DNA from: Ipomoea triloba
Taxonomy: Eukaryota > Streptophyta > Magnoliopsida > Solanales > Convolvulaceae
Direction: 5' to 3'
Assembly: GCF_003576645.1 (NCBI RefSeq)
Contig: NC_044924.1
Span: forward strand, 3,003,471 to 3,067,470
DNA: 64,000 nucleotides
Every line of letters starts with the position of its first letter. Positions within the stretch are counted from its first letter, which is position 1. This document shows, piece by piece, positions 1 to 64,000 of the stretch. The notes under the pieces are model-generated. The model saw only the letters and a program-made list of their open reading frames with translations, was not told the DNA's origin and did not search any database. The position numbers and the translations under genes were made by a program.

Positions 1-1147
1 ATTATGTGATGGGACCCCGTCCACATAAGCTACAAAAGATAATTTGGGATAAAATATAAAACTAATTGAGTGAAACTTATAATCTAATTTTTGTGCTGTA
101 GTTTGAATTTGGCTGTGTATAATTTGTAGAATATTGAAAAATTATATATCATATTATTAAAATTGTAATTTAGATATAATTGACTCATTGACACGTAAAT
201 TTGTGAGATATTTATTAGACAATGATTTTGTAACGTGATTGACATTTGGACATGCAATACTAAGAAATATCAATAAGATGATATGATGAATGGTGTGAAA
301 TGCACTAGTATTAAATGGAATTGGTAAAGTGATCTACAGCATTAAATTCTTTTTTTTTTTGTGTAGCCCAGGGTCTCCACCGTCGAACACATTGACAAAC
401 TCCTCGCTGGATTGTAAACACCTCTATTGGGTGTGACAGCTGGGCCAAGGATCGAACCCTTGACTTTTGGTTAAGGATGAATAAACAACATTAAATTTTA
501 ATAATTCATTAATTAGTTGACAAATTGCATTATTTGTTTTTTATTATTTGAAAACATACTAAACTCACTCCTATCATCCTATGCTATAAATTATACAAAA
601 TAAGTAAATTGTATTAGAAAGACTACAAGTCTCAATAAAATTTTTTGTTATCAATAATTAAATTTATAATTTTTTTAATATAAATTATGATCTATCTATT
701 TGGTATCTTCTTTTGAATAATTATGTTTTTGCTTTGTTTTGCGGTGGTCCAAAAAACCTAACCATGTCGCAAATTTCAACGTCTACACGCTAAGCCACGT
801 TTGTGTTGATGTAAGGTCAATACAAATCTCAGTCAAATCTTCTTTTTTTTTGTTTTTTTTTTTTTAAAATAATTTCTCTCTTCTATTTTCTTTTGTCTTC
901 TAATTTCGATTTTGTCATCGTTTTAATTTGTAGTTTCACACACGAAAAATCATTTGCCTAGTTTCATGGGTAACCTTTCATTCTCCTCAAATTGTCGATT
1001 TTATTTTGTAGTTTCACACTCTACAAATCATTGAAATCAATATGTATAGTGTATTTTATTAAAACAAAAATATTCAAAAATAGCTAAAAATAAGAATAAC
1101 ATAAATAAAAAGAGAAGGAATTTACTCTCACTTTTCAAGATATATCT
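1..1147. other. AT-rich intergenic DNA left of the LINE
   Basis: No open reading frame or splice-consistent exon that I can support. The stretch is AT-rich with several T homopolymers (for example 841-864). The only recognisable element is the SINE-like insertion at 349-488, listed separately. Confidence 0.6.
349..488 (-). mobile_element. SINE-like insertion, 5'-truncated
   Basis: Read on the minus strand, the segment carries a perfect RNA polymerase III B-box-like motif (GGGTTCGATCC, around 452-462), a body, and an A-tail (the T run at about 350-361 on the plus strand). It is bounded by a 9-bp direct repeat CATTAAATT at 340-348 and 489-497. B box, poly-A and target duplication together fit a tRNA-derived SINE. 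I see no convincing A box, so it is probably 5'-truncated. The family was not identified. Confidence 0.55.
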
Positions 1148-1163
1148 GAGAACTAACTTAAAC
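1148..1163. repeat. LINE target-site duplication, left copy
   Basis: GAGAACTAACTTAAAC, 16 bp, directly abutting the poly-T (minus-strand poly-A) at 1164-1179. An identical copy lies at 6587-6602. Confidence 0.9.
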
Positions 1164-1203
1164 TTTTTTTTTTTTTTTTGAAAACCAATCAAGAAATGGT
1201 ATA

Positions 1204-4200
1204 TTAGATCAAATCAGAAATAGAGTCAGGTGGGGCAGAGTCCCAGTACATGGGTTCTTCCTGAGCAATAGCCAAAGTAGCTAGAATGTGAGCCCTGCGG
1301 TTATTAGCTCTAGGAGTTAAGAGAACTGAACAAATATTGAAAGATGACATAATCGCCTTAGAGGCATCTACTGAAAAACCAACATAAGAATAGAGACTCG
1401 TGTGAGATGACATTAGGAGATTCCTGAGTGTAGAGCAGTCGGTAAGAATGTGCACCGAGTCAATGTTACGATCCTTAAGCCATGATAGAACCTCTTTGCA
1501 GGCCAAAGCTTCCGCCATGAGTGGTGAGAAGCATGACGGGAGCCGGGCATTGAATGCGGCAATGAACTCGTCGTTGTGCGTCACCAACACCGCCCCTACT
1601 GCAGCCGATTTGGAGTGCGGATGGTAACTGGCGTCGAAGAAGCACCGAACGAGTCCTCCATCTGGTTGTATGGACGTTGCATGATGTTGCTGCTGCGATG
1701 ACACTCCCCCATGAATCTGACTCTGCTGCTGCTGTGACACTGCCGCGCCATGGACTTGCCGCCATGCGAGTGCCGCGGAGTGTGCCATCCGCCACACGGC
1801 AGCCGGTCGCGGAAGCTGCCGATCCCACACGGACGTATTCCGAGCCTTCCAAATATGATAGAGGACTGCTATAGCAACAAACATATCATCATCCGTTAGC
1901 ATTGTCATGGCATTTGTGAACCATTCAACAAAATCATCCCCTATCACACTAGATACATTCAAGGAGGACTCATGCCAAACTAGTTTGGTGTAATCACACA
2001 AGAGGAGTGAATGCATAATATTCTCATTGGAAAGACCACACATTGGGCATGTTGGATCCACTTCCACTCTCTTTAAAATCAAGTTAGTTGTGGTGGGAAG
2101 AACATTAGATAGAGCTCTCCATAGAAACATCTTCCATTTAGTAGGGCATTTAATTTTCCATAGCTGTAACCATTTAGCATAGGTACCTGGCTGCCACACA
2201 ACCTCCCCAATAATGCATCTATAGCCCTCTTTTACCGTATAACACCCTCTAGGGTCCCCGTACCAAAACCATGAATCTTCATAATGTAGATTAACCGGGA
2301 CCCTCCAGATGCGAGCAACATCTGATGTGGTAAAAATATCCTGTAAAATAGAGGGATCCCAGGTACCTGAGTTGGGGTCAATAAGGCCAGAAACCAAAGA
2401 ACCTTCGAGCTCCGCAGGCATGGGGGTCTGAATCAGAGGTCCAGACTCATCTGGCAGCCAGGGGTGGCCCCATATGAGAGTGGACGTTCCATCTCCAATT
2501 CTCCTCCTCACACCACTACAAACTAGCTCATGGGCAGCCATGATACTTCTCCAGCAGAAACTTGGGTTACTACCCAGAGAGGCATCAATAAACGAGGACT
2601 TGGGGAAATACCTGGCTTTATAAATTCTTGCCACCAGTGATTGAGGCCGGGTTAGGAATCTCCAGGCTTGTTTACCTAGCATAACCAGGTTGAAAGCTCT
2701 CAAATCCTTAAATCCCAAACCACCATACTTCTTGGGAATACACAAGCGATCCCAGGCCTTCCAATGAATACCTCTTTCACTCCCAGCACCCCACCAATCC
2801 TTCCAATGAATACCTCTTTCACTCCCAGCACCCCACCAATACCTGTTCATAACTCTTTCAATAGATAAACAGACCGAAGCAGGCAGCAGAAAAACACTCA
2901 TAGAAAATAAACAGACCGAAGCAGGCAGCAGAAAAACACTCATAGAAAATGTAGGCATTGACTGAGCAACACTCTTAAGGAGAACCTCTTTCCCTGCCTG
3001 CGAGATCAACCTTTTGCTCCATGAACCAATCCTCTGCTTGATCTTATCCTCAATGTATGAGAACACAGCCTTCTTTTATCTTCCAATAAAAGATGGGAGG
3101 CCCAGATATTTTCCAAAATTAGGAGCCTGAACTACCCCCAACACTGCAGCCACTTCAATCTTGACAACCTGTGGAGTGTTCCTACTAAAGCAAACACTTG
3201 ACTTATGAAAGTTGACAGCCTGCCCCGACATGTTTTCATACTCAATAAGACACTGCCTAACAGCCCCTGCCTCCTGTGCGTTAGCCTTAAAGAACAGAAG
3301 GCTATCATCTGCAAAAAATAAGTGTGAAATAGGCGGAGCACCCCTCGCAACTCTACACCCATGAAAATCGCCCCGTGCCTCAGCCTGTTGCAGCAGTAGT
3401 GAAAGGTCTTCAGCACAGATAATGAATAGATATGGGGAAAGAGGGTCTCCTTGCCTGATTCCTCGCGTAGGGTTTACCTGACCAACACTTCCACCATTCA
3501 CCAAGAAACTATATGAAACCGTAGTTACACACAACATGATCAAATCCACCCATTCAACAGCAAATCCCAGAGCCAGTAACATTCGGTGAATAAAAGACCA
3601 CTCCATTCAGTCATACGCCTTAGCCATGTCTAGCTTTAGCGCACCCCACCCGACCACACCACACTATTTCCTATTCAGATAATGACCCACCTCTGCAGCT
3701 ATGAGAATGTTGTCTGTAATAAGTCTATTGGGAATAAACGCACTCTGGGATGCAGATATGACTTCCCCCAGTAGAGGTTTCATTCTATTAGCAATCATCT
3801 TGGCCATGATCTTATAGACCACATTGCACAGGGCAATGGGCCGTAGATCAGAGACCATCTCTGGGCATTTCTTCTTCGGAATGAGAACCACATTAGTGTC
3901 ATTTAGGCCATCCGGAAAAGAGCGGGTATTCAGGCAGTTCAACACAAAAGTACAAACATCACTTCCCACCACATCCCAATAGTGCTGGTAAAACCCCGGG
4001 TTCATACCATCAGGCCCCGGAGCCTTATCAGGAAACATAGAGAACAGGGCACTCTTTACTTCCTCCATCACAAAGGGTTTAAGCAGGGTTTCATTCTGGG
4101 GTTGTGTGACACGTGGAGCAACAGATGTAATAAAAGAATCCACAGAAGATGCAGAGACATTTGATGCAAATATATCATGGAAATAATTAAGTACAATAGT

Positions 4201-5364
4201 ATTCAAATCACCATCTTCCACCCACACACCAGAACTATTCTTTAACCTAGTTAAAGTATTCTTCTTCTTATGGGCAGAGGCATACCTGTGAAAGAATTTA
4301 GTGTTTGCATCTGCTCCCTGCAACCAATGTTGCTTCGCCCTCTGTCTCCAGAATGCATCATCCTGACCCTCCAATTGGCATAGATCAGTTTCTATATGTT
4401 GATATCTGGCTAGAGAGGCCGGGTTCAACAGACCTTTCAAGCGCAATTGCTCACGTCGCAGGGTTTTGATCTTCTCACCAAATTTGTGAAAATGATCACC
4501 ACCCCAACTAAGCAATCTCTGACCGCAGTGTTGGAGACAGCCCAACAGACCTGCACTCCTCCCTTCCTGCCACGCATCCTCCACCTGTTCTCTGCAGCCC
4601 TCATCATGAATCCAAGCCATCTCAAACCGAAAACGTCTCCCCGCTTCACTAAGAACCCTCCCGCTTTCCTTAACTCCCAAATAGAGAGCCGTATGATCCG
4701 AATTGCGGGTGGGGATGTTAGTTACGGTAGCGGCGGGTAGGGAGCTACACCAGTCTGCACGAGCCAAGACCTTATCCAGCCTCTCCTCCATCCATTTCGT
4801 GGTACCCCTGCCCCTTTCCAAGGTAAACTGATAACCCTGCATAGGTATCTGTGCCAAACCACAATCATCTAAGGCTTCCCCAAACCCTCATAAAAGATTA
4901 TCAGGATGCGGAATCCCTCCCCGTTTCTCATGCTGGTAGAGGAGATCATTAAAATCGCCCAGCACTACCCAAGGGAGGGTAGACCTTCCTGCTAGAGCTC
5001 TCAGAAGATCCCAAGATGCACTCCTACGACCACGTTCTGGAAAGCCATAGAATCCTGTCATTCTCCATGCACCTAGCCCTGTCATACACACTTCAATGTC
5101 AACATGATTCTTCGAGAAGCTCAACAACCTAGCGGTGTTATTCCTCCTCCACAACAATGCCAAACCACCACTATGACCGACACTATCAACATAGAACAAG
5201 CCTTCAAAACCAAGCTTGACACAGAGCTTTTCAGCATACTCCCGGCCCACCTTGGTTTCCATGAGGAAGACAAACTCAGGCTTCTTACGGGGCACTAGGT
5301 CCACCACTTCACGAATTGTTCGTGGATTGCCCAAACCACGACAGTTCCAACTGAGAGTACTCAT
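1204..5364 (-). pseudogene. LINE ORF2: endonuclease / reverse transcriptase / RNase H-like polyprotein, four nonsense codons
   Basis: A 1387-codon single-frame reading region. From the N-terminus it shows an exo-endo-phosphatase endonuclease (MSTLSWNCRGLGNPR, METKVG, LGDFND), a reverse transcriptase (KAPGPDGM, a run of SQSAFIPNRLITDNI, LKLDMAKAYD, GDPLSPYLF, catalytic FADD), a zf-RVT region (CPMCG with downstream H and C), and a C-terminal RNase H-like domain with acidic residues in FFDAS, AEALA and LTDCS. In-frame stops are TGA at 4888-4890, TAG at 3664-3666, TGA at 3607-3609 (directly after the RT motif KAYD) and TAA at 3076-3078; there are no frameshifts. Its ATG overlaps the ORF1 stop (ATGA at 5361-5364). 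Two exact 42-bp in-frame tandem duplications lie in the 3' third. The copy should not make active protein; it could only be mobilised by an intact relative. Confidence 0.93.
2757..2948. repeat. Two neighbouring 42-bp in-frame tandem duplications inside LINE ORF2
   Basis: Unit A is 2757-2798, repeated exactly at 2799-2840. Unit B is 2865-2906, repeated exactly at 2907-2948. Each is 42 bp (14 codons), so the frame is kept: the protein repeats WWGAGSERGIHWK and SMSVFLLPASVCL. The two duplications are only 24 bp apart, with no sequence resemblance between A and B. Confidence 0.95.
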
Positions 5365-6425
5365 GATGAGGGGCGGGCCTGGGAACCAGAACCCGCCACA
5401 TGCAAGTTTTTTGAGACCTCGGTCATGACAACATCGGAACCTCCTCCTCCATTCCTCTTCACACCACTAGCCGAGCCTTCCCGCCGGCGTTTAGCTACCG
5501 CCATGACCGCCACCTCCGGCTCCAGCACGGCCTGCGATACTCGCTCAGCCGCCGTCGATCCCCGACCACCCAACCCCGGGTCTTGATTATCTTCCGAGCG
5601 AGGTGGCCCTCCGACCGGCACTAACCAATTGTCACCAACACCCCGAGGTCCACGACGCAAGCCCGCACGCAGCTCTGGTCCGAACGGGTATTGTTCGATT
5701 GGAACCACCGCTTCCCTAGCCTTCAAGCAAAAACGATGCACATGGCCTAGCATCCCGCAGAAGAAGCAAAAGTTGTGTAGTCGTTCGTATTTAAATGAAA
5801 CCCAACTCCACGTTTTGTCACGCTTCATCAGTTTCATGCGCCTCTTTAGCGGCTTGTTCACCGACATAGCCACCCGGATGCGATAGAAATCCAGCCACGG
5901 TGCTCCCAAGAAACGTTCATCATATTTAACGAAAGTCCCAAGGAAATTACCAATCTGTTCGAGGATTGTGTTCGACGTATAACCAATCGGTAAATCATGC
6001 AGCTACACCCACATGTCTACCGTGTCTAATGCGACATCCCCGAGTAAAACCCCGTCAACAACTGCTCGGCAGATCAACGTGCTGTTCTCAAATGCCCACG
6101 GCTCTTCGTCCAAAACATACCTCAAATCAGATTCGTGGAAGAAGACAAACATGAATAGGTTGGGTTGTAGTTCGGTTACTTGGACACCCTTCACTGGTTT
6201 CCATACCGAAGCTAGTACCTGCCGCATATACTCAAGCTTGACAAGTTTATCGGTCAAGAAACGTCCAACCATTGGCCATGTAGCGTAACCGCCATTAGCA
6301 GCGCCCGCGTCGTCCAAGCCCACCGGCTCGAAGGCCTCGTCTTCCTCATCAAGTGCCATGTCCGCCCATCGGGCAGTGAGGCCTGCAACTCCTTCGTGCG
6401 ACGCCATAGCAGCCATGCAACACAC
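5361..6425 (-). pseudogene. LINE ORF1: nucleic-acid-binding protein with DUF4283-like region and CCHC zinc knuckle, one nonsense codon
   Basis: A 355-codon single-frame region. The N-terminal half looks like the DUF4283 domain usual for plant LINE ORF1 (motifs GRFLTDK, FMFVFFHESDLRYVLDEEPW, and DMWV-stop-LHDLPIGY). The middle carries a CCHC knuckle (CFFCGMLGHVHRFC), followed by a basic, low-complexity tail. In LINEs this protein coats the RNA and escorts it to the target. One TAG at 6003-6005 interrupts the conserved W-V-x-LHDLP motif. The start could be the ATG at 6425 or one of the two ATGs within the next 20 codons (before AAMASH or ASHEGV). The stop overlaps the ORF2 start by ATGA. Confidence 0.9.
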
Positions 6426-6586
6426 AAACTTGTGACGAAAAACACCCCTGAGAAGACCAGGAGGAGAACACCGGACAAAACCGGAGAAAACGTAGGAAAT
6501 CGATCGGAAAACCTAGGAAACCTAAGGGAGGAGGCGAAACCCTAGACGAGATGCTAGAGATGAAATTATAACATAGTTGTAGTTTC

Positions 6587-6602
6587 GAGAACTAACTTAA
6601 AC
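6587..6602. repeat. LINE target-site duplication, right copy
   Basis: GAGAACTAACTTAAAC, identical to 1148-1163. It marks the 5' end of the minus-strand LINE. Confidence 0.9.
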
Positions 6603-6728
6603 TAATAATTAAGCAATTCAAATCGTTAATCGCTTAATGTGAGATAGACTAACATCGTTAGAATTCTTAAACAAATAAATGCAATCATAAATGATAAGCC
6701 CAAAACTAGATAAATTCCTAGTAGAACC

Positions 6729-6859
6729 AACAAAAGCAGTTTTTTTTTTTTTTAAACCAAAAGCAATAAACTTGCATTAATAACTCATCAACTCAGCAAT
6801 ACAATCAGGAGGGTTAGACACCCACGAACCCAGGACAAACGAAGAACAAAAGCAGTTTT
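6729..6859 (-). mobile_element. Severely 5'-truncated LINE 3' end with 15-bp target duplication
   Basis: The 15-bp repeat AACAAAAGCAGTTTT occurs at 6729-6743 and again at 6845-6859. Between them lie a poly-T and about 90 bp that start AAACCAAAAGCAATAAA, resembling the 3' end of plant LINEs read on the minus strand. This is a dead-on-arrival insertion 130 bp from the full-length element, probably of a different LINE family. Confidence 0.75.
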
Positions 6860-7357
6860 GAGAGCTAAACAATATGTTTCAATTCCATAATCACTTGCCA
6901 GTGTCCCCATTGTTCTTTATCCACACTAAATCCTCTTTGTAGGTCATGACTTATGCAATTGTCAGTTTTTTTTAATAACATATTATACTAATGTTTGCAT
7001 CAAATGTATAAAATAAAATTAATTAATTTAGTTGAGTTTCGATCAAGTATTATTTGTAGGCTACTCAGATCCTTAAATATTGTTGTATATGTTTACATCC
7101 CAATAAGAATTTAAAATCTTTGACCATATCTTTAAACAACGTAACTCAAAACCTGTCACTTAACTGAGTCAACACCTTTTGATTTTAAAATTGTTGTTAT
7201 CGTTACTTCATATACTAATCTAATGTGAACATGGTAACAATCACCTAAGTTACTTAAGCCGCCCCTAACAACTTGTACATAAATTTTGATTAAATATATA
7301 TATTTTACTATTGTGTGTGTGCGCGCGCGCGTGTATATACATGTATATATCTATATC

Positions 7358-7430
<73 letters not shown>

Positions 7431-8179
7431 CAGCTACCCCACTGTCCCCATTGTAGATCTGGCCATGAATATGAATCTGCTAAGTTGTGCCAATTAATCG
7501 AAATGGACTAAATCCTAATTCTAATATAATAGTACATTAACTCAAGAGTAATTAAGTAAATATTTAACTCAACCTTATTACCTATTGAAAGACTTTTCAA
7601 GAATAAATATGAACATAATATATTTTCCATTTCATCACATTATTCAGAAAGTGGATGGATTAACAAATTGTATGTAAGGTAGTTAGTGGTTGAATTATAC
7701 ATTTCTTATTATTGTGGTTTGTTAGTTACACCTGATGGATGGGCTGGTGGGATGAAATTTGAAGGAAAAAGGGACAAGAAAGTCGTCGCAAAAGATAACT
7801 GCACGGGGGACAAAATGGGTCACATATTGGAAGAGAGTCAGAGGTGAAGAAAATCTGTGCAGGCCTCAGTAATTATTGTAATAAATCCTATAAATGTCAT
7901 AACCAGACAAACGCATTGCCTGGATCTGCTGACTGCTCTTTTCACATTACAAATACAAAATAGCTATAAATGCAAAGCCTTGACTTCAATTTCTTAACTC
8001 ACAAGAAACTTACTAAAATATATACACTAAACCTTTTTTTTTTCTTTTTTTTTTTTTAATTTAGAGGAAAGTCACATATGCTACTCTAATGACTTTAGGT
8101 GAAACCTGTCTTATGACAATAGCCAATAAAGGACCATAACGAGGTTAGGTTCTCATACATGCACAAAACTTATTTTTTA
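6860..8179. other. Intergenic, AT-rich, with (TA)n tract
   Basis: No gene seen. A (TA)n microsatellite at about 7364-7428 follows a short (GC)n/(GT)n stretch at 7315-7334. The remainder is unique AT-rich sequence. Confidence 0.6.
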
Positions 8180-8688
8180 GGGAAAAGGGTCAAATACACC
8201 CTCGAACTTTTGCTAAGAAGTCAATTAGGCCCTTGAACTTTTGAAAGTTGCAATTAGATCCACAAACTTGTTATTTTGAAGCAATTAAACCCACTGACCT
8301 GTTGGTAACCTTTTATTGCAGGTCAATTAGGTTTCTGGCAACCCTCCAGCGAACTTCCGGCCAAAATTAGTCACCGGCGACCGTAAGATCGCCGTCGGCG
8401 CGTTCTGCCAGGGAAGAAGACCTCTGGTCGACGGAGATTACGACCAATTTGGCTGGACTTCTCCACCGCAAGTTTGGCCGGAAGTATGCAGGAGGGTCGC
8501 TGGTGGCTAATTTTGGCCGGAAGTTCGCCGGAAACCTAATTGACCTGCAATCAAAGGTCACCAACAGGTTAGTGGGTTTTAATTGCTTCAAAATAACAAG
8601 TTTGTGGATCTAATTGCAACTTTTAAAAGTTCAAGGGTCTAATTGACTTCTTAGCAAAAGTTCGAGGGTGTATTTGACCATTTTCCCT
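8180..8688. mobile_element. Foldback element with ~200-bp inverted termini (MULE-like MITE)
   Basis: Both ends begin GGGAAAA.GGTCAAATAC (reading inwards) and the arms match for about 200 bp (8180-8385 against 8490-8688 in reverse complement), leaving a short GC-rich centre. Near-identical 9-bp direct repeats flank it (TATTTTTTA at 8171-8179, TATTTTTAA at 8689-8697). Nine-base duplications and long inverted termini are typical of Mutator-like non-autonomous elements. No coding capacity: the open frame inside it is a by-product of the arm sequence. Confidence 0.75.
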
Positions 8689-8914
8689 ATTTTTTAATTT
8701 ATGAAAAATTCACAATTGCTACCCGAAATTACACTCTAGGTGAAGTCTGCATTATGAATTGTAATTATAACTATCAAAAGATTACAAGAAGGTAAAGTGG
8801 TTTAGTTCACCATAACTGACTTGCTTAAATTAAAAGGCCAATAGACAACTCACATAGAGAGTCGAATGACTGAAATTGTTCACATTCCTATTTTTTTTTA
8901 TTAAAAAAATCTTT

Positions 8915-9080
<166 letters not shown>

Positions 9081-11421
9081 TTACATTTTCTCAACTAGAA
9101 CGAAAATCAATCCATTATTACATCCGGTTAAGTAAGATTGTCAAATTTTGACAATTTCACTTTCTTGAATGAAGAATTCTGATAACTTTATAATCTCTTG
9201 GTGCTATTATCTGTCATTGGACTTTGAATAGTTTATTTTGGGTTAAGCAACAGCAAATAAGAGTCGTGTAAATGAATCAAACTCCAGCTTTTTAAGATCC
9301 CAATATGTACTTAACAAACTTCAGACAAAAAGGCAGCTGCCCCCGACATGCAATGCATGCGCTCTAATTTTTAAGATGAAAACAAATTATTATCTTAAAC
9401 AACACAAGTTTGGTTTCACGTGTTATTTTTATTAAAAAAAAATTAAATGAAATACAAAATTATTATTTATTTTTTTTCATTTGAATTTAAGTACGTCACA
9501 CTAATAAAATGTACATAAAAATGAGAGTCTAATATTATCTTTTCAATAATTTTTAATTAGTAAAATGGCAACTTTTTTTATTAATAATAAAAGTTTGAGA
9601 GAAACGTAGTTAGAACAAACTAAATATATATTCTCAAAACAAACTAAATATATCATTCATTAAAAAAAAAGTAAATAAAAGTTTATAGAGTATTGAACAA
9701 TAATTTTTTAATAATAAAGAAAATTTATATTTTCTATCTCAATATGTATACTAAGTAAACTCTGTTTATATATAATATGTAAATTAAACAGAGAAATTAA
9801 ACTATACTAAAAAATTTTGTATAATTAGTCGTAGTGGTGTACTCTTTTTCTAGGCTACCTTATGAGACTTCAAGTTATTAGGTGGCATCATCACGTGCGA
9901 TATGATAGAAACCTTTGGCTCTCTACTTAAATGTTAAATCTATGGGCTTCAACTCACATCATCATTCAATATCAATTTATTTTCAAATAATTACACAATA
10001 ATTCTTTATAATATATTATTTAAATAAAATAATACTGAGCTTCAACTTTTAAAATTGAAAACTTTATTAATAAATGAGTGTTTAAAAAAAACACTTCAAA
10101 ATTCATAATAAAAAATACTCCGTATTATTTTAAATACGTACTGTTTATAAGAAAATAGAAAGCATACGTGATAAGTACGTCATGCATGATATAGTTATTT
10201 AATTTAACGCAACTAATATACTACCTTCTTAAAATTGAACAAGTCAATGTTCTTATCTAATTACTCTAATCAAACAAAGGTGAATTTGGGAGTCAACATA
10301 ACTCCAAAACATCATAAAAAGATGGGAAGACATATTGGGTAAGTTTGTTAGTTCATGCTTGCTAGCAAGTCATGACAAGAAGCTGTCAATTGCTATCTAG
10401 TTGTGATCAAACCTTGTCCACATTGCCCCACTTTCTAACCAATTTCCAGTGGGCATTCATTGAAATTGAAAAATAGTCTCCCTTTTCTCTATTTTTTAAT
10501 TAATAGGATGGAAAGCTAGATATCACTATACAACCAAACATGTAGTGAGGCTGGAAGGAAGCTGCGTGCTCAATAGGTAGTAGGGAAGGTTGTCTTTATT
10601 TCTTTATGCCCACACCATTGACTATGTAAACTTCATAATTAATGACCAATTTAATCACTTAACTATCACCTAAAAAAAAGTTGAATTGGAAATAGTATTT
10701 CTTCTTTATTTATTGATTGTTGTTGATGACTTATTCAGAGTCATAAATTTGTATGTGTCTGTTGATAAGGAATATCCTCTGAGTATACTTATACGTATTG
10801 CATACTTGCTAGCTAGGTATTCAGTCAAGCCACCATAAAAACTATTCTCAAACATAATCGACCTGACCTAAACGTGGAAGGCCGAGCAAAAGCTTAGCTG
10901 GTAGTAGTAGTCTTCGCCCTGCCTTAGAACTCGAACCCATCTCCTTAGGCCAAGTTCACTTGAACAACTATGATTGAATATATGTCATCAAGTTGACACA
11001 AGAAAATCCAATCCCAGTAGACAAGAAGAAGGAAGCGACAGCTCAATGAGCACAATATAATTCTACATTTGAACAAAAGTCAATGACATAGGCAGCCCGC
11101 GACTAGGCACTTATAGGCCAAGGGCCAAAGAAAAGGAAAAAATGTGAAATATCATAAGAAAAAGAATCAACATCAGCGTCATAGCCTCATCCTAAGACTA
11201 ATTAATTAAAAAGGTTTCCATTTTGAAATGAAATTATTCACATACCTAACGTATTGGAAAAACTCAACAATGAGGTGCGATTTATTCAATATTATGAATT
11301 TTTACTCCCACCATATTGTCTAAGAAATTATTTTTAATTATAAATATACGAACACAAAAACACATTTTATTTACCCTCCTCCAATCAGAATAAATAAATC
11401 TCATCACTCAATTAAAAATTT

Positions 11422-11453
<32 letters not shown>

Positions 11454-11903
11454 GAAAAAGTATGGTTTTAAAAATGTATATATCAAGCCATCCAATGAAA
11501 TGAATCTGTCAATTCATCGCCATTAATTTAATAAATAGGTGAGATGTAGATTTATAAGCATATATCGCTGAAAGAGTCAAGGCATGGTCCCATGGAAGAT
11601 ATGCAACATGTTGGTGTGCTGTTACTGCTTAGGACTTCAATGAAAAATTCTGAAGTATAGTTCTAGATAGGAGTATTTTATACACAAAATATTTTGGTTT
11701 TAGGATCAAACTTGAAAAATGTTTTTAAAAATGACTTTTTTTTAAAAAAAAAATATTACTCCGTATAATTTTTGGTGTTTTGCAAAAATGTCAAAAAAAA
11801 TTTGTTTGGTTAAAAATTTAGAAATTGTATTTTTTTTATTTGGTTCATTTTCCTATGAACATATTATTTGTTATAGTAATAATATTATAGTAATAATAAT
11901 ATG

Positions 11904-12085
11904 TGGTGACTATGGTTATGTGGTGTTGTGGTTGTAGTGGACATGGTGGTGTTTGTAGTGGTGTTGGTGTTGATGGTAGTGATGGTACAATAGTTGTGGT
12001 GGTACTAGTATTGGTGGCAGTGATGGTGTGGTATGGTGTTGATGGTGGTGGTCGTATTGTAGTGGACTAGTGGTGGTTGTATGGT
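11904..12085. repeat. TGG/GTT-rich low-complexity tract
   Basis: Degenerate trinucleotide-like repeats of GGT, GTT and GAT on the plus strand. The opposite strand reads as His/Thr/Pro-rich open frame, which is a composition artefact. Confidence 0.8.
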
Positions 12086-12606
12086 GGTATTGGTGAAAGT
12101 TATTTTTCGAGTTTTCAAACGGATTCTTATTGAATAAAAATATATTCATTTTGTTTTAGATCAATAAGTATATATCATATAAAGGAGAAATAAAAATAAA
12201 ATACTTAGTCCTAACATATGTGATCCATTGGGTAGATCATAATTTATTGAGTGACAAGATATATCTGGAACCAATATCAGTATGCATGAGTAAAACCGAC
12301 CGATCACAAGGATATACACCAAGAAGGCCAATAATTGCGCTTTAGAGCGAAATTAACTTGTAACATTCTAATTACCAAATCAATAGTTCGATCAATTTGA
12401 CTAGAATTATCTGATAGATTCTCATACTATAAAATTACGAGTTTAATTCATATCAATAATGTGAATTGAGATTTATAAAAAAAAATTTAATATGATTTAC
12501 TTATATAATCAGACATAAAAGACAGATGGGACCTTACCTAGTCGTCACTCACCCGAAAAACAAAAAAGAAAAGAAAAGAAGAAAGGAGATAGGTGTGTCA
12601 AATCCG

Positions 12607-12719
12607 TTGACTTGGCTTTTCACATATCGCACGACATTTCGTTTTCATCACGTGGAACTCGCCGCACCGATCGGGCCGGTCCATTTCTTCTACCCCATAA
12701 GTCAAACTCAGTCTTGACT
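12607..12719. promoter_or_regulatory. W-box cluster upstream of the WRKY gene
   Basis: Three TTGACT motifs (W-box consensus TTGACY) lie within 113 bp: 12607-12612 (+), 12700-12705 (-) and 12714-12719 (+). A further TTGACC lies at 13066-13071. They sit about 740-850 bp (and 380 bp) before the WRKY start codon. W-boxes are the DNA targets of WRKY proteins, so auto- or cross-regulation is plausible; this is inference. Confidence 0.4.
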
Positions 12720-13150
12720 CCTTCCCTACCACTGGGCCCATTTGCCACCTGTCACCAACCATGACGCAACTCCTCACTATTCCATTTTTTTCCCCTAATG
12801 CTATTTTACTAAAAAAAATTACTGACATTATGTAAAATAATAAAGTGTGTAAAATATATCAAGATGTCAAATTATTAACTATACATTAAATTATTAAAAC
12901 ATTTACTTACCTAAAATAATCAAGCACCTAAAATATATTAAGATTTTAAATTATTAATGGTAAATTCTGAGCTCTAAAAATAAAATAAATGATATACTCA
13001 TCACGCAACGTATCTTAAATAATATATCTATAATAGTGGAAAATTATAAGTTTATCGGGTTAGTATTGACCCTCTGTTTTACAACCAATAATTATAGTGT
13101 ACCAAAGTTCACACTTCAGAAATTTATTTTCTTATTTTTTATCCTTTTTT

Positions 13151-13186
<36 letters not shown>

Positions 13187-13453
13187 AATATATAAATCTG
13201 ATTCATAAAATTCACCAATATGAAATATAAATGCATACATTTACTTTTGGTCCATATTACAATTTGCTATATTACGACTTTTTGGTCCACATAGCCCTTA
13301 TCTTTTTCGTCATCTATGGGCCTTTTTATACTTCAACACGCTTCTATTGTTAAAGATTTCACACCCTCCTCTTCCCAAAGAAAAAAAATCTGCCATAAAC
13401 TTTTCTTTCATCTCTATCTATCCGGTTTTTGATCTTTCATATCTCTGATTTAC

Positions 13454-16039
13454 ATGGAAAATGGATGGGGGCTAACTCTTGAAAATTCCATCTTTAAGAA
13501 CGGTTTGGGCTCCAGTCGTCCGAGATTTGATACTGCTAACATGTTTCCGGTGAAGAAAGACGACGGCGAGAGGCGGCAGCAGGCGGTTCTAAATGAAGTT
13601 GATTTCTTCTCTGAGAAGAAGAAGCCAGTTGACAGCGGCTTTGTTGTGAAGAAGGAAACATCAAATGATGAACCTCATATCAGGACTGATTTGAATATAA
13701 ACGTAAGTTTCTTATATATATTTTTTTTTAATCTTTAATTTTTGTTATTTATGAGAATATGAACTGAATTTTATGTATTGTTGTGTAGACTGGTCTGCAA
13801 CTTGTGACTGCTAACACCGGAAGTGATCAGTCAACGATAGACGATGGTGTTTCATCGGAAATGGAAGAGCGACGAGTAAAAGATGAGGTTCGTGATATCA
13901 TAAGAAATGATTGAATGGTTTTGAATCCTTTACCGATTCTAATCCGCTTCATTTTACGGGTCATAATTCAGGTTGCAGGATTGCAAGCTGAGCTTGAAAG
14001 AATGAATGGCGAAAATCAAAGATTGAAAGGGATGCTCACTCAAGTCACCAACAATTACACTGCTTTGGAGATGCATCTCGCGGCACTGATGCAGCAGAAG
14101 AAAAATTCAATGGCAGAATGTGCACATGAGGTAATTAAAGTTTTAATTTTTTAAAAGAATTGATTTTCTGACACCTGGTGTCCAAAAAGAACCACTTCAT
14201 AAAAGACAAATTTTACCTAAAATTTGTCATCTAAGAATCAATTGAGCTAAGGTGTGCGGGTAAATAATTGATTTTCTATTATTATAGATTGATTAGGACT
14301 GGGTTCTAATCCTATTGGTGTCGTTTAGGTTGTGGACAGGAAATCCGAGGAAAAGAAATATGAGAAAGAAGGAAGCACGGTTCCTAGACAATTCTTGGAC
14401 CTGGGCCCCAGTGGTCTTACTGGCGCTGAGCAAACAGACGAGCCGACTCACTCTCCGACCACCTCATCGGAAGAAAAAACAATCTCCGCTTCGCCGAGGA
14501 ACAACGTGGATTCATCAAAGCACAAACGTTCTGCGAGGGAAGAAAGCCCAGATTTGGAAAGCTGGAATCCTAACAAAGCTCCCAAATCCATAATTTCTTC
14601 TTCTTCTTCAAGGCCAGTTGATGATCAGCAAGCTTCTACTGATGCTACCATGAGGAAAGCCCGTGTTTCTGTCCGTGCCCGATCTGAAGCCCCCATGGTA
14701 TGTATTAGATCATAATATATATAAATAATAAATGTGTAGTCTCCAGTTTTTTTTATTATGTGACTGATGTATGGATGGGGTGATTAATTATTGTGAATTT
14801 TACAGATTAGTGATGGGTGTCAATGGAGGAAATATGGACAGAAAATGGCTAAAGGAAACCCATGTCCACGGGCTTATTATAGATGCACCATGGCTGTTGC
14901 TTGTCCCGTTCGCAAACAAGTATGTTTCATGTATTATTGTTTTGATACATTAGGTTTCTAACCTAATTCTAGACCCTCAGAACTCCTAATCAAGAGTTAC
15001 TAGAAGAGGCAAATAGGAAGTTGCCCAAACAGTCTCTCAATCAATATCTGTAGTTGACTTTGTGCAATGTGCACAAGAAAGCATTATTTTTTCGGTTGAA
15101 TCCCCAATCCTAAGAGACCTCGCCATCGATCCCGGCCTGAACATCTGAGGATGTAAATCATAGTAGCTCAGGTTAAATCTTTGCATACTATATATAAGGA
15201 GCCCCTCACTTTGAATGGTTGCTCTCAAGCTGCCAAACTGGTGTTACTAAGCTGCCAAACTGGTGATACTAGATCCTTGATTAATTGAGCTGTCAATGGG
15301 ACCAGAAGAGAGCATTATTGTTTTGATTGATTGTTGAATTATGGATCAATTTAGACCTAATAAGAATTTGTGCGTTTTTTCATAGGTGCAAAGGTGTGCT
15401 GAGGATCGGACCATTTTGACCACCACATATGAAGGCACACACAACCATCCTCTCCCGCCGGCAGCCATGGCCATGGCGTCAACCACCTCCGCCGCCGCGA
15501 ATATGCTGCTTTCCGGCTCCATGCCCAGCGGTGATATGATGATGAATCCAAATTTTCTTGCAAGGGCAATTCTCCCATGCTCTTCTAGCGTGGCCACAAT
15601 TTCCGCTTCCGCACCATTCCCCACTGTCACTCTGGACCTCACCCAAACCCCCACCTCCCTTCCTAATTACCCTAGACTCCCTCCCTCCCAATTCCCCGGC
15701 GCCGGCGCCCCTCATAGCCTTCCAGGTTTCGCTGTAACCCCGCCGCAATTGTTTGGGCAGGGCTTATATTCTCAGTCCAAGTTTTCTGGGCTTCAAGTTT
15801 CTCATGAAGCGCAACACCCACTCCTCCCGCCTGCACACCCTTCTTTATCCGACACCTTGAGCGCCGCCACGGCCGCTATAACCGCCGATCCCAACTTCAC
15901 CGCCGCTCTCGCCGCCGCCATCTCTTCTATCCTCAACGGTTCACAGCCAAACATTGTTAATAGCACCAATAATAATACCACCGCAACGGCCAATGCACCC
16001 AATAGTAACCCTACAAACAATTGCAACAAAACGCACTAG
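13454..16039 (+). CDS. WRKY transcription factor, group IIb (WRKY6/31/42/47-like), six exons
   Basis: Exons are 13454-13702, 13789-13887, 13972-14130, 14329-14697, 14806-14919 and 15386-16039; all junctions are GT/AG and in phase, giving 547 residues. Exon 3 encodes a heptad-leucine coiled coil (about residues 118-155) typical of group IIb. The WRKY domain has WRKYGQK at 299-305 and a zinc finger C-X5-C-X23-H-X-H (C319, C325, H349, H351). The last intron falls after VRKQ, before VQR, the intron position known for groups IIa and IIb. Before the domain, [16 protein letters not shown] matches a IIb signature. The tail is Ala/Ser/Thr/Asn-rich and contains [17 protein letters not shown], also conserved in IIb. 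It should be a nuclear regulator binding W-boxes, usually in stress, senescence or nutrient responses; the exact orthologue cannot be named from sequence alone. A possible TATA element lies at 13323-13330. Confidence 0.95.
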
Positions 16040-17692
16040 CTGTTTCTTGGACATGGAAAAGTTTTATGCTTCATTACTTTTCTTTCTTCTTTTTTTTTTT
16101 GTAATATTTAATGTTAATTAGTTTTGTTATTTTTATATTTATATATATTTTTGGTGGGGGTGTTAGAGAGAGATACATAGAGGATGAGCATGAGGACTTA
16201 GGATACACATATTTTTGATTCTTTGGTATATTGTTACATACCTAAGAATAATATGCTTTTCGTCCGGTGTAAAAATTATACATCCAGTGGATTATGTTGT
16301 TGTTTAAATGCTTGTCTTTTTATATTTACAGGCAATATTTCAGGTGAGTACATGTTTAAGAAAACAGTGAATTTTCTATGTATTACTATTGGAGTTCGAA
16401 CCTGTAACATCCCAGAACGAGAAAACAATGAAACTAAAACAATTATCTAAACAACTTTTTAAAAATTTAATCATATCATATTTTTTTTGTTTGTTTGGAG
16501 TGGTGAGACTGTTTAGACAAAATATATATGAAAGGGGAAAAAATAGATTCAAGTATGAATACAAATAACAAAAGACCAATCAAAAGGTTTGAATATTGAA
16601 AAAGTATTATTGTTTTATTGCTTAAAATAAAATCTAAATCAATCAAAAATTAAATTTATATAAAAAATGAAAGAAAAAAAAAAAAAGAAAAGGGAAAAAT
16701 TCTGCCAAGCTATTCTATGCATATTAATGGAGTCAACAACTACGGCCGTGGTTTCGAAGCGTAAGGAGTAATTAATTTGAGACTTTTTATAGAGCAGAAG
16801 ATACATGGAAGACTGCAACGGACCTCCACGCAACTTCCTACCCACATACCCTGCCATTCATTTTCATGACCTTAATATACGGAGTAATAGTTTATAGAGT
16901 AGCGCAAATAATCAACCAATTAATATTTACTCTTATTTTTAGTGACAGAATAAATTTGAATTTTAATGAAAACTTGACTAATTAAGGCCAAATTATAGTT
17001 AAACTAGGCCTGCCAATAACGAAAGCGTCAAAGAGAGTGTTTGCATGAATTGAAAATCAGGACACCGAACAAAAGGACACGACTAAAAATAATTCTCCTC
17101 AAACCTACCAAATAAGGCCGGATGCTGTATTAAGTTTTCTTATATTATGTTTGGTAAAATAAATAAAAGTATAATTGTAATTAAATAAAATAGAGTGGGT
17201 AAACAATAGAATGCTTTTAAATTCAAAATTTAATAGGGAGAGTCGGAGAATAAAGATATTAAAATTGAGATTAATAAAAGCTGAGATGGATGAGCAGAGC
17301 AGTGTGGAAGGTGGATCGCCGTAGGTAAGGATTGATTAAAAAAATGGAGAAGTCAGATACGTTATTGACTTCCGTGCACATCAAAGACGTCAGCACTCTC
17401 ATGATGTGCCAACCAATCATGTGCCCAATTAATTAATAAACACCCACAAAGCTAGATAGATGCTGCTGGAATACGCGTATTTTTCTTTTATTTTTTTGTG
17501 TACTAAGTAATTTTAGAAAATGATGTATTGTCTAATTATTCTCAACTTGTTTCTGATCCTTTCTCTATTTTGTGGCTCAAATTTCTTTTGTTTGATTATT
17601 CTTATGGCCTGAACTACCGCTATGTGTATTGTGTAATTATTTCATCATCCAACCGCCACCTTTTAAAGAAAGTATAATACAATGTGTAACAC

Positions 17693-17850
17693 TGGTGTGA
17701 GACCGCATCACAAGTCTCAATCTATGAGACGGTCAGCTCTTTGATTGATTGGTCAAATTTTGATTAATGGACAAGATTTAAACATTATTAATCAAAGATT
17801 CGACCCGTCTCACAAATTAAGACCCGTGAGACGGTCTCACACAAGTTTTT
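17693..17850. mobile_element. Small foldback element (MITE-like) with GTGTGAGACC ends
   Basis: The left end reads GGTGTGAGACCGCATCAC and the right end is its near reverse complement (GTGAGACGGTCTCACAC). Inner segments also pair (TTTGATTAAT against ATTAATCAAA). Related sequence with the same termini occurs at 20240-20303. No coding content. Confidence 0.55.
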
Positions 17851-18899
17851 GCTTAAGACTATTACATGCCAAAATAATGATAATTCAATCAAATTGATCT
17901 AAATGCTCACTTGGTAATCACAATATTACAAGTTTGATTCTTAACGAGAGCGACGTACTACCATTTTTGTGGTCATTTACTGGTTAGGGTCACAAGGAGG
18001 GGTGTACTTAGTGCACATCCTGGAGTAGTGGCTTTTGATTTCTCTCGTCATTCAACCAATTAAATAATATCACTTCAGGATCCTGAAAAGGAGTAACCGA
18101 AGAGGTGAAACATGAATCTTGTATTAGAAAGTCACGAGTTTCATTTGTAAATACTCTCTTCGTCAAGTCCATATCACAAGATTTTTATAGTGCGATTATC
18201 TCTCATGTGTAGTTAGTTACAAGTTATTAATTAAATAGGAGCAAGTTTACCCAATGGCCAATGTGCACACTCAGATATCAATTGTAGGTTTACCTTATCC
18301 CTCCAAAAAAAAAATTTGTCTTCCCATTTCTATATGCTAGATATTTAGATATATCAAAATTACTTCCATTGACAATTTGGTAAAAACAGTGGGTAGACCA
18401 AAACATATTGAACATGCGGCTGTCATAAGACTTTGTGTGCAGGTTCATTTGAAGCAATAGTTGATTAGACCAAACCAACATTAGACCACATTTGAACCAA
18501 TAATAAGCTCATGATTTTGGTGAACCTAGGACTACAAAGTCAGCAGACAAACTGACAAAGATTCCATTTAACATTGGGCCATACTGTTGTCCACTGCTAT
18601 GGGGATGGCCGGATGGGATTGGATTCCCATTTAAAGCCCATACATACACAGACAAACATCAGTTCTGTGTTTTCATGTCTACAGCCCAACAAGGATCTTG
18701 GTCTTCACTTGTTGCTGGGCTGATACAATGAGGATGTTGCGTTTGAAAAGGTTGCATTCAGTTCCCTCCACTATTCTGTCGGGTTGAGGTGCACAAATTT
18801 TACGTGGATCATGGTTCAAAACAGTGCCGTTCTTTTAATGAAAAGAAACGGCACTTGTTCCGTGCCGTTTTGCGTCGTTCCGCGTAAAATAACTATATT

Positions 18900-19290
18900 T
18901 GTATAACATATTTAGTTTCATTTTATATATACACTGAAGTTTCATTTTTAACACAACTACAGTTTTATTTCGATATATCTACAGTTTTATTTGACATTAT
19001 AAACTCAAATATGTGAAACTGTTATTCAGTTTCATTTTATATACACTGTAGTTTCATTACAACACAACTACTGTATCATTTCGATATAACTACAGTTTCA
19101 TTGGACACTATACATTCAAATATGTGAAATTGCTATTCAGTTTCATTTTATATACACTGCAGTTTCATTTCAACACAACTATAATATCATTTCGATATAA
19201 CTACAGTTTCATTTGATAATATAAAAATAATATGTGATATAGTTTCATTTTAAATACACTATAATTTCATTTGGTAATTAACACACCAAA
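18900..19290. repeat. Minisatellite, ~120-bp unit, about three and a half copies
   Basis: Repeated phrases are CAGTTTCATTTTATATACAC, CAACACAACTA, TCATTTCGATATAACTACAG and TCAAATATGTGAAA, in the same order with a period of about 120 bp. The same unit, in opposite orientation and more diverged, occurs at 44060-44480. The array lies between two similar phrases (GGATCATGGTTCA around 18806 and GGATCATGGTCCA around 19355), which may be the ends of a larger element. Confidence 0.75.
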
Positions 19291-19978
19291 AATACAGGCT
19301 CCGATAAGATCTAGCGGTAACCATTTCTTTATTTAAAGAAATAACGTAGTTTTTGGATCATGGTCCACGATATAACGACAGGTTTTGGTGCTTGTGGGCA
19401 AGGTTACGTTGCAGTTAGTGGAATGGTTACGAGATGTTGTGTACACGCCTAATGATATGTCATCGCCAGACATTATATTCAGGCAATAATATAATGGCGG
19501 TTGCCATCTTTACACACAATTCATGCAATGCCTCCTTGCCCTTGCCTTTCTCTTGTTAGCTATCTCGTGTAACGTAACGACATCTTTATTAACAACTAAC
19601 GTCCTGCCTTTAAATCTCTCTTTTATCCTTCTTTGGGGTTTTTCATACCTAAGTTGTTCATTTTGGAATTTCTCATCGTCACGTTGAATCAATGAACATT
19701 TTTTTTAATCCATATGATTGCAACATGCATCATCTTTGAATTTGATATGGATCATATGGAATACATAATAATTAAAGTTTCAAACTTGAGAAAAGTGGTG
19801 TGACGTGGTTATGTTCCGTCTTAATTTCGGAGAAAGCTAACATTTACCTAGTGTTCAATCTCTAGAGTTTCATACCAACTGTTCAAAACTACTAGGTATT
19901 TCTTATTGATTATTTAAATAATTTACTTTAACTTCTTGATTCTAACTTAATTATATGACACATTATTTGATAAAGGGT

Positions 19979-20303
19979 CACACTTATGTGAAAATGCGTA
20001 AGAGGGTCGAACACGTCGGACCAACATGAAAATGTAATACTTATACTGAAAAATGTAATACTAATTAGGAATAAAGTGTTTTGTTACTTATATAAGATAA
20101 ATTGTACTCTGGTAATAATATTTTTGAGAACAAATGTAATACTTTTACATTTTGATGTAAAAGTATTACATTTTTTCCTTATAAGTAATAAATATTTTAT
20201 TTATTATTAGTATTACATTTTGCAGTATAAATATTACATTATTTGACCTTGATCCGACTCGTCTCACGGACAAAGATTCGTAAATGGTCTCACACAAGTT
20301 TAA
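19979..20303. mobile_element. Long inverted-repeat (foldback) element with perfect 19-bp central hairpin
   Basis: The centre is a perfect 19-bp hairpin (arms 20132-20150 and 20155-20173, loop TTTG). The flanking 100 bp on each side also pair (the left GTAATACTTATACTG matches the right CAGTATAAATATTAC in reverse complement). Its outer right end, GGTCTCACACAAGTTT, matches the element at 17693-17850. No gene. Confidence 0.6.
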
Positions 20304-21097
20304 AATGATAAAAAAAAATAAAAAAGAGCTTACAAGATATAAACGATTGACTCTGTGAGTGAACAAATTCACTAGAAATTGAACGCATGACCTCTCACAC
20401 CTCTCACTTAGGAGAGCCACAACTATATTGCTTAATCACAAGGTCTTTGGCGACGACAACAACACTAGTAAGGTGAGAGTTCCTACTCCTATCACAAACG
20501 TCAGATGTTTGGATTGGTTTTAATTTTCAAGATATTGTTCATGACAAAATTTAAGAATTTGGGTTATTAAAAAAAACAGAAAAAAGAAATGGAAAAAGGA
20601 AGATGTCCACCAAAAGCAAATGTTGCGTGCAAGTGTCACAAATATGGGACACGTTTAGGAGTCCGTTACGCCTTACGCTTTTGCCTACCCCCACTTTTCC
20701 CGTCGTTTTCCGGCACCATAATCCATCCTTATCACCGACCTACTCTCTTCCCTTTTTCCTCCTCACCGTACGATCTCTGTTCTACGGCCCTGATTTCACC
20801 CCACGTCCCTCTGCTATTGTTCCTTCCTTGTGTACCCAAAACGAGCATCTCCTGATTTCTACCCTCCACCTTTGCTCCACTCCTTTAGGCTTTATACTCC
20901 GTATCATTTATAAAATTTTTATTCATTAATTATTCGTGACTAGCCAGGCAAAGATTTTTGATATGTTTTATAAAAATAGAAATACAATATAAATACATTA
21001 GAGATCAGAAACTCAGAATAAACATTACCTAGTTACCTAGTAGGCTAGTACTGTTAGACGTGGAGTGTAACCATTATTTTAATAAATATTTATTAGC

Positions 21098-21110
21098 TAT
21101 ATATATATAC
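21098..21110 (+). promoter_or_regulatory. TATA box of the aspartic proteinase gene
   Basis: TATATATATATAC lies about 85-100 bp before the splice donor of a noncoding first exon. Position and composition fit a plant TATA element. Confidence 0.55.
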
Positions 21111-21195
21111 GCGGCATATCTAAGCACTTCATATTCTCTAAAGATTCCCAATATATCCACCCTTGGTCTCTTGAAGAGTCTTGCTTGTCTAATCG

Positions 21196-21665
21196 GTGAG
21201 TTCTTGTAATTAGGTTGTTAATTGGATGCTGTATATTTCTATATTGATAGATAGATTATGATTGCATAACGAGGACTAATGAGTTTCATCAGTCTTGTGT
21301 TTCTGTAAACAAAAAAAAAAAGTTGTGATCTTTGAAGGTAGTTTCGTTCATTGGTGCATGCATGTCACTTTGATGATTAGTATTTTCTGGGCTTTCTGTT
21401 ACATAATTCTGTGCGTCAGTAGTTTTGTCCGATAATGTCTGGTTTCAAGTGGAACCTGGTTTGACTACCATTGCTTTCACTCTTATCGGTTTCTAAGGTT
21501 TACTTGTCAAGAAAGATTTTCCGGTCTGGGATTAACAATGCTTCCATATTTCAGACAATCTTCATTATATTACTGAAAAAGGATTTTTTTTAATGATGTA
21601 TGATCTTTAATTTCTGAATTGGTTAGCAGTTGAATATGCGGTTAAGGATTTTGTGTGAATTTTAG
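21196..21665 (+). promoter_or_regulatory. 5'-UTR leader intron of the aspartic proteinase gene
   Basis: A donor AATCG|GTGAGTTCTTG after 21195 and an acceptor TTTTAG ending at 21665 enclose a 470-bp U-rich intron. The coding ATG follows six bases later (21672). First-intron placement in the leader is common in plant housekeeping genes and often raises expression. Confidence 0.7.
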
Positions 21666-24399
<2,734 letters not shown>

Positions 24400-24977
24400 T
24401 GCCCCACCCCCATTATTCATTTTCTTGGTGAATGGCATTATCTAATATGAGTGGTTTAAGTAGCTAGATAGATGTACTTGCGAATCTGGGCATAGACATT
24501 TGTAAACTATGATTATGGTGTTGGTCCTAAAAAATACTTGTAATTTGTGTGTGTCTCTCTCTCTTTTTAACTTTACCAAGAAGTACATTTGTATAATAAT
24601 TTCTTTGTACTATATATGTTTGATTACTACTGTAATTATCTATTTTTAATTACATCCAATATTTATAATAAGCTTTAATTTGCCCATCAAGTAGGACAGA
24701 ATAAAAGACAGAAGATGAAACAAAACCTCATCTTGTTGTATGTATGATCTCATCAGGAATATAATATATCTCAATCAAAAAAATTCTGTAAAGATATGTT
24801 TTCATGAATAATTGATTGATTGTATTCTCTACTCAATTACACCTGAGACTTATGTACATTCATTCGTTTGCTTTCTAAGTTTAACTCCCAGTAAAAGCTG
24901 TTTCTCTATGGGGTTCAGTAACTGCTACATACAGGTTTTCGATTCTCCCGAAAATTGTCTATGGGAAAGAAATTAAA
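24400..24977. other. Convergent 3' intergenic region
   Basis: This 578-bp AT-rich stretch holds the 3' ends of two convergent genes. Possible polyadenylation-type AATAAA-like signals occur, but I cannot assign exact ends. Confidence 0.5.
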
Positions 24978-26246
24978 TTAGAAAAGCTTGCTCCCAAACT
25001 CGTCAATGTCTTGTTTCTTGTGGGAAGATTTAGCTGCAAGATCTCTGAGCTCTGAAAGGCTCCTTCCAAGCTTCAAAGCCACCTTCATTTCAAAAACTTC
25101 ACCATTTTCCCTTCTCTCCATGTCCTTTTCACTAAGGTTTGAGTCTATGGATTGTTCAATGAGCTGAAAGAAGCCGGCATTGCACCTATACATCTCGAAC
25201 ACCATTCCCACTTGTCCGCCGTGCTGGAATGTGTTCACAACGCTGGCTAACGCCCCCGCCGTGACTCCCAGGATTGCAGCCCAGGAAGATGATCCAACCA
25301 GGCAAGATCCCACTGCGCCCAAGCTAGTTAGTAGAGGGCCTGAAATGGCTAAAATTTTGTTGATTTTCAAGGCTTTTTGGCCTAGTCTTAGGTAGTCTTC
25401 TTTATCTTTTACTCTCAGAACTTGTGTGATTTCTTTCAGGTCGTCCTCCAGTTTCCCGTTCCAGCCGTTCCAGTCGTTGTTGTTGTTTCCTCCGATTCTC
25501 CGGGCCGGTCTCCGGCGCTGCTCCGGCCACCAGACGGCCGGCTCCGCCGTCTCCGGGAATTTCTCGAGCATGGCTCCGAGGAGGGGCAGAGGGAAGGCCC
25601 TGTCCAGAGCCAAAACTCTCTCCATCGCATCTTTAACATCGCTAACCGTGGGGTGACCGATTGACAACGTTGTTTGGATTTCGTTGTACAGATTCTTGAA
25701 AAGCCTCGTCGCGTTTCGTTGCTCTTCAACCAACTGGGACGGTTGGATTTTGTTCATGATTGTGAGCATCCCCGTCGCTCCTAAGTACATTAGGGTGGAG
25801 GAGAGCTTGAGCGCCACCTCGGCTCCGCCGCCGGCGGCGATTCCGGCCATTGCGGCGGCGGCGAGAATAATCCCGTTGATGGAGGTCAACAATAGACTGT
25901 TCCAATTGTCTCTTTGTTCCCCAATGTTTTTGTGCATCTCCACTCTATCCGCAACCGCTTCCAAGATGGCGTAAAGTTTGGCGACAACTAACGGATCAGG
26001 ACGGGCGTTGACCTGGTCAACCGTCCTTGTTGGCCGGAGGTTTTCGGTTATGGGGGTAAACCCGGTACTTTTCAACCCTAATTCCTCTACCAATCCTTTT
26101 GTCTGAAGAGTGGGGAGGGAGATGTTAGTTCTCCTCCCAATTCTGGGGAAATTAATGGCCGCTCTGATCGGTTTTCTCTGTGAAAATGAGGTAGAAGAAG
26201 AAGATGATGATGAAATCAAGAAGCTTGAAGATTGAACACCTGCCAT
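24978..26246 (-). CDS. Intronless plastid-targeted protein of the At4g22030-like family (often labelled 'probable F-box protein')
   Basis: A single 422-residue reading frame. The N-terminus is Ser/Thr-rich, basic and lacks acids for about 55 residues, as in a chloroplast transit peptide. The core contains a motif I recognise from the At4g22030 family (MHKNIGEQRDNWNSLLLTSI, residues 104-123), three hydrophobic segments (about 117-138, 146-167 and 298-335), and a Trp/Arg/Pro-rich and Asn-rich linker at 239-264. I see no F-box at the N-terminus, where one would be expected, so the common database label is doubtful. The hydrophobic segments suggest a membrane-associated plastid protein of unknown role. 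The ATG at 26246 is the first in frame and sits about 145 bp below a TATA box. Confidence 0.8.
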   Translation of the reverse strand: MAGVQSSSFLISSSSSSSTSFSQRKPIRAAINFPRIGRRTNISLPTLQTKGLVEELGLKSTGFTPITENLRPTRTVDQVNARPDPLVVAKLYAILEAVADRVEMHKNIGEQRDNWNSLLLTSINGIILAAAAMAGIAAGGGAEVALKLSSTLMYLGATGMLTIMNKIQPSQLVEEQRNATRLFKNLYNEIQTTLSIGHPTVSDVKDAMERVLALDRAFPLPLLGAMLEKFPETAEPAVWWPEQRRRPARRIGGNNNNDWNGWNGKLEDDLKEITQVLRVKDKEDYLRLGQKALKINKILAISGPLLTSLGAVGSCLVGSSSWAAILGVTAGALASVVNTFQHGGQVGMVFEMYRCNAGFFQLIEQSIDSNLSEKDMERRENGEVFEMKVALKLGRSLSELRDLAAKSSHKKQDIDEFGSKLF

Positions 26247-26390
26247 TATATATGATCTGTCTGAGCTTGATTTAGGGTGAAGAAGATCAGAGAAGCAAAA
26301 GTGTGAGTCTTTGGAGATGAGATGATTCTGGGAGATGTGGTGAATGGTTTGGTGGGTGAATGGAGAATCTTGGATGACATTTATATAGAC

Positions 26391-26398
26391 AGGCTTGA
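26391..26398 (-). promoter_or_regulatory. TATA box of the At4g22030-like gene
   Basis: CTATATAA on the minus strand, 145 bp before the ATG, in an otherwise unremarkable sequence. Confidence 0.6.
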
Positions 26399-27294
26399 AA
26401 GTGAAAGATTTGACTATTATTATTTGTTCAGAGTTTGAATAGGTGCATGGGGATGACTATTTCTTCTCTTCATTATTTGCAATCAGTACAAATGGGTGTT
26501 TGGACTTACTATAAGCCTATTAGGATTGACATTCAACAGAGGAGAACCGGTAGGGGTATGAATGAATGTTGAAAGGGCCAACCATGGCTACGTAGCTAGG
26601 ACTGTACCTCGTCCACACTGCATTCTATTCTATTCAGCGTACTATTGATGTAATTATGACTATACAAATTTTTTGATTATTTATTCATCGGTATCAAACT
26701 TCAAAATTGTTACACTCCGCGACTCCCGCAATCCCACCGGTCAATTTCATTTCATGTATAAAAGGAATAATTAAATTTATTTAACTTGTCCATAATGGGT
26801 AAAAGCCAAACTCCAATGACCTTCACACTCAATTTTTAATAGCACTGTGGAGGATAAATCACAATCATTTAGTAACTGATTAGGTGAGAGAGTTAATGTT
26901 TATTACCCACAAGAAGCTATCACACAAGAGGATAAAATTTTCATGATATAGCTGCTAGAGCTCAATAATGCATTCTAATTTACAATCTACCACCCAAGAA
27001 GGTAGGAACTACTGAACTACCAATGCGGATCTATATTTATTTAATTCATATCAAGAGAGGGTTATTAAGGGGTAAATATGAAAATATGATGTAACATTAC
27101 TAAAAGGAATAATAATGTGAGATTTACATAAAACTTTACACATGTGTTGATAATTAGATGTTAATGTTAGTTGTTTTGACCAGCATGTATGTAACATTAG
27201 TATTTGTAAGAAAGTGTTTGGTAAATTAGTTATTTATTGTCCGCAGATAACATGTAAAATGATTTCAAAGGATATGAATATATTATTTTATTGC

Positions 27295-27345
27295 CAAAGA
27301 TCTTGTGGTCTAGTGGCACCCGGTTGCACTCCCAAATGAAAGGGA
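27295..27345 (+). repeat. tRNA-like SINE fragment, copy 1
   Basis: AAGATCTTGTGGTCTAGTGG contains an A-box-like motif (TGGTCTAGTGG). It is followed by CACCCGGTTGCACTCCC and ends at an ACT/AAT microsatellite. The same phrase occurs at 31917 and 58957. Confidence 0.5.
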
Positions 27346-27351
27346 ATGATA

Positions 27352-27376
27352 CTACTATTACTACTACTACTACTAC

Positions 27377-27410
<34 letters not shown>

Positions 27411-27411
27411 T
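27352..27411. repeat. (ACT)n(AAT)n microsatellite
   Basis: Compound trinucleotide repeat directly after the tRNA-like fragment, a common position for microsatellites grown from SINE tails. Confidence 0.9.
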
Positions 27412-30260
27412 CAGCATTAAAAATGTAAATTTGAACAAAATTTAAATAATATAAACATCATAATAAAACTAACAAGAATTAATATCACCAAAATTCATTA
27501 TGTGGACCATGTTTTTTTTTTCTTTTTTTTTTTAAAATTAATTAATTATTTTATTCAAAATTATGTTTAAAAATTATTTTAAAAATAGGTAACCGTCACA
27601 TCATCACATTTTAAGGTCAGGTCATTTTGTGTTTAATTGCATGAGTTTGTGTTGTTCAGGGACCTAATTATAATTTTTTAAGTTCGATGGCCTAATTGTA
27701 GTTTGGTGTGTAGTTGAGAGACCTATTAACTTATTTCTTATGAAAATGACTCTGCTCATTTTTTTTTTTTACATGATTTCTCATCTATCAAATCTTGCAT
27801 ATCAATGATTTGAATTTGTCCACAAGTTAAATGGTTCTCATATGATTAGGATTATATATATATATATATGTGTGTGTGTGTGGATATGTATATATATATA
27901 TATGTAGGTATATGTATATAAAATTCATATAAAGCCATGAAATAATACAACTAAAATTTGAATTTGTGTGCGGGGCATCATTGATACTTTGACAGATATC
28001 CACATGGCCATGCAAAAGGAATATTAAACCGCCCATATATGCAATTATATACATGGGCGGCCAGCATAAGATTACGTGTTAATTCGAATTTTTATATTAT
28101 ATGTAATAATGAAGCAGTGGATTATTTTTCACGTGAATTCAATACGAAACATATGGCATTTAAAATATGAAAACTTATATTATTCATTAAAAAAAACTAT
28201 TGTTACAAGCGTGTAAGAAATATACGCAGATTCTGAACTCATCAGGTGCTGAGTGCAGCCTGAAACCCAGAGCCAAATTTATCCTTAGACCAAAACAATA
28301 TAGATCGAGTTTAACTCAATATGATAGATTCTTTGTGGGTTCCAAACACTGATTCTTTCACTTGATCGGCAATTGAATCACTATAATTTATTACTCTACT
28401 ATTATGTCGTTGGACTAAGATATGCGGCCTCAAGGGCAAAAAATTTTGCCTTTTTGTTGGTAAAACTGCATTGTACAATGTTTTATACTGTCATTAATCA
28501 TCTATTAATTATACAAGAATTTAAAACTCGATCTAACTAAGTGTCTTTTGATCGACCCATCATGTATGAACCCATAATTTCTCAACCCATATAACTACCA
28601 TTAAGACCCAATCAACATAGCTAGTTGCTTGGAGACCAACAACAACTAGCTATTGTACATCTAAGAATGTACCATATGAATCATATCTTACAATTTCCAC
28701 AAAGTCAAACAAGTGTTAGGTACACACGATTTACTAAGCCTAATTATCCCAACCAATTATGAATCTTACTCCGTAATTAAATATGTTTATTGGGTAAACT
28801 TTGTCTATGTTTGTTATCCATAATTCACGGGAAATATCTCGAACTTGAAATTTGTGGTTATCGAATTAACAATCAGACCAACTTAGGTGGAATGACAAAA
28901 TGTGTTTTGACTGATATAAATAATAATGTAAAAAATAATTTTATCAAAATAAAATTTATTGTATTTTTTAAGAATACATAGGAGTCAATTGATAATAATC
29001 TACGGATCCGCGTATTTGATAAGTTTGAAGGCCCCATTTTTATGACCACATCCAATCCCTGACTCCCTATAAACTCTGGTCCTGTTCACATTATGAAACG
29101 TTCTTTCCAACCCACAACTACAAGTCTACAACAACGTATTGCCATTTTCGTTAAAGTCAAACATATATAAACAGTTAAAATGTTAAATATATGATTGTGG
29201 GATGTGGAGATAGAAATTTTAATGCCAAAAATATAAAGTCAAAGGAAATTGATTAATGATTAGATGAATTTTTTTTTTTTTGACTTACAAGGTAGTATAT
29301 GTTTTAATTTTTTTTTTATTTTTTTTAAATTCAAATAATCAATGCCCTATCACCGAGATTTGATTCTGTGATGATATATTTGAAATGATGGGATGGATTC
29401 TTATTTTTGAACAAATATAAGTATATATAAACCTGGATTATGGTGATTGAATTGACAATGAACTAGTAAAGCTATAACCCTAGCCCCTCTTCGCACAGCT
29501 TCGGATTAGGTCTCTAACTCTCTTAATATGAATTGGATTGGCTTCCTAAGCATGACAAATTTGGTATTATGAATAAAAAAAAATTTACAATTAAATTTAT
29601 GTGGCTTTGTTATAAGTTCCAATGACCTAATAACAAGAGTACAAGACTATGTGAAGTTTAACTTTATAAGTTTATTGTGACATTTGATCTAAAGATTGAA
29701 ATTTTTTTTATCCTAGACATGTGGCAGACATGCATAACATCCGAACAACAAAAAAATTCGTACAACAAGAAAGAAAATGGAGCAATGTACACAAATTAGT
29801 TGGACTTATATATCGTCTGTATTAGATTAATTATATTCTTCTCTAATTTCTTATTACTTGTAGTTATGAGACAAGTTACCCGTGTCTAAATAGAGAGTTT
29901 AAACACCTTATAAGGCATGCGAAATCAAAATTACTACTCTGCCAAAATTTTACTTGATACTCAAATGATAAATTATGGATAAGATAGAAGTCGATAATGG
30001 GTGAATTGCAACATAGGCAAGGAAGTGTGATATTATTAAATTAAAACAAATATCAGAGTACACATTTTCTTCGATGTAATTAAGCTAATAATAATTAAAC
30101 CTAAAGAGACATAACATTGAAAAGGGACTAAACCAAACGTTTAATTTTTGTTTTGTTTTGTTTTTTTTTTTTTTCTTATTGCTACTAATTAATTATATTC
30201 TTTCATCTTAATTATTTGTGATGAAATCAGAAAAGGCAGATAGAGACGAATTTCAGATAG

Positions 30261-30824
30261 CTACGCGCCGTTGCCGATAATTTCTGCCGGGGGCACAGTA
30301 CTACCGGCGTTGCTGTCTCCGGCGGAGGCGGCGGCGCCGCCAATGCCAGAATCAAGTCTAGTCCCAAATGGGCCTCCGGGACCTCCACCTATACCTCCAA
30401 ACGGCGATGAGCCTACCGGAAACCCTCCATAGCCAGACCCTATTCCGCTCCCACCTCCGGCATCGTAGCCAGACGCGCCACCGGGAAGCCCAAACCCAGG
30501 CCCACCGAAACCCGAGGACCCACCGCCAAACCCTCCGAAGCTAGACCCGAACCCACCCCCGGACCCGGAATCAAAACCCGATCCACCACCGCCGAGGTCC
30601 GGGGTCGGAAACCCCCCGCCGCCAAGAAAACCCGGCCCGCCGCCGAACCCTGCAGATCCTCCTCCGCCGCCGAAGTAGGGAGGAAACCCGTATTTGTAGT
30701 GGAAGAAAGTTTTCTGATCATCATCAACGCCTTTCTTCTCCAATTCCTCACTGCCCGGACTCGCATTTGCTGCACAAACAATCGCTCCGGCGAGGATTAA
30801 CAGCAGGAGAACTTTAGTCGCCAT
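30261..30824 (-). CDS. Secreted glycine-rich protein, copy 1 (GRP1)
   Basis: 187 residues, single exon. A signal peptide (MATKVLLLLILAGAIVCAANA, residues 1-21) is followed by an acidic/basic spacer with KTFFHYKYGFPPYF. A long domain of Gly-Gly-Gly/Gly-Phe-Gly repeats with Pro and Ser runs to about residue 160, then comes a short non-repetitive tail. This is the plan of glycine-rich cell-wall or extracellular proteins. The start is fixed by the signal peptide and by the identical context in the sister gene (GRP2), 2.7 kb to the right. A TATA box at 30893-30902 is 69 bp upstream. I cannot assign a precise function. Confidence 0.85.
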   Translation of the reverse strand: MATKVLLLLILAGAIVCAANASPGSEELEKKGVDDDQKTFFHYKYGFPPYFGGGGGSAGFGGGPGFLGGGGFPTPDLGGGGSGFDSGSGGGFGSSFGGFGGGSSGFGGPGFGLPGGASGYDAGGGSGIGSGYGGFPVGSSPFGGIGGGPGGPFGTRLDSGIGGAAASAGDSNAGSTVPPAEIIGNGA

Positions 30825-30892
30825 TTCCAGTGATTTCTTGAAATTGAAATGATTTTGGATGAGAATATTGCATCATTGCCTATTTCGCTCAT

Positions 30893-30902
30893 CTTTATAT
30901 AG
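30893..30902 (-). promoter_or_regulatory. TATA box of GRP1
   Basis: CTATATAAAG on the minus strand, 69 bp before the ATG. The same position and sequence context are kept in GRP2. Confidence 0.7.
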
Positions 30903-31916
30903 ATGAATTCCAAACTGTAAATCTGATAGAATTGAAGGTGAAAGTTAGGAACAACATAATTTAGAGATTCTTGCATTGCATGCATTATACTCCATCTTTA
31001 ACATTATGCAGATCAGATGCATGCCTAGCTATATTCAATCAAGAACTCCCAGCATCTCAACTTCATGACCAACCTAATTATGCATGCAATATAATTATTC
31101 CTCAACTAAGATGGGCTCCAATTCCATAGCTACAAATTACTATATATGTCACAGATTAATTACTCTCTCACATTTTAGGCCAACATGCATGATTTGTGTG
31201 AATGTTGTTAATTACAATAGGACTTTTAGAAACGGTTTTGTTTCATGTAATTTGTTTTCGTTATTTTTTTTTTTCCCCTTAGTTCTTTACTTTTCTTGTA
31301 TTGAAAAAAGTCCTTATTTCTTATAAGGTTATGTTTTCATGTATTACAGCTATATATAATATCACTTCGATAGTTGACAAAAAAAAACATTTCGATAATT
31401 TGACTTTACTAACAGTCACATGGTGTAAGGTTTTCCCATTAAGTCCTAAGGAGAATGATAGGTCTTTCAAGATTAGTTGTGTGCCATCCTTTAGTATCAT
31501 GCTATTCTCATTGCCAATTTGCTCAAAAAATAAATGTAAATCACACACCTCATTAATGAATTAAATGAGTAAATCCTACTAGGACGCGATAGTGGTCCAT
31601 GCAATGATCGATGGTGCCAGTGATTGTAGTGGTTGAGCTCGATCTATAGAACTTACGATGGCAATTCAAGGCTGGGTCCTCTAAGACCTTTTTTGACATT
31701 ATTTCTTTTTATAATCTTGAATTACTACTTAAAATGTTAAGAGATAAATTGAAGTTATTGTTAGTACACAATAGTGAGTTTGGTGCCGCATTTTCTTTTG
31801 CTCAACCATTTCTAATTTTGTCTCACCTTAGCTTGGTGATGGTTTTTTTTTTCTTTTTCTTTTTTCTCTCTCTCTCGTCCCTTAATAACAATGTTTAATT
31901 AGTTTGTTTTTATCTA

Positions 31917-32020
31917 TCAAAGACCTTGTGGTGTAGTGACATCCGGTTGCACCCCCATGTGGGAGGGAGTGGATGGGTTCTAACTTCAGTGGAGGCGTTA
32001 TTAGAAATTCTTTTTGAAAA
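31917..32020 (+). mobile_element. tRNA-derived SINE-like element, copy 2
   Basis: It begins CAAAGACCTTGTGGTGTAGTG, with an A-box-like TGGTGTAGTG. About 50 bases later comes a B-box-like GGGTTCTAACTTC (31976-31988), which is the spacing of a tRNA promoter. It has split two halves of a locally duplicated stretch. The family is not identified. Confidence 0.5.
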
Positions 32021-32279
32021 AACGAAATGTTGATCTTGTCCCTATTAAGTTCTAGCGAAGTAGTCCCAAAACCACCTTCTACCATTCTTATTGCAACCTT
32101 GAGTTAGTTACTACTTGAAAAGTTAAGAGATGAATTGAAGTTGCTATTAGTATATAATAGCAACAAGTTTGGTGCCACTTGTTCTTTTCATCATCAACAA
32201 ACAATTTTTATTTTTATCTCACCTTGATGATATGTGTACATTTTTTTCCCCTCTTTGAATGTTTGATTCAAAGTCAAAA

Positions 32280-32600
32280 ACTTTAATCCATTTACAAAAC
32301 CTTGTTTAATGTTTGACTTGATTGTTTGGTTCAATTAAGGAAACCTTAGATTATACATAAATGAGGAATACAATTGAGTGTTAGTTTAGGGTTTTACTTG
32401 AATGTACTTACCCGGCATAAAATGTACAACGTTAAGCCAACTTATGAGAAACATTCCAATGTAATTTTGAATTGAACTTAATTAATTCATGCATTAATCA
32501 TTTCTCAAGCACTAATTGTCTTAAAATTATAAATAAAGATCGAATAACTACACTACAAACACGAAAACAACTAGCTACTCATCACATATTTACCGGCTTT
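32280..32600 (-). repeat. Orphan copy of the GARP-gene 3' flank
   Basis: This stretch (ACCTTGTTTAATGTTTGACT, ATACATAAATGAGGAATACA, and a run ending in ACAAACACGAAAACAACTAG) matches sequence that lies just downstream of the stop codons of G1 (34620-34880), psi3 (44980-45200), G2 (47920-48110), G4 (55170-55390) and G5 (61640-61900). No GARP gene adjoins it here: the next gene upstream in that sense is GRP2. Confidence 0.65.
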
Positions 32601-32931
32601 GTTCGTTTGGCTTGCTTAGTTGAAAAGTTAATTAATTGAAATTAAAATGTTTGATAAAATTAATTGCTGAATTAGCTTATAATTAAGTGTCAAGAGACAT
32701 AAACTAAAATATTAAAATTTTAATTAGTGAAAGATAGATATATCATTTTTGTAATTAAATTAATAAAGCCAGTAACTTACTAACTCATTTTAAAACACTA
32801 CTTAAGGTAGCGTTACGAAATGAATTATTATTTCAGACTCCCTATATTTAACCACATGGAACGTAGCTAAGCCCCTAATGCAAGTTAATGATGAGTACAT
32901 AGTTGTGATGAAATCAGAAAAGATCAGATAG

Positions 32932-33498
32932 CTACACGCCGTCGCCGATCACTTCTGCGGGGTGCACACTGTTTCCGGCGGCGCCGCCGCCATGGCCAGC
33001 ATCAAGCCTAGTCCCAAATGGGCCAGCGGGGCCTCCACCTATAGCATCAAACGGCGATGATGAGCCTCCAAGAAACCCTCCATAGTTAGACCCCATTTCG
33101 GTCCCACCTACTCCGGCTTCGAACCCAGATGACCCGCCGGGAAAGCCTCCGCTGGCGGACCCGTACCCGGGTCCGCCAAACCCTCCGAAGCTAGACCTGA
33201 ACCCACCCCCGGATCCGGGTTCGAAACCCGATGAACCGCCGCCGATGTCTAGGGTAGGAAACCCGCCGTCGCCCAAACCGCCGCCGCCAAGACTACCTCC
33301 GGTGAAACCCGGCCCTCCGCCACCACCGCCTCCGCCTACACTCCCGAAGTAGGGGGGAAACCCGTATTTGAAGTGGAAGAAAGTTTTCTGTTCCTCATCA
33401 ATGCCTTTCTTCTCCATTAATCCCTCACTGCCCGGACTAGCATTTGCGGCACAAATTAGGGCTCCGGCGAGGATTAAAAGGAGAAGTTTAGTCGCCAT
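32932..33498 (-). CDS. Secreted glycine-rich protein, copy 2 (GRP2)
   Basis: 188 residues, single exon. It is the close paralogue of GRP1, with the same signal peptide (MATKLLLLILAGALICAANA), the same KTFFHFKYGFPPYF spacer, and a Gly/Phe/Pro/Ser repeat domain that has diverged by small in-frame gains and losses. An upstream in-frame ATG exists at 33645, but the signal peptide and the conserved GRP1 start support 33498. The TATA box is at 33567-33575. The pair arose by a tandem duplication that included the promoter. Confidence 0.85.
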   Translation of the reverse strand: MATKLLLLILAGALICAANASPGSEGLMEKKGIDEEQKTFFHFKYGFPPYFGSVGGGGGGGGPGFTGGSLGGGGLGDGGFPTLDIGGGSSGFEPGSGGGFRSSFGGFGGPGYGSASGGFPGGSSGFEAGVGGTEMGSNYGGFLGGSSSPFDAIGGGPAGPFGTRLDAGHGGGAAGNSVHPAEVIGDGV

Positions 33499-33566
33499 TT
33501 CCAGTGATTTCTTGAAATTGAAATGTTTTGGGATGAGGATATTGCATAATCGACTATTTCGCTGAT

Positions 33567-33575
33567 CTTTATATA
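33567..33575 (-). promoter_or_regulatory. TATA box of GRP2
   Basis: TATATAAAG on the minus strand, 69 bp above the start codon, matching the GRP1 promoter. Confidence 0.65.
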
Positions 33576-34948
33576 CATGAATTCCAAACTGTAAATCTGA
33601 TACATGAAGGTGAAAGTTAGGAACAGCATAATTTAATTCTTGCATGCATTAGACTCCATCTCTAATATTATGCAAATTCCCAACTATATTCAATCAAGAA
33701 CTCCCAGCATCTCAACTTCATGACCAACCTAATTATGATTATTCCTCAAGTAAGATGGGCTTCCATAGCTACAAATTATTGTATGTATATGTCACAGATT
33801 AATTACTCTATCTCTCACATTTTAGGCCAACATGCATGATTTGTGTGAATGTTGTTACAATATGACTTTTAGAAACGGTTTTGTTTCATTTGATTTGTTT
33901 TCTTTAATTTGTTGTCTTTTTATTTTTTTTCTTGTATTGAAAAAATGGTTTTATTTCTTATAAGGTTATGTTTTCTTGTACCTACCAGACGATGTATTAT
34001 ATCATGTAATTTGTTGTCTTCTTAGTTCTTTTCTTTTCTTGTATTGAAAAAAAAAAGGTTTTGCTTCTTATAAGGTTATGCTTTCTTGTACCTACTAGAC
34101 CATGATGTATTATAGCTAGCTCTAATATCACATTGATAGTTTAGTTTTATTGGCAGTAGTACATGCTTTCTTGTTCTCTTGCTTAACCATTTCAATTTTT
34201 ATCTAGCTATGGTGATGTGTGTTATTCTTTTTTTTTTTTTTTTCCTCTTAGTAATAATCCCCTTTTACTTAGTTTACTCTTATCGATCTTCATTTGTAAG
34301 ATTAGAATATATTTGAAATATTCTCTAAACTAGAATATGTATGTTAGGTATATTTTCTATTTTAGGGCACGTTTGGAAAGTAAAATATTGATCATCTCTA
34401 TTTTGTTCTAGTTGAGGAGTTCTAAAACCTTCTTCTACATTACTTATTGAAACCTTGAGTTACTACTTTGATGTTTATTTGTGTGCAAACTAATATATAA
34501 TTGGTTGGATTATTATGCTTTTGGGAAATCTTGTTAGACATATCAAGAATAACATCTTCTTTTCTTCAAATTATGAGGATCTTAGGGTGTTAAAACATTA
34601 TTTCAATTACGAAAATAAAACCTTGTTTAATGTTTTGACTTGATTGTCAGTTTCAATTAAGGAACCTTAGATTTGTGTATGTGTTAATTTTTGAATTTTA
34701 CTTTAACTTCATGTGCATAAATTGTGCAATTTTTGGACAACTTATGAACAATAACATTCCAATATAGTTTTCAAACTTAAATAATGCATTAATCATAACT
34801 TCTCAAACTCTAATTGTCTTTTAAATCACAAATACATATGGAAGAATTACACTGCAAACACAAAAATAGCTAGCTACATGCCTACATACATGCATACATA
34901 CAATTAATTAGGGCTAAATATATAGGCATTTCGCCTGGAACCATCAGA
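33576..34948. other. GRP2 upstream / G1 downstream region
   Basis: The part to about 34140 is the GRP promoter duplicate. 33950-34100 holds two short direct repeats with the phrase CTTATAAGGTTATG. The part at 34620-34880 is the conserved 3' flank of the GARP genes. No gene. Confidence 0.55.
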
Positions 34949-36234
34949 TCATCGACGGCTGGGAGGTCTGATGGAGAGCGTGAGATCAAGAGGGCCATCG
35001 TCTTGATCCTCATTCCTTGCAGCTGAGGAAGATGATCCTGGGTTTATATCACCAGACATCATCAATTCTGGTATCTCCTCAGCATCAATCTGTTCAAGAA
35101 ATATAAATCAAGCATGAATTAATCACGAATTATTCAAGAAAGTAAACAAAACAAAATTAGGGTTTTGGTCATTAAAATAGATTAATAGTGAATTTGTTGG
35201 AATTTACCGACACCGGTGTGCCCATCATCTTGAAGATGATGGTTTTGGGCGTCGGGGCCGAGTATTCCATCATCCTGTCTACCATTTAATCCGGTAAAAT
35301 GTCAGTAATGCTAAAAACAAACTGTAATTATTATATAAACACTCAAATTTTTAGAAATCATCGCAATTATATTACCTCATCGAGGGTGGAATGGTGGGGG
35401 GCATTATCGGCCCGAATGGGCTAATGTATAGCCTTGCAGGAGGGTGTAGTGGTGGTGACGTCAGCTGTGGCCGTAACGGTGAGTATAGCGCCGGCGCCGG
35501 AGCGCTATAGAGCGAGGGATAACCGTACGGATAGGGAACGGTGGCCGCCCACGTCAGCTGAGCAACTGCAGCTTGAGTTTCTTGAACAACAATTAAAGAA
35601 CAATATGTATATATTAGGTTTTTGTCAGAAGAAGTATCTTAAATTTTCTTAGCAAATCTAAACATTTTCTCCATGGAAGAAATGGAGATTTCGCCATGAA
35701 AGTAACATATATACCTCTAGCCAGTTGCTCCTGATCGAAACAGTTGGCACGGTGAATCTGATTGCAACAAATTCAACACATATAGTCCGGTAAGATTTTT
35801 TTTTTTTTTTGAAATGAAAAGAAATAATTTAAGGTTTGTTTCTGACCTCAAGGTGGCTCCTAACCCTACTTATGGTTAGGTCCTTATCATCCATGACTTC
35901 AACAATTGCTCTAGGAGTTGCATCTGCAATGATGAATAAAAAAAAAAGAAAAAAAATGATTAAAAGAAATTCAAATATTTTTTCCAAAATTGAATTAAAG
36001 GTGAAGGGAAATGGCTAATTACTACATACATTGCAGTCCTCCAAGAACTTGAATAGCCTCCAAGAAGCGACGATGAAGATCAGGAGTCCACTTGAACCGA
36101 GGTGTGGGCTGTGGATGAAACCCGGTTCCAGTAGGGTTTTCAGGAGCCGAGGAAGATTGGCCACCTTCAATGGAGGGAGGAACGGAAGGGAAAGGGGAAG
36201 AGAAAGAGGAGGAAGGAGAAAAGTTTTCAGCCAT
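34949..36234 (-). CDS. G1: GARP/G2-like MYB-related repressor with EAR motif, six exons
   Basis: Exons (minus strand, in order): 36030-36234, 35847-35923, 35715-35757, 35376-35580, 35208-35274 and 34949-35089; all junctions are GT/AG and in phase, 245 residues. Exon 1 starts MAEN, is Ser/Pro-rich, then begins the GARP domain (RFKWTPDLHRRFLEAIQVLGG, from residue 46). Exon 2 continues with ATPRAIVEVM...SRVRSHLE and exon 3 opens with IHRA, so the usual SHLQMYR end of the domain is altered. Exon 4 ends in the family motif, here RLYISPFGPIMPPTIPPSMR. The C-terminus carries LDLTLSI (EAR core 233-237), a binding site for TOPLESS-type corepressors. Predicted nuclear transcriptional repressor. Closest relative in the window is G2. 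A TATA-like element is at 36360-36368. Confidence 0.85.
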
Positions 36235-36359
36235 GGAAGCTAAGCTCTCAAGAAAGATCAGAGAAGGATAAAAGTTGTAACAATGGCAGATTTGGGAGCC
36301 TAGGGTTAAGAGAAAGAAGTAGTGTGAGGAGTGAGGCAACTTCACCCCAACACGACAGT

Positions 36360-36368
36360 TTAAATAGG
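36360..36368 (-). promoter_or_regulatory. Conserved TATA-like element of G1
   Basis: CCTATTTAA on the minus strand, 126 bp before the ATG. The same nine bases occur upstream of psi3, G2, G4 and G5. Confidence 0.5.
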
Positions 36369-38574
36369 CGGCGGATTGGAAACAACATAGTATGTCTGTC
36401 AGATCAAATGTATATGTTGTAAATCTAAATTTAATTATATTGTTGTAATGCTGCAATATCTGGAGCTCAACCGTAAAAGCTGGTGCATGAAATTCATCAA
36501 ACAGAAGACCAATATAAGTAAAAGATTTAAGTAATTTGTAATCTGCTCATATTAAGAAAATATAATAATATTTCATTCTCAAGACAAGCTTTATTATTTT
36601 CCGGTAAAAGTAGTCAACTTTTCAAGCAGCAATCATATTACAATTGTAATATTTGTTGCATATTTTTTTGTTTATTGTTATCTCGTAATCAATGCCTAAA
36701 AAAATAATTAGTGCATGGTTGGAATTACAATGAGTCAAAAGTTATCAGAATTAGTTGGTGGATTTTAGCCCATTTGATCCCACAAGACTGTTTTAACGGC
36801 TCTAGGAAATGACAATCGAGTCTAAAATTGTAATAATTGGTTGGGTTAACCATGGTTATTAGGCCGTGGTTAGTCATTTTGACGGGTCAAGAAAAACTCA
36901 AACACAATCCAACCCATTTTGAGTCATGGGTTGGACAAGAAAACTGACTAATAATTTTTTTAAAAATAAAATAACATACTAAGGTGATGAAATATTTATC
37001 ATAATACAAATATTGTAAGACTTATCCTATTCATTTTAAGGAAGCTCATCACCATATTTTTTTTCTTATAATTGGAGAGTAGTCAAACGAAAATAACCAC
37101 AAATATGAAATGCACCCCCTCCCCAAATGATAAAAATAAATTTGAAATTTGAAATTTGAATATTACTTAAGAAAATTTCACATCTCTTGAAACCAGACAA
37201 CACATGGCATTCATTAATTGAAGATTTAATAGTTAAGATTCAATTAATTTATAATACATGTCATATTAAGAAATTAAAGTTTTGTTGTCTATATTGGCTT
37301 TATTATTTTCCGGTAAAAGTTAATTTTTCAAATGGCAATATTATTACTAATGTTAATAATGTATGTTGCCTATATTTTGTTTACTCCGTATTTATTATCC
37401 TTGCTATCCGTGCCTAAAAATAATTAATGCATGGTTGGAACTAACAATAAATTTAAAATTGCCAAAATTAATTAGTTGGTAGGTCGGATTGGGTTGGGCC
37501 GTGGTTAGCCATTTTGACTGGCCAAGAAAAACTCAACTCAATCCAACCTACCTTGAGTCATGTAGTAAACTCACAAATAATTTTGTAATTAAACATAAAA
37601 TAACATAGCAAGATGTTGGAATATTTATCATATATAATACGAATACTGTAAGAGTTACTCTATTCATATGATAATAGCATAGGAAACTAGCTTACCAAAT
37701 TTAAAAAAGTATTATTTGTGTGAAGAAAACATATAATTACTAATAAGAGTAATAATTGCACTCACATTAATATCCAAAGATTCATAAAATCAATAATTAC
37801 TTTTCAAGGTTCACTGTATTCATTCATTTTAAAATGAAACCGTTTCCCCAATTAGTCAATTAGCATTTACTATTTATTTTTTAAAATATATATTTATAAA
37901 TAAGGTGGGCTAATATATGAACTAATTCTTTTCTTTCCTACTACTTGACATGTCACTAAATTTACAACTTAATTAATTTATTCTTAAAATATGGTGGGAT
38001 GGGTTGGCCCCGCCGTTGGTCCCACCCCCCTTTTCAATATTTACAATTGAGTCAATATTGTGAAGATTCAAATGTATGTTATATGGTGGACCAGGGCTCG
38101 GTGGGCCCTAGTCCAAAATGAAACCATTATATTACAAAAACATGTTCAAAAAGAAGAAGATAAATTTCAAACAAATTTAAACACAAAATTCGAGAAGAAG
38201 ACTTTCTTTTGTATTTGTTACATAGTTTGCAAAAATACTTCTCTGTTTATTTTGTAAAAAAAATAAATCAAGTATGTGTGTGTATATATAAATATATGTG
38301 CGTGTTCAAAAATTATTACGTTATTTTTAATATTTACTTTTTAAGAGCGTCCTATCTATTTAATTAATGATTTTCATGATTAACTTGATTGGTTATAATG
38401 TCAAATAAAAACTCGGCCCATTGGAAAACTCTTCATATAATCTAAAGGAAAAAAAAAACATACATTATCCTCCTCAATTTTACCATTAAAATATTTTGTT
38501 TCCTTAAAATCACCTATCTATGAAATAATATTAGATGAGAAATAAATTTATATGCATAAAATTTAATTTATTAC
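36369..38574. other. G1 upstream region with repeats shared with the G2 upstream region
   Basis: No gene. Two diverged copies of the ~0.5-kb repeat that is tandemly amplified at 50060-52600 lie at about 36600-37050 and 37290-37700 (shared phrases TGCCTAAAAATAATTAATGC and TTTTGACGGGTCAAGAAAAA, or close variants). 37900-38260 matches 52700-53060, including an imperfect GGGTCC palindrome. Confidence 0.6.
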
Positions 38575-38730
38575 CTTTCTTTCCTCCAAGTCTTTCAACT
38601 ACATTGAAGAAGCGGTGATGAAGATGGACACTCCACTTGAACTGATGGTGTTCCGATTTCTCAAAAATAATCCCATAAGCTCTATTATTATTTCCATCTA
38701 ACAATGTCACAAAAAGATAGCTCAATGGAT
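38575..38730 (-). pseudogene. GARP exon-1 relic R1 (second subfamily)
   Basis: The minus strand reads LFVTLLDGNNNRAYGI, then HQFKWSVHLHHRFFNVVERLGGKK (split as HQFKWS, HLHHRFFNVV and ERLGGKK), followed by a GGTAAT donor. This is the first half of a GARP domain. No exon 2 or later exon follows within the next 2 kb in the reading direction, and the N-terminal end is degenerate. A relic of a gene copy related to, but distinct from, G1-G5. Confidence 0.6.
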
Positions 38731-38934
38731 GAAGATTGATTTGATATAATATAATGTCAAATAGAAACTCGTAGTCCATTGAAAAACTTTCCATCTAAAG
38801 GTGATATTAGCAAAAGATATGTTGCATTTTCCAAAATTTACCGTTTTAATTTTCTTTTTCTTTCCTTAAAACTAAGAATTCGATCTATGAAACAATTGAA
38901 TATGAGAAATAAATTTGTGTATGAAATTGATTAC

Positions 38935-39115
38935 CTTTTTTTCCTTCAAGTCTTTCGGCTACATTGAAGAATAGGCGATGAAGATCGACACTCCCTTTAC
39001 AATATTGAAGGTATTTTGATTTCTCGCAAAGTCCTATCCTATAATATCTATTATGGTTTTCATCTAATGATGTCACAAAGACGAGTTCAATGGACGAAAA
39101 TTGGTCATCCACCAT
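38935..39115 (-). pseudogene. GARP exon-1 relic R2 (second subfamily)
   Basis: It starts MVDDQFSSIELVFVTSLD and ends VDLHRLFFNVAERLEGKK, with a donor GTAATC. The start aligns with R6 (53780-53956) and R3. The FKW core is replaced by CKG, and no downstream exons are seen. The region upstream (39330) keeps a TTTAAATAAGG TATA-like remnant. Confidence 0.6.
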
Positions 39116-40134
39116 GGAATGCCTCAATTGGATGCACACCACGGATGAAGACTAAAAATCATTAGACAACATTAAGGTAAAAAAACAATTAAGAGAATAG
39201 AAGAGGCTTTTTTTCAAGACGTTAACTCTTTGAAGTGGAGATCGCTAACTAAACTGTACTATTAATAGAGTTGAGAAGGAAGGTTTAAGACTTGATGAAG
39301 ACCTTTGTGGCTAATTCACAAGAAGTGAAGAGTTTAAATAAGGCAACATAGATGCATAATGGGTGAGGGATGCATGTAAGCATGATGGTATAGTGGTTTA
39401 CATGCATAACGCATTTGCTGTAAACCACAAATAAGTTCTACCATATTTGCAAGAGTAGTGCTATCCACCTCTCCAAAAATTTTCCATTCTAATATCGATG
39501 GTTTTCAATTAGATGATTTAGTCGTTGATAACAAATTACTAATGTCAACAAATTCATGACACCAAATGGTTATGAGCTATGTCAAAAGGGATTTTAGGAG
39601 GAAAAATAAAGCATTTTCTATATGTAATAACATGATAATTTTTATTTTTAAAAGTAAAAAAAAAAATTAAAATGTAAAAAAGAAAACAAGCATTGGATAT
39701 ACATGTATTTTGTGAGTAAGGTTACACAAATAGAGAGTGCATGAAAAATGCTTGTTGGACTCATCACCTCATTGAAAGCTACTTTAGATCTTGCACAATT
39801 AGCATATTGGGTCCACATAAGTGTGATAAAACCCACAATTAGCACACATGGGCCGCGCATAAGCGTGATAAGACCCACAATTAGTATTTAGTACATAAGA
39901 TCCACATAAGTGTGATAAGTTGTTCAATACGTTCTTATTTGATTTATTACATTATTATTGTAACAATATTAATAATAAAGTGAATAGTTGGACCGTTATA
40001 TTTTCAAATTAACATTTTTAAAATTTTAAAGAATGAAACTATTTATAAAAAATGATAAAAAATTTAATTCAAAGACATTTTTTGAAAATTTAAAATTTCT
40101 TTAAACAAAAGAAAAGAAATGACACAGTTTGAAA
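39116..40134. other. Intergenic AT-rich stretch
   Basis: Relic promoter sequence to about 39360, then direct repeats of the phrase CCACATAAGTGTGATAA around 39810-39920. No gene. Confidence 0.5.
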
Positions 40135-41720
40135 TCGAAGACGTGTAATATTTTAATGTAATATTCTAATGTAAACATCATAATGATGATTATGTAATAG
40201 CATGAATCATGCAATATCTAAGGATTATAGTGTGATTATATATGTAATATAACATGAACTATGTTTAATAATTAACATTCATTTTATAATCTGTCACGCA
40301 CATTAAGAAAACGTTTTATGGTCAAACTAATTTATTACGGAGTAATTACTTTCTGACAAACACAACTAATAAAGTATATGTTATTATTACTTCATTCTAA
40401 TCAAAGACGTGTAATATTATAATGTAATATTGTAATGTAAACATCATAATGATATTATGTAATAGCATGAATCATGCAATATCTAAGGATTATAATGTGA
40501 TTATATATGTAATATAAAATGAACTATGTTTAATAATTAACATTCATTTTATAATCTGTCACATTAAGAAAACGTTTTATGGTCAAACTAATTTATTACG
40601 GAGTAATTACTTTCTGACAAACGCAACTAATAAATTATATGTTATTATTACTTCATTCTAATCAAAGACGTGTAATATTATAATGTAATATTGTAATGTA
40701 AACATCATAATGATGATTATGTAATAGCATGAATCATGCAATATCTAAGGATTATAATGTGATTATATATGTAATATAAAATGAACTATGTTTAATAATT
40801 AACATTCATTTTATAATCTGTCACATTAAGAAAACGTTTTATGGTCAAACTAATTTATTACGGAGTAATTACTTTCTGACAAACGCAACTAATAAATTAT
40901 ATGTTATTATTACTTCATTCTAATCAAAGACGTGTAATATTATAATGTAATATTGTAATGTAAACATCATAATGATGATTATGTAATAGCATGAATCATG
41001 CAATATCTAAGGATTATAATGTGATTATATATGTAATATATAACATGAACTATGTTTAATAATTAGCATTCATTTTAAAATCTGTCACATTAAGAAAACG
41101 TTTTATGGTCAAACTAATTTATTACGGAGTAATTGCTTTTTGACAAATACAACTAATAAAGTATCATACTGTTATTATTACTTCATTCTAATCCAAGACG
41201 TGTAATATTATAATGTAATATTGTAATGTAAACATCATAATGATGATTATGTACAAAAATGAATCATGCAATATCTAAGCATTATAATGTGATTACATAT
41301 GTAATATAACATGAACTATGTTTAATAATTAACATTCATTTTGTAATCTGTCACATTAAGAAAACATTTTATGGTCAAACTAATTTATTACGGAGTAATT
41401 ACTTTCTGACAAAGACAACTAATAAAGTATATGTTATTATTACTTCATTCTAATCAAAGACGTGTAATATTATAATGTAATATTGTAATGTAAACATCAT
41501 AATGATGATTATGTAATAACATGAATCGTGCAATATCTAAGCATTATAATATGATTATATATGTAATATAACATGAACTATGTTTAATAATTAACATTCA
41601 TTTTATAATCTGTCACATTAAGAAAACGTTTTATGGTCAAACTAATTTATTACGGAGTAATTACTTTCTGTTTTATGGTCAAACTAATTTATTACGGAGT
41701 AATTACTTTCTGACAAATGG
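40135..41720. repeat. Tandem satellite, ~262-bp unit, six copies
   Basis: Unit starts (at AAGACGTGTAATATT or close variant) fall near 40135, 40401, 40662, 40924, 41192 and 41454, giving spacings of 266, 261, 262, 268 and 262 bp. Units are highly alike and include AAACATCATAATGATGATTA, ACATGAACTATGTTTAATAA and TTATTACGGAGTAATTAC. The array ends in extra partial copies of the last 40-60 bp. No coding content. Confidence 0.95.
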
Positions 41721-41895
41721 TCAAACTAATTTATTACGGAGTAATTACTTTCTGACAAAGACAACTAATAAAGTATCATAATGTCTTTGTCAGAAAGTAA
41801 TTAACTAATAAAGTAATTAACATTCATGTTATGATACTTTATTAATTAGTTGTCTTTGTCAGAAAGTAATTACTCCATAATAAATTAGTTTGACC
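41719..41895. repeat. Long inverted repeat closing the satellite array
   Basis: The left arm 41719-41780 (GGTCAAACTAATTTATTACG to AAAGTATCATA) pairs with the right arm 41830-41895 in reverse complement, with a small 3-4 base insertion in the right arm. The arm sequence is the terminal part of the satellite unit, so the last unit has been duplicated in inverted orientation. Confidence 0.85.
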
Positions 41896-43140
41896 ATAAA
41901 TGTTATAATTACTTCATTCTAACGTTGCCTACTTTTCAAAATAGATGATTAATGATTTATTATCATTATAATTTGTATTTTATATTAAGTAAAATATTTA
42001 ATGCATTGCTAGAACTAACAATTGAGTTTCCTCAAAAAAAAAGAAGAAGAAGAACTAACAATTGAGTACCGTTTTAAAAACGTGTTGCAAGCGAACCCTC
42101 TAATAATTTGAAAAAAATATAATGAAATTAAATAGTAAAAATAATAATGTGTTGAGGTGTGTTAGGGGTGTCTACATTCACCCTGCACACTGGTTGCGGG
42201 TACCCACACACAATATTTACCAACTACTTATTATCTTGTTTAAAAAATTTTAAAACATAATATTTAAATTAACCACCTATAATAAAATTTGTTAGTTATA
42301 TTAAAATATAAAAGAATAAAAATATTATTCAAACATAGTAACTAAATTTTTAATATTTTTAAAATAAAGTTATTAGTTTATAATTAAAATTAGTAAATAG
42401 TTAAAGTTATACTGTCTTTGTTACAAATATAGTATGTGTTCATAATTACTTTCTCAACATACAGCCATTTCATGCCATTAGACCACAAAGTTATTGATAC
42501 TTCTATAATTATTATAAACACACATTTATATAAAATTTACATCTAACCCTATCAATGCTGCTATCACCAGGAAAAAAAAGATCAAATAGTCTATAATTAA
42601 AATTAAATTATTAAAAGTAGTTAAAGTTAAGATTTACTATAAACACACATTTGTATGAAATTTATATGTAACCTGACTCATTGCTCACCAGCTATCTCCA
42701 AAAAGATCACCCTACCAATGCTGCTATCACCAAAAAAAGATCAATGCAGGGTGGACTTGAGTGGATATTCCTAAAAAAAAATTGAAAATTTCATCGTATT
42801 AAATAGAAAGAGGTAAAAATAATTAGTTAAAAATAAATAAATTTTCAAAAGATACATACTAACATCATTGAGGGAGGAAGTGATTTTTGCTAACTATACG
42901 TAGAGAATGCGAACAAGGTCAGATGTACATACAACTTCGTGGTAGTTAAATTAATTTCAAATTCTCTGCTTCGCTTTTAATAAGAATTGATTTCATATAT
43001 ATGATAATAGTGTCAAATAAAAAATCAGTCGATTCAGAAAAAATAAAAAATAAAATTTATCTGTAGATGATGTTAATAGTACAATCGATTAAATTATTTT
43101 ATATTCTCCATCCGAATTTACCCCCCCCCCCCTCCCCCCC
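41896..43140. other. Intergenic, includes segment shared with 54610-54930
   Basis: 42110-42340 (AAATATAATGAAATTAAATA, a GGTTGCGGGTACCCAC-type phrase, then A/T-rich) matches 54600-54930 of the neighbouring module. 42540-42730 contains a direct repeat (CTATCACCAGGAAAAAAAGA and a diverged second copy). It ends in a poly-C run at 43122-43140 against the assembly gap. Confidence 0.55.
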
Positions 43141-43426
43141 NNNNNNNNNNNNNNNNNNNNNNNNNNNNNNNNNNNNNNNNNNNNNNNNNNNNNNNNNNNN
43201 NNNNNNNNNNNNNNNNNNNNNNNNNNNNNNNNNNNNNNNNNNNNNNNNNNNNNNNNNNNNNNNNNNNNNNNNNNNNNNNNNNNNNNNNNNNNNNNNNNNN
43301 NNNNNNNNNNNNNNNNNNNNNNNNNNNNNNNNNNNNNNNNNNNNNNNNNNNNNNNNNNNNNNNNNNNNNNNNNNNNNNNNNNNNNNNNNNNNNNNNNNNN
43401 NNNNNNNNNNNNNNNNNNNNNNNNNN
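43141..43426. other. Assembly gap (286 N) bordered by poly-C
   Basis: All bases are N. Both edges are C homopolymers (43122-43140, with one T, and 43427-43437), so the gap probably reflects failure to sequence through a C/G-rich simple repeat. Frames spanning it are meaningless. Confidence 0.98.
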
Positions 43427-43523
43427 CCCCCCCCCCCTTTTTTTTTTCAAAAAATCAAGAATTTAATTAATGATAAAACAAAACAAGAGAAATGAATTAA
43501 TTAATGTGCATGATATTGATTAC

Positions 43524-43693
43524 CTTGCGTTGAAGAAGCAGTAGCAATGGAGATATGCGGGCAGTACTCCGATCCACGTGGACCGAGAGGGAGTTTCAGA
43601 TCCTGAATCTCCAGTCCCATTAGATCTATTATGGTATTGAGACAACGACGTCACAAAGATGCGTTTTGGGGATGAAGATTGATCGTTTTCCAT
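43524..43693 (-). pseudogene. GARP exon-1 relic R3 (second subfamily)
   Basis: It begins MENDQSSSPKRIFVTSL, parallel to the R2 and R6 starts, and ends at a GTAATC donor. The part that should encode FKWS...HHRFFN is still recognisable in the DNA (GTGGATCGGAGTACTGCC...CTTCTTCAACG) but is out of frame, so the GARP half is lost. 43700-43900 is the matching leader/promoter region. Confidence 0.55.
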
Positions 43694-44059
43694 GGATCGG
43701 AAGGCCTCAATTGGATGAAGACTACTAAATTAAAAACAGCGTTAAGGTAGAAGATCGAAGAGATTAGAGATCAAACTTTTTAATTTGGTGATCGGGAAGT
43801 TGAGTCGTTGAAGGAGCGATGGCGATCTAAGCGGTTGGGGGGCTAGGGTTGAGAGGAGAGGTTTCAGAGGAGAGGAGAACTGGAGAAGCATTCACAACTC
43901 AGATCAAATAATGAATGAAAGATAAGAGCTGGCCGGGATGGGATGCAGTGAGAGTGGATGAATAGCGCTGGTCCTTCACACTTGGCAACGGACAGCTCTT
44001 GTAACGGTTTTTATACCGTAGACGATGGCCCGAAAATGGGGCGATTTCTTTAAGTAATT

Positions 44060-44480
44060 TTGGTGTGATCATAACAAAATGAAATTAAATTATAGTGTAT
44101 CTAAAATAAACTGTGCCTATTATTGTCAAATGAAACTGTAATTGAATTAAAATAATAATACTTTAGTTGTGTTGAAATGAAACTATAGTATGTATAAAAT
44201 GAAACTAAATAACATGTCTCATATATTGAATGTATATTTTCAAATAAAAGTGTAGTTGAATAGAAATGATATTGTAGTTGTATTGTAATAAAAGTACAAT
44301 GTATATAAAATGAAACTGAATAAAAATTTCACATATTTGAGTATATATTGTCTAATGAAACCGTAGTTGAATTATAGTGGTGTTATAATAAAATTACAGT
44401 GTGTATAAAATGAAATTCAATAACATGTCTCACTGTAATAAAGACTATACAACTATAGTTGTGCTGAAATAAAATGAAAC
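44060..44480. repeat. Diverged minisatellite, ~120-bp unit, inverse orientation to 18900-19290
   Basis: It repeats TATATAAAATGAAACT, GTTGTGTTGAAATGAAACTA, TCAAATGAAACTGTAATTGA and variants three to four times. These are reverse complements of the unit at 18900-19290. The copies are more diverged than in that array. Confidence 0.7.
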
Positions 44481-44829
44481 TAAATAAAATAATTAATACA
44501 TTATTAGAATTAACAATTGAGTCTAGCTAGAGTAGTTCGAACGGGTTAGTGGACTGGCCTTGTCAATAAACTCCAAGTCCAAGCCACTAAATAAAATAAA
44601 ATAGCAAGGTGTATGTAGAAATATATATTCCGAAAACGCTAAAAGGTCAATTGTTATACCATAAATCAGAGTTCATATTGTATTATTGTGAATTCTGATA
44701 TAAAATATTTGTACCTTTAATTAACATATTCTGTACCTACAACTGTCCGCTGCAGGTACAAAATGTGCCAACTACAGATACAAATTTTGAATGTTATTTT
44801 TGGATCAGATCTAGAAAAAGGAAGGTTTC

Positions 44830-44925
44830 CTAGCTGAAGAAGAGGCTAGGGGAGAAGGCTAGGCTTCCATGAATTGAAGCCGCAGGATTCAAGGTAGAAG
44901 AGGAAGGAAGAAGGCTTTCACCCAT
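44830..44925 (-). pseudogene. GARP-family exon-1 N-terminal fragment
   Basis: A 31-codon frame starting MGESLLPSSSTLNPAASIHG, then stop. The Ser-rich STLNPxxSIHGSL phrase is the same repeat found five times in G5. The GARP domain is absent; the sequence downstream, after the stop, joins the 3' flank of the family directly. Confidence 0.6.
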
Positions 44926-45297
44926 GGATGCAATGCTCTCAAGGTAGAGGAGGAAGATGCATATGGTTCCGGTCTGATTATAATTGTGTATTAATTTGGA
45001 ATTTAACTTTAATTTATATATATTGTGCATAAACTGTGCAATATTTGGACAACTTACGAGCAACATTCTAATATAGTTTTTAACTTAAATTATGCATTAA
45101 TTTAGATTATGCAAAAGATCTAACCCATATATGCTCCAAATTAATATCTTTTCATCTTAAATACATACAAGTATAATTACAAAACACCATAATAGGTAGC
45201 TAGATACATACCTAGCTACATTATCTTACATTCCAACAAACTTAACTAATAAATACACATTAATTAAAGGATCTAAGAGTATGACCGGAATGAAAAT

Positions 45298-46247
45298 TTA
45301 GACATGAGGCCTGGAACTGCTAGGATTCTCATTGATAGGCGGTTTGATTGTGAGAGTGAGATCAACTTTAGGTCTCTTTGCTGCACGGCCACCAAGCATC
45401 AACTCCAGTCTCACATTCTCTTCTTCATCATCAACCTCATCATCAATAGCAACAACATCGATCTGCTAAAGAATAGAATCCGGGCATTATTAATTAATTC
45501 AATAATGAATTGAAGTAAACAAAATAATTTGGTTCTTGAAATAGTTTCAACAATAAATTGGTATTATTTACCGGCTTCTGTCTGCACTCTTGAAACAACG
45601 TAACTCCTCAAACAATATGGTCTGTTGCCGTGATGCTGAAAAATTCATTATGCTATAAATATAATCCACCATTTATTCCGGTCAAATGTCAGTAATGCTA
45701 AAAACGTGATTATTGTATAAGCACTTGAGAAAAAAATTAAAAGTTATCCTAGCTAATAACCTCATCGAAGGGGGTATGCTAGGGAGCATCGGCCTCATTG
45801 GATCAATGTACAATCTGGGAGGACCCGGCAGTGGCCATGACGGTGAATTTAGTGGTGGAGCGGTGTAGAACTGATGGCCGTAACGATAGTGAACCGGGGC
45901 CGACCAACCGGTGTAATTTTGCCCACTAAAATTATTTGAGTGAAATAGGCCGGGTTCCAGCAAAATTATTTGTATGATTATTTCCGAATGAAGGCATCAT
46001 GGAGATCATCTGTCCTGTGGATAAAGAATTCTGGTAATTAGCAAAAGGCCACTACCCTAACCGGCTGTGTTCCAGGCTTGAAGATTGACCAACTTCTAAA
46101 GAAGGGAGATGGGTTCCACGAATTGAAGTTGAGGGATTCAAGTGAGAATAAGGACGAAGAGGGTTTTCAGCCATGGATGCTACTCTCAAGGTAGCAGAGG
46201 AGGGACGAAGCTAGCTGCAGGTTTGTGTCTGATGCTTGCTTACTCAT
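45298..46247 (-). pseudogene. psi3: GARP-less, frameshifted G4/G5-type pseudogene
   Basis: The family start MSKQ (46247) runs out of frame; an internal ATG at 46174 opens MAENPLRPYSHLNPSTSI, then stops before any GARP domain. Where the domain should be, the sequence passes into exon-4 sequence (GWSAPVHYRYGHQFYTAPPL, then RLYIDPMRPMLPSIPPSMR to 45761). The exon-5 equivalent, 45572-45652, is 81 nt instead of 76 because of a 5-bp insertion. Exon 6 (45298-45462) remains open and ends with RLELMLGG and VDLTLTIKPP. So the gene has lost exons 2 and 3 and the GARP half of exon 1, gained an early stop, and is frameshifted in exon 5. It is the G4-type partner of G1. Confidence 0.75.
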
Positions 46248-46352
46248 TGAAGCAGAAATAGAAGCTACAAGCAACAATGGCGGCTGGAATGGGGAGCAGT
46301 GAGGTGAGGATATATATATATTTGAAGAAGTTCATCACAACAATTGCAGGCG

Positions 46353-46361
46353 TTAAATAGG
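46353..46361 (-). promoter_or_regulatory. Conserved TATA-like element of psi3
   Basis: CCTATTTAA on the minus strand. The surrounding CAATTGCAGGCGTTAAATAG block is kept at G4 and G5 with one or two changes. Confidence 0.45.
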
Positions 46362-48226
46362 GGAAAAAGCATTATATTCCGGCGATCGAGTCTACTGGCA
46401 ATTGTCTTCGTTCCATGCATCCATCCACTTTGCCAAATGCATGCCACCCAGGACTTCAATTCTGTCAGACAACTTTTTGAATTCTCTTCTCTAAAATCCA
46501 AACGAGCTCAACCGTAATTCCGTAAAGCTCTCCGTGAATTTCATAAATAGAACAGTGAAGCTTGCCTGCCAATCATCATCAAAAAGATTCCGCTACGCTC
46601 TGAGACAAATTCAATTCCTCAAACACTTTCTTCTCTGTCAAGTAGTGTTAATGTCAGGAATGGAAGCTCTCCATTTTTCTTATAATATATAAGAAAATTT
46701 TATCTCCACTATTTTATAATTTTTTTAAAAAAATTATTTTATTTACATATAAATTTATACACCTTAAATAAAAAATACTCTTTGAACTGATTGTCAAAGA
46801 TCAAATGTTACCATTACACAAAATTATAACAATATTATCATAGGTAGGTGTAACTTGAATCATGCATGATAGGTAATTCACATACATAATTATGGACTTG
46901 ACCCTAAGCTAATGAGTATGATAAATGATGTTCCATTTCAAAGCAAAATAACGATCCGTTTAGAAATTTGAAAGCCTCATTTTTTGGGTATTTAATTGAA
47001 AATTAGAAAACTATTTTTTAAATTAAAGATGTTTGCTTTGTCTTTCAAACTAAAAATGATCAGAAATCTATAATGAGTTATTTCATATTAAATTATTAAT
47101 TAACCTTGAATTAAAGAAATAGAAAATTAGGTTACATTGTGAGTTAGGTTGAACCAAGATTTTTATTACTTAATCCAACTCGGTCCAATCTGATGTATAG
47201 TCTAAATTGTAACTAAGTATATGACAAGCCAGATTGCTCATTTAACACTACTGAGTGAGAGAGAGAGAGAGAGGAGAGAGTCGAGCATGTAAGAATGATT
47301 TTAAAAAATTGCCTTCCAAATATATCACCTAAGCTAATAAGTGTTTCATCCAAACTAAATAGTGATATATACAGTAAAATAAACCTCAAATAAATATCAT
47401 AAGTATTGCATATTTGAGTGTATTCAATTATCTTATAATATATGATTTTCTTTTAGCAAAACAAAAGATTAAAATAATAATGAAAACGATGGAGGGGTGT
47501 TGGAACTTGCATTTTGTTTAACAATACGTACAACACAAATTGATATAAGGATTGGGTCGCCCCATTCAATGCATTGCTATATTACATCAGTGTGTCGCAC
47601 ACAAACATAGGATTCTAATGTATCGTCACACACTATATAATAATAATATTATTTATAAATAATAAATTGAAAACCATTTCAAATCAATTTGAAAGCAGCA
47701 TGTAACCAAAGAATCCATAAATTAAAACAATTGTGTTTTCCGGACTTATCTAATCTTGCCACACGTATCACAATAACACGAAAAGAACACATTACACACC
47801 ATATATAGGTCAAACCGTAACGATTTTTAAATTTAAAAATTTCGAAAGGATAATCACTCTTTAAAAAATGATAAAATAAATTTGAAAATTGTTGAAAGCT
47901 TTCCACTTATTAGAATTGTGTATCAGTTTTTTGAATTTAACTTTAAATTGTTGTGCATAAACCGTGCAACCTTTGGACAACTTACGAGCAACATTTGAAT
48001 ATATAATTTTCAACTTAAATAATCATGCATTAATCATGATTTTTCAAATTATAATTATCTTATAATCAAAATACAGTCCAACAATTACACTACAAATATA
48101 AAAACAGCTAGCTACATACATATAATAAAAGCGCACAATACAAATTAATAAGTACTATACATAATTAAGAACTAATTAAATATATACAGGAAAAGAAATT
48201 CAGGCATTGCGCCTAAAATCATCAGA
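46362..48226. other. Intergenic between psi3 and G2
   Basis: 46370-46460 belongs to the promoter shared with G4 and G5. 47210-47660 is a single copy of the ~0.5-kb repeat that is amplified at 57400-59420 (phrases CTCATTTAACAC, TGTTGGAACTTGCATTTTG). 47920-48110 is the conserved GARP-gene 3' flank. No gene. Confidence 0.6.
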
Positions 48227-49557
48227 TCATCCACGGTTGGGCGGTCTGATGGAGAGAGTGAGATCAAGAGGGTCATCGTCTTCACCCTCATTCCTTGCAG
48301 GGGAAGATGGTCCTGGGTTTACGTCCTCCTCAGCATCTATCTGTTCAAGAAATGTAAATCAAGAATGCATTAGTCATGAACTATTCAAGTAAACCAAACA
48401 AATTAATTAAATTTTTGTTTTTGGTCATTAAACTAGTTTAACAGTGATTTTAATTTGTTGTTATCTACCCGCACGTACCGGGCGGCCCTTAGGAAACAAC
48501 TTCTTGAAGATTATGGTTTTGGGCGCCGGGGCTGAGTAATCCATCACCCTATCCACCATTTATTCCGGTAAAATGTTAGTAATGCTAAAAAAATTAGATT
48601 AAAAATAATATCAGTCAAAACTTTTAACTGAATCAGACCAGACACATAAAATAGGAGAAAGAGAGTACCTCATTGAGGGTGGAACGGTGGGGGGCATCGG
48701 CCCGACAGGGTCAATGTACAGTCTCCCCGGAGGGGGTGGAGTAGGCAGCTGTTGTGGTGGTTGTGGCGGGAACGGGGAGTATAGCGCCGGCGGCGGAGCG
48801 CTATAGAGCGGGGCCGGGTAACCGTATAGATACGGAAGGGGGGGCACCCACGCCATTTGAGCAACTGCGGCTTGGGTTTCTTGAAGAAAAATTAAAGGAC
48901 ATGCATGCATATATTAGCTCTTTGTTACACAAAAAGCTTAAATTTTCTAATTAAAAAATCTAAACACTTTCTCCATGGAAGAAATGGAGATTTCGCCATG
49001 GAATTGAAGTAACATATATACCTCTAGCCAGTTGCTCCAGATCAAAACAGTGGGAGCGGTGGATCTGAGTACAACAAATTCATTATATAAAGTCCGGTAA
49101 GATTTATTTATTTTTTAGAAAATAAATAAATAAATTCATGTTGTGTTTATAGGTACAAATAATTTAAGCTAGGTTTTTTTCTAACCTGAAAATGGTTTGT
49201 AACTTGTTTTAATGTTAGGTCCCTGTCATTCATCAGTTCCAAAATGGCTTTTGGAGTTGCACCTAAAACAAACATAAAATAATTAACATAAACCCAGAAA
49301 TTCAACTAATATTTTTCACCAATTCAATTTGAGGTGAAGCTAGGGAAATGGTTACATTGCACTCCCCCAAGAAATTGAATAGCCTCACAGAAGCGACCAT
49401 GAAGTTCAGGAGTCCACTTCAAGCGAGGTTTGGGTTGTATATCAGACATGGTAGAGATTTGGTCTGCGGAAGAGGAGGGGGGTAGGGTTCCAAGAAGGGA
49501 AGGGTTTGAGGCAGAAGCGGAAGAGAAAGATGAGGAAGGAAATGAATTTTCAGCCAT
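48227..49557 (-). CDS. G2: GARP/G2-like MYB-related repressor with EAR motif, six exons
   Basis: Exons (minus strand): 49356-49557, 49186-49262, 49022-49064, 48669-48879, 48479-48548 and 48227-48340; in phase, 238 residues. The start is MAENSFPSSS. The GARP domain begins RLKWTPELHGRFCEAIQFLG and continues ATPKAILELMNDRDLTLKQV; the normally invariant SHLQMYR end reads NHFQIHR, split across exons 2 and 3. Exon 4 is Pro/Tyr-rich and ends GRLYIDPVGPMPPTVPPSMR. Exon 5 (SAPAPKTIIFKK) resembles G1 (SAPTPKTIIFKM). The EAR motif LDLTLSI is near the C-terminus (core 226-230). Exons 2 and 3 have exactly the same lengths (77 and 43 nt) as in G1 and G4. Predicted nuclear repressor; DNA binding may be altered. 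Confidence 0.85.
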
Positions 49558-49769
49558 GGAAACTATCTAGGAAAGCTCGATCTCAAGAAAGATCAGAGAA
49601 TTGAAGGAGGGAAGATGATGGCTGGGCTGGGTCTGACTGCTTTGCTTACTCACTGGAGCAGAAATTGTATATGAGGTGTGCAGTAACTTAACAATGGCGG
49701 ATTGATTTAGGAGGACTAAGCAGATGAGAATTGAAGAAGTGTGATCGAAGAGGAGTGAGGGAGAACAGC

Positions 49770-49778
49770 TTAAATAGG
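49770..49778 (-). promoter_or_regulatory. Conserved TATA-like element of G2
   Basis: CCTATTTAA on the minus strand, about 213 bp before the ATG. A short duplication (GATCGAAGAGGAGTGAGGGA at 49743 and 49781) brackets it. Confidence 0.45.
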
Positions 49779-50059
49779 CGGATCGAAGAGGAGTGAGGGA
49801 ACAACAATTGCATACATTTGCCATTTGTGCAGTGATTTGTTGTAATAATGATGTGCTGGAAGGAGCTCAACCGAAAGCCGGTGCATCAATTTCATCAATC
49901 GCTAATAATATCTTTAGTAAAAGATTCGAAATGCACTCGGGTAAATTTCACTCACCAAACCCTAATTCCTTCACCGTTAAAGTGTTGTTAATGCTCATTT
50001 CAGTCCATTTTAAGGTTGCATTAATGGAAGCTCACCATATGTTTTTCTTATAATTAATT

Positions 50060-52600
50060 CAGAGTAGTCAAATGAAAATAACCACAAACTAAATACCCCA
50101 AAAAATGATAAAGATATTTTGAAATAACACATCTCTTTAAACACATCACATGCACGTTTAATAGTTAAGATTTAATAAACTAAAGTTTCTTTTTTAAGAC
50201 TAGCTTTATTATATGTTGCCTACATTTTGTTTGTTTAATTTATTCTCGCTGTAATTCGTGCCTAAAAAATAATTGTTGCAAGGCTGAAACTTGAAATTAA
50301 CAATGAGTCCAATATTATCAGAAGTAGTTGGTGAGGTCGGCTGGGTTGGACCAAAGTTAGTCATTTTGACGGGTCAAGAAAAATTCAACCCGCCTTGAGT
50401 CCTGAGTTGGACAAAAAATTCACAAATAATTTTATTTTTTTTACAAATAGAATATTTAATTTATCATAATACCAACATTGTAAGAATTATCCTATTCATA
50501 TGAAAAAAAAAAGCTAATATTTATTTGCATGCAGAAAACATATAAATACTAATTAGAATAATAATTTATAACACGTGTCATATTAAGAAATTAAAGTTTT
50601 ATTGGTAACACTGATTTTACTATTTTTGGTCAAAATTTACTTCTTAAGTGGTAATGTTATTACGATAGTTAATGTAAATGTTGCCTACATTTGTTTGTTT
50701 AATTTATTCTCCTTGTAATCAGTGCCTAAAAACAATTATTGCAATGTTAAAACTTGAAATTAACAATGAGTCTAAAATTATCAGAAGTAGTTATTAGTGA
50801 GGTCGGTTGGGTAGGGCCAAAGTTATTCATTTTGACGGGTCAAGAAAAATTCAACCCGCCTTGAGTCCTAAGTTGAAAAATAAACACAAATAATTTTTTT
50901 TTTTGACAAATAGAATAAAATAACTTTCCAAAATTTAGAATATTTAATTTATCATAATACTAACATTGTAAGAATTATCCTAGTCATATGAAAAAAAAAA
51001 GCTAATATTTATTTGCATGCCGAAAACATATAAATACTAATTAGAATAATAATTTATAATACATGTCATATTAAGAAAATAAAGTTTTATTGGTAACACT
51101 GATTTTACTATTTTTCGGTAAAAATTTACTTTTTAAGTGGTAATGTTATTACGATAGTTAATGCACATGTTGCCTACATTTGTTTTTTTTTATTTTAATT
51201 TATTCTCCTTGTAATCAGTGCTTAAAAAATAATTATTGCAAGATGAAACTTGAAATTAACAATAAATCCAAATTTGTCAGAAGTTGTTGGTGAGGTCGGC
51301 TGGGTAGGGCCAAAGTTAGTCATTGTGACGAGTTAAGAAAAATTCAACTCAATTGAACCCGCTTTTAGTCTTGAGTTGGACATAAAAACTCACTAATAAT
51401 TCTTTTTACAAATAGAATAAAATAACTTACAAAGATGTAGAATATTTAATTAATCATAATACCAACATTGTAAGAGTTATCCTATTCATATGAAAAAAAC
51501 TAATATTTATTTACATACACAAAACATATAAATACTAATTAGAATAATAATTTATAATACGTGTCATATTAAGAAATTAAAGTTTTATTGGTAACACTGA
51601 TTTTACTATTTTCTGGTTAAAGTTAACTTTTTAAGTGCAATATAATGTTATTACGATAGTTAATGTACGTACGTTTTGCCTACATTTTGTTTGTTTAATT
51701 TGTTGTCCTTGTAATCCGTGCCTAAAAGTAATTATTGCAAGGTTAAAACTTGAAAATAATAATGGGTACAAAATGTCAGAAGTAGTTGGTGAGGTCGACT
51801 GGGTAGGGCCAAAGTTAGTCATACAGGTCAAGAAATATTCAACTCAATTCAACCCGCTTTGAGTTCTGATGAGTTGGACAAAAAACAACTCACTGATAAT
51901 TTTTTTTAATTTTACAAATAGAATAAAATAACTTACCAAGATGTAGAATATTTAATTTATCATAATACGAACATTGTAAGAGTTATCCTATTCATATGAA
52001 AAAAAACTAATATTTATTTGCATGCAGAAAACATATAAATACTAATTACAATAATAATATATAATACATGTCATATCATAAATAAAAGTTTTATTCTCAA
52101 CACTGACATTACTATTTTTCGGTAAAAGTTAACTTTTTAAGTGGCAATGTTATTACTATTATATTGTTAATGTATGTTGCCTACATTTATTTATTTATTT
52201 ATTATCCTTGTTATATGTGCCTAAAAATAATTAATGCATGGTTGGAACTTGCAACTAACAATGTGTCTTTAAATTGTTATTATTAGTTGGTGAGTCGGGT
52301 TGGATCGGGCTGTGGTTGGCTATTTTGGCGTACAAATAAAAACTAAACTCAATCTTACCTACCTTAGTCTTGAGTTGACAAGCAATCTCTCTAATAATTT
52401 TTTAAAACATAACATAAAATAAAATAGCAAGATGTTGTTGGAATATTATTTATCATAATACCAACATTGTAAAAGTTATCCTATTCATATGATAAAAACA
52501 TAGGAAACTAGCTTACCAATTTTATTTTTTTAAAAAAAATTCATTTGTATGCAGAAAACATATAAGTACTAATAAGAGTAATACTTGCATTCACATTAAT
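50060..52600. repeat. Tandem array of ~0.5-kb units upstream of G2
   Basis: Five copies share GAACTTGAAATTAACAATGA-type, TTTTGACGGGTCAAGAAAAA-type and AGAAAACATATAAATACTAA phrases. Anchor positions fall near 50290, 50753, 51250, 51749 and 52248, giving a period of 463-500 bp. Two older copies lie upstream of G1 (36600-37700). AT-rich, noncoding. Confidence 0.85.
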
Positions 52601-53440
52601 ATCCAGATTCATAAAATCAATAATTACTTTTCAAGTTTCATTATATCCATTCATCTTAGCATGAAATGAATTCTTCAATTAGTCAATTATATTTTTTTTA
52701 TTTTTATATATTTATAAATAAGGTGAGCTAATAATACAATCGCCTATTCCGTTGAAATCTGTGAACTAATTTGTATATGCATATCGCTTGACACGTGACT
52801 AAATCTACAACTGAATTTATTCTAAATATACGGTGGGATGAGTTGGATGGCCCCGTTGGACCCACCACCGCCTCAATATTTATAATTGAGTCAATATTGT
52901 GAATACCCACTTGTTAAATCGTGAACCAGGGTCCACCTTGCATGGTGGACCCTGGTCCAAAACAAAACCATTATATTGTGAAGACTTATTCAAAAAGAAG
53001 AAGAAAAATTCCAATTTAAGCACAAACTTCGAGGTCTTTGTTTGTATTTAATTTGTTACCTAGTTTTCCCAAAAAGCATCTTTCTCTTTATTTTTTTTTT
53101 AAAAATAAATCGAGTATGTGTGTGTGTATTCAAAAAGCATGTTAACGTTATTTTTTTTATATTTACTTTTTTTTTAAAAAAAAGGAACATCCTATCTATT
53201 TTAATTACTTGTCACCCAAATGTCTTTAATTTTTTCCATTATTAGTTTGATTGGTTATAATGTCAAATAAAAATTTCTATTCATTGAAAAACTTTTCATA
53301 TGTGGGTAATATTACTATTAAAAAAAACCGATACATTCTCTTCCTCAATTTTACAATTAAAATATTTTGTTTCTTTAAAATCACCTATCTAAGAAACAAT
53401 AAAAGATGAGAAATAAATTTATGTGCATGAAATTTATTAC
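52601..53440. other. Module sequence shared with 37760-38570 and 60540-61190
   Basis: No gene. The stretch aligns with the corresponding segments of the other two modules (phrases GTGAGCTAATAATACAATCG, CATCCTATCTATTTTAATTA). It includes a perfect palindrome at 52926-52955. Confidence 0.55.
52926..52955. repeat. Perfect 12-bp-arm palindrome
   Basis: Arms CCAGGGTCCACC and GGTGGACCCTGG flank a TTGCAT loop. The homologous site at 38085-38110 is degenerate. Confidence 0.85.
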
Positions 53441-53610
53441 CTTTCTTTCCTTCAAATCGTCTTTCAACTACATTGAAGAAGCGGTGATGATGATTGGAGC
53501 TCCACTTGAACTGATGTTGTTTCGATTTCTCACAAATAATCTCATAAGATCTATTATGATTTTCATCTAACAACGTCACAAAGAATAGTTAAATAGATGA
53601 AGATTGATTT
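53441..53610 (-). pseudogene. GARP exon-1 relic R5 (second subfamily)
   Basis: The minus strand reads LLDENHNRSYEIICEKSK, then HQFKWSSNHHHRFFNVVERR, then an extra base-triplet and GGKK-like end with a GTAATA donor. The start codon is lost, and no downstream exons are seen. Confidence 0.6.
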
Positions 53611-53779
53611 GATCAAATATAAAGTCAAATAGAAACTCGGTTAATGTAATATTAGCAAAAGATATGTTACATTTTTTAAAATTTACCGTAAAAATTTTGT
53701 TTCCTTAATTAAAATAAAATATTCAATCTATGTAATAATTGAAGATGAGAAACAAATTTATGTGCATGAGATTAATTAC

Positions 53780-53956
53780 CTTTCTTTCCTTCAACTCTTT
53801 CAACCACATTTAAGAAGCGGTGATGAATATTGGCACTCCACTTAAACTGAGGGTGTTTTGATTTCTCACAAAATCCAATTCCATAAGGTCTATTATGATT
53901 TCCATCTAACAACATCACAAAGATAAGTTCAAAGGATGAAGATTGGTCATCCACCA
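53780..53956 (-). pseudogene. GARP exon-1 relic R6 (second subfamily), still open
   Basis: A 59-codon open exon starting MVDDQSSSFELIFVMLLDGN and ending PQFKWSANIHHRFLNVVERV plus EGKK, then a GTAATT donor in phase 0. It is the best-kept member of this relic set, and a TTTAAATAGG TATA-like motif lies upstream at about 54157. I found no exon 2-6 that it could join except those of G2, 4.5 kb away and beyond G2's own first exon. Probably dead, but it could still be transcribed. Confidence 0.55.
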
Positions 53957-55482
53957 TAGAATGTCTCAACATGTTGTGTTCCATGGATGGAGACTAAAAA
54001 TCATTGGGCAATATTAAGATAGAAGATAAGAGAGGAGGATTTTTGTCGAGATCTTAACTCATTGAAATGGATATGGCTAACTAAACTACCAATAGAGTTG
54101 AGAAGGGAGGTTGAAGACTTGAAGACCTTTGTAGCCAATTCACAACAAGTGAAGAGTTTAAATAGGAAAACATTATATTATGGTCCACACAATAATATGC
54201 CAGTGTGATAACCCCACAATTAGAACATAAGGTCCACATAATTAGCGTGGGCTTCAACATTCAATTCCCTTAATTATTAACATTAAGGTAACAATATATA
54301 TTAATCATTATAAATTCACGTTTATTTCAAAATCATTGCGACTCGTCCTCACTTATTATTATCATAATTACATTACTAATTACAATACTAATCACATTAA
54401 ATACATACCCGTTTCTAATTGATGCAAGAGAAATTGGCCTTCCTTATCTATAATATAATGACCAATTTAAGTATTATGTTTTCTAATTTGACATTTTCAA
54501 AATTTTTGAAAGAATGAATTTAAAATTAATTTTTTTGAGAAAGTAGCTATGAACAGATACTACATTATAACAAAGTTAGTAGTACTAAAAAAAAACTGTT
54601 GATACCTTGAAGAAAATATAATGAAATTAAATAGTAGGGATGACAATTGGTTAGAGTGGGTCATGAATGACTACATTTACAACCTAATTCACCCTTGTAC
54701 TATGGTGAACATTTCCAACACCACCTGCCCGCTAGCCGGTTGCACGTAGTACCTAGGCCATCTCTATGGGTACCCCGCTACTCATTATCTTATTAAAAAT
54801 ATTCAATAAATAATAATAATATTTAAATTGTTTATATATAATAAAATATATTCACTAATTACATTAAAATATAAAATATTCAAATTATATCTAATAATTA
54901 AATTTTTAATTTTTTCAAACAAACTTATTAGTTTATATATATATCGTTTTCCATATTGGAAGGTCTCAATGGGGGTGTGTTCTATGGAGAAAGTCTAAAA
55001 ACAGCGTTAGGGTTTTTGGTTTAGAAGTTGACTCGTTGAAGCAACGATGGCGATCTAAGCTAGCTACTGGCTAGGGTTGAGAGGGGAAGTTTCAGACGGG
55101 ATCGGAAGAGCTTTAATTTGAGGCCATTCATAACAAGCGAAGTGAATAAATAAGGAATGCAATTATCTTGTTGAGTTTTACACTTTTACTGTAATTTACC
55201 GTGCATAAACTGTGCTATTTTGGGACAACTTAGGATCAAAATTCCAATATTAGTACGTTGTTTCACAATTTTTGAGTTAATCTAGATTATGCAAAGATCT
55301 AATTAATACCCATATATGCTCGATCTAGATGAATATATTTTCATCATCTTAAACATATACAAACAAACACCATAATAATATAGTAGCTAGATACATACCT
55401 AGCTACATTGTCTTACATATTCCAACAAAATTAATAACCAAATATAAAAGACCTAAGAATATGACACCAATGGATGGGTAAT
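53957..55482. other. Intergenic between relic R6 and G4
   Basis: 54600-54930 matches 42110-42340. 54940-55120 is a leader/promoter relic matching 43690-43880 (AAACAGCGTTA, GGCTAGGGTTGAGAGG). 55170-55390 is the conserved 3' flank of the GARP genes. No intact gene. Confidence 0.55.
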
Positions 55483-56694
55483 TCACACATTAGGCCTGGA
55501 ACTGTCATGACCCTCATTGACAGGCGGTTCAAGTGTGAGAGTGAGATCGATCTTAGGTTTTTTTGTTGCACTGTCACCAAGCATTAGCTCCAATCTCACA
55601 TTCTCATCACCAACCTCATCATCAACACCAACAATCTGCTAAAGATAGAATGCGGGCATTATTAATCAATTCAATGAATTATTGTAGTAAACAAAATAAT
55701 GTGGTTCTTGGAATAGTTTCAACATAAATTCATTGTTATTTACCGGCCTCTTTCTGCACTCTTGAAATACCCCCTCGAACAATATGGTCTCTTGCTGTGT
55801 TGTTGAAAAACCCATCATCCTATAAATCCACCATTTATTCCGGTCAAATGTCAATAATACTAAAAATGTTGTTATATATTGTATTAGCACTTGAGAAAAA
55901 GACTAAAAAAATCCTAACTAATAATAACCTCATCATAGGAGGTATGCTAGGAGGCATCGGCCCCACTGGATCAATGTACAATCTGGGAGGACTCGGCTGT
56001 GGCCAAGCTTGTTGGTAGTGAATGGGGACCGACCAACCGTAACCACCATTACCTGTCAAACCCATCTGTGCAGCTGCAGTTGCAACTATAGCTTCAGCTT
56101 CTTGAGAAGAATTAAAGTGGAAGAAATAATGTTTTTTTTTTTTTTTAATGTATGAAATGGAGATTCCGCCATGGAAGAATATATATACCTCTGGTTGCCT
56201 GTTGTTGAGCAAAGCAAAAACTCCTGTACATCTGAGTACAACAAATTCATTAGTCTCATAAAAAAAAAAATTATTCATGTATGTATGTTGTGTTTAAAGG
56301 GCGAAATTTGTTTAATTTCTTTCTGACCTGCAAGTGACTACCCACTTGACTTAAGGTTAGATCTTTTTCTTTCATTAGATCCATAATGGCTTTTGGAGTT
56401 GCACCTGCATGCAATGATGAATCAATATATAATACATAAAATAATCAAACCAAATAACTTAAGAATGATTTATATATAATAAAATAAAGTAAATTATTAT
56501 ATATGTGATTGGAATTGATCGAATTCATTACTTTGCTCTCCTCCAAGGAATTCAACAGCATTCAAGAAACGGCGGTGTAGATCAGGGGTCCACTTGATGA
56601 CCCGGGAAGAAGAAGAAGAAGAAAGAAGAGGGTTTTCACCCATGGAGGAGGGACGAAGCTGCTGGTTTCTTTCTGGTGATGATTGCTTACTCAT
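55483..56694 (-). CDS. G4: GARP/G2-like MYB-related repressor with canonical SHLQMYR and two EAR-type motifs, six exons
   Basis: Exons (minus strand): 56532-56694, 56328-56404, 56189-56231, 55929-56100, 55744-55819 and 55483-55635; in phase, 227 residues. It starts MSKQSSPERNQQ. The GARP domain (33-83) reads VIKWTPDLHRRFLNAVEFLG ... ATPKAIMDLM ... SQVGSHLQ|MYRS, with the normal SHLQMYR end that G1 and G2 have lost. Exon 4 has an Ala-rich start and ends RLYIDPVGPMPPSIPPMMR. The C-terminal exon has two LxLxL sequences: LELML (192-196) and LTLTL within DLTLTLEPP (208-212). This is the best candidate for a functional DNA-binding repressor in the cluster. A start at the second Met (MGENPLL, residue 18) is also possible. 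Confidence 0.85.
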
Positions 56695-56778
56695 TGAATT
56701 GAAACAGTAATTAGAAGCGGAGCTACAAATTAAACAAAGTGAGGTGAGGATGAAGAAAGCTCACAACAATTGCAGACG

Positions 56779-56787
56779 TTAAATAGG
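56779..56787 (-). promoter_or_regulatory. Conserved TATA-like element of G4
   Basis: CCTATTTAA on the minus strand, 85 bp above the ATG, embedded in a block (CAACAATTGCAGACGTTAAA) kept at psi3 and G5. Confidence 0.5.
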
Positions 56788-57399
56788 GCCAAAACCATTC
56801 CACTTTACTGGCAATTGTCTTCCATGCAATATTCCAATTGCCACATCGCTCGGATTTCCATTTGTCAGACAACATTGCTTTTGAATTCTTCTGTAAATTA
56901 ATCCAAAACACCTCAACCCTAAAGCTCTCCATGATTTTCATCAATATACAACACTACGTGAAGCTGGGAATTGTCATCAAATTATTATATTCACCTCCTT
57001 AAACACTTCCTTAATTAACATAATGATGGACCGTTGAGACCTTCTCCTAGACTCCTACCATGGATTACCAACCCTAAGCTAATAAATATGGATTAATTAT
57101 GTTCCCTTTTAAAGCAAAATAAAGGATCTATTTAGAAATTCGAAAGACTCATTTTTCTGAGTATTGGGTATTGGTTCTTTTTTCAAACTAAAAATGATGG
57201 GACATCTATAGTCAAGTTATTATTTCATATAAAATATTAATTATTTGAAATTGATAAATGTATTTAACTCCGAATTAAAGAAATAGATTGAAAAAAAAAA
57301 AAACTTGATTAAAAAATTTGAGTTACATTGTCATCAAGGTCAAACCAAAAGTTTTTAGTGCCTAACCCAACTTGGTCCTACCCAATATAGTCCAAATAA
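56788..57399. other. G4 upstream region
   Basis: The first 150 bp are conserved with psi3 and G5 (ACTGGCAATTGTCTTCCATG). The remainder is AT-rich. No gene. Confidence 0.5.
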
Positions 57400-59420
57400 T
57401 TGTAACTAAGTATATGGCAAGTGACAAGTATTTTTCGATCGAATGTTGGCATGTTGAGCAGATATTATATATAAGTTAGATTGTAGTACTCAAAAAGCAT
57501 ATGGAAATTAAAGTCAGGCAGCTCATTTAACACCACTCAGAGGGAGAAGAGAGAGATCTGAACATGTTAGAATACTGATTTTAAAAATTTGTCTTCCAAA
57601 CACATCACCTAAGCTAATATGTAATTCATACAAACTAAATAGTGGTTATATATACAGTACAATAAACCTCAAATAAATTATATCATTTTCAATTATCTTA
57701 ATTATAATGTTTTTCTTTTAGCAAAAAAAAATTAAATAATAATGAAAAAGAAAGAGGGGGTGTTGGAACTTTCATTTTGTTAGGTAATACTACACACAGA
57801 TCGAGAGAAGCATTTGATCCCATTCATTACGTTGGTGGAATAGAGTGGGCCGCGCATGTGCAAGCATAGGATGCTAAATTGCTAATGTAACGCAAAAAGT
57901 TATATTTTAATAATATTATTTAGAAATGATAAATTGACAACTATTTCAAATCAATGTCAAAGAAGCATACATCAAAGCAAAAAGAGTCCATAAAACACAA
58001 CTAAATATATGGCAAGTCAGTCTGCTCATTTAACACCACTCAGAGTGAGGAGAGAGAGCATAACATGTTAGAACGATTTTAAAAATTTGTCTTCCAAACA
58101 CATCCCCTAAGCTAATATGTAATTCATACAAACTAAATAGTGGTTATATATACAGTACAATAAACCTCAAATAAATTATAGCATTTTCAATTATCTTAAT
58201 TATAATGTTTTTCTTTTAGCAAAAAAAAATGATATATAATAATGAAAATGAAAGAGGGGTTTTGGAACTTTCATTTTGTAATTAGGTAATACTACACACA
58301 GATCGAGAGAAGTATTTGGCCCCATTCATTACGTTGGTGGAATACAGTGGGTTGCGCATGTGCAAGCATAGGATGCTAAATTGTTAATGTAACGCAAAAC
58401 GTTATATTATAATAATATTATTTAGAAATAAATTGATAACTATTTCAAATCAATGTCAAAAAATCATACATCAAAGCAAAGAGTCCATAAAACACAACTA
58501 AGTATATGGCAAGTCACTCATTTATAGTGAGGAGAGAGAGAGCATAACATGTTAGAATGATTTTAAAAATTTGTCTTCCAAACACATCACCTAAGCTAAT
58601 ATGTAATTCATACAAACTGAATAGTGGTTATATATACAGTACAATAATCCTCAAATAAATATAATCATTATAGCATATTCAATTATCTTATAATGTTTTT
58701 CGTTTAGCAAAAAATAAAAATAAAAATAATAATAAAAATGAAAAAGGGATGTTGGAACTTGCATTTTGCTAAGTAATACTACGCAGATCGAGAAAAGCAT
58801 TTCGTCTCATTCATCACGATGGTGGAATATAGTGGGCCCCATGTGCAAGCATAGGATGCTAAATTGCTAATGTAACGTCAAGCGTTATATATATTATAAT
58901 AATATTATTTATAAATGATAAATTGATAACTATTTCAAATCAATATCAAAGAGCTAAAGACCTTGTGGTCTAGTGGCACCTGATGTCCCCATTAATTCGA
59001 GCCTCAGTGGAGTCAAGCCACTCATTTAACACCACTCGGAGAGAAAAAATTAAGATCAAGCATGTTAGAATGATTTTTTTTTAAAAAAATCTTCCAAAAT
59101 ATCACCTAAAGCTAATACATAATTAATCCAAACTAAATAGTGGTTATATATATATATATATATATATATAGTACAATAACCCTCAAATAAATATCATAAT
59201 TATAACATATTCAATTATCTTATACTATTTTTCTTTTAGCAAAAAAAAAGATTAAAATAATAAAGAAAATAATAGAGGGGTGTTGGAACTTGCATTCTGC
59301 TAAGTAATACTACACAAATCGAGAGAAGCATTTGGTCTTATTCATTACGTTGGTGAAGTACAGTGGGCCGCATGTAAGTATATGATGCTAATGTATCGCC
59401 ACACGTTATATATAATAATA
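57400..59420. repeat. Tandem array of ~0.5-kb units upstream of G4
   Basis: Four copies, anchored by CTCATTTAACACCACTC-type phrases at about 57518, 58023, 58515 and 59022. Each contains CATGTTAGAA, TGGTTATATATACAGTACAA and TGTTGGAACTT-type phrases. A tRNA-like fragment has inserted in the last junction (58957-59018). A single related copy lies upstream of psi3 (47210-47660). No genes. Confidence 0.85.
58957..59018 (+). repeat. tRNA-like SINE fragment, copy 3
   Basis: AAAGACCTTGTGGTCTAGTG is followed by GCACCTGATGTCCCCATTAA and a B-box-like ATTCGAGCCTCAGTGG. It is shorter than copy 2, with an internal deletion. Confidence 0.5.
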
Positions 59421-59649
59421 TTATTTATAGAGTCTATAGTATTCAAAAAAAAAACAATTCAAATTTCATTGTATGATTGACACTAATATAATTATTAGAA
59501 ATTTCAATTATAGCACTTGATATATATGAGAATTAAAAGGGAAGATGTGATATAAAGACTAAAATGCCCTTTTGTCATAACAACAATAATAATAACTCAA
59601 TCTCATGATGGAGGGATAATTTTAGTCCTAGAAATTTTTTTTTCTCCCA

Positions 59650-59900
59650 TTCTAACCTGCCAGCAGTGGCTCCTAACTTGATTTAAGTGACTTTTGGAGT
59701 TACATCAGCAATATAATTATAAACCAGTATACACATAAAAGAATTAAGAATAAATTCATAATTCTTGAAATTTAAATATTTTAATTTTCTATAAGTAAAT
59801 AATCCCATGGGCAAGGAATATTCTAATTGGGGTGAAGGGAGTTGATTCCATTGCTCTCCTCCAAGAAAAAGTGATGAAAATAAGCACTCCACTTGAACCG
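59650..59900 (-). pseudogene. G1/G2-type gene relic, exons 1-2
   Basis: 59845-59900 keeps a shortened GARP start (RFKWSAYFHHFFL joined to GGEQ), followed by G1/G2-type intron sequence (GGTGAAGGGAG phrase at 59830 on the plus strand). 59655-59708 is an exon-2 relic (GATGTAACTCCAAAAGT... AGCCACT) with an internal deletion. The rest of the gene is missing. It is the G1/G2 position of the third module. Confidence 0.6.
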
Positions 59901-61189
59901 ATGAAACTAGCTTACCCCAAAATAAATAAATAAATAAAAGCAAATATTAATTGTATGCAGAAAACATATAATCACTAATAGAATTAATGTCAGCTTGGAT
60001 CCTCTGAATATAGTGTCACTGTCACGTATAATCCTAAATTTTTAATTTAATCACTCTTGGTCGTCCTTCAGCTTTCAAGTTAACAGGTCGTCCTTCAACT
60101 TTTAAATTAACTCCATCAATGGTCCTTCAATTTTTAACTTTTAACCAGTCATGATCCTAAACTTTTCCCTTACTTAAACTATAGAAGGACCAGGCCACAA
60201 CTAGTTAAAATTAAAAGTTGAAAGGCTAAAAGAGGTTAAATTGAAAGTTTCGGACTAAACGTTGCGGTGTCACTATACTCAAAGGACCCCAGCTAGTATT
60301 TACTCTTACTAATAATTGTGGTCACATTAATATCCAAAGATGCATAAAATCATTAATTATTTTTTAAGGTGTCATGATCCTAAACTTTGCTCTTACTTAA
60401 ATTATAGAAGGACCAGGCCACACAACTAGTTAAAATTAAAAGTCAGAAGATCAAAAGAGATTAAATTGAAAGTTTAGAACTAAACGTGACAAAATTACTA
60501 TACTCAAAAGACGCCAACTGACATTTAATCTTACTAAATGTCCAAAGATTCATAAAATTATTAATTATTTTTCAAGGTTCATTGCATTCATTCATCTTAA
60601 CATGAAATTTTTTTTTCTTAATTTTTTTTATGAGGTTCAAACCTGTGACCCTCATTTGAGAAAATTACAAAGATGCCATATATTGAACTACAGGCTACTA
60701 CGCATAAATATGGTAGGCTAATGCAATCGCATATCTCATTGAAATATGTGGTCTGAATGAACTAATTTGTTTATGCATACATCTTAACATGCCACTAAAT
60801 TTATAACTCAATTCATTTATTCTTAATATATTTATTTATTTTGATTCCAGTTCCTATTTACTATTAAAACAAAGTAACTCATTCTACTTAAACTCATTAC
60901 GATTACCAAATATTTGATTCTAGTACTATTCTGGTTCCAACATTTGAACTAATTGCACCCTTGCTCTTTTTAATTTAAAGAGCATCCTATATATTTTAAT
61001 TACTTGTCACCCTAATACATGTCTTTAATTCTTCCCATTATTAGTTTGATTGATTATAATATCAAATAAAAATTTGGCCCAACAACAACAACAACATTAT
61101 CCCCGTCAATTTACCATTAAAATTTGTTGTTTCCTTAAAATCACTAATATATGAAACAAGAGAAGATGAGAAATAAATTGATGTGCATG
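59901..61189. other. Third-module intergenic sequence
   Basis: Aligned in part with 37650-38570 and 52500-53440 (AGCTTACC, TGCAGAAAACATATAATCAC, AGGCTAATGCAATCGCATAT). 60000-60300 and 60370-60540 are a direct duplication (ATTATAGAAGGACCAGGCCA phrase). No gene. Confidence 0.5.
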
Positions 61190-61290
61190 AAATTGATTAC
61201 ATTTCTTTCTTCCAATTCTTTCAACTACATTGAAGAAGCGGTGATGAAGATGGACACCCCAACTTTAACTAAGGGTATTTTGATTTCACA
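61190..61290 (-). pseudogene. GARP exon-1 relic R9 (second subfamily)
   Basis: The minus strand still shows the DNA of TGGxxxTCCATCTTCATCACCGCTTCTTCAATG, that is, HHRFFNVV and the ERIGR-like end. It is truncated and out of frame elsewhere. Confidence 0.45.
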
Positions 61291-61479
61291 CAAAGTCAAA
61301 AATCCCATAAGATTTAATGTTTTATGTAAAATGATTCATATTTTGTATATTGCACAAAATAAAAAATTATTTCATATAAAATATTAATTATTTTAAATTA
61401 ATAAATGTATTAACTCTAAAATTAAGAAATAGAAAAAGAACTTAACCCGATATAGTCTAATTTGAACTACAAAAATTCA

Positions 61480-61615
61480 AATGCTAGGGGGCATTGGTGC
61501 AACTAGGCCACCATGGTGTGCGTGCAACGATCGTGCGGGTGGTTCATGTAGTGGCAGGGTCAGTGATTGTGGTGGAGTAATATAGAGCTGATCATCGTAA
61601 CGATAGGCTTGTTTA
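61480..61615 (-). pseudogene. Exon-4 relic of a G3/G5-type gene
   Basis: The minus strand reads AYRYDDQLYITPPQSLTLPL and ends in GLVAPMPPSI, aligning with the HYRYGHQFYTAPPLNS ... MPPSIPPSM part of exon 4. No neighbouring exons remain; the 3' flank of the family begins about 30 bp beyond it. Confidence 0.5.
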
Positions 61616-61987
61616 ATGTTTGAAAGGTTCAATTACGCAATTTTAGATTATATATAAATGAGGAATACACTTATGTTAATGAACTTTTACCCTAATTTAC
61701 TGTGCATACACTGTGCTATTTTAAGACAACTTAAAAAGCAATATTCCAATATTAGTTGTCTCACAATTTTGAGTTAATCTAGATTATGCAAAGATCTAAT
61801 TAGCACCCATATATGCTCGAAATTAATATATTGCCATTTTAAATATATACAAACATGCATAATTACAAAACACCATAATAGATAGCTAAATACATACGAC
61901 CTAACTACATTATCTTACATTCCAACAAAATTAAGCAAATACAAATTAAAGGACCTAAGAATATGACCCAAATAGATCGGAAATTCA

Positions 61988-62825
61988 TCAAGCGGACCTA
62001 GAACGGTCAGGACTCTCATCCGTAGGTGGTTTGAGTGTGAGAGTGAGATCAATCTTAGGTCTCTTTGGCACACGGGCACCAGGCATAAGCTCCAGTGTCA
62101 CATTATCTTCTTCTTCATCATCAAGATCACCAACACCATCATGAACCTGCTAAAGAATGCATTATATATTAACTAATTCAATGAATTGAAGTTAACCAAA
62201 TAATAATTTAATTTGATTCTTCCAATAGTTTTAACAATAGATTGGCTATTATTTACCGGCATCTGTCTGCATCCTTGAAACAACTCCTCAAACAGCAAGG
62301 TTTCTTGCCGTGGAGCCGGGAACCTCATCATCCTGTCCACCATTTATTCAATGTCAGTACAATAATGCTCAAAACTGTGATTACTAATTGTATAAACACT
62401 AAAAGACTAAAAATTATGCTAATATATAACCTCATCGAGGGCGGTATGCTAGGGGGCATCGGCCCAACTGGATCAATGAACAATCTGGTAGAAGAAGAGG
62501 GGAGTAGGCTTCGATGACTTGAAGCCCTAGGGTTCATGGTAGAAGAAGAGGAAAAAAGGCCTCCAAGAGTTGAAGGTGAAGGATTCAAAGTAGAGGAAGA
62601 GGAGGGAAGAAAAAGGCTCTCATGCATTATAGATGCGGCAGGATTAGTAGCAGAAGAGGAGGGAGCAAAGCTTCCATGAATTGAAGGTGGATGCAAGGTA
62701 GAAGAATGAACGGAAGAAGGGTTTAAGGTGGAAGAAGAAGAAGATGAAGAAGGAGGAAGAAGAGGGTTTTGACCCATGGAGGAGGGAAGCTGCTGGTTTT
62801 TTTCTGATGATGATTGCTTACTCAT
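61988..62825 (-). CDS. G5: GARP-less family member retaining the conserved motif and EAR domain, three exons
   Basis: Exons (minus strand): 62431-62825, 62257-62332 and 61988-62146; junctions are GT/AG and in phase, 209 residues. It starts MSKQSSSEKNQQLPSSMGQN, as in G4. Instead of the GARP domain there are about five degenerate Ser-rich repeats (STLNPxxSxHxSL, residues 30-112), which run straight into RLFIDPVGPMPPSIPPSMR (exon-4 end, 114-132). Exon 5 (FPAPRQETLLFEELFQ) and exon 6 follow as in G4, with LTLTL at 191-195. The second half of exon 1, exons 2-3 and most of exon 4 have been removed in one fusion that preserved frame and splice phase. Predicted product: a nuclear or cytoplasmic EAR protein with no DNA-binding domain. 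It might interfere with its relatives or act as an adaptor; it could also be a recent pseudogene that happens to be open. Confidence 0.7.
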
Positions 62826-62921
62826 TGTAATTAGGAGCAGAGCTACAAATTAAACAACAATGGAGGTCGGAGAGGGGAGCAGTGAGGTGAGGAAGAAGAA
62901 AGCTCACAACAATTGCAGACC

Positions 62922-62930
62922 TTAAATAGG
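62922..62930 (-). promoter_or_regulatory. Conserved TATA-like element of G5
   Basis: CCTATTTAA on the minus strand, 97 bp above the ATG, inside the promoter block shared with psi3 and G4. Confidence 0.5.
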
Positions 62931-63636
62931 GGAAAAACCACTCCAAGCTACTGGCAATTGTCCTCCATGCAGGTTGCCAATTGCCACCTAGCTTGGAGCT
63001 CCATTTGTCACACAACATCGCCTTTGAATTCTCCTATAAACTCCAAAGCATCTCACCGGTAAAGCTTCCATGGTTTTCCTCAACACAACTAACAGGGAAT
63101 CTGGCAATTGCATTGTCATCAAAAACATTCCGCCACGTTCTAACACAAATGATAACAGATAATGCCGTGCTTGCATGTGTTTAGTTTGTTGAGTCTGTTT
63201 GGAATTTGTTGTTGTGTTTACCTTGGAGTTTAGTAGGTGTTTAGCTTCACCTTTGTAGTAAATACTTTCATGGTGTAATGTAAATTCATCTATTCTTCAC
63301 TCCTCTACAACAAATTCACCTCCTCAAACACTTCCTTCTTTGTTAAGTGTCAATGTTAGTACCATGATATTTTTCTCCACTCCATTTTAAGGCTGCAGGA
63401 TTGGAAGTTACATTCACCATTTTTCTTATAATATATAAGAATTTTTTAAAAATCATCTAAATTTATACACCTTAAATAAATGGTCCTCTTTGATATCAAT
63501 AGTCAAGATTCATATTAAGTGGTACCATTACACAAAAAGCTATAACTAGCTAGTATCATAGGCGTAACTATACTTCCTTAATTTAAATCATGATAGGTAT
63601 TTAATAGAACTATATATGGACTTGACCCTTCGCTCA

Positions 63637-63691
<55 letters not shown>

Positions 63692-63910
63692 ACTTGACCC
63701 TTGAGACCTTCCCTTAACATGGATTACCAATCTTATGGGGCGTTTGGTTGGAGAGAATTACCATTTCATTCCCACTTATAGCTAATTTCCACATATATAA
63801 TTCCGAAGGCAAGCAAATTCTTTCGTTTAATTTGGTTGGAAGGAATTGCAATTCTGCAGAATTAAAATTCCTTCATTTTCATGGAATTAGAATCCAATGC
63901 CCCTCCTCCT
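62931..63910. other. G5 upstream region and right end of window
   Basis: 62931-63000 is promoter sequence shared with G4 and psi3. 63340-63690 matches the upstream flank of psi3 (46630-46940). A (TA)n tract runs 63640-63689. From about 63738 the sequence GGGGCGTTTGGTTGGAGAGA resembles the terminus of a small DNA transposon, cut by the end of the window. No gene. Confidence 0.5.
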
Positions 63911-63946
63911 CCCTCCCCCCCCCTCCCCCCCCCCCCCCCCCCCCCC

Positions 63947-64000
<54 letters not shown>
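63911..64000. repeat. Poly-C tract at window end
   Basis: Almost pure C with a few T and one A. Like the tracts beside the gap at 43141, it may border an unsequenced stretch. Confidence 0.9.

Follow-up and report, generated by a model that had tools for sequence, protein, structure and literature searches.

The gene G5, which lies in a 64,000-nt stretch of DNA (the window; C9:3003471-3067470) from a morning-glory relative of sweet potato, is an in-frame fusion in which Ser-rich repeats link the beginning of exon 1 to the end of exon 4; the reading frame, the splice sites and a promoter of the type found in its neighbour G4 remain. We give about an even chance to the view that this paralogue, one of a birth-and-death cluster of GARP/EAR genes in Ipomoea, lost a domain and persists as a nearly neutral relic that is still open. 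The closest proteins in the databases come from Ipomoea batatas, I. trifida and I. nil. The parts of G5 are as follows.

62431..62825, minus strand: fused exon 1/exon 4, 395 nt; codons 1-29 common to G4, codons 30-113 Ser-rich, codons 114-132 the exon-4 motif RLFIDPVGPMPPSIPPSMR, with the last codon split by the intron
62487..62738, minus strand: Ser-rich stretch standing in for the GARP domain, built of 51-nt tandem units (TRF, and self-match against codon shuffles)
62257..62332, minus strand: exon 5, 76 nt, residues the same in I. batatas gene model P0001
61988..62146, minus strand: exon 6, 159 nt including the stop codon, with acidic stretch and EAR motif
62033..62047, minus strand: LTLTL (LxLxL, EAR-type), residues 191-195
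62826..63123, minus strand: promoter/5' leader block, common to G4 (82%) and weaker in G46
62922..62928, minus strand: TATA-like TATTTAA, roughly 100 nt before the ATG, present also in G4, G46 and the orphan block La

The coding sequence on the minus strand runs from an ATG at 62825 to a stop codon ending at 61988 and comprises 630 nt (395 + 76 + 159) for 209 residues, with phases 0/2/0 and GT..AG at both introns; a second AG 3 bases upstream of the exon-6 acceptor (CAG) makes a form with one extra Q possible. Three pieces of G4 have no counterpart in G5: the GARP half of exon 1, all of exons 2 and 3, and the 5' portion of exon 4. What remains is 92% identical to G4 over the first 87 aligned coding nucleotides, 88% in the exon-4 tail, 72% in exon 5 and 75% in exon 6, and the two introns are 62% and 74% identical. 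The coordinates, the in-frame fusion and the 630-nt count given in a preliminary description of this DNA proved exact, and its picture of a GARP-less gene that kept EAR motif, promoter and splice signals agrees with our exon models and with the comparison to G4. With its GARP exons missing from the model, G5 lacks the Myb/GARP DNA-binding domain (PF00249) of a GARP transcription factor, and Pfam assigned the 210-residue form with the extra Q to no family at E <= 1. Nor does it carry the disabling mutation of an unprocessed pseudogene; start, frame, splice sites and stop are intact.

The preliminary description was right that the GARP exons are gone, but it had not noticed that the gap is filled: exon 1 of G5 holds 84 Ser-rich codons missing from G4, which rules out a plain deletion. 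A 51-nt unit was found by TRF in this stretch (2.3 copies, score 124, at 62486-62603), and the best internal self-match scored 31.8, whereas none of 200 codon-shuffled controls exceeded 16.8, so that the repeats cannot be ascribed to chance. Related units occur in the copy at C13:6.989 Mb described below and in a stranded fragment elsewhere in the window.

44827..44925, minus strand: exon-1 fragment MGESLLPSSSTLNPAASIHGS..., kin to the G5 repeat unit, stopping after 31 codons

Because of these related units, the N-terminal part of older exon 1 sequences is the probable source of the G5 repeat. The GARP domain would have been taken out by recombination between the Ser/Pro-rich low-complexity stretches of exons 1 and 4, which, in a cluster gaining and losing copies, is the most likely cause of its loss. 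In the GARP-less copy on C3, exon 1 and exon 4 are joined directly, and the triplet TCA stands at the junction in both parent-like sequences. After the loss, G5 would have been under little constraint, and its product, if made, would be a largely disordered protein of 209 residues, carrying a C-terminal LxLxL and lacking any known DNA-binding part.

G5 is not the only copy of its kind. Its gene DNA had at least 13 matches in the 462-Mb genome of 17 contigs, the self-match, several pieces per copy and small matches on C8 or without an assigned locus included. At C13:6.989 Mb lies a copy that is 88% identical including the introns and has the same GARP-less fusion; it is devoid of the promoter and of about the first 17 codons, and carries 2-nt and 1-nt frame changes in exon 1. 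In a second copy (C3:31093671-31094001; 31.094 Mb), a start of the type seen in the neighbouring gene G49, MAENSFPSSSFSSASAS, is joined in frame to the exon-4 tail, and the copy is broken at the start of exon 6, ahead of the EAR motif. A third lies within the window.

45298..46174, minus strand: G46, a separate GARP-less copy and pseudogene, exon 5 frameshifted by five extra bases

G46 retains more of exon 4 than G5, and its exon 1 and exon 4 are in frame only with splice sites chosen to fit. A short GARP-less fragment is present at C13:3.09 Mb, and a copy at C9:12.48 Mb has kept pieces of the GARP domain, its exon 6 carrying some 300 inserted nucleotides. Among the five GARP-less copies examined, G5 alone is open through to the EAR motif; G46, the C3 copy and both C13 copies are broken, which favours a relic. 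These copies exclude G5 as the sole GARP-less member. The G49-type start of the C3 copy, the longer exon 4 of G46 and the repeats of G5 rule out a common origin of the three losses, and with their different junctions the GARP domain seems to have disappeared on three occasions or more. At its 5' edge, the copy at C13:6.989 Mb has a stretch of some 39 nt (L018 ~4187-4226) that recurs, inverted, near two orphan promoter blocks beyond the window (L014 ~5330-5362 and ~6112-6142) and may mark the source of that copy.

Three GARP-bearing paralogues with open frames share the window with G5, which is located upstream of G4 on the same strand.

55483..56694, minus strand: G4, six-exon GARP and EAR paralogue, coding sequence 684 nt, 227 residues
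48227..49557, minus strand: G49, six-exon GARP paralogue, coding sequence 717 nt
34949..36234, minus strand: G36, six-exon GARP paralogue, coding sequence 738 nt

Pfam recognised the Myb/GARP domain in G4 (26.7 bits) and G49 (26.1 bits; cut-off 24.4) and assigned no family to G36 at E <= 0.01; the domain of G4 matches the rice PHR2 chain 7d3y (E 6.9e-16). In the recognition helix, 22 of 26 outside GARP proteins read KSHL, the three neighbours GSHL (G4), TNHF (G49) and RSHL (G36), and G49 and G36 depart from 4 and 2, respectively, of the 20 best-conserved GARP columns. Between G36 and G49, dN is higher in the GARP domain (0.217) than after exon 3 (0.131). Taken together this is at most a hint that reliance on DNA binding may be weakening in the cluster; the idea of a general decay of the GARP domain fits only in part, as G4 agrees with all 20 columns. 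The I. trifida protein P0003 is not identical to G4. Stray fragments resembling GARP exon 1 are found between the genes on the minus strand (39031-38936, 38656-38576, 53843-53781, 53525-53463 and 61261-61211), and the database models P0006, P0007 and P0011 take in pieces similar to them. Direct-repeat arrays also lie between the GARP genes, at 57.5-59.4 kb and 50.2-52.3 kb with a spacing of about 500 nt and at 40.1-41.8 kb with one of about 262 nt. Elsewhere on the minus strand of the window, two adjoining glycine-rich proteins with similar starts, apparently duplicates, occupy 30261-33648, and long frames at 1204-6512 resemble a non-LTR retrotransposon.

The GARP-less state is old. G5 and the copy at C13:6.989 Mb (hereafter the C13 copy) differ with a dS of 0.139; in the two introns and the 3' flank the differences number 5/97, 11/110 and 8/88. 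At 7e-9 substitutions per site per year, a rate given in PMC6214957, they would have separated very roughly 6-10 million years ago and thus before I. trifida and I. triloba, whose split the same paper places at 2.2 million years. The I. batatas gene model P0001 carries the G5 fusion as well, without the 5' end and exon 6 of G5. The preliminary description had proposed looking for the frame in other accessions, and P0001 does keep it over G5 residues 48-157, where 2 of 110 residues differ (T60S and I66M); the other two mismatches of the 112 aligned residues fall where P0001 is spliced into a G4-type exon 3. AlphaFold gave P0001 no confident fold (pLDDT 46, pTM 0.15), which is in line with a relic.

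For the selection analysis, changes on the G5 and C13 branches were polarised with G4, G46, the C3 copy and C9b, and three ambiguous changes were omitted. On the G5 branch, coding sequence has changed as fast as non-coding sequence (15/302 in exons 4-6 versus 13/287; C13 branch 6 and 8; Fisher P 0.74), as a relic would. In total, 28 changes fall on the G5 branch and 14 on that of the dead C13 copy (P 0.044). Exon 5 holds 8 of the coding changes (8/76 versus 13/287 non-coding, P 0.056). Two of them, S137P and E152G, alter residues invariant in all five other copies compared, and S139P and K156M alter residues that are the same in four of the five, which again favours a relic; the position of R135 is variable, and G36 and G49 share the P at 139. 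With equal coding and non-coding rates and an N:S count of 10:5 in exons 4-6, strong purifying selection on G5 is unsupported. The dN/dS check suggested in the preliminary description gives a divided answer: the G5 branch stands at roughly 0.6 (about 218 N and 64 S sites), on too few changes to be told from 1, whereas G5 against the dead C13 copy yields 0.50 (bootstrap 0.28-0.96, 188 codons; exon 6 alone 0.84), which counts against a relic.

Other observations point in the same direction as the latter value. From the exon-4 motif to the end, dN/dS between G4 and G5 is 0.39 (0.22-0.68), a figure that takes in the G4 branch and the time before the loss and that is similar to the 0.46 between G36 and G49. 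The two changes in 110 residues relative to I. batatas compare with 7.6 expected at a Ks of 0.031 (P 0.018; P 0.27 at half that divergence), on the assumption that the window is I. triloba and that I. batatas groups with I. trifida, and a gene model such as P0001 is likelier to exist where the frame is open. The GARP-bearing neighbours show 25/597 changes relative to I. batatas (G36 11/245, G49 9/221, G4 5/131; counted without gaps, without the 9 unrelated residues that open the G4 alignment and without the comparison of G4 with P0002), which does not differ from G5 (Fisher P 0.41). Finally, under neutrality an intact frame had a probability of 0.03-0.15 across the six rate settings tried, a range calculated for one copy on its own, whereas G5 is the best among about five.

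Up to the ATG, the promoter block is identical between G4 and G5 at 224 of 274 positions, and its 50 differences are fewer than the 64/202 of the introns (P 0.0008), which taken alone speaks against a relic. Synonymous change is likewise low in the first 29 codons (2.0/20.5) compared with the region from the exon-4 motif to the end (24.8/62.0; Fisher test on rounded counts, P 0.014). This suggests that the 5' end of the two genes has recently been shared by gene conversion, and a replacement of the G5 5' end by G4-type sequence is a reading we place only slightly short of even, compatible with a relic and with a working gene alike. The C13 sister, which has no G5 5' end, is consistent with it; on the other hand the sites are few, a constrained leader would look alike, and a leader deletion relative to G46 that is common to G4 and G5 can mean common descent. 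On this reading, the shared promoter and start would say little on continuous selection on G5. In view of the low synonymous change at the 5' end of the coding sequence, the kept block (82%) is weaker evidence of function than the preliminary description took it to be. Two orphan copies of the block lie on C9 beyond the window end (L014:5010-5235, 90% identical to G4, and L014:5936-6107, 82%), and no gene body was found beside either. Upstream of the G5 promoter region a poly-C run (window 63900-64000 and L014:1-1086) leads into an assembly gap, in which further copies could be hidden.

A close, though somewhat less probable, alternative to the relic is that G5 encodes an EAR-only regulator, expressed from the G4-type promoter, which would bind TOPLESS-type corepressors through its putative interaction motif LTLTL without binding DNA, and would either compete with G4 for these corepressors or bring them to a partner of the exon-4/exon-5 motifs. 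The EAR motif is defined by LxLxL, a pattern present in the IDLTLTL of G5 (residues 189-195) and, among the copies compared, only in G4 and G5. At the same position the C13 copy, C9b and G46 have LxLxI, as do G36 and G49, and the C3 copy has FxLxI, G46 and the C3 copy being out of frame there. Promoter and first 29 codons are kept, the frame is intact with few residue changes relative to I. batatas, and the exon-4 motif is well conserved between G4 and G5 (dN 0.066; dN/dS 0.16, interval 0-0.92). A precedent would be miP1a/b, which link CONSTANS and TOPLESS according to PMC4807768, where LxLxL is named as a TOPLESS-binding motif. Against such a regulator stand the equal rates of coding and non-coding change on the G5 branch, the exon 5 changes at otherwise conserved residues, and the lack of a known dimerisation domain in G4, G49 and G36 and of a confident fold in P0001. 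The competitor or adaptor microprotein envisaged in the preliminary description has the canonical LxLxL as the only basis for its TOPLESS half, but no recognised interaction domain goes with it. Its proposal that G5 dimerises with its relatives finds no anatomical support, because Pfam detected neither a coiled coil (MYB-CC) nor another dimerisation domain in G4, G49 and G36.

A broader version, which we consider unlikely, would have Ipomoea GARP/EAR genes repeatedly shedding the DNA-binding domain in frame (G5, the C3 copy and, by splicing, G46) while keeping the exon-4 motif and exon 5, with G5 as the surviving functional EAR-only protein, which would regulate how much TOPLESS-type corepressor reaches its GARP-bearing neighbours. 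It is improbable that the G5 exons form the front of a longer transcription unit running into G4 and encoding a chimeric protein like P0001: this model does connect G5 sequence, namely exon 5 and a piece of exon 1, with G4-type exons 3-6, and G5 does lie upstream of G4 on the same strand, but P0001 starts ahead of the conserved TATA-like box and leaves out exon 6 of G5 as well as exons 1-2 of G4, as a prediction artefact would, and each gene has an element of its own, a stop in G5 and a promoter block in G4. The N-termini of P0001 and P0003 (MLCDKW/MLSEKW-type) are probable annotation artefacts, since they match window frames upstream of the TATA-like box.

If G5 is the nearly neutral relic that we favour and does not work, it is a caution: in a tandem cluster, a truncated copy may have an intact frame, intact splicing and a shared promoter without deserving the label microprotein. 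If it does work, it would be a natural case of a repressor family making a DNA-free version of itself by low-complexity exon recombination, in a crop relative. The GARP-bearing gene, the GARP-less gene and dead copies are all at hand for comparison.

Among the listed titles and opening lines of abstracts on GARP, Ipomoea, EAR, microproteins/TOPLESS and GOLDEN2-LIKE, we found no account of this cluster. The nearest matches outside Ipomoea are Myb/GARP proteins (P0012-P0020), some labelled KAN2 isoform X2, PHL11 or putative Myb family. Compared with GARP transcription factors, G4 has the same C-terminal layout as G5, which differs in having no GARP domain, and the MYB-CC coiled coil is absent from all three GARP copies scanned. 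According to PMC6003976, a trans-microProtein has a gene of its own that is related, through domain loss, to a larger multi-domain gene. The paralogy to G4 and the dispersed copies place G5 there, but its product is no small single-domain protein (209 residues versus 227 in G4, with no recognised domain); it shows no known interaction domain and keeps the conserved exon-4/5 motifs, and P0001 gave no confident fold. Like miP1a and miP1b, G5 is a domain-loss relative of larger genes with a possible TOPLESS-binding motif; those proteins, however, keep the B-Box that binds CONSTANS (PMC4807768), whereas G5 has no interaction domain that is recognised and falls only a little short of G4 in length. 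The OsPEL microProteins of rice are presented as dominant-negative in PMC12696372, which also holds the terms GARP and GOLDEN2-LIKE; G5 is related by descent to the GARP genes next to it, as their paralogue.
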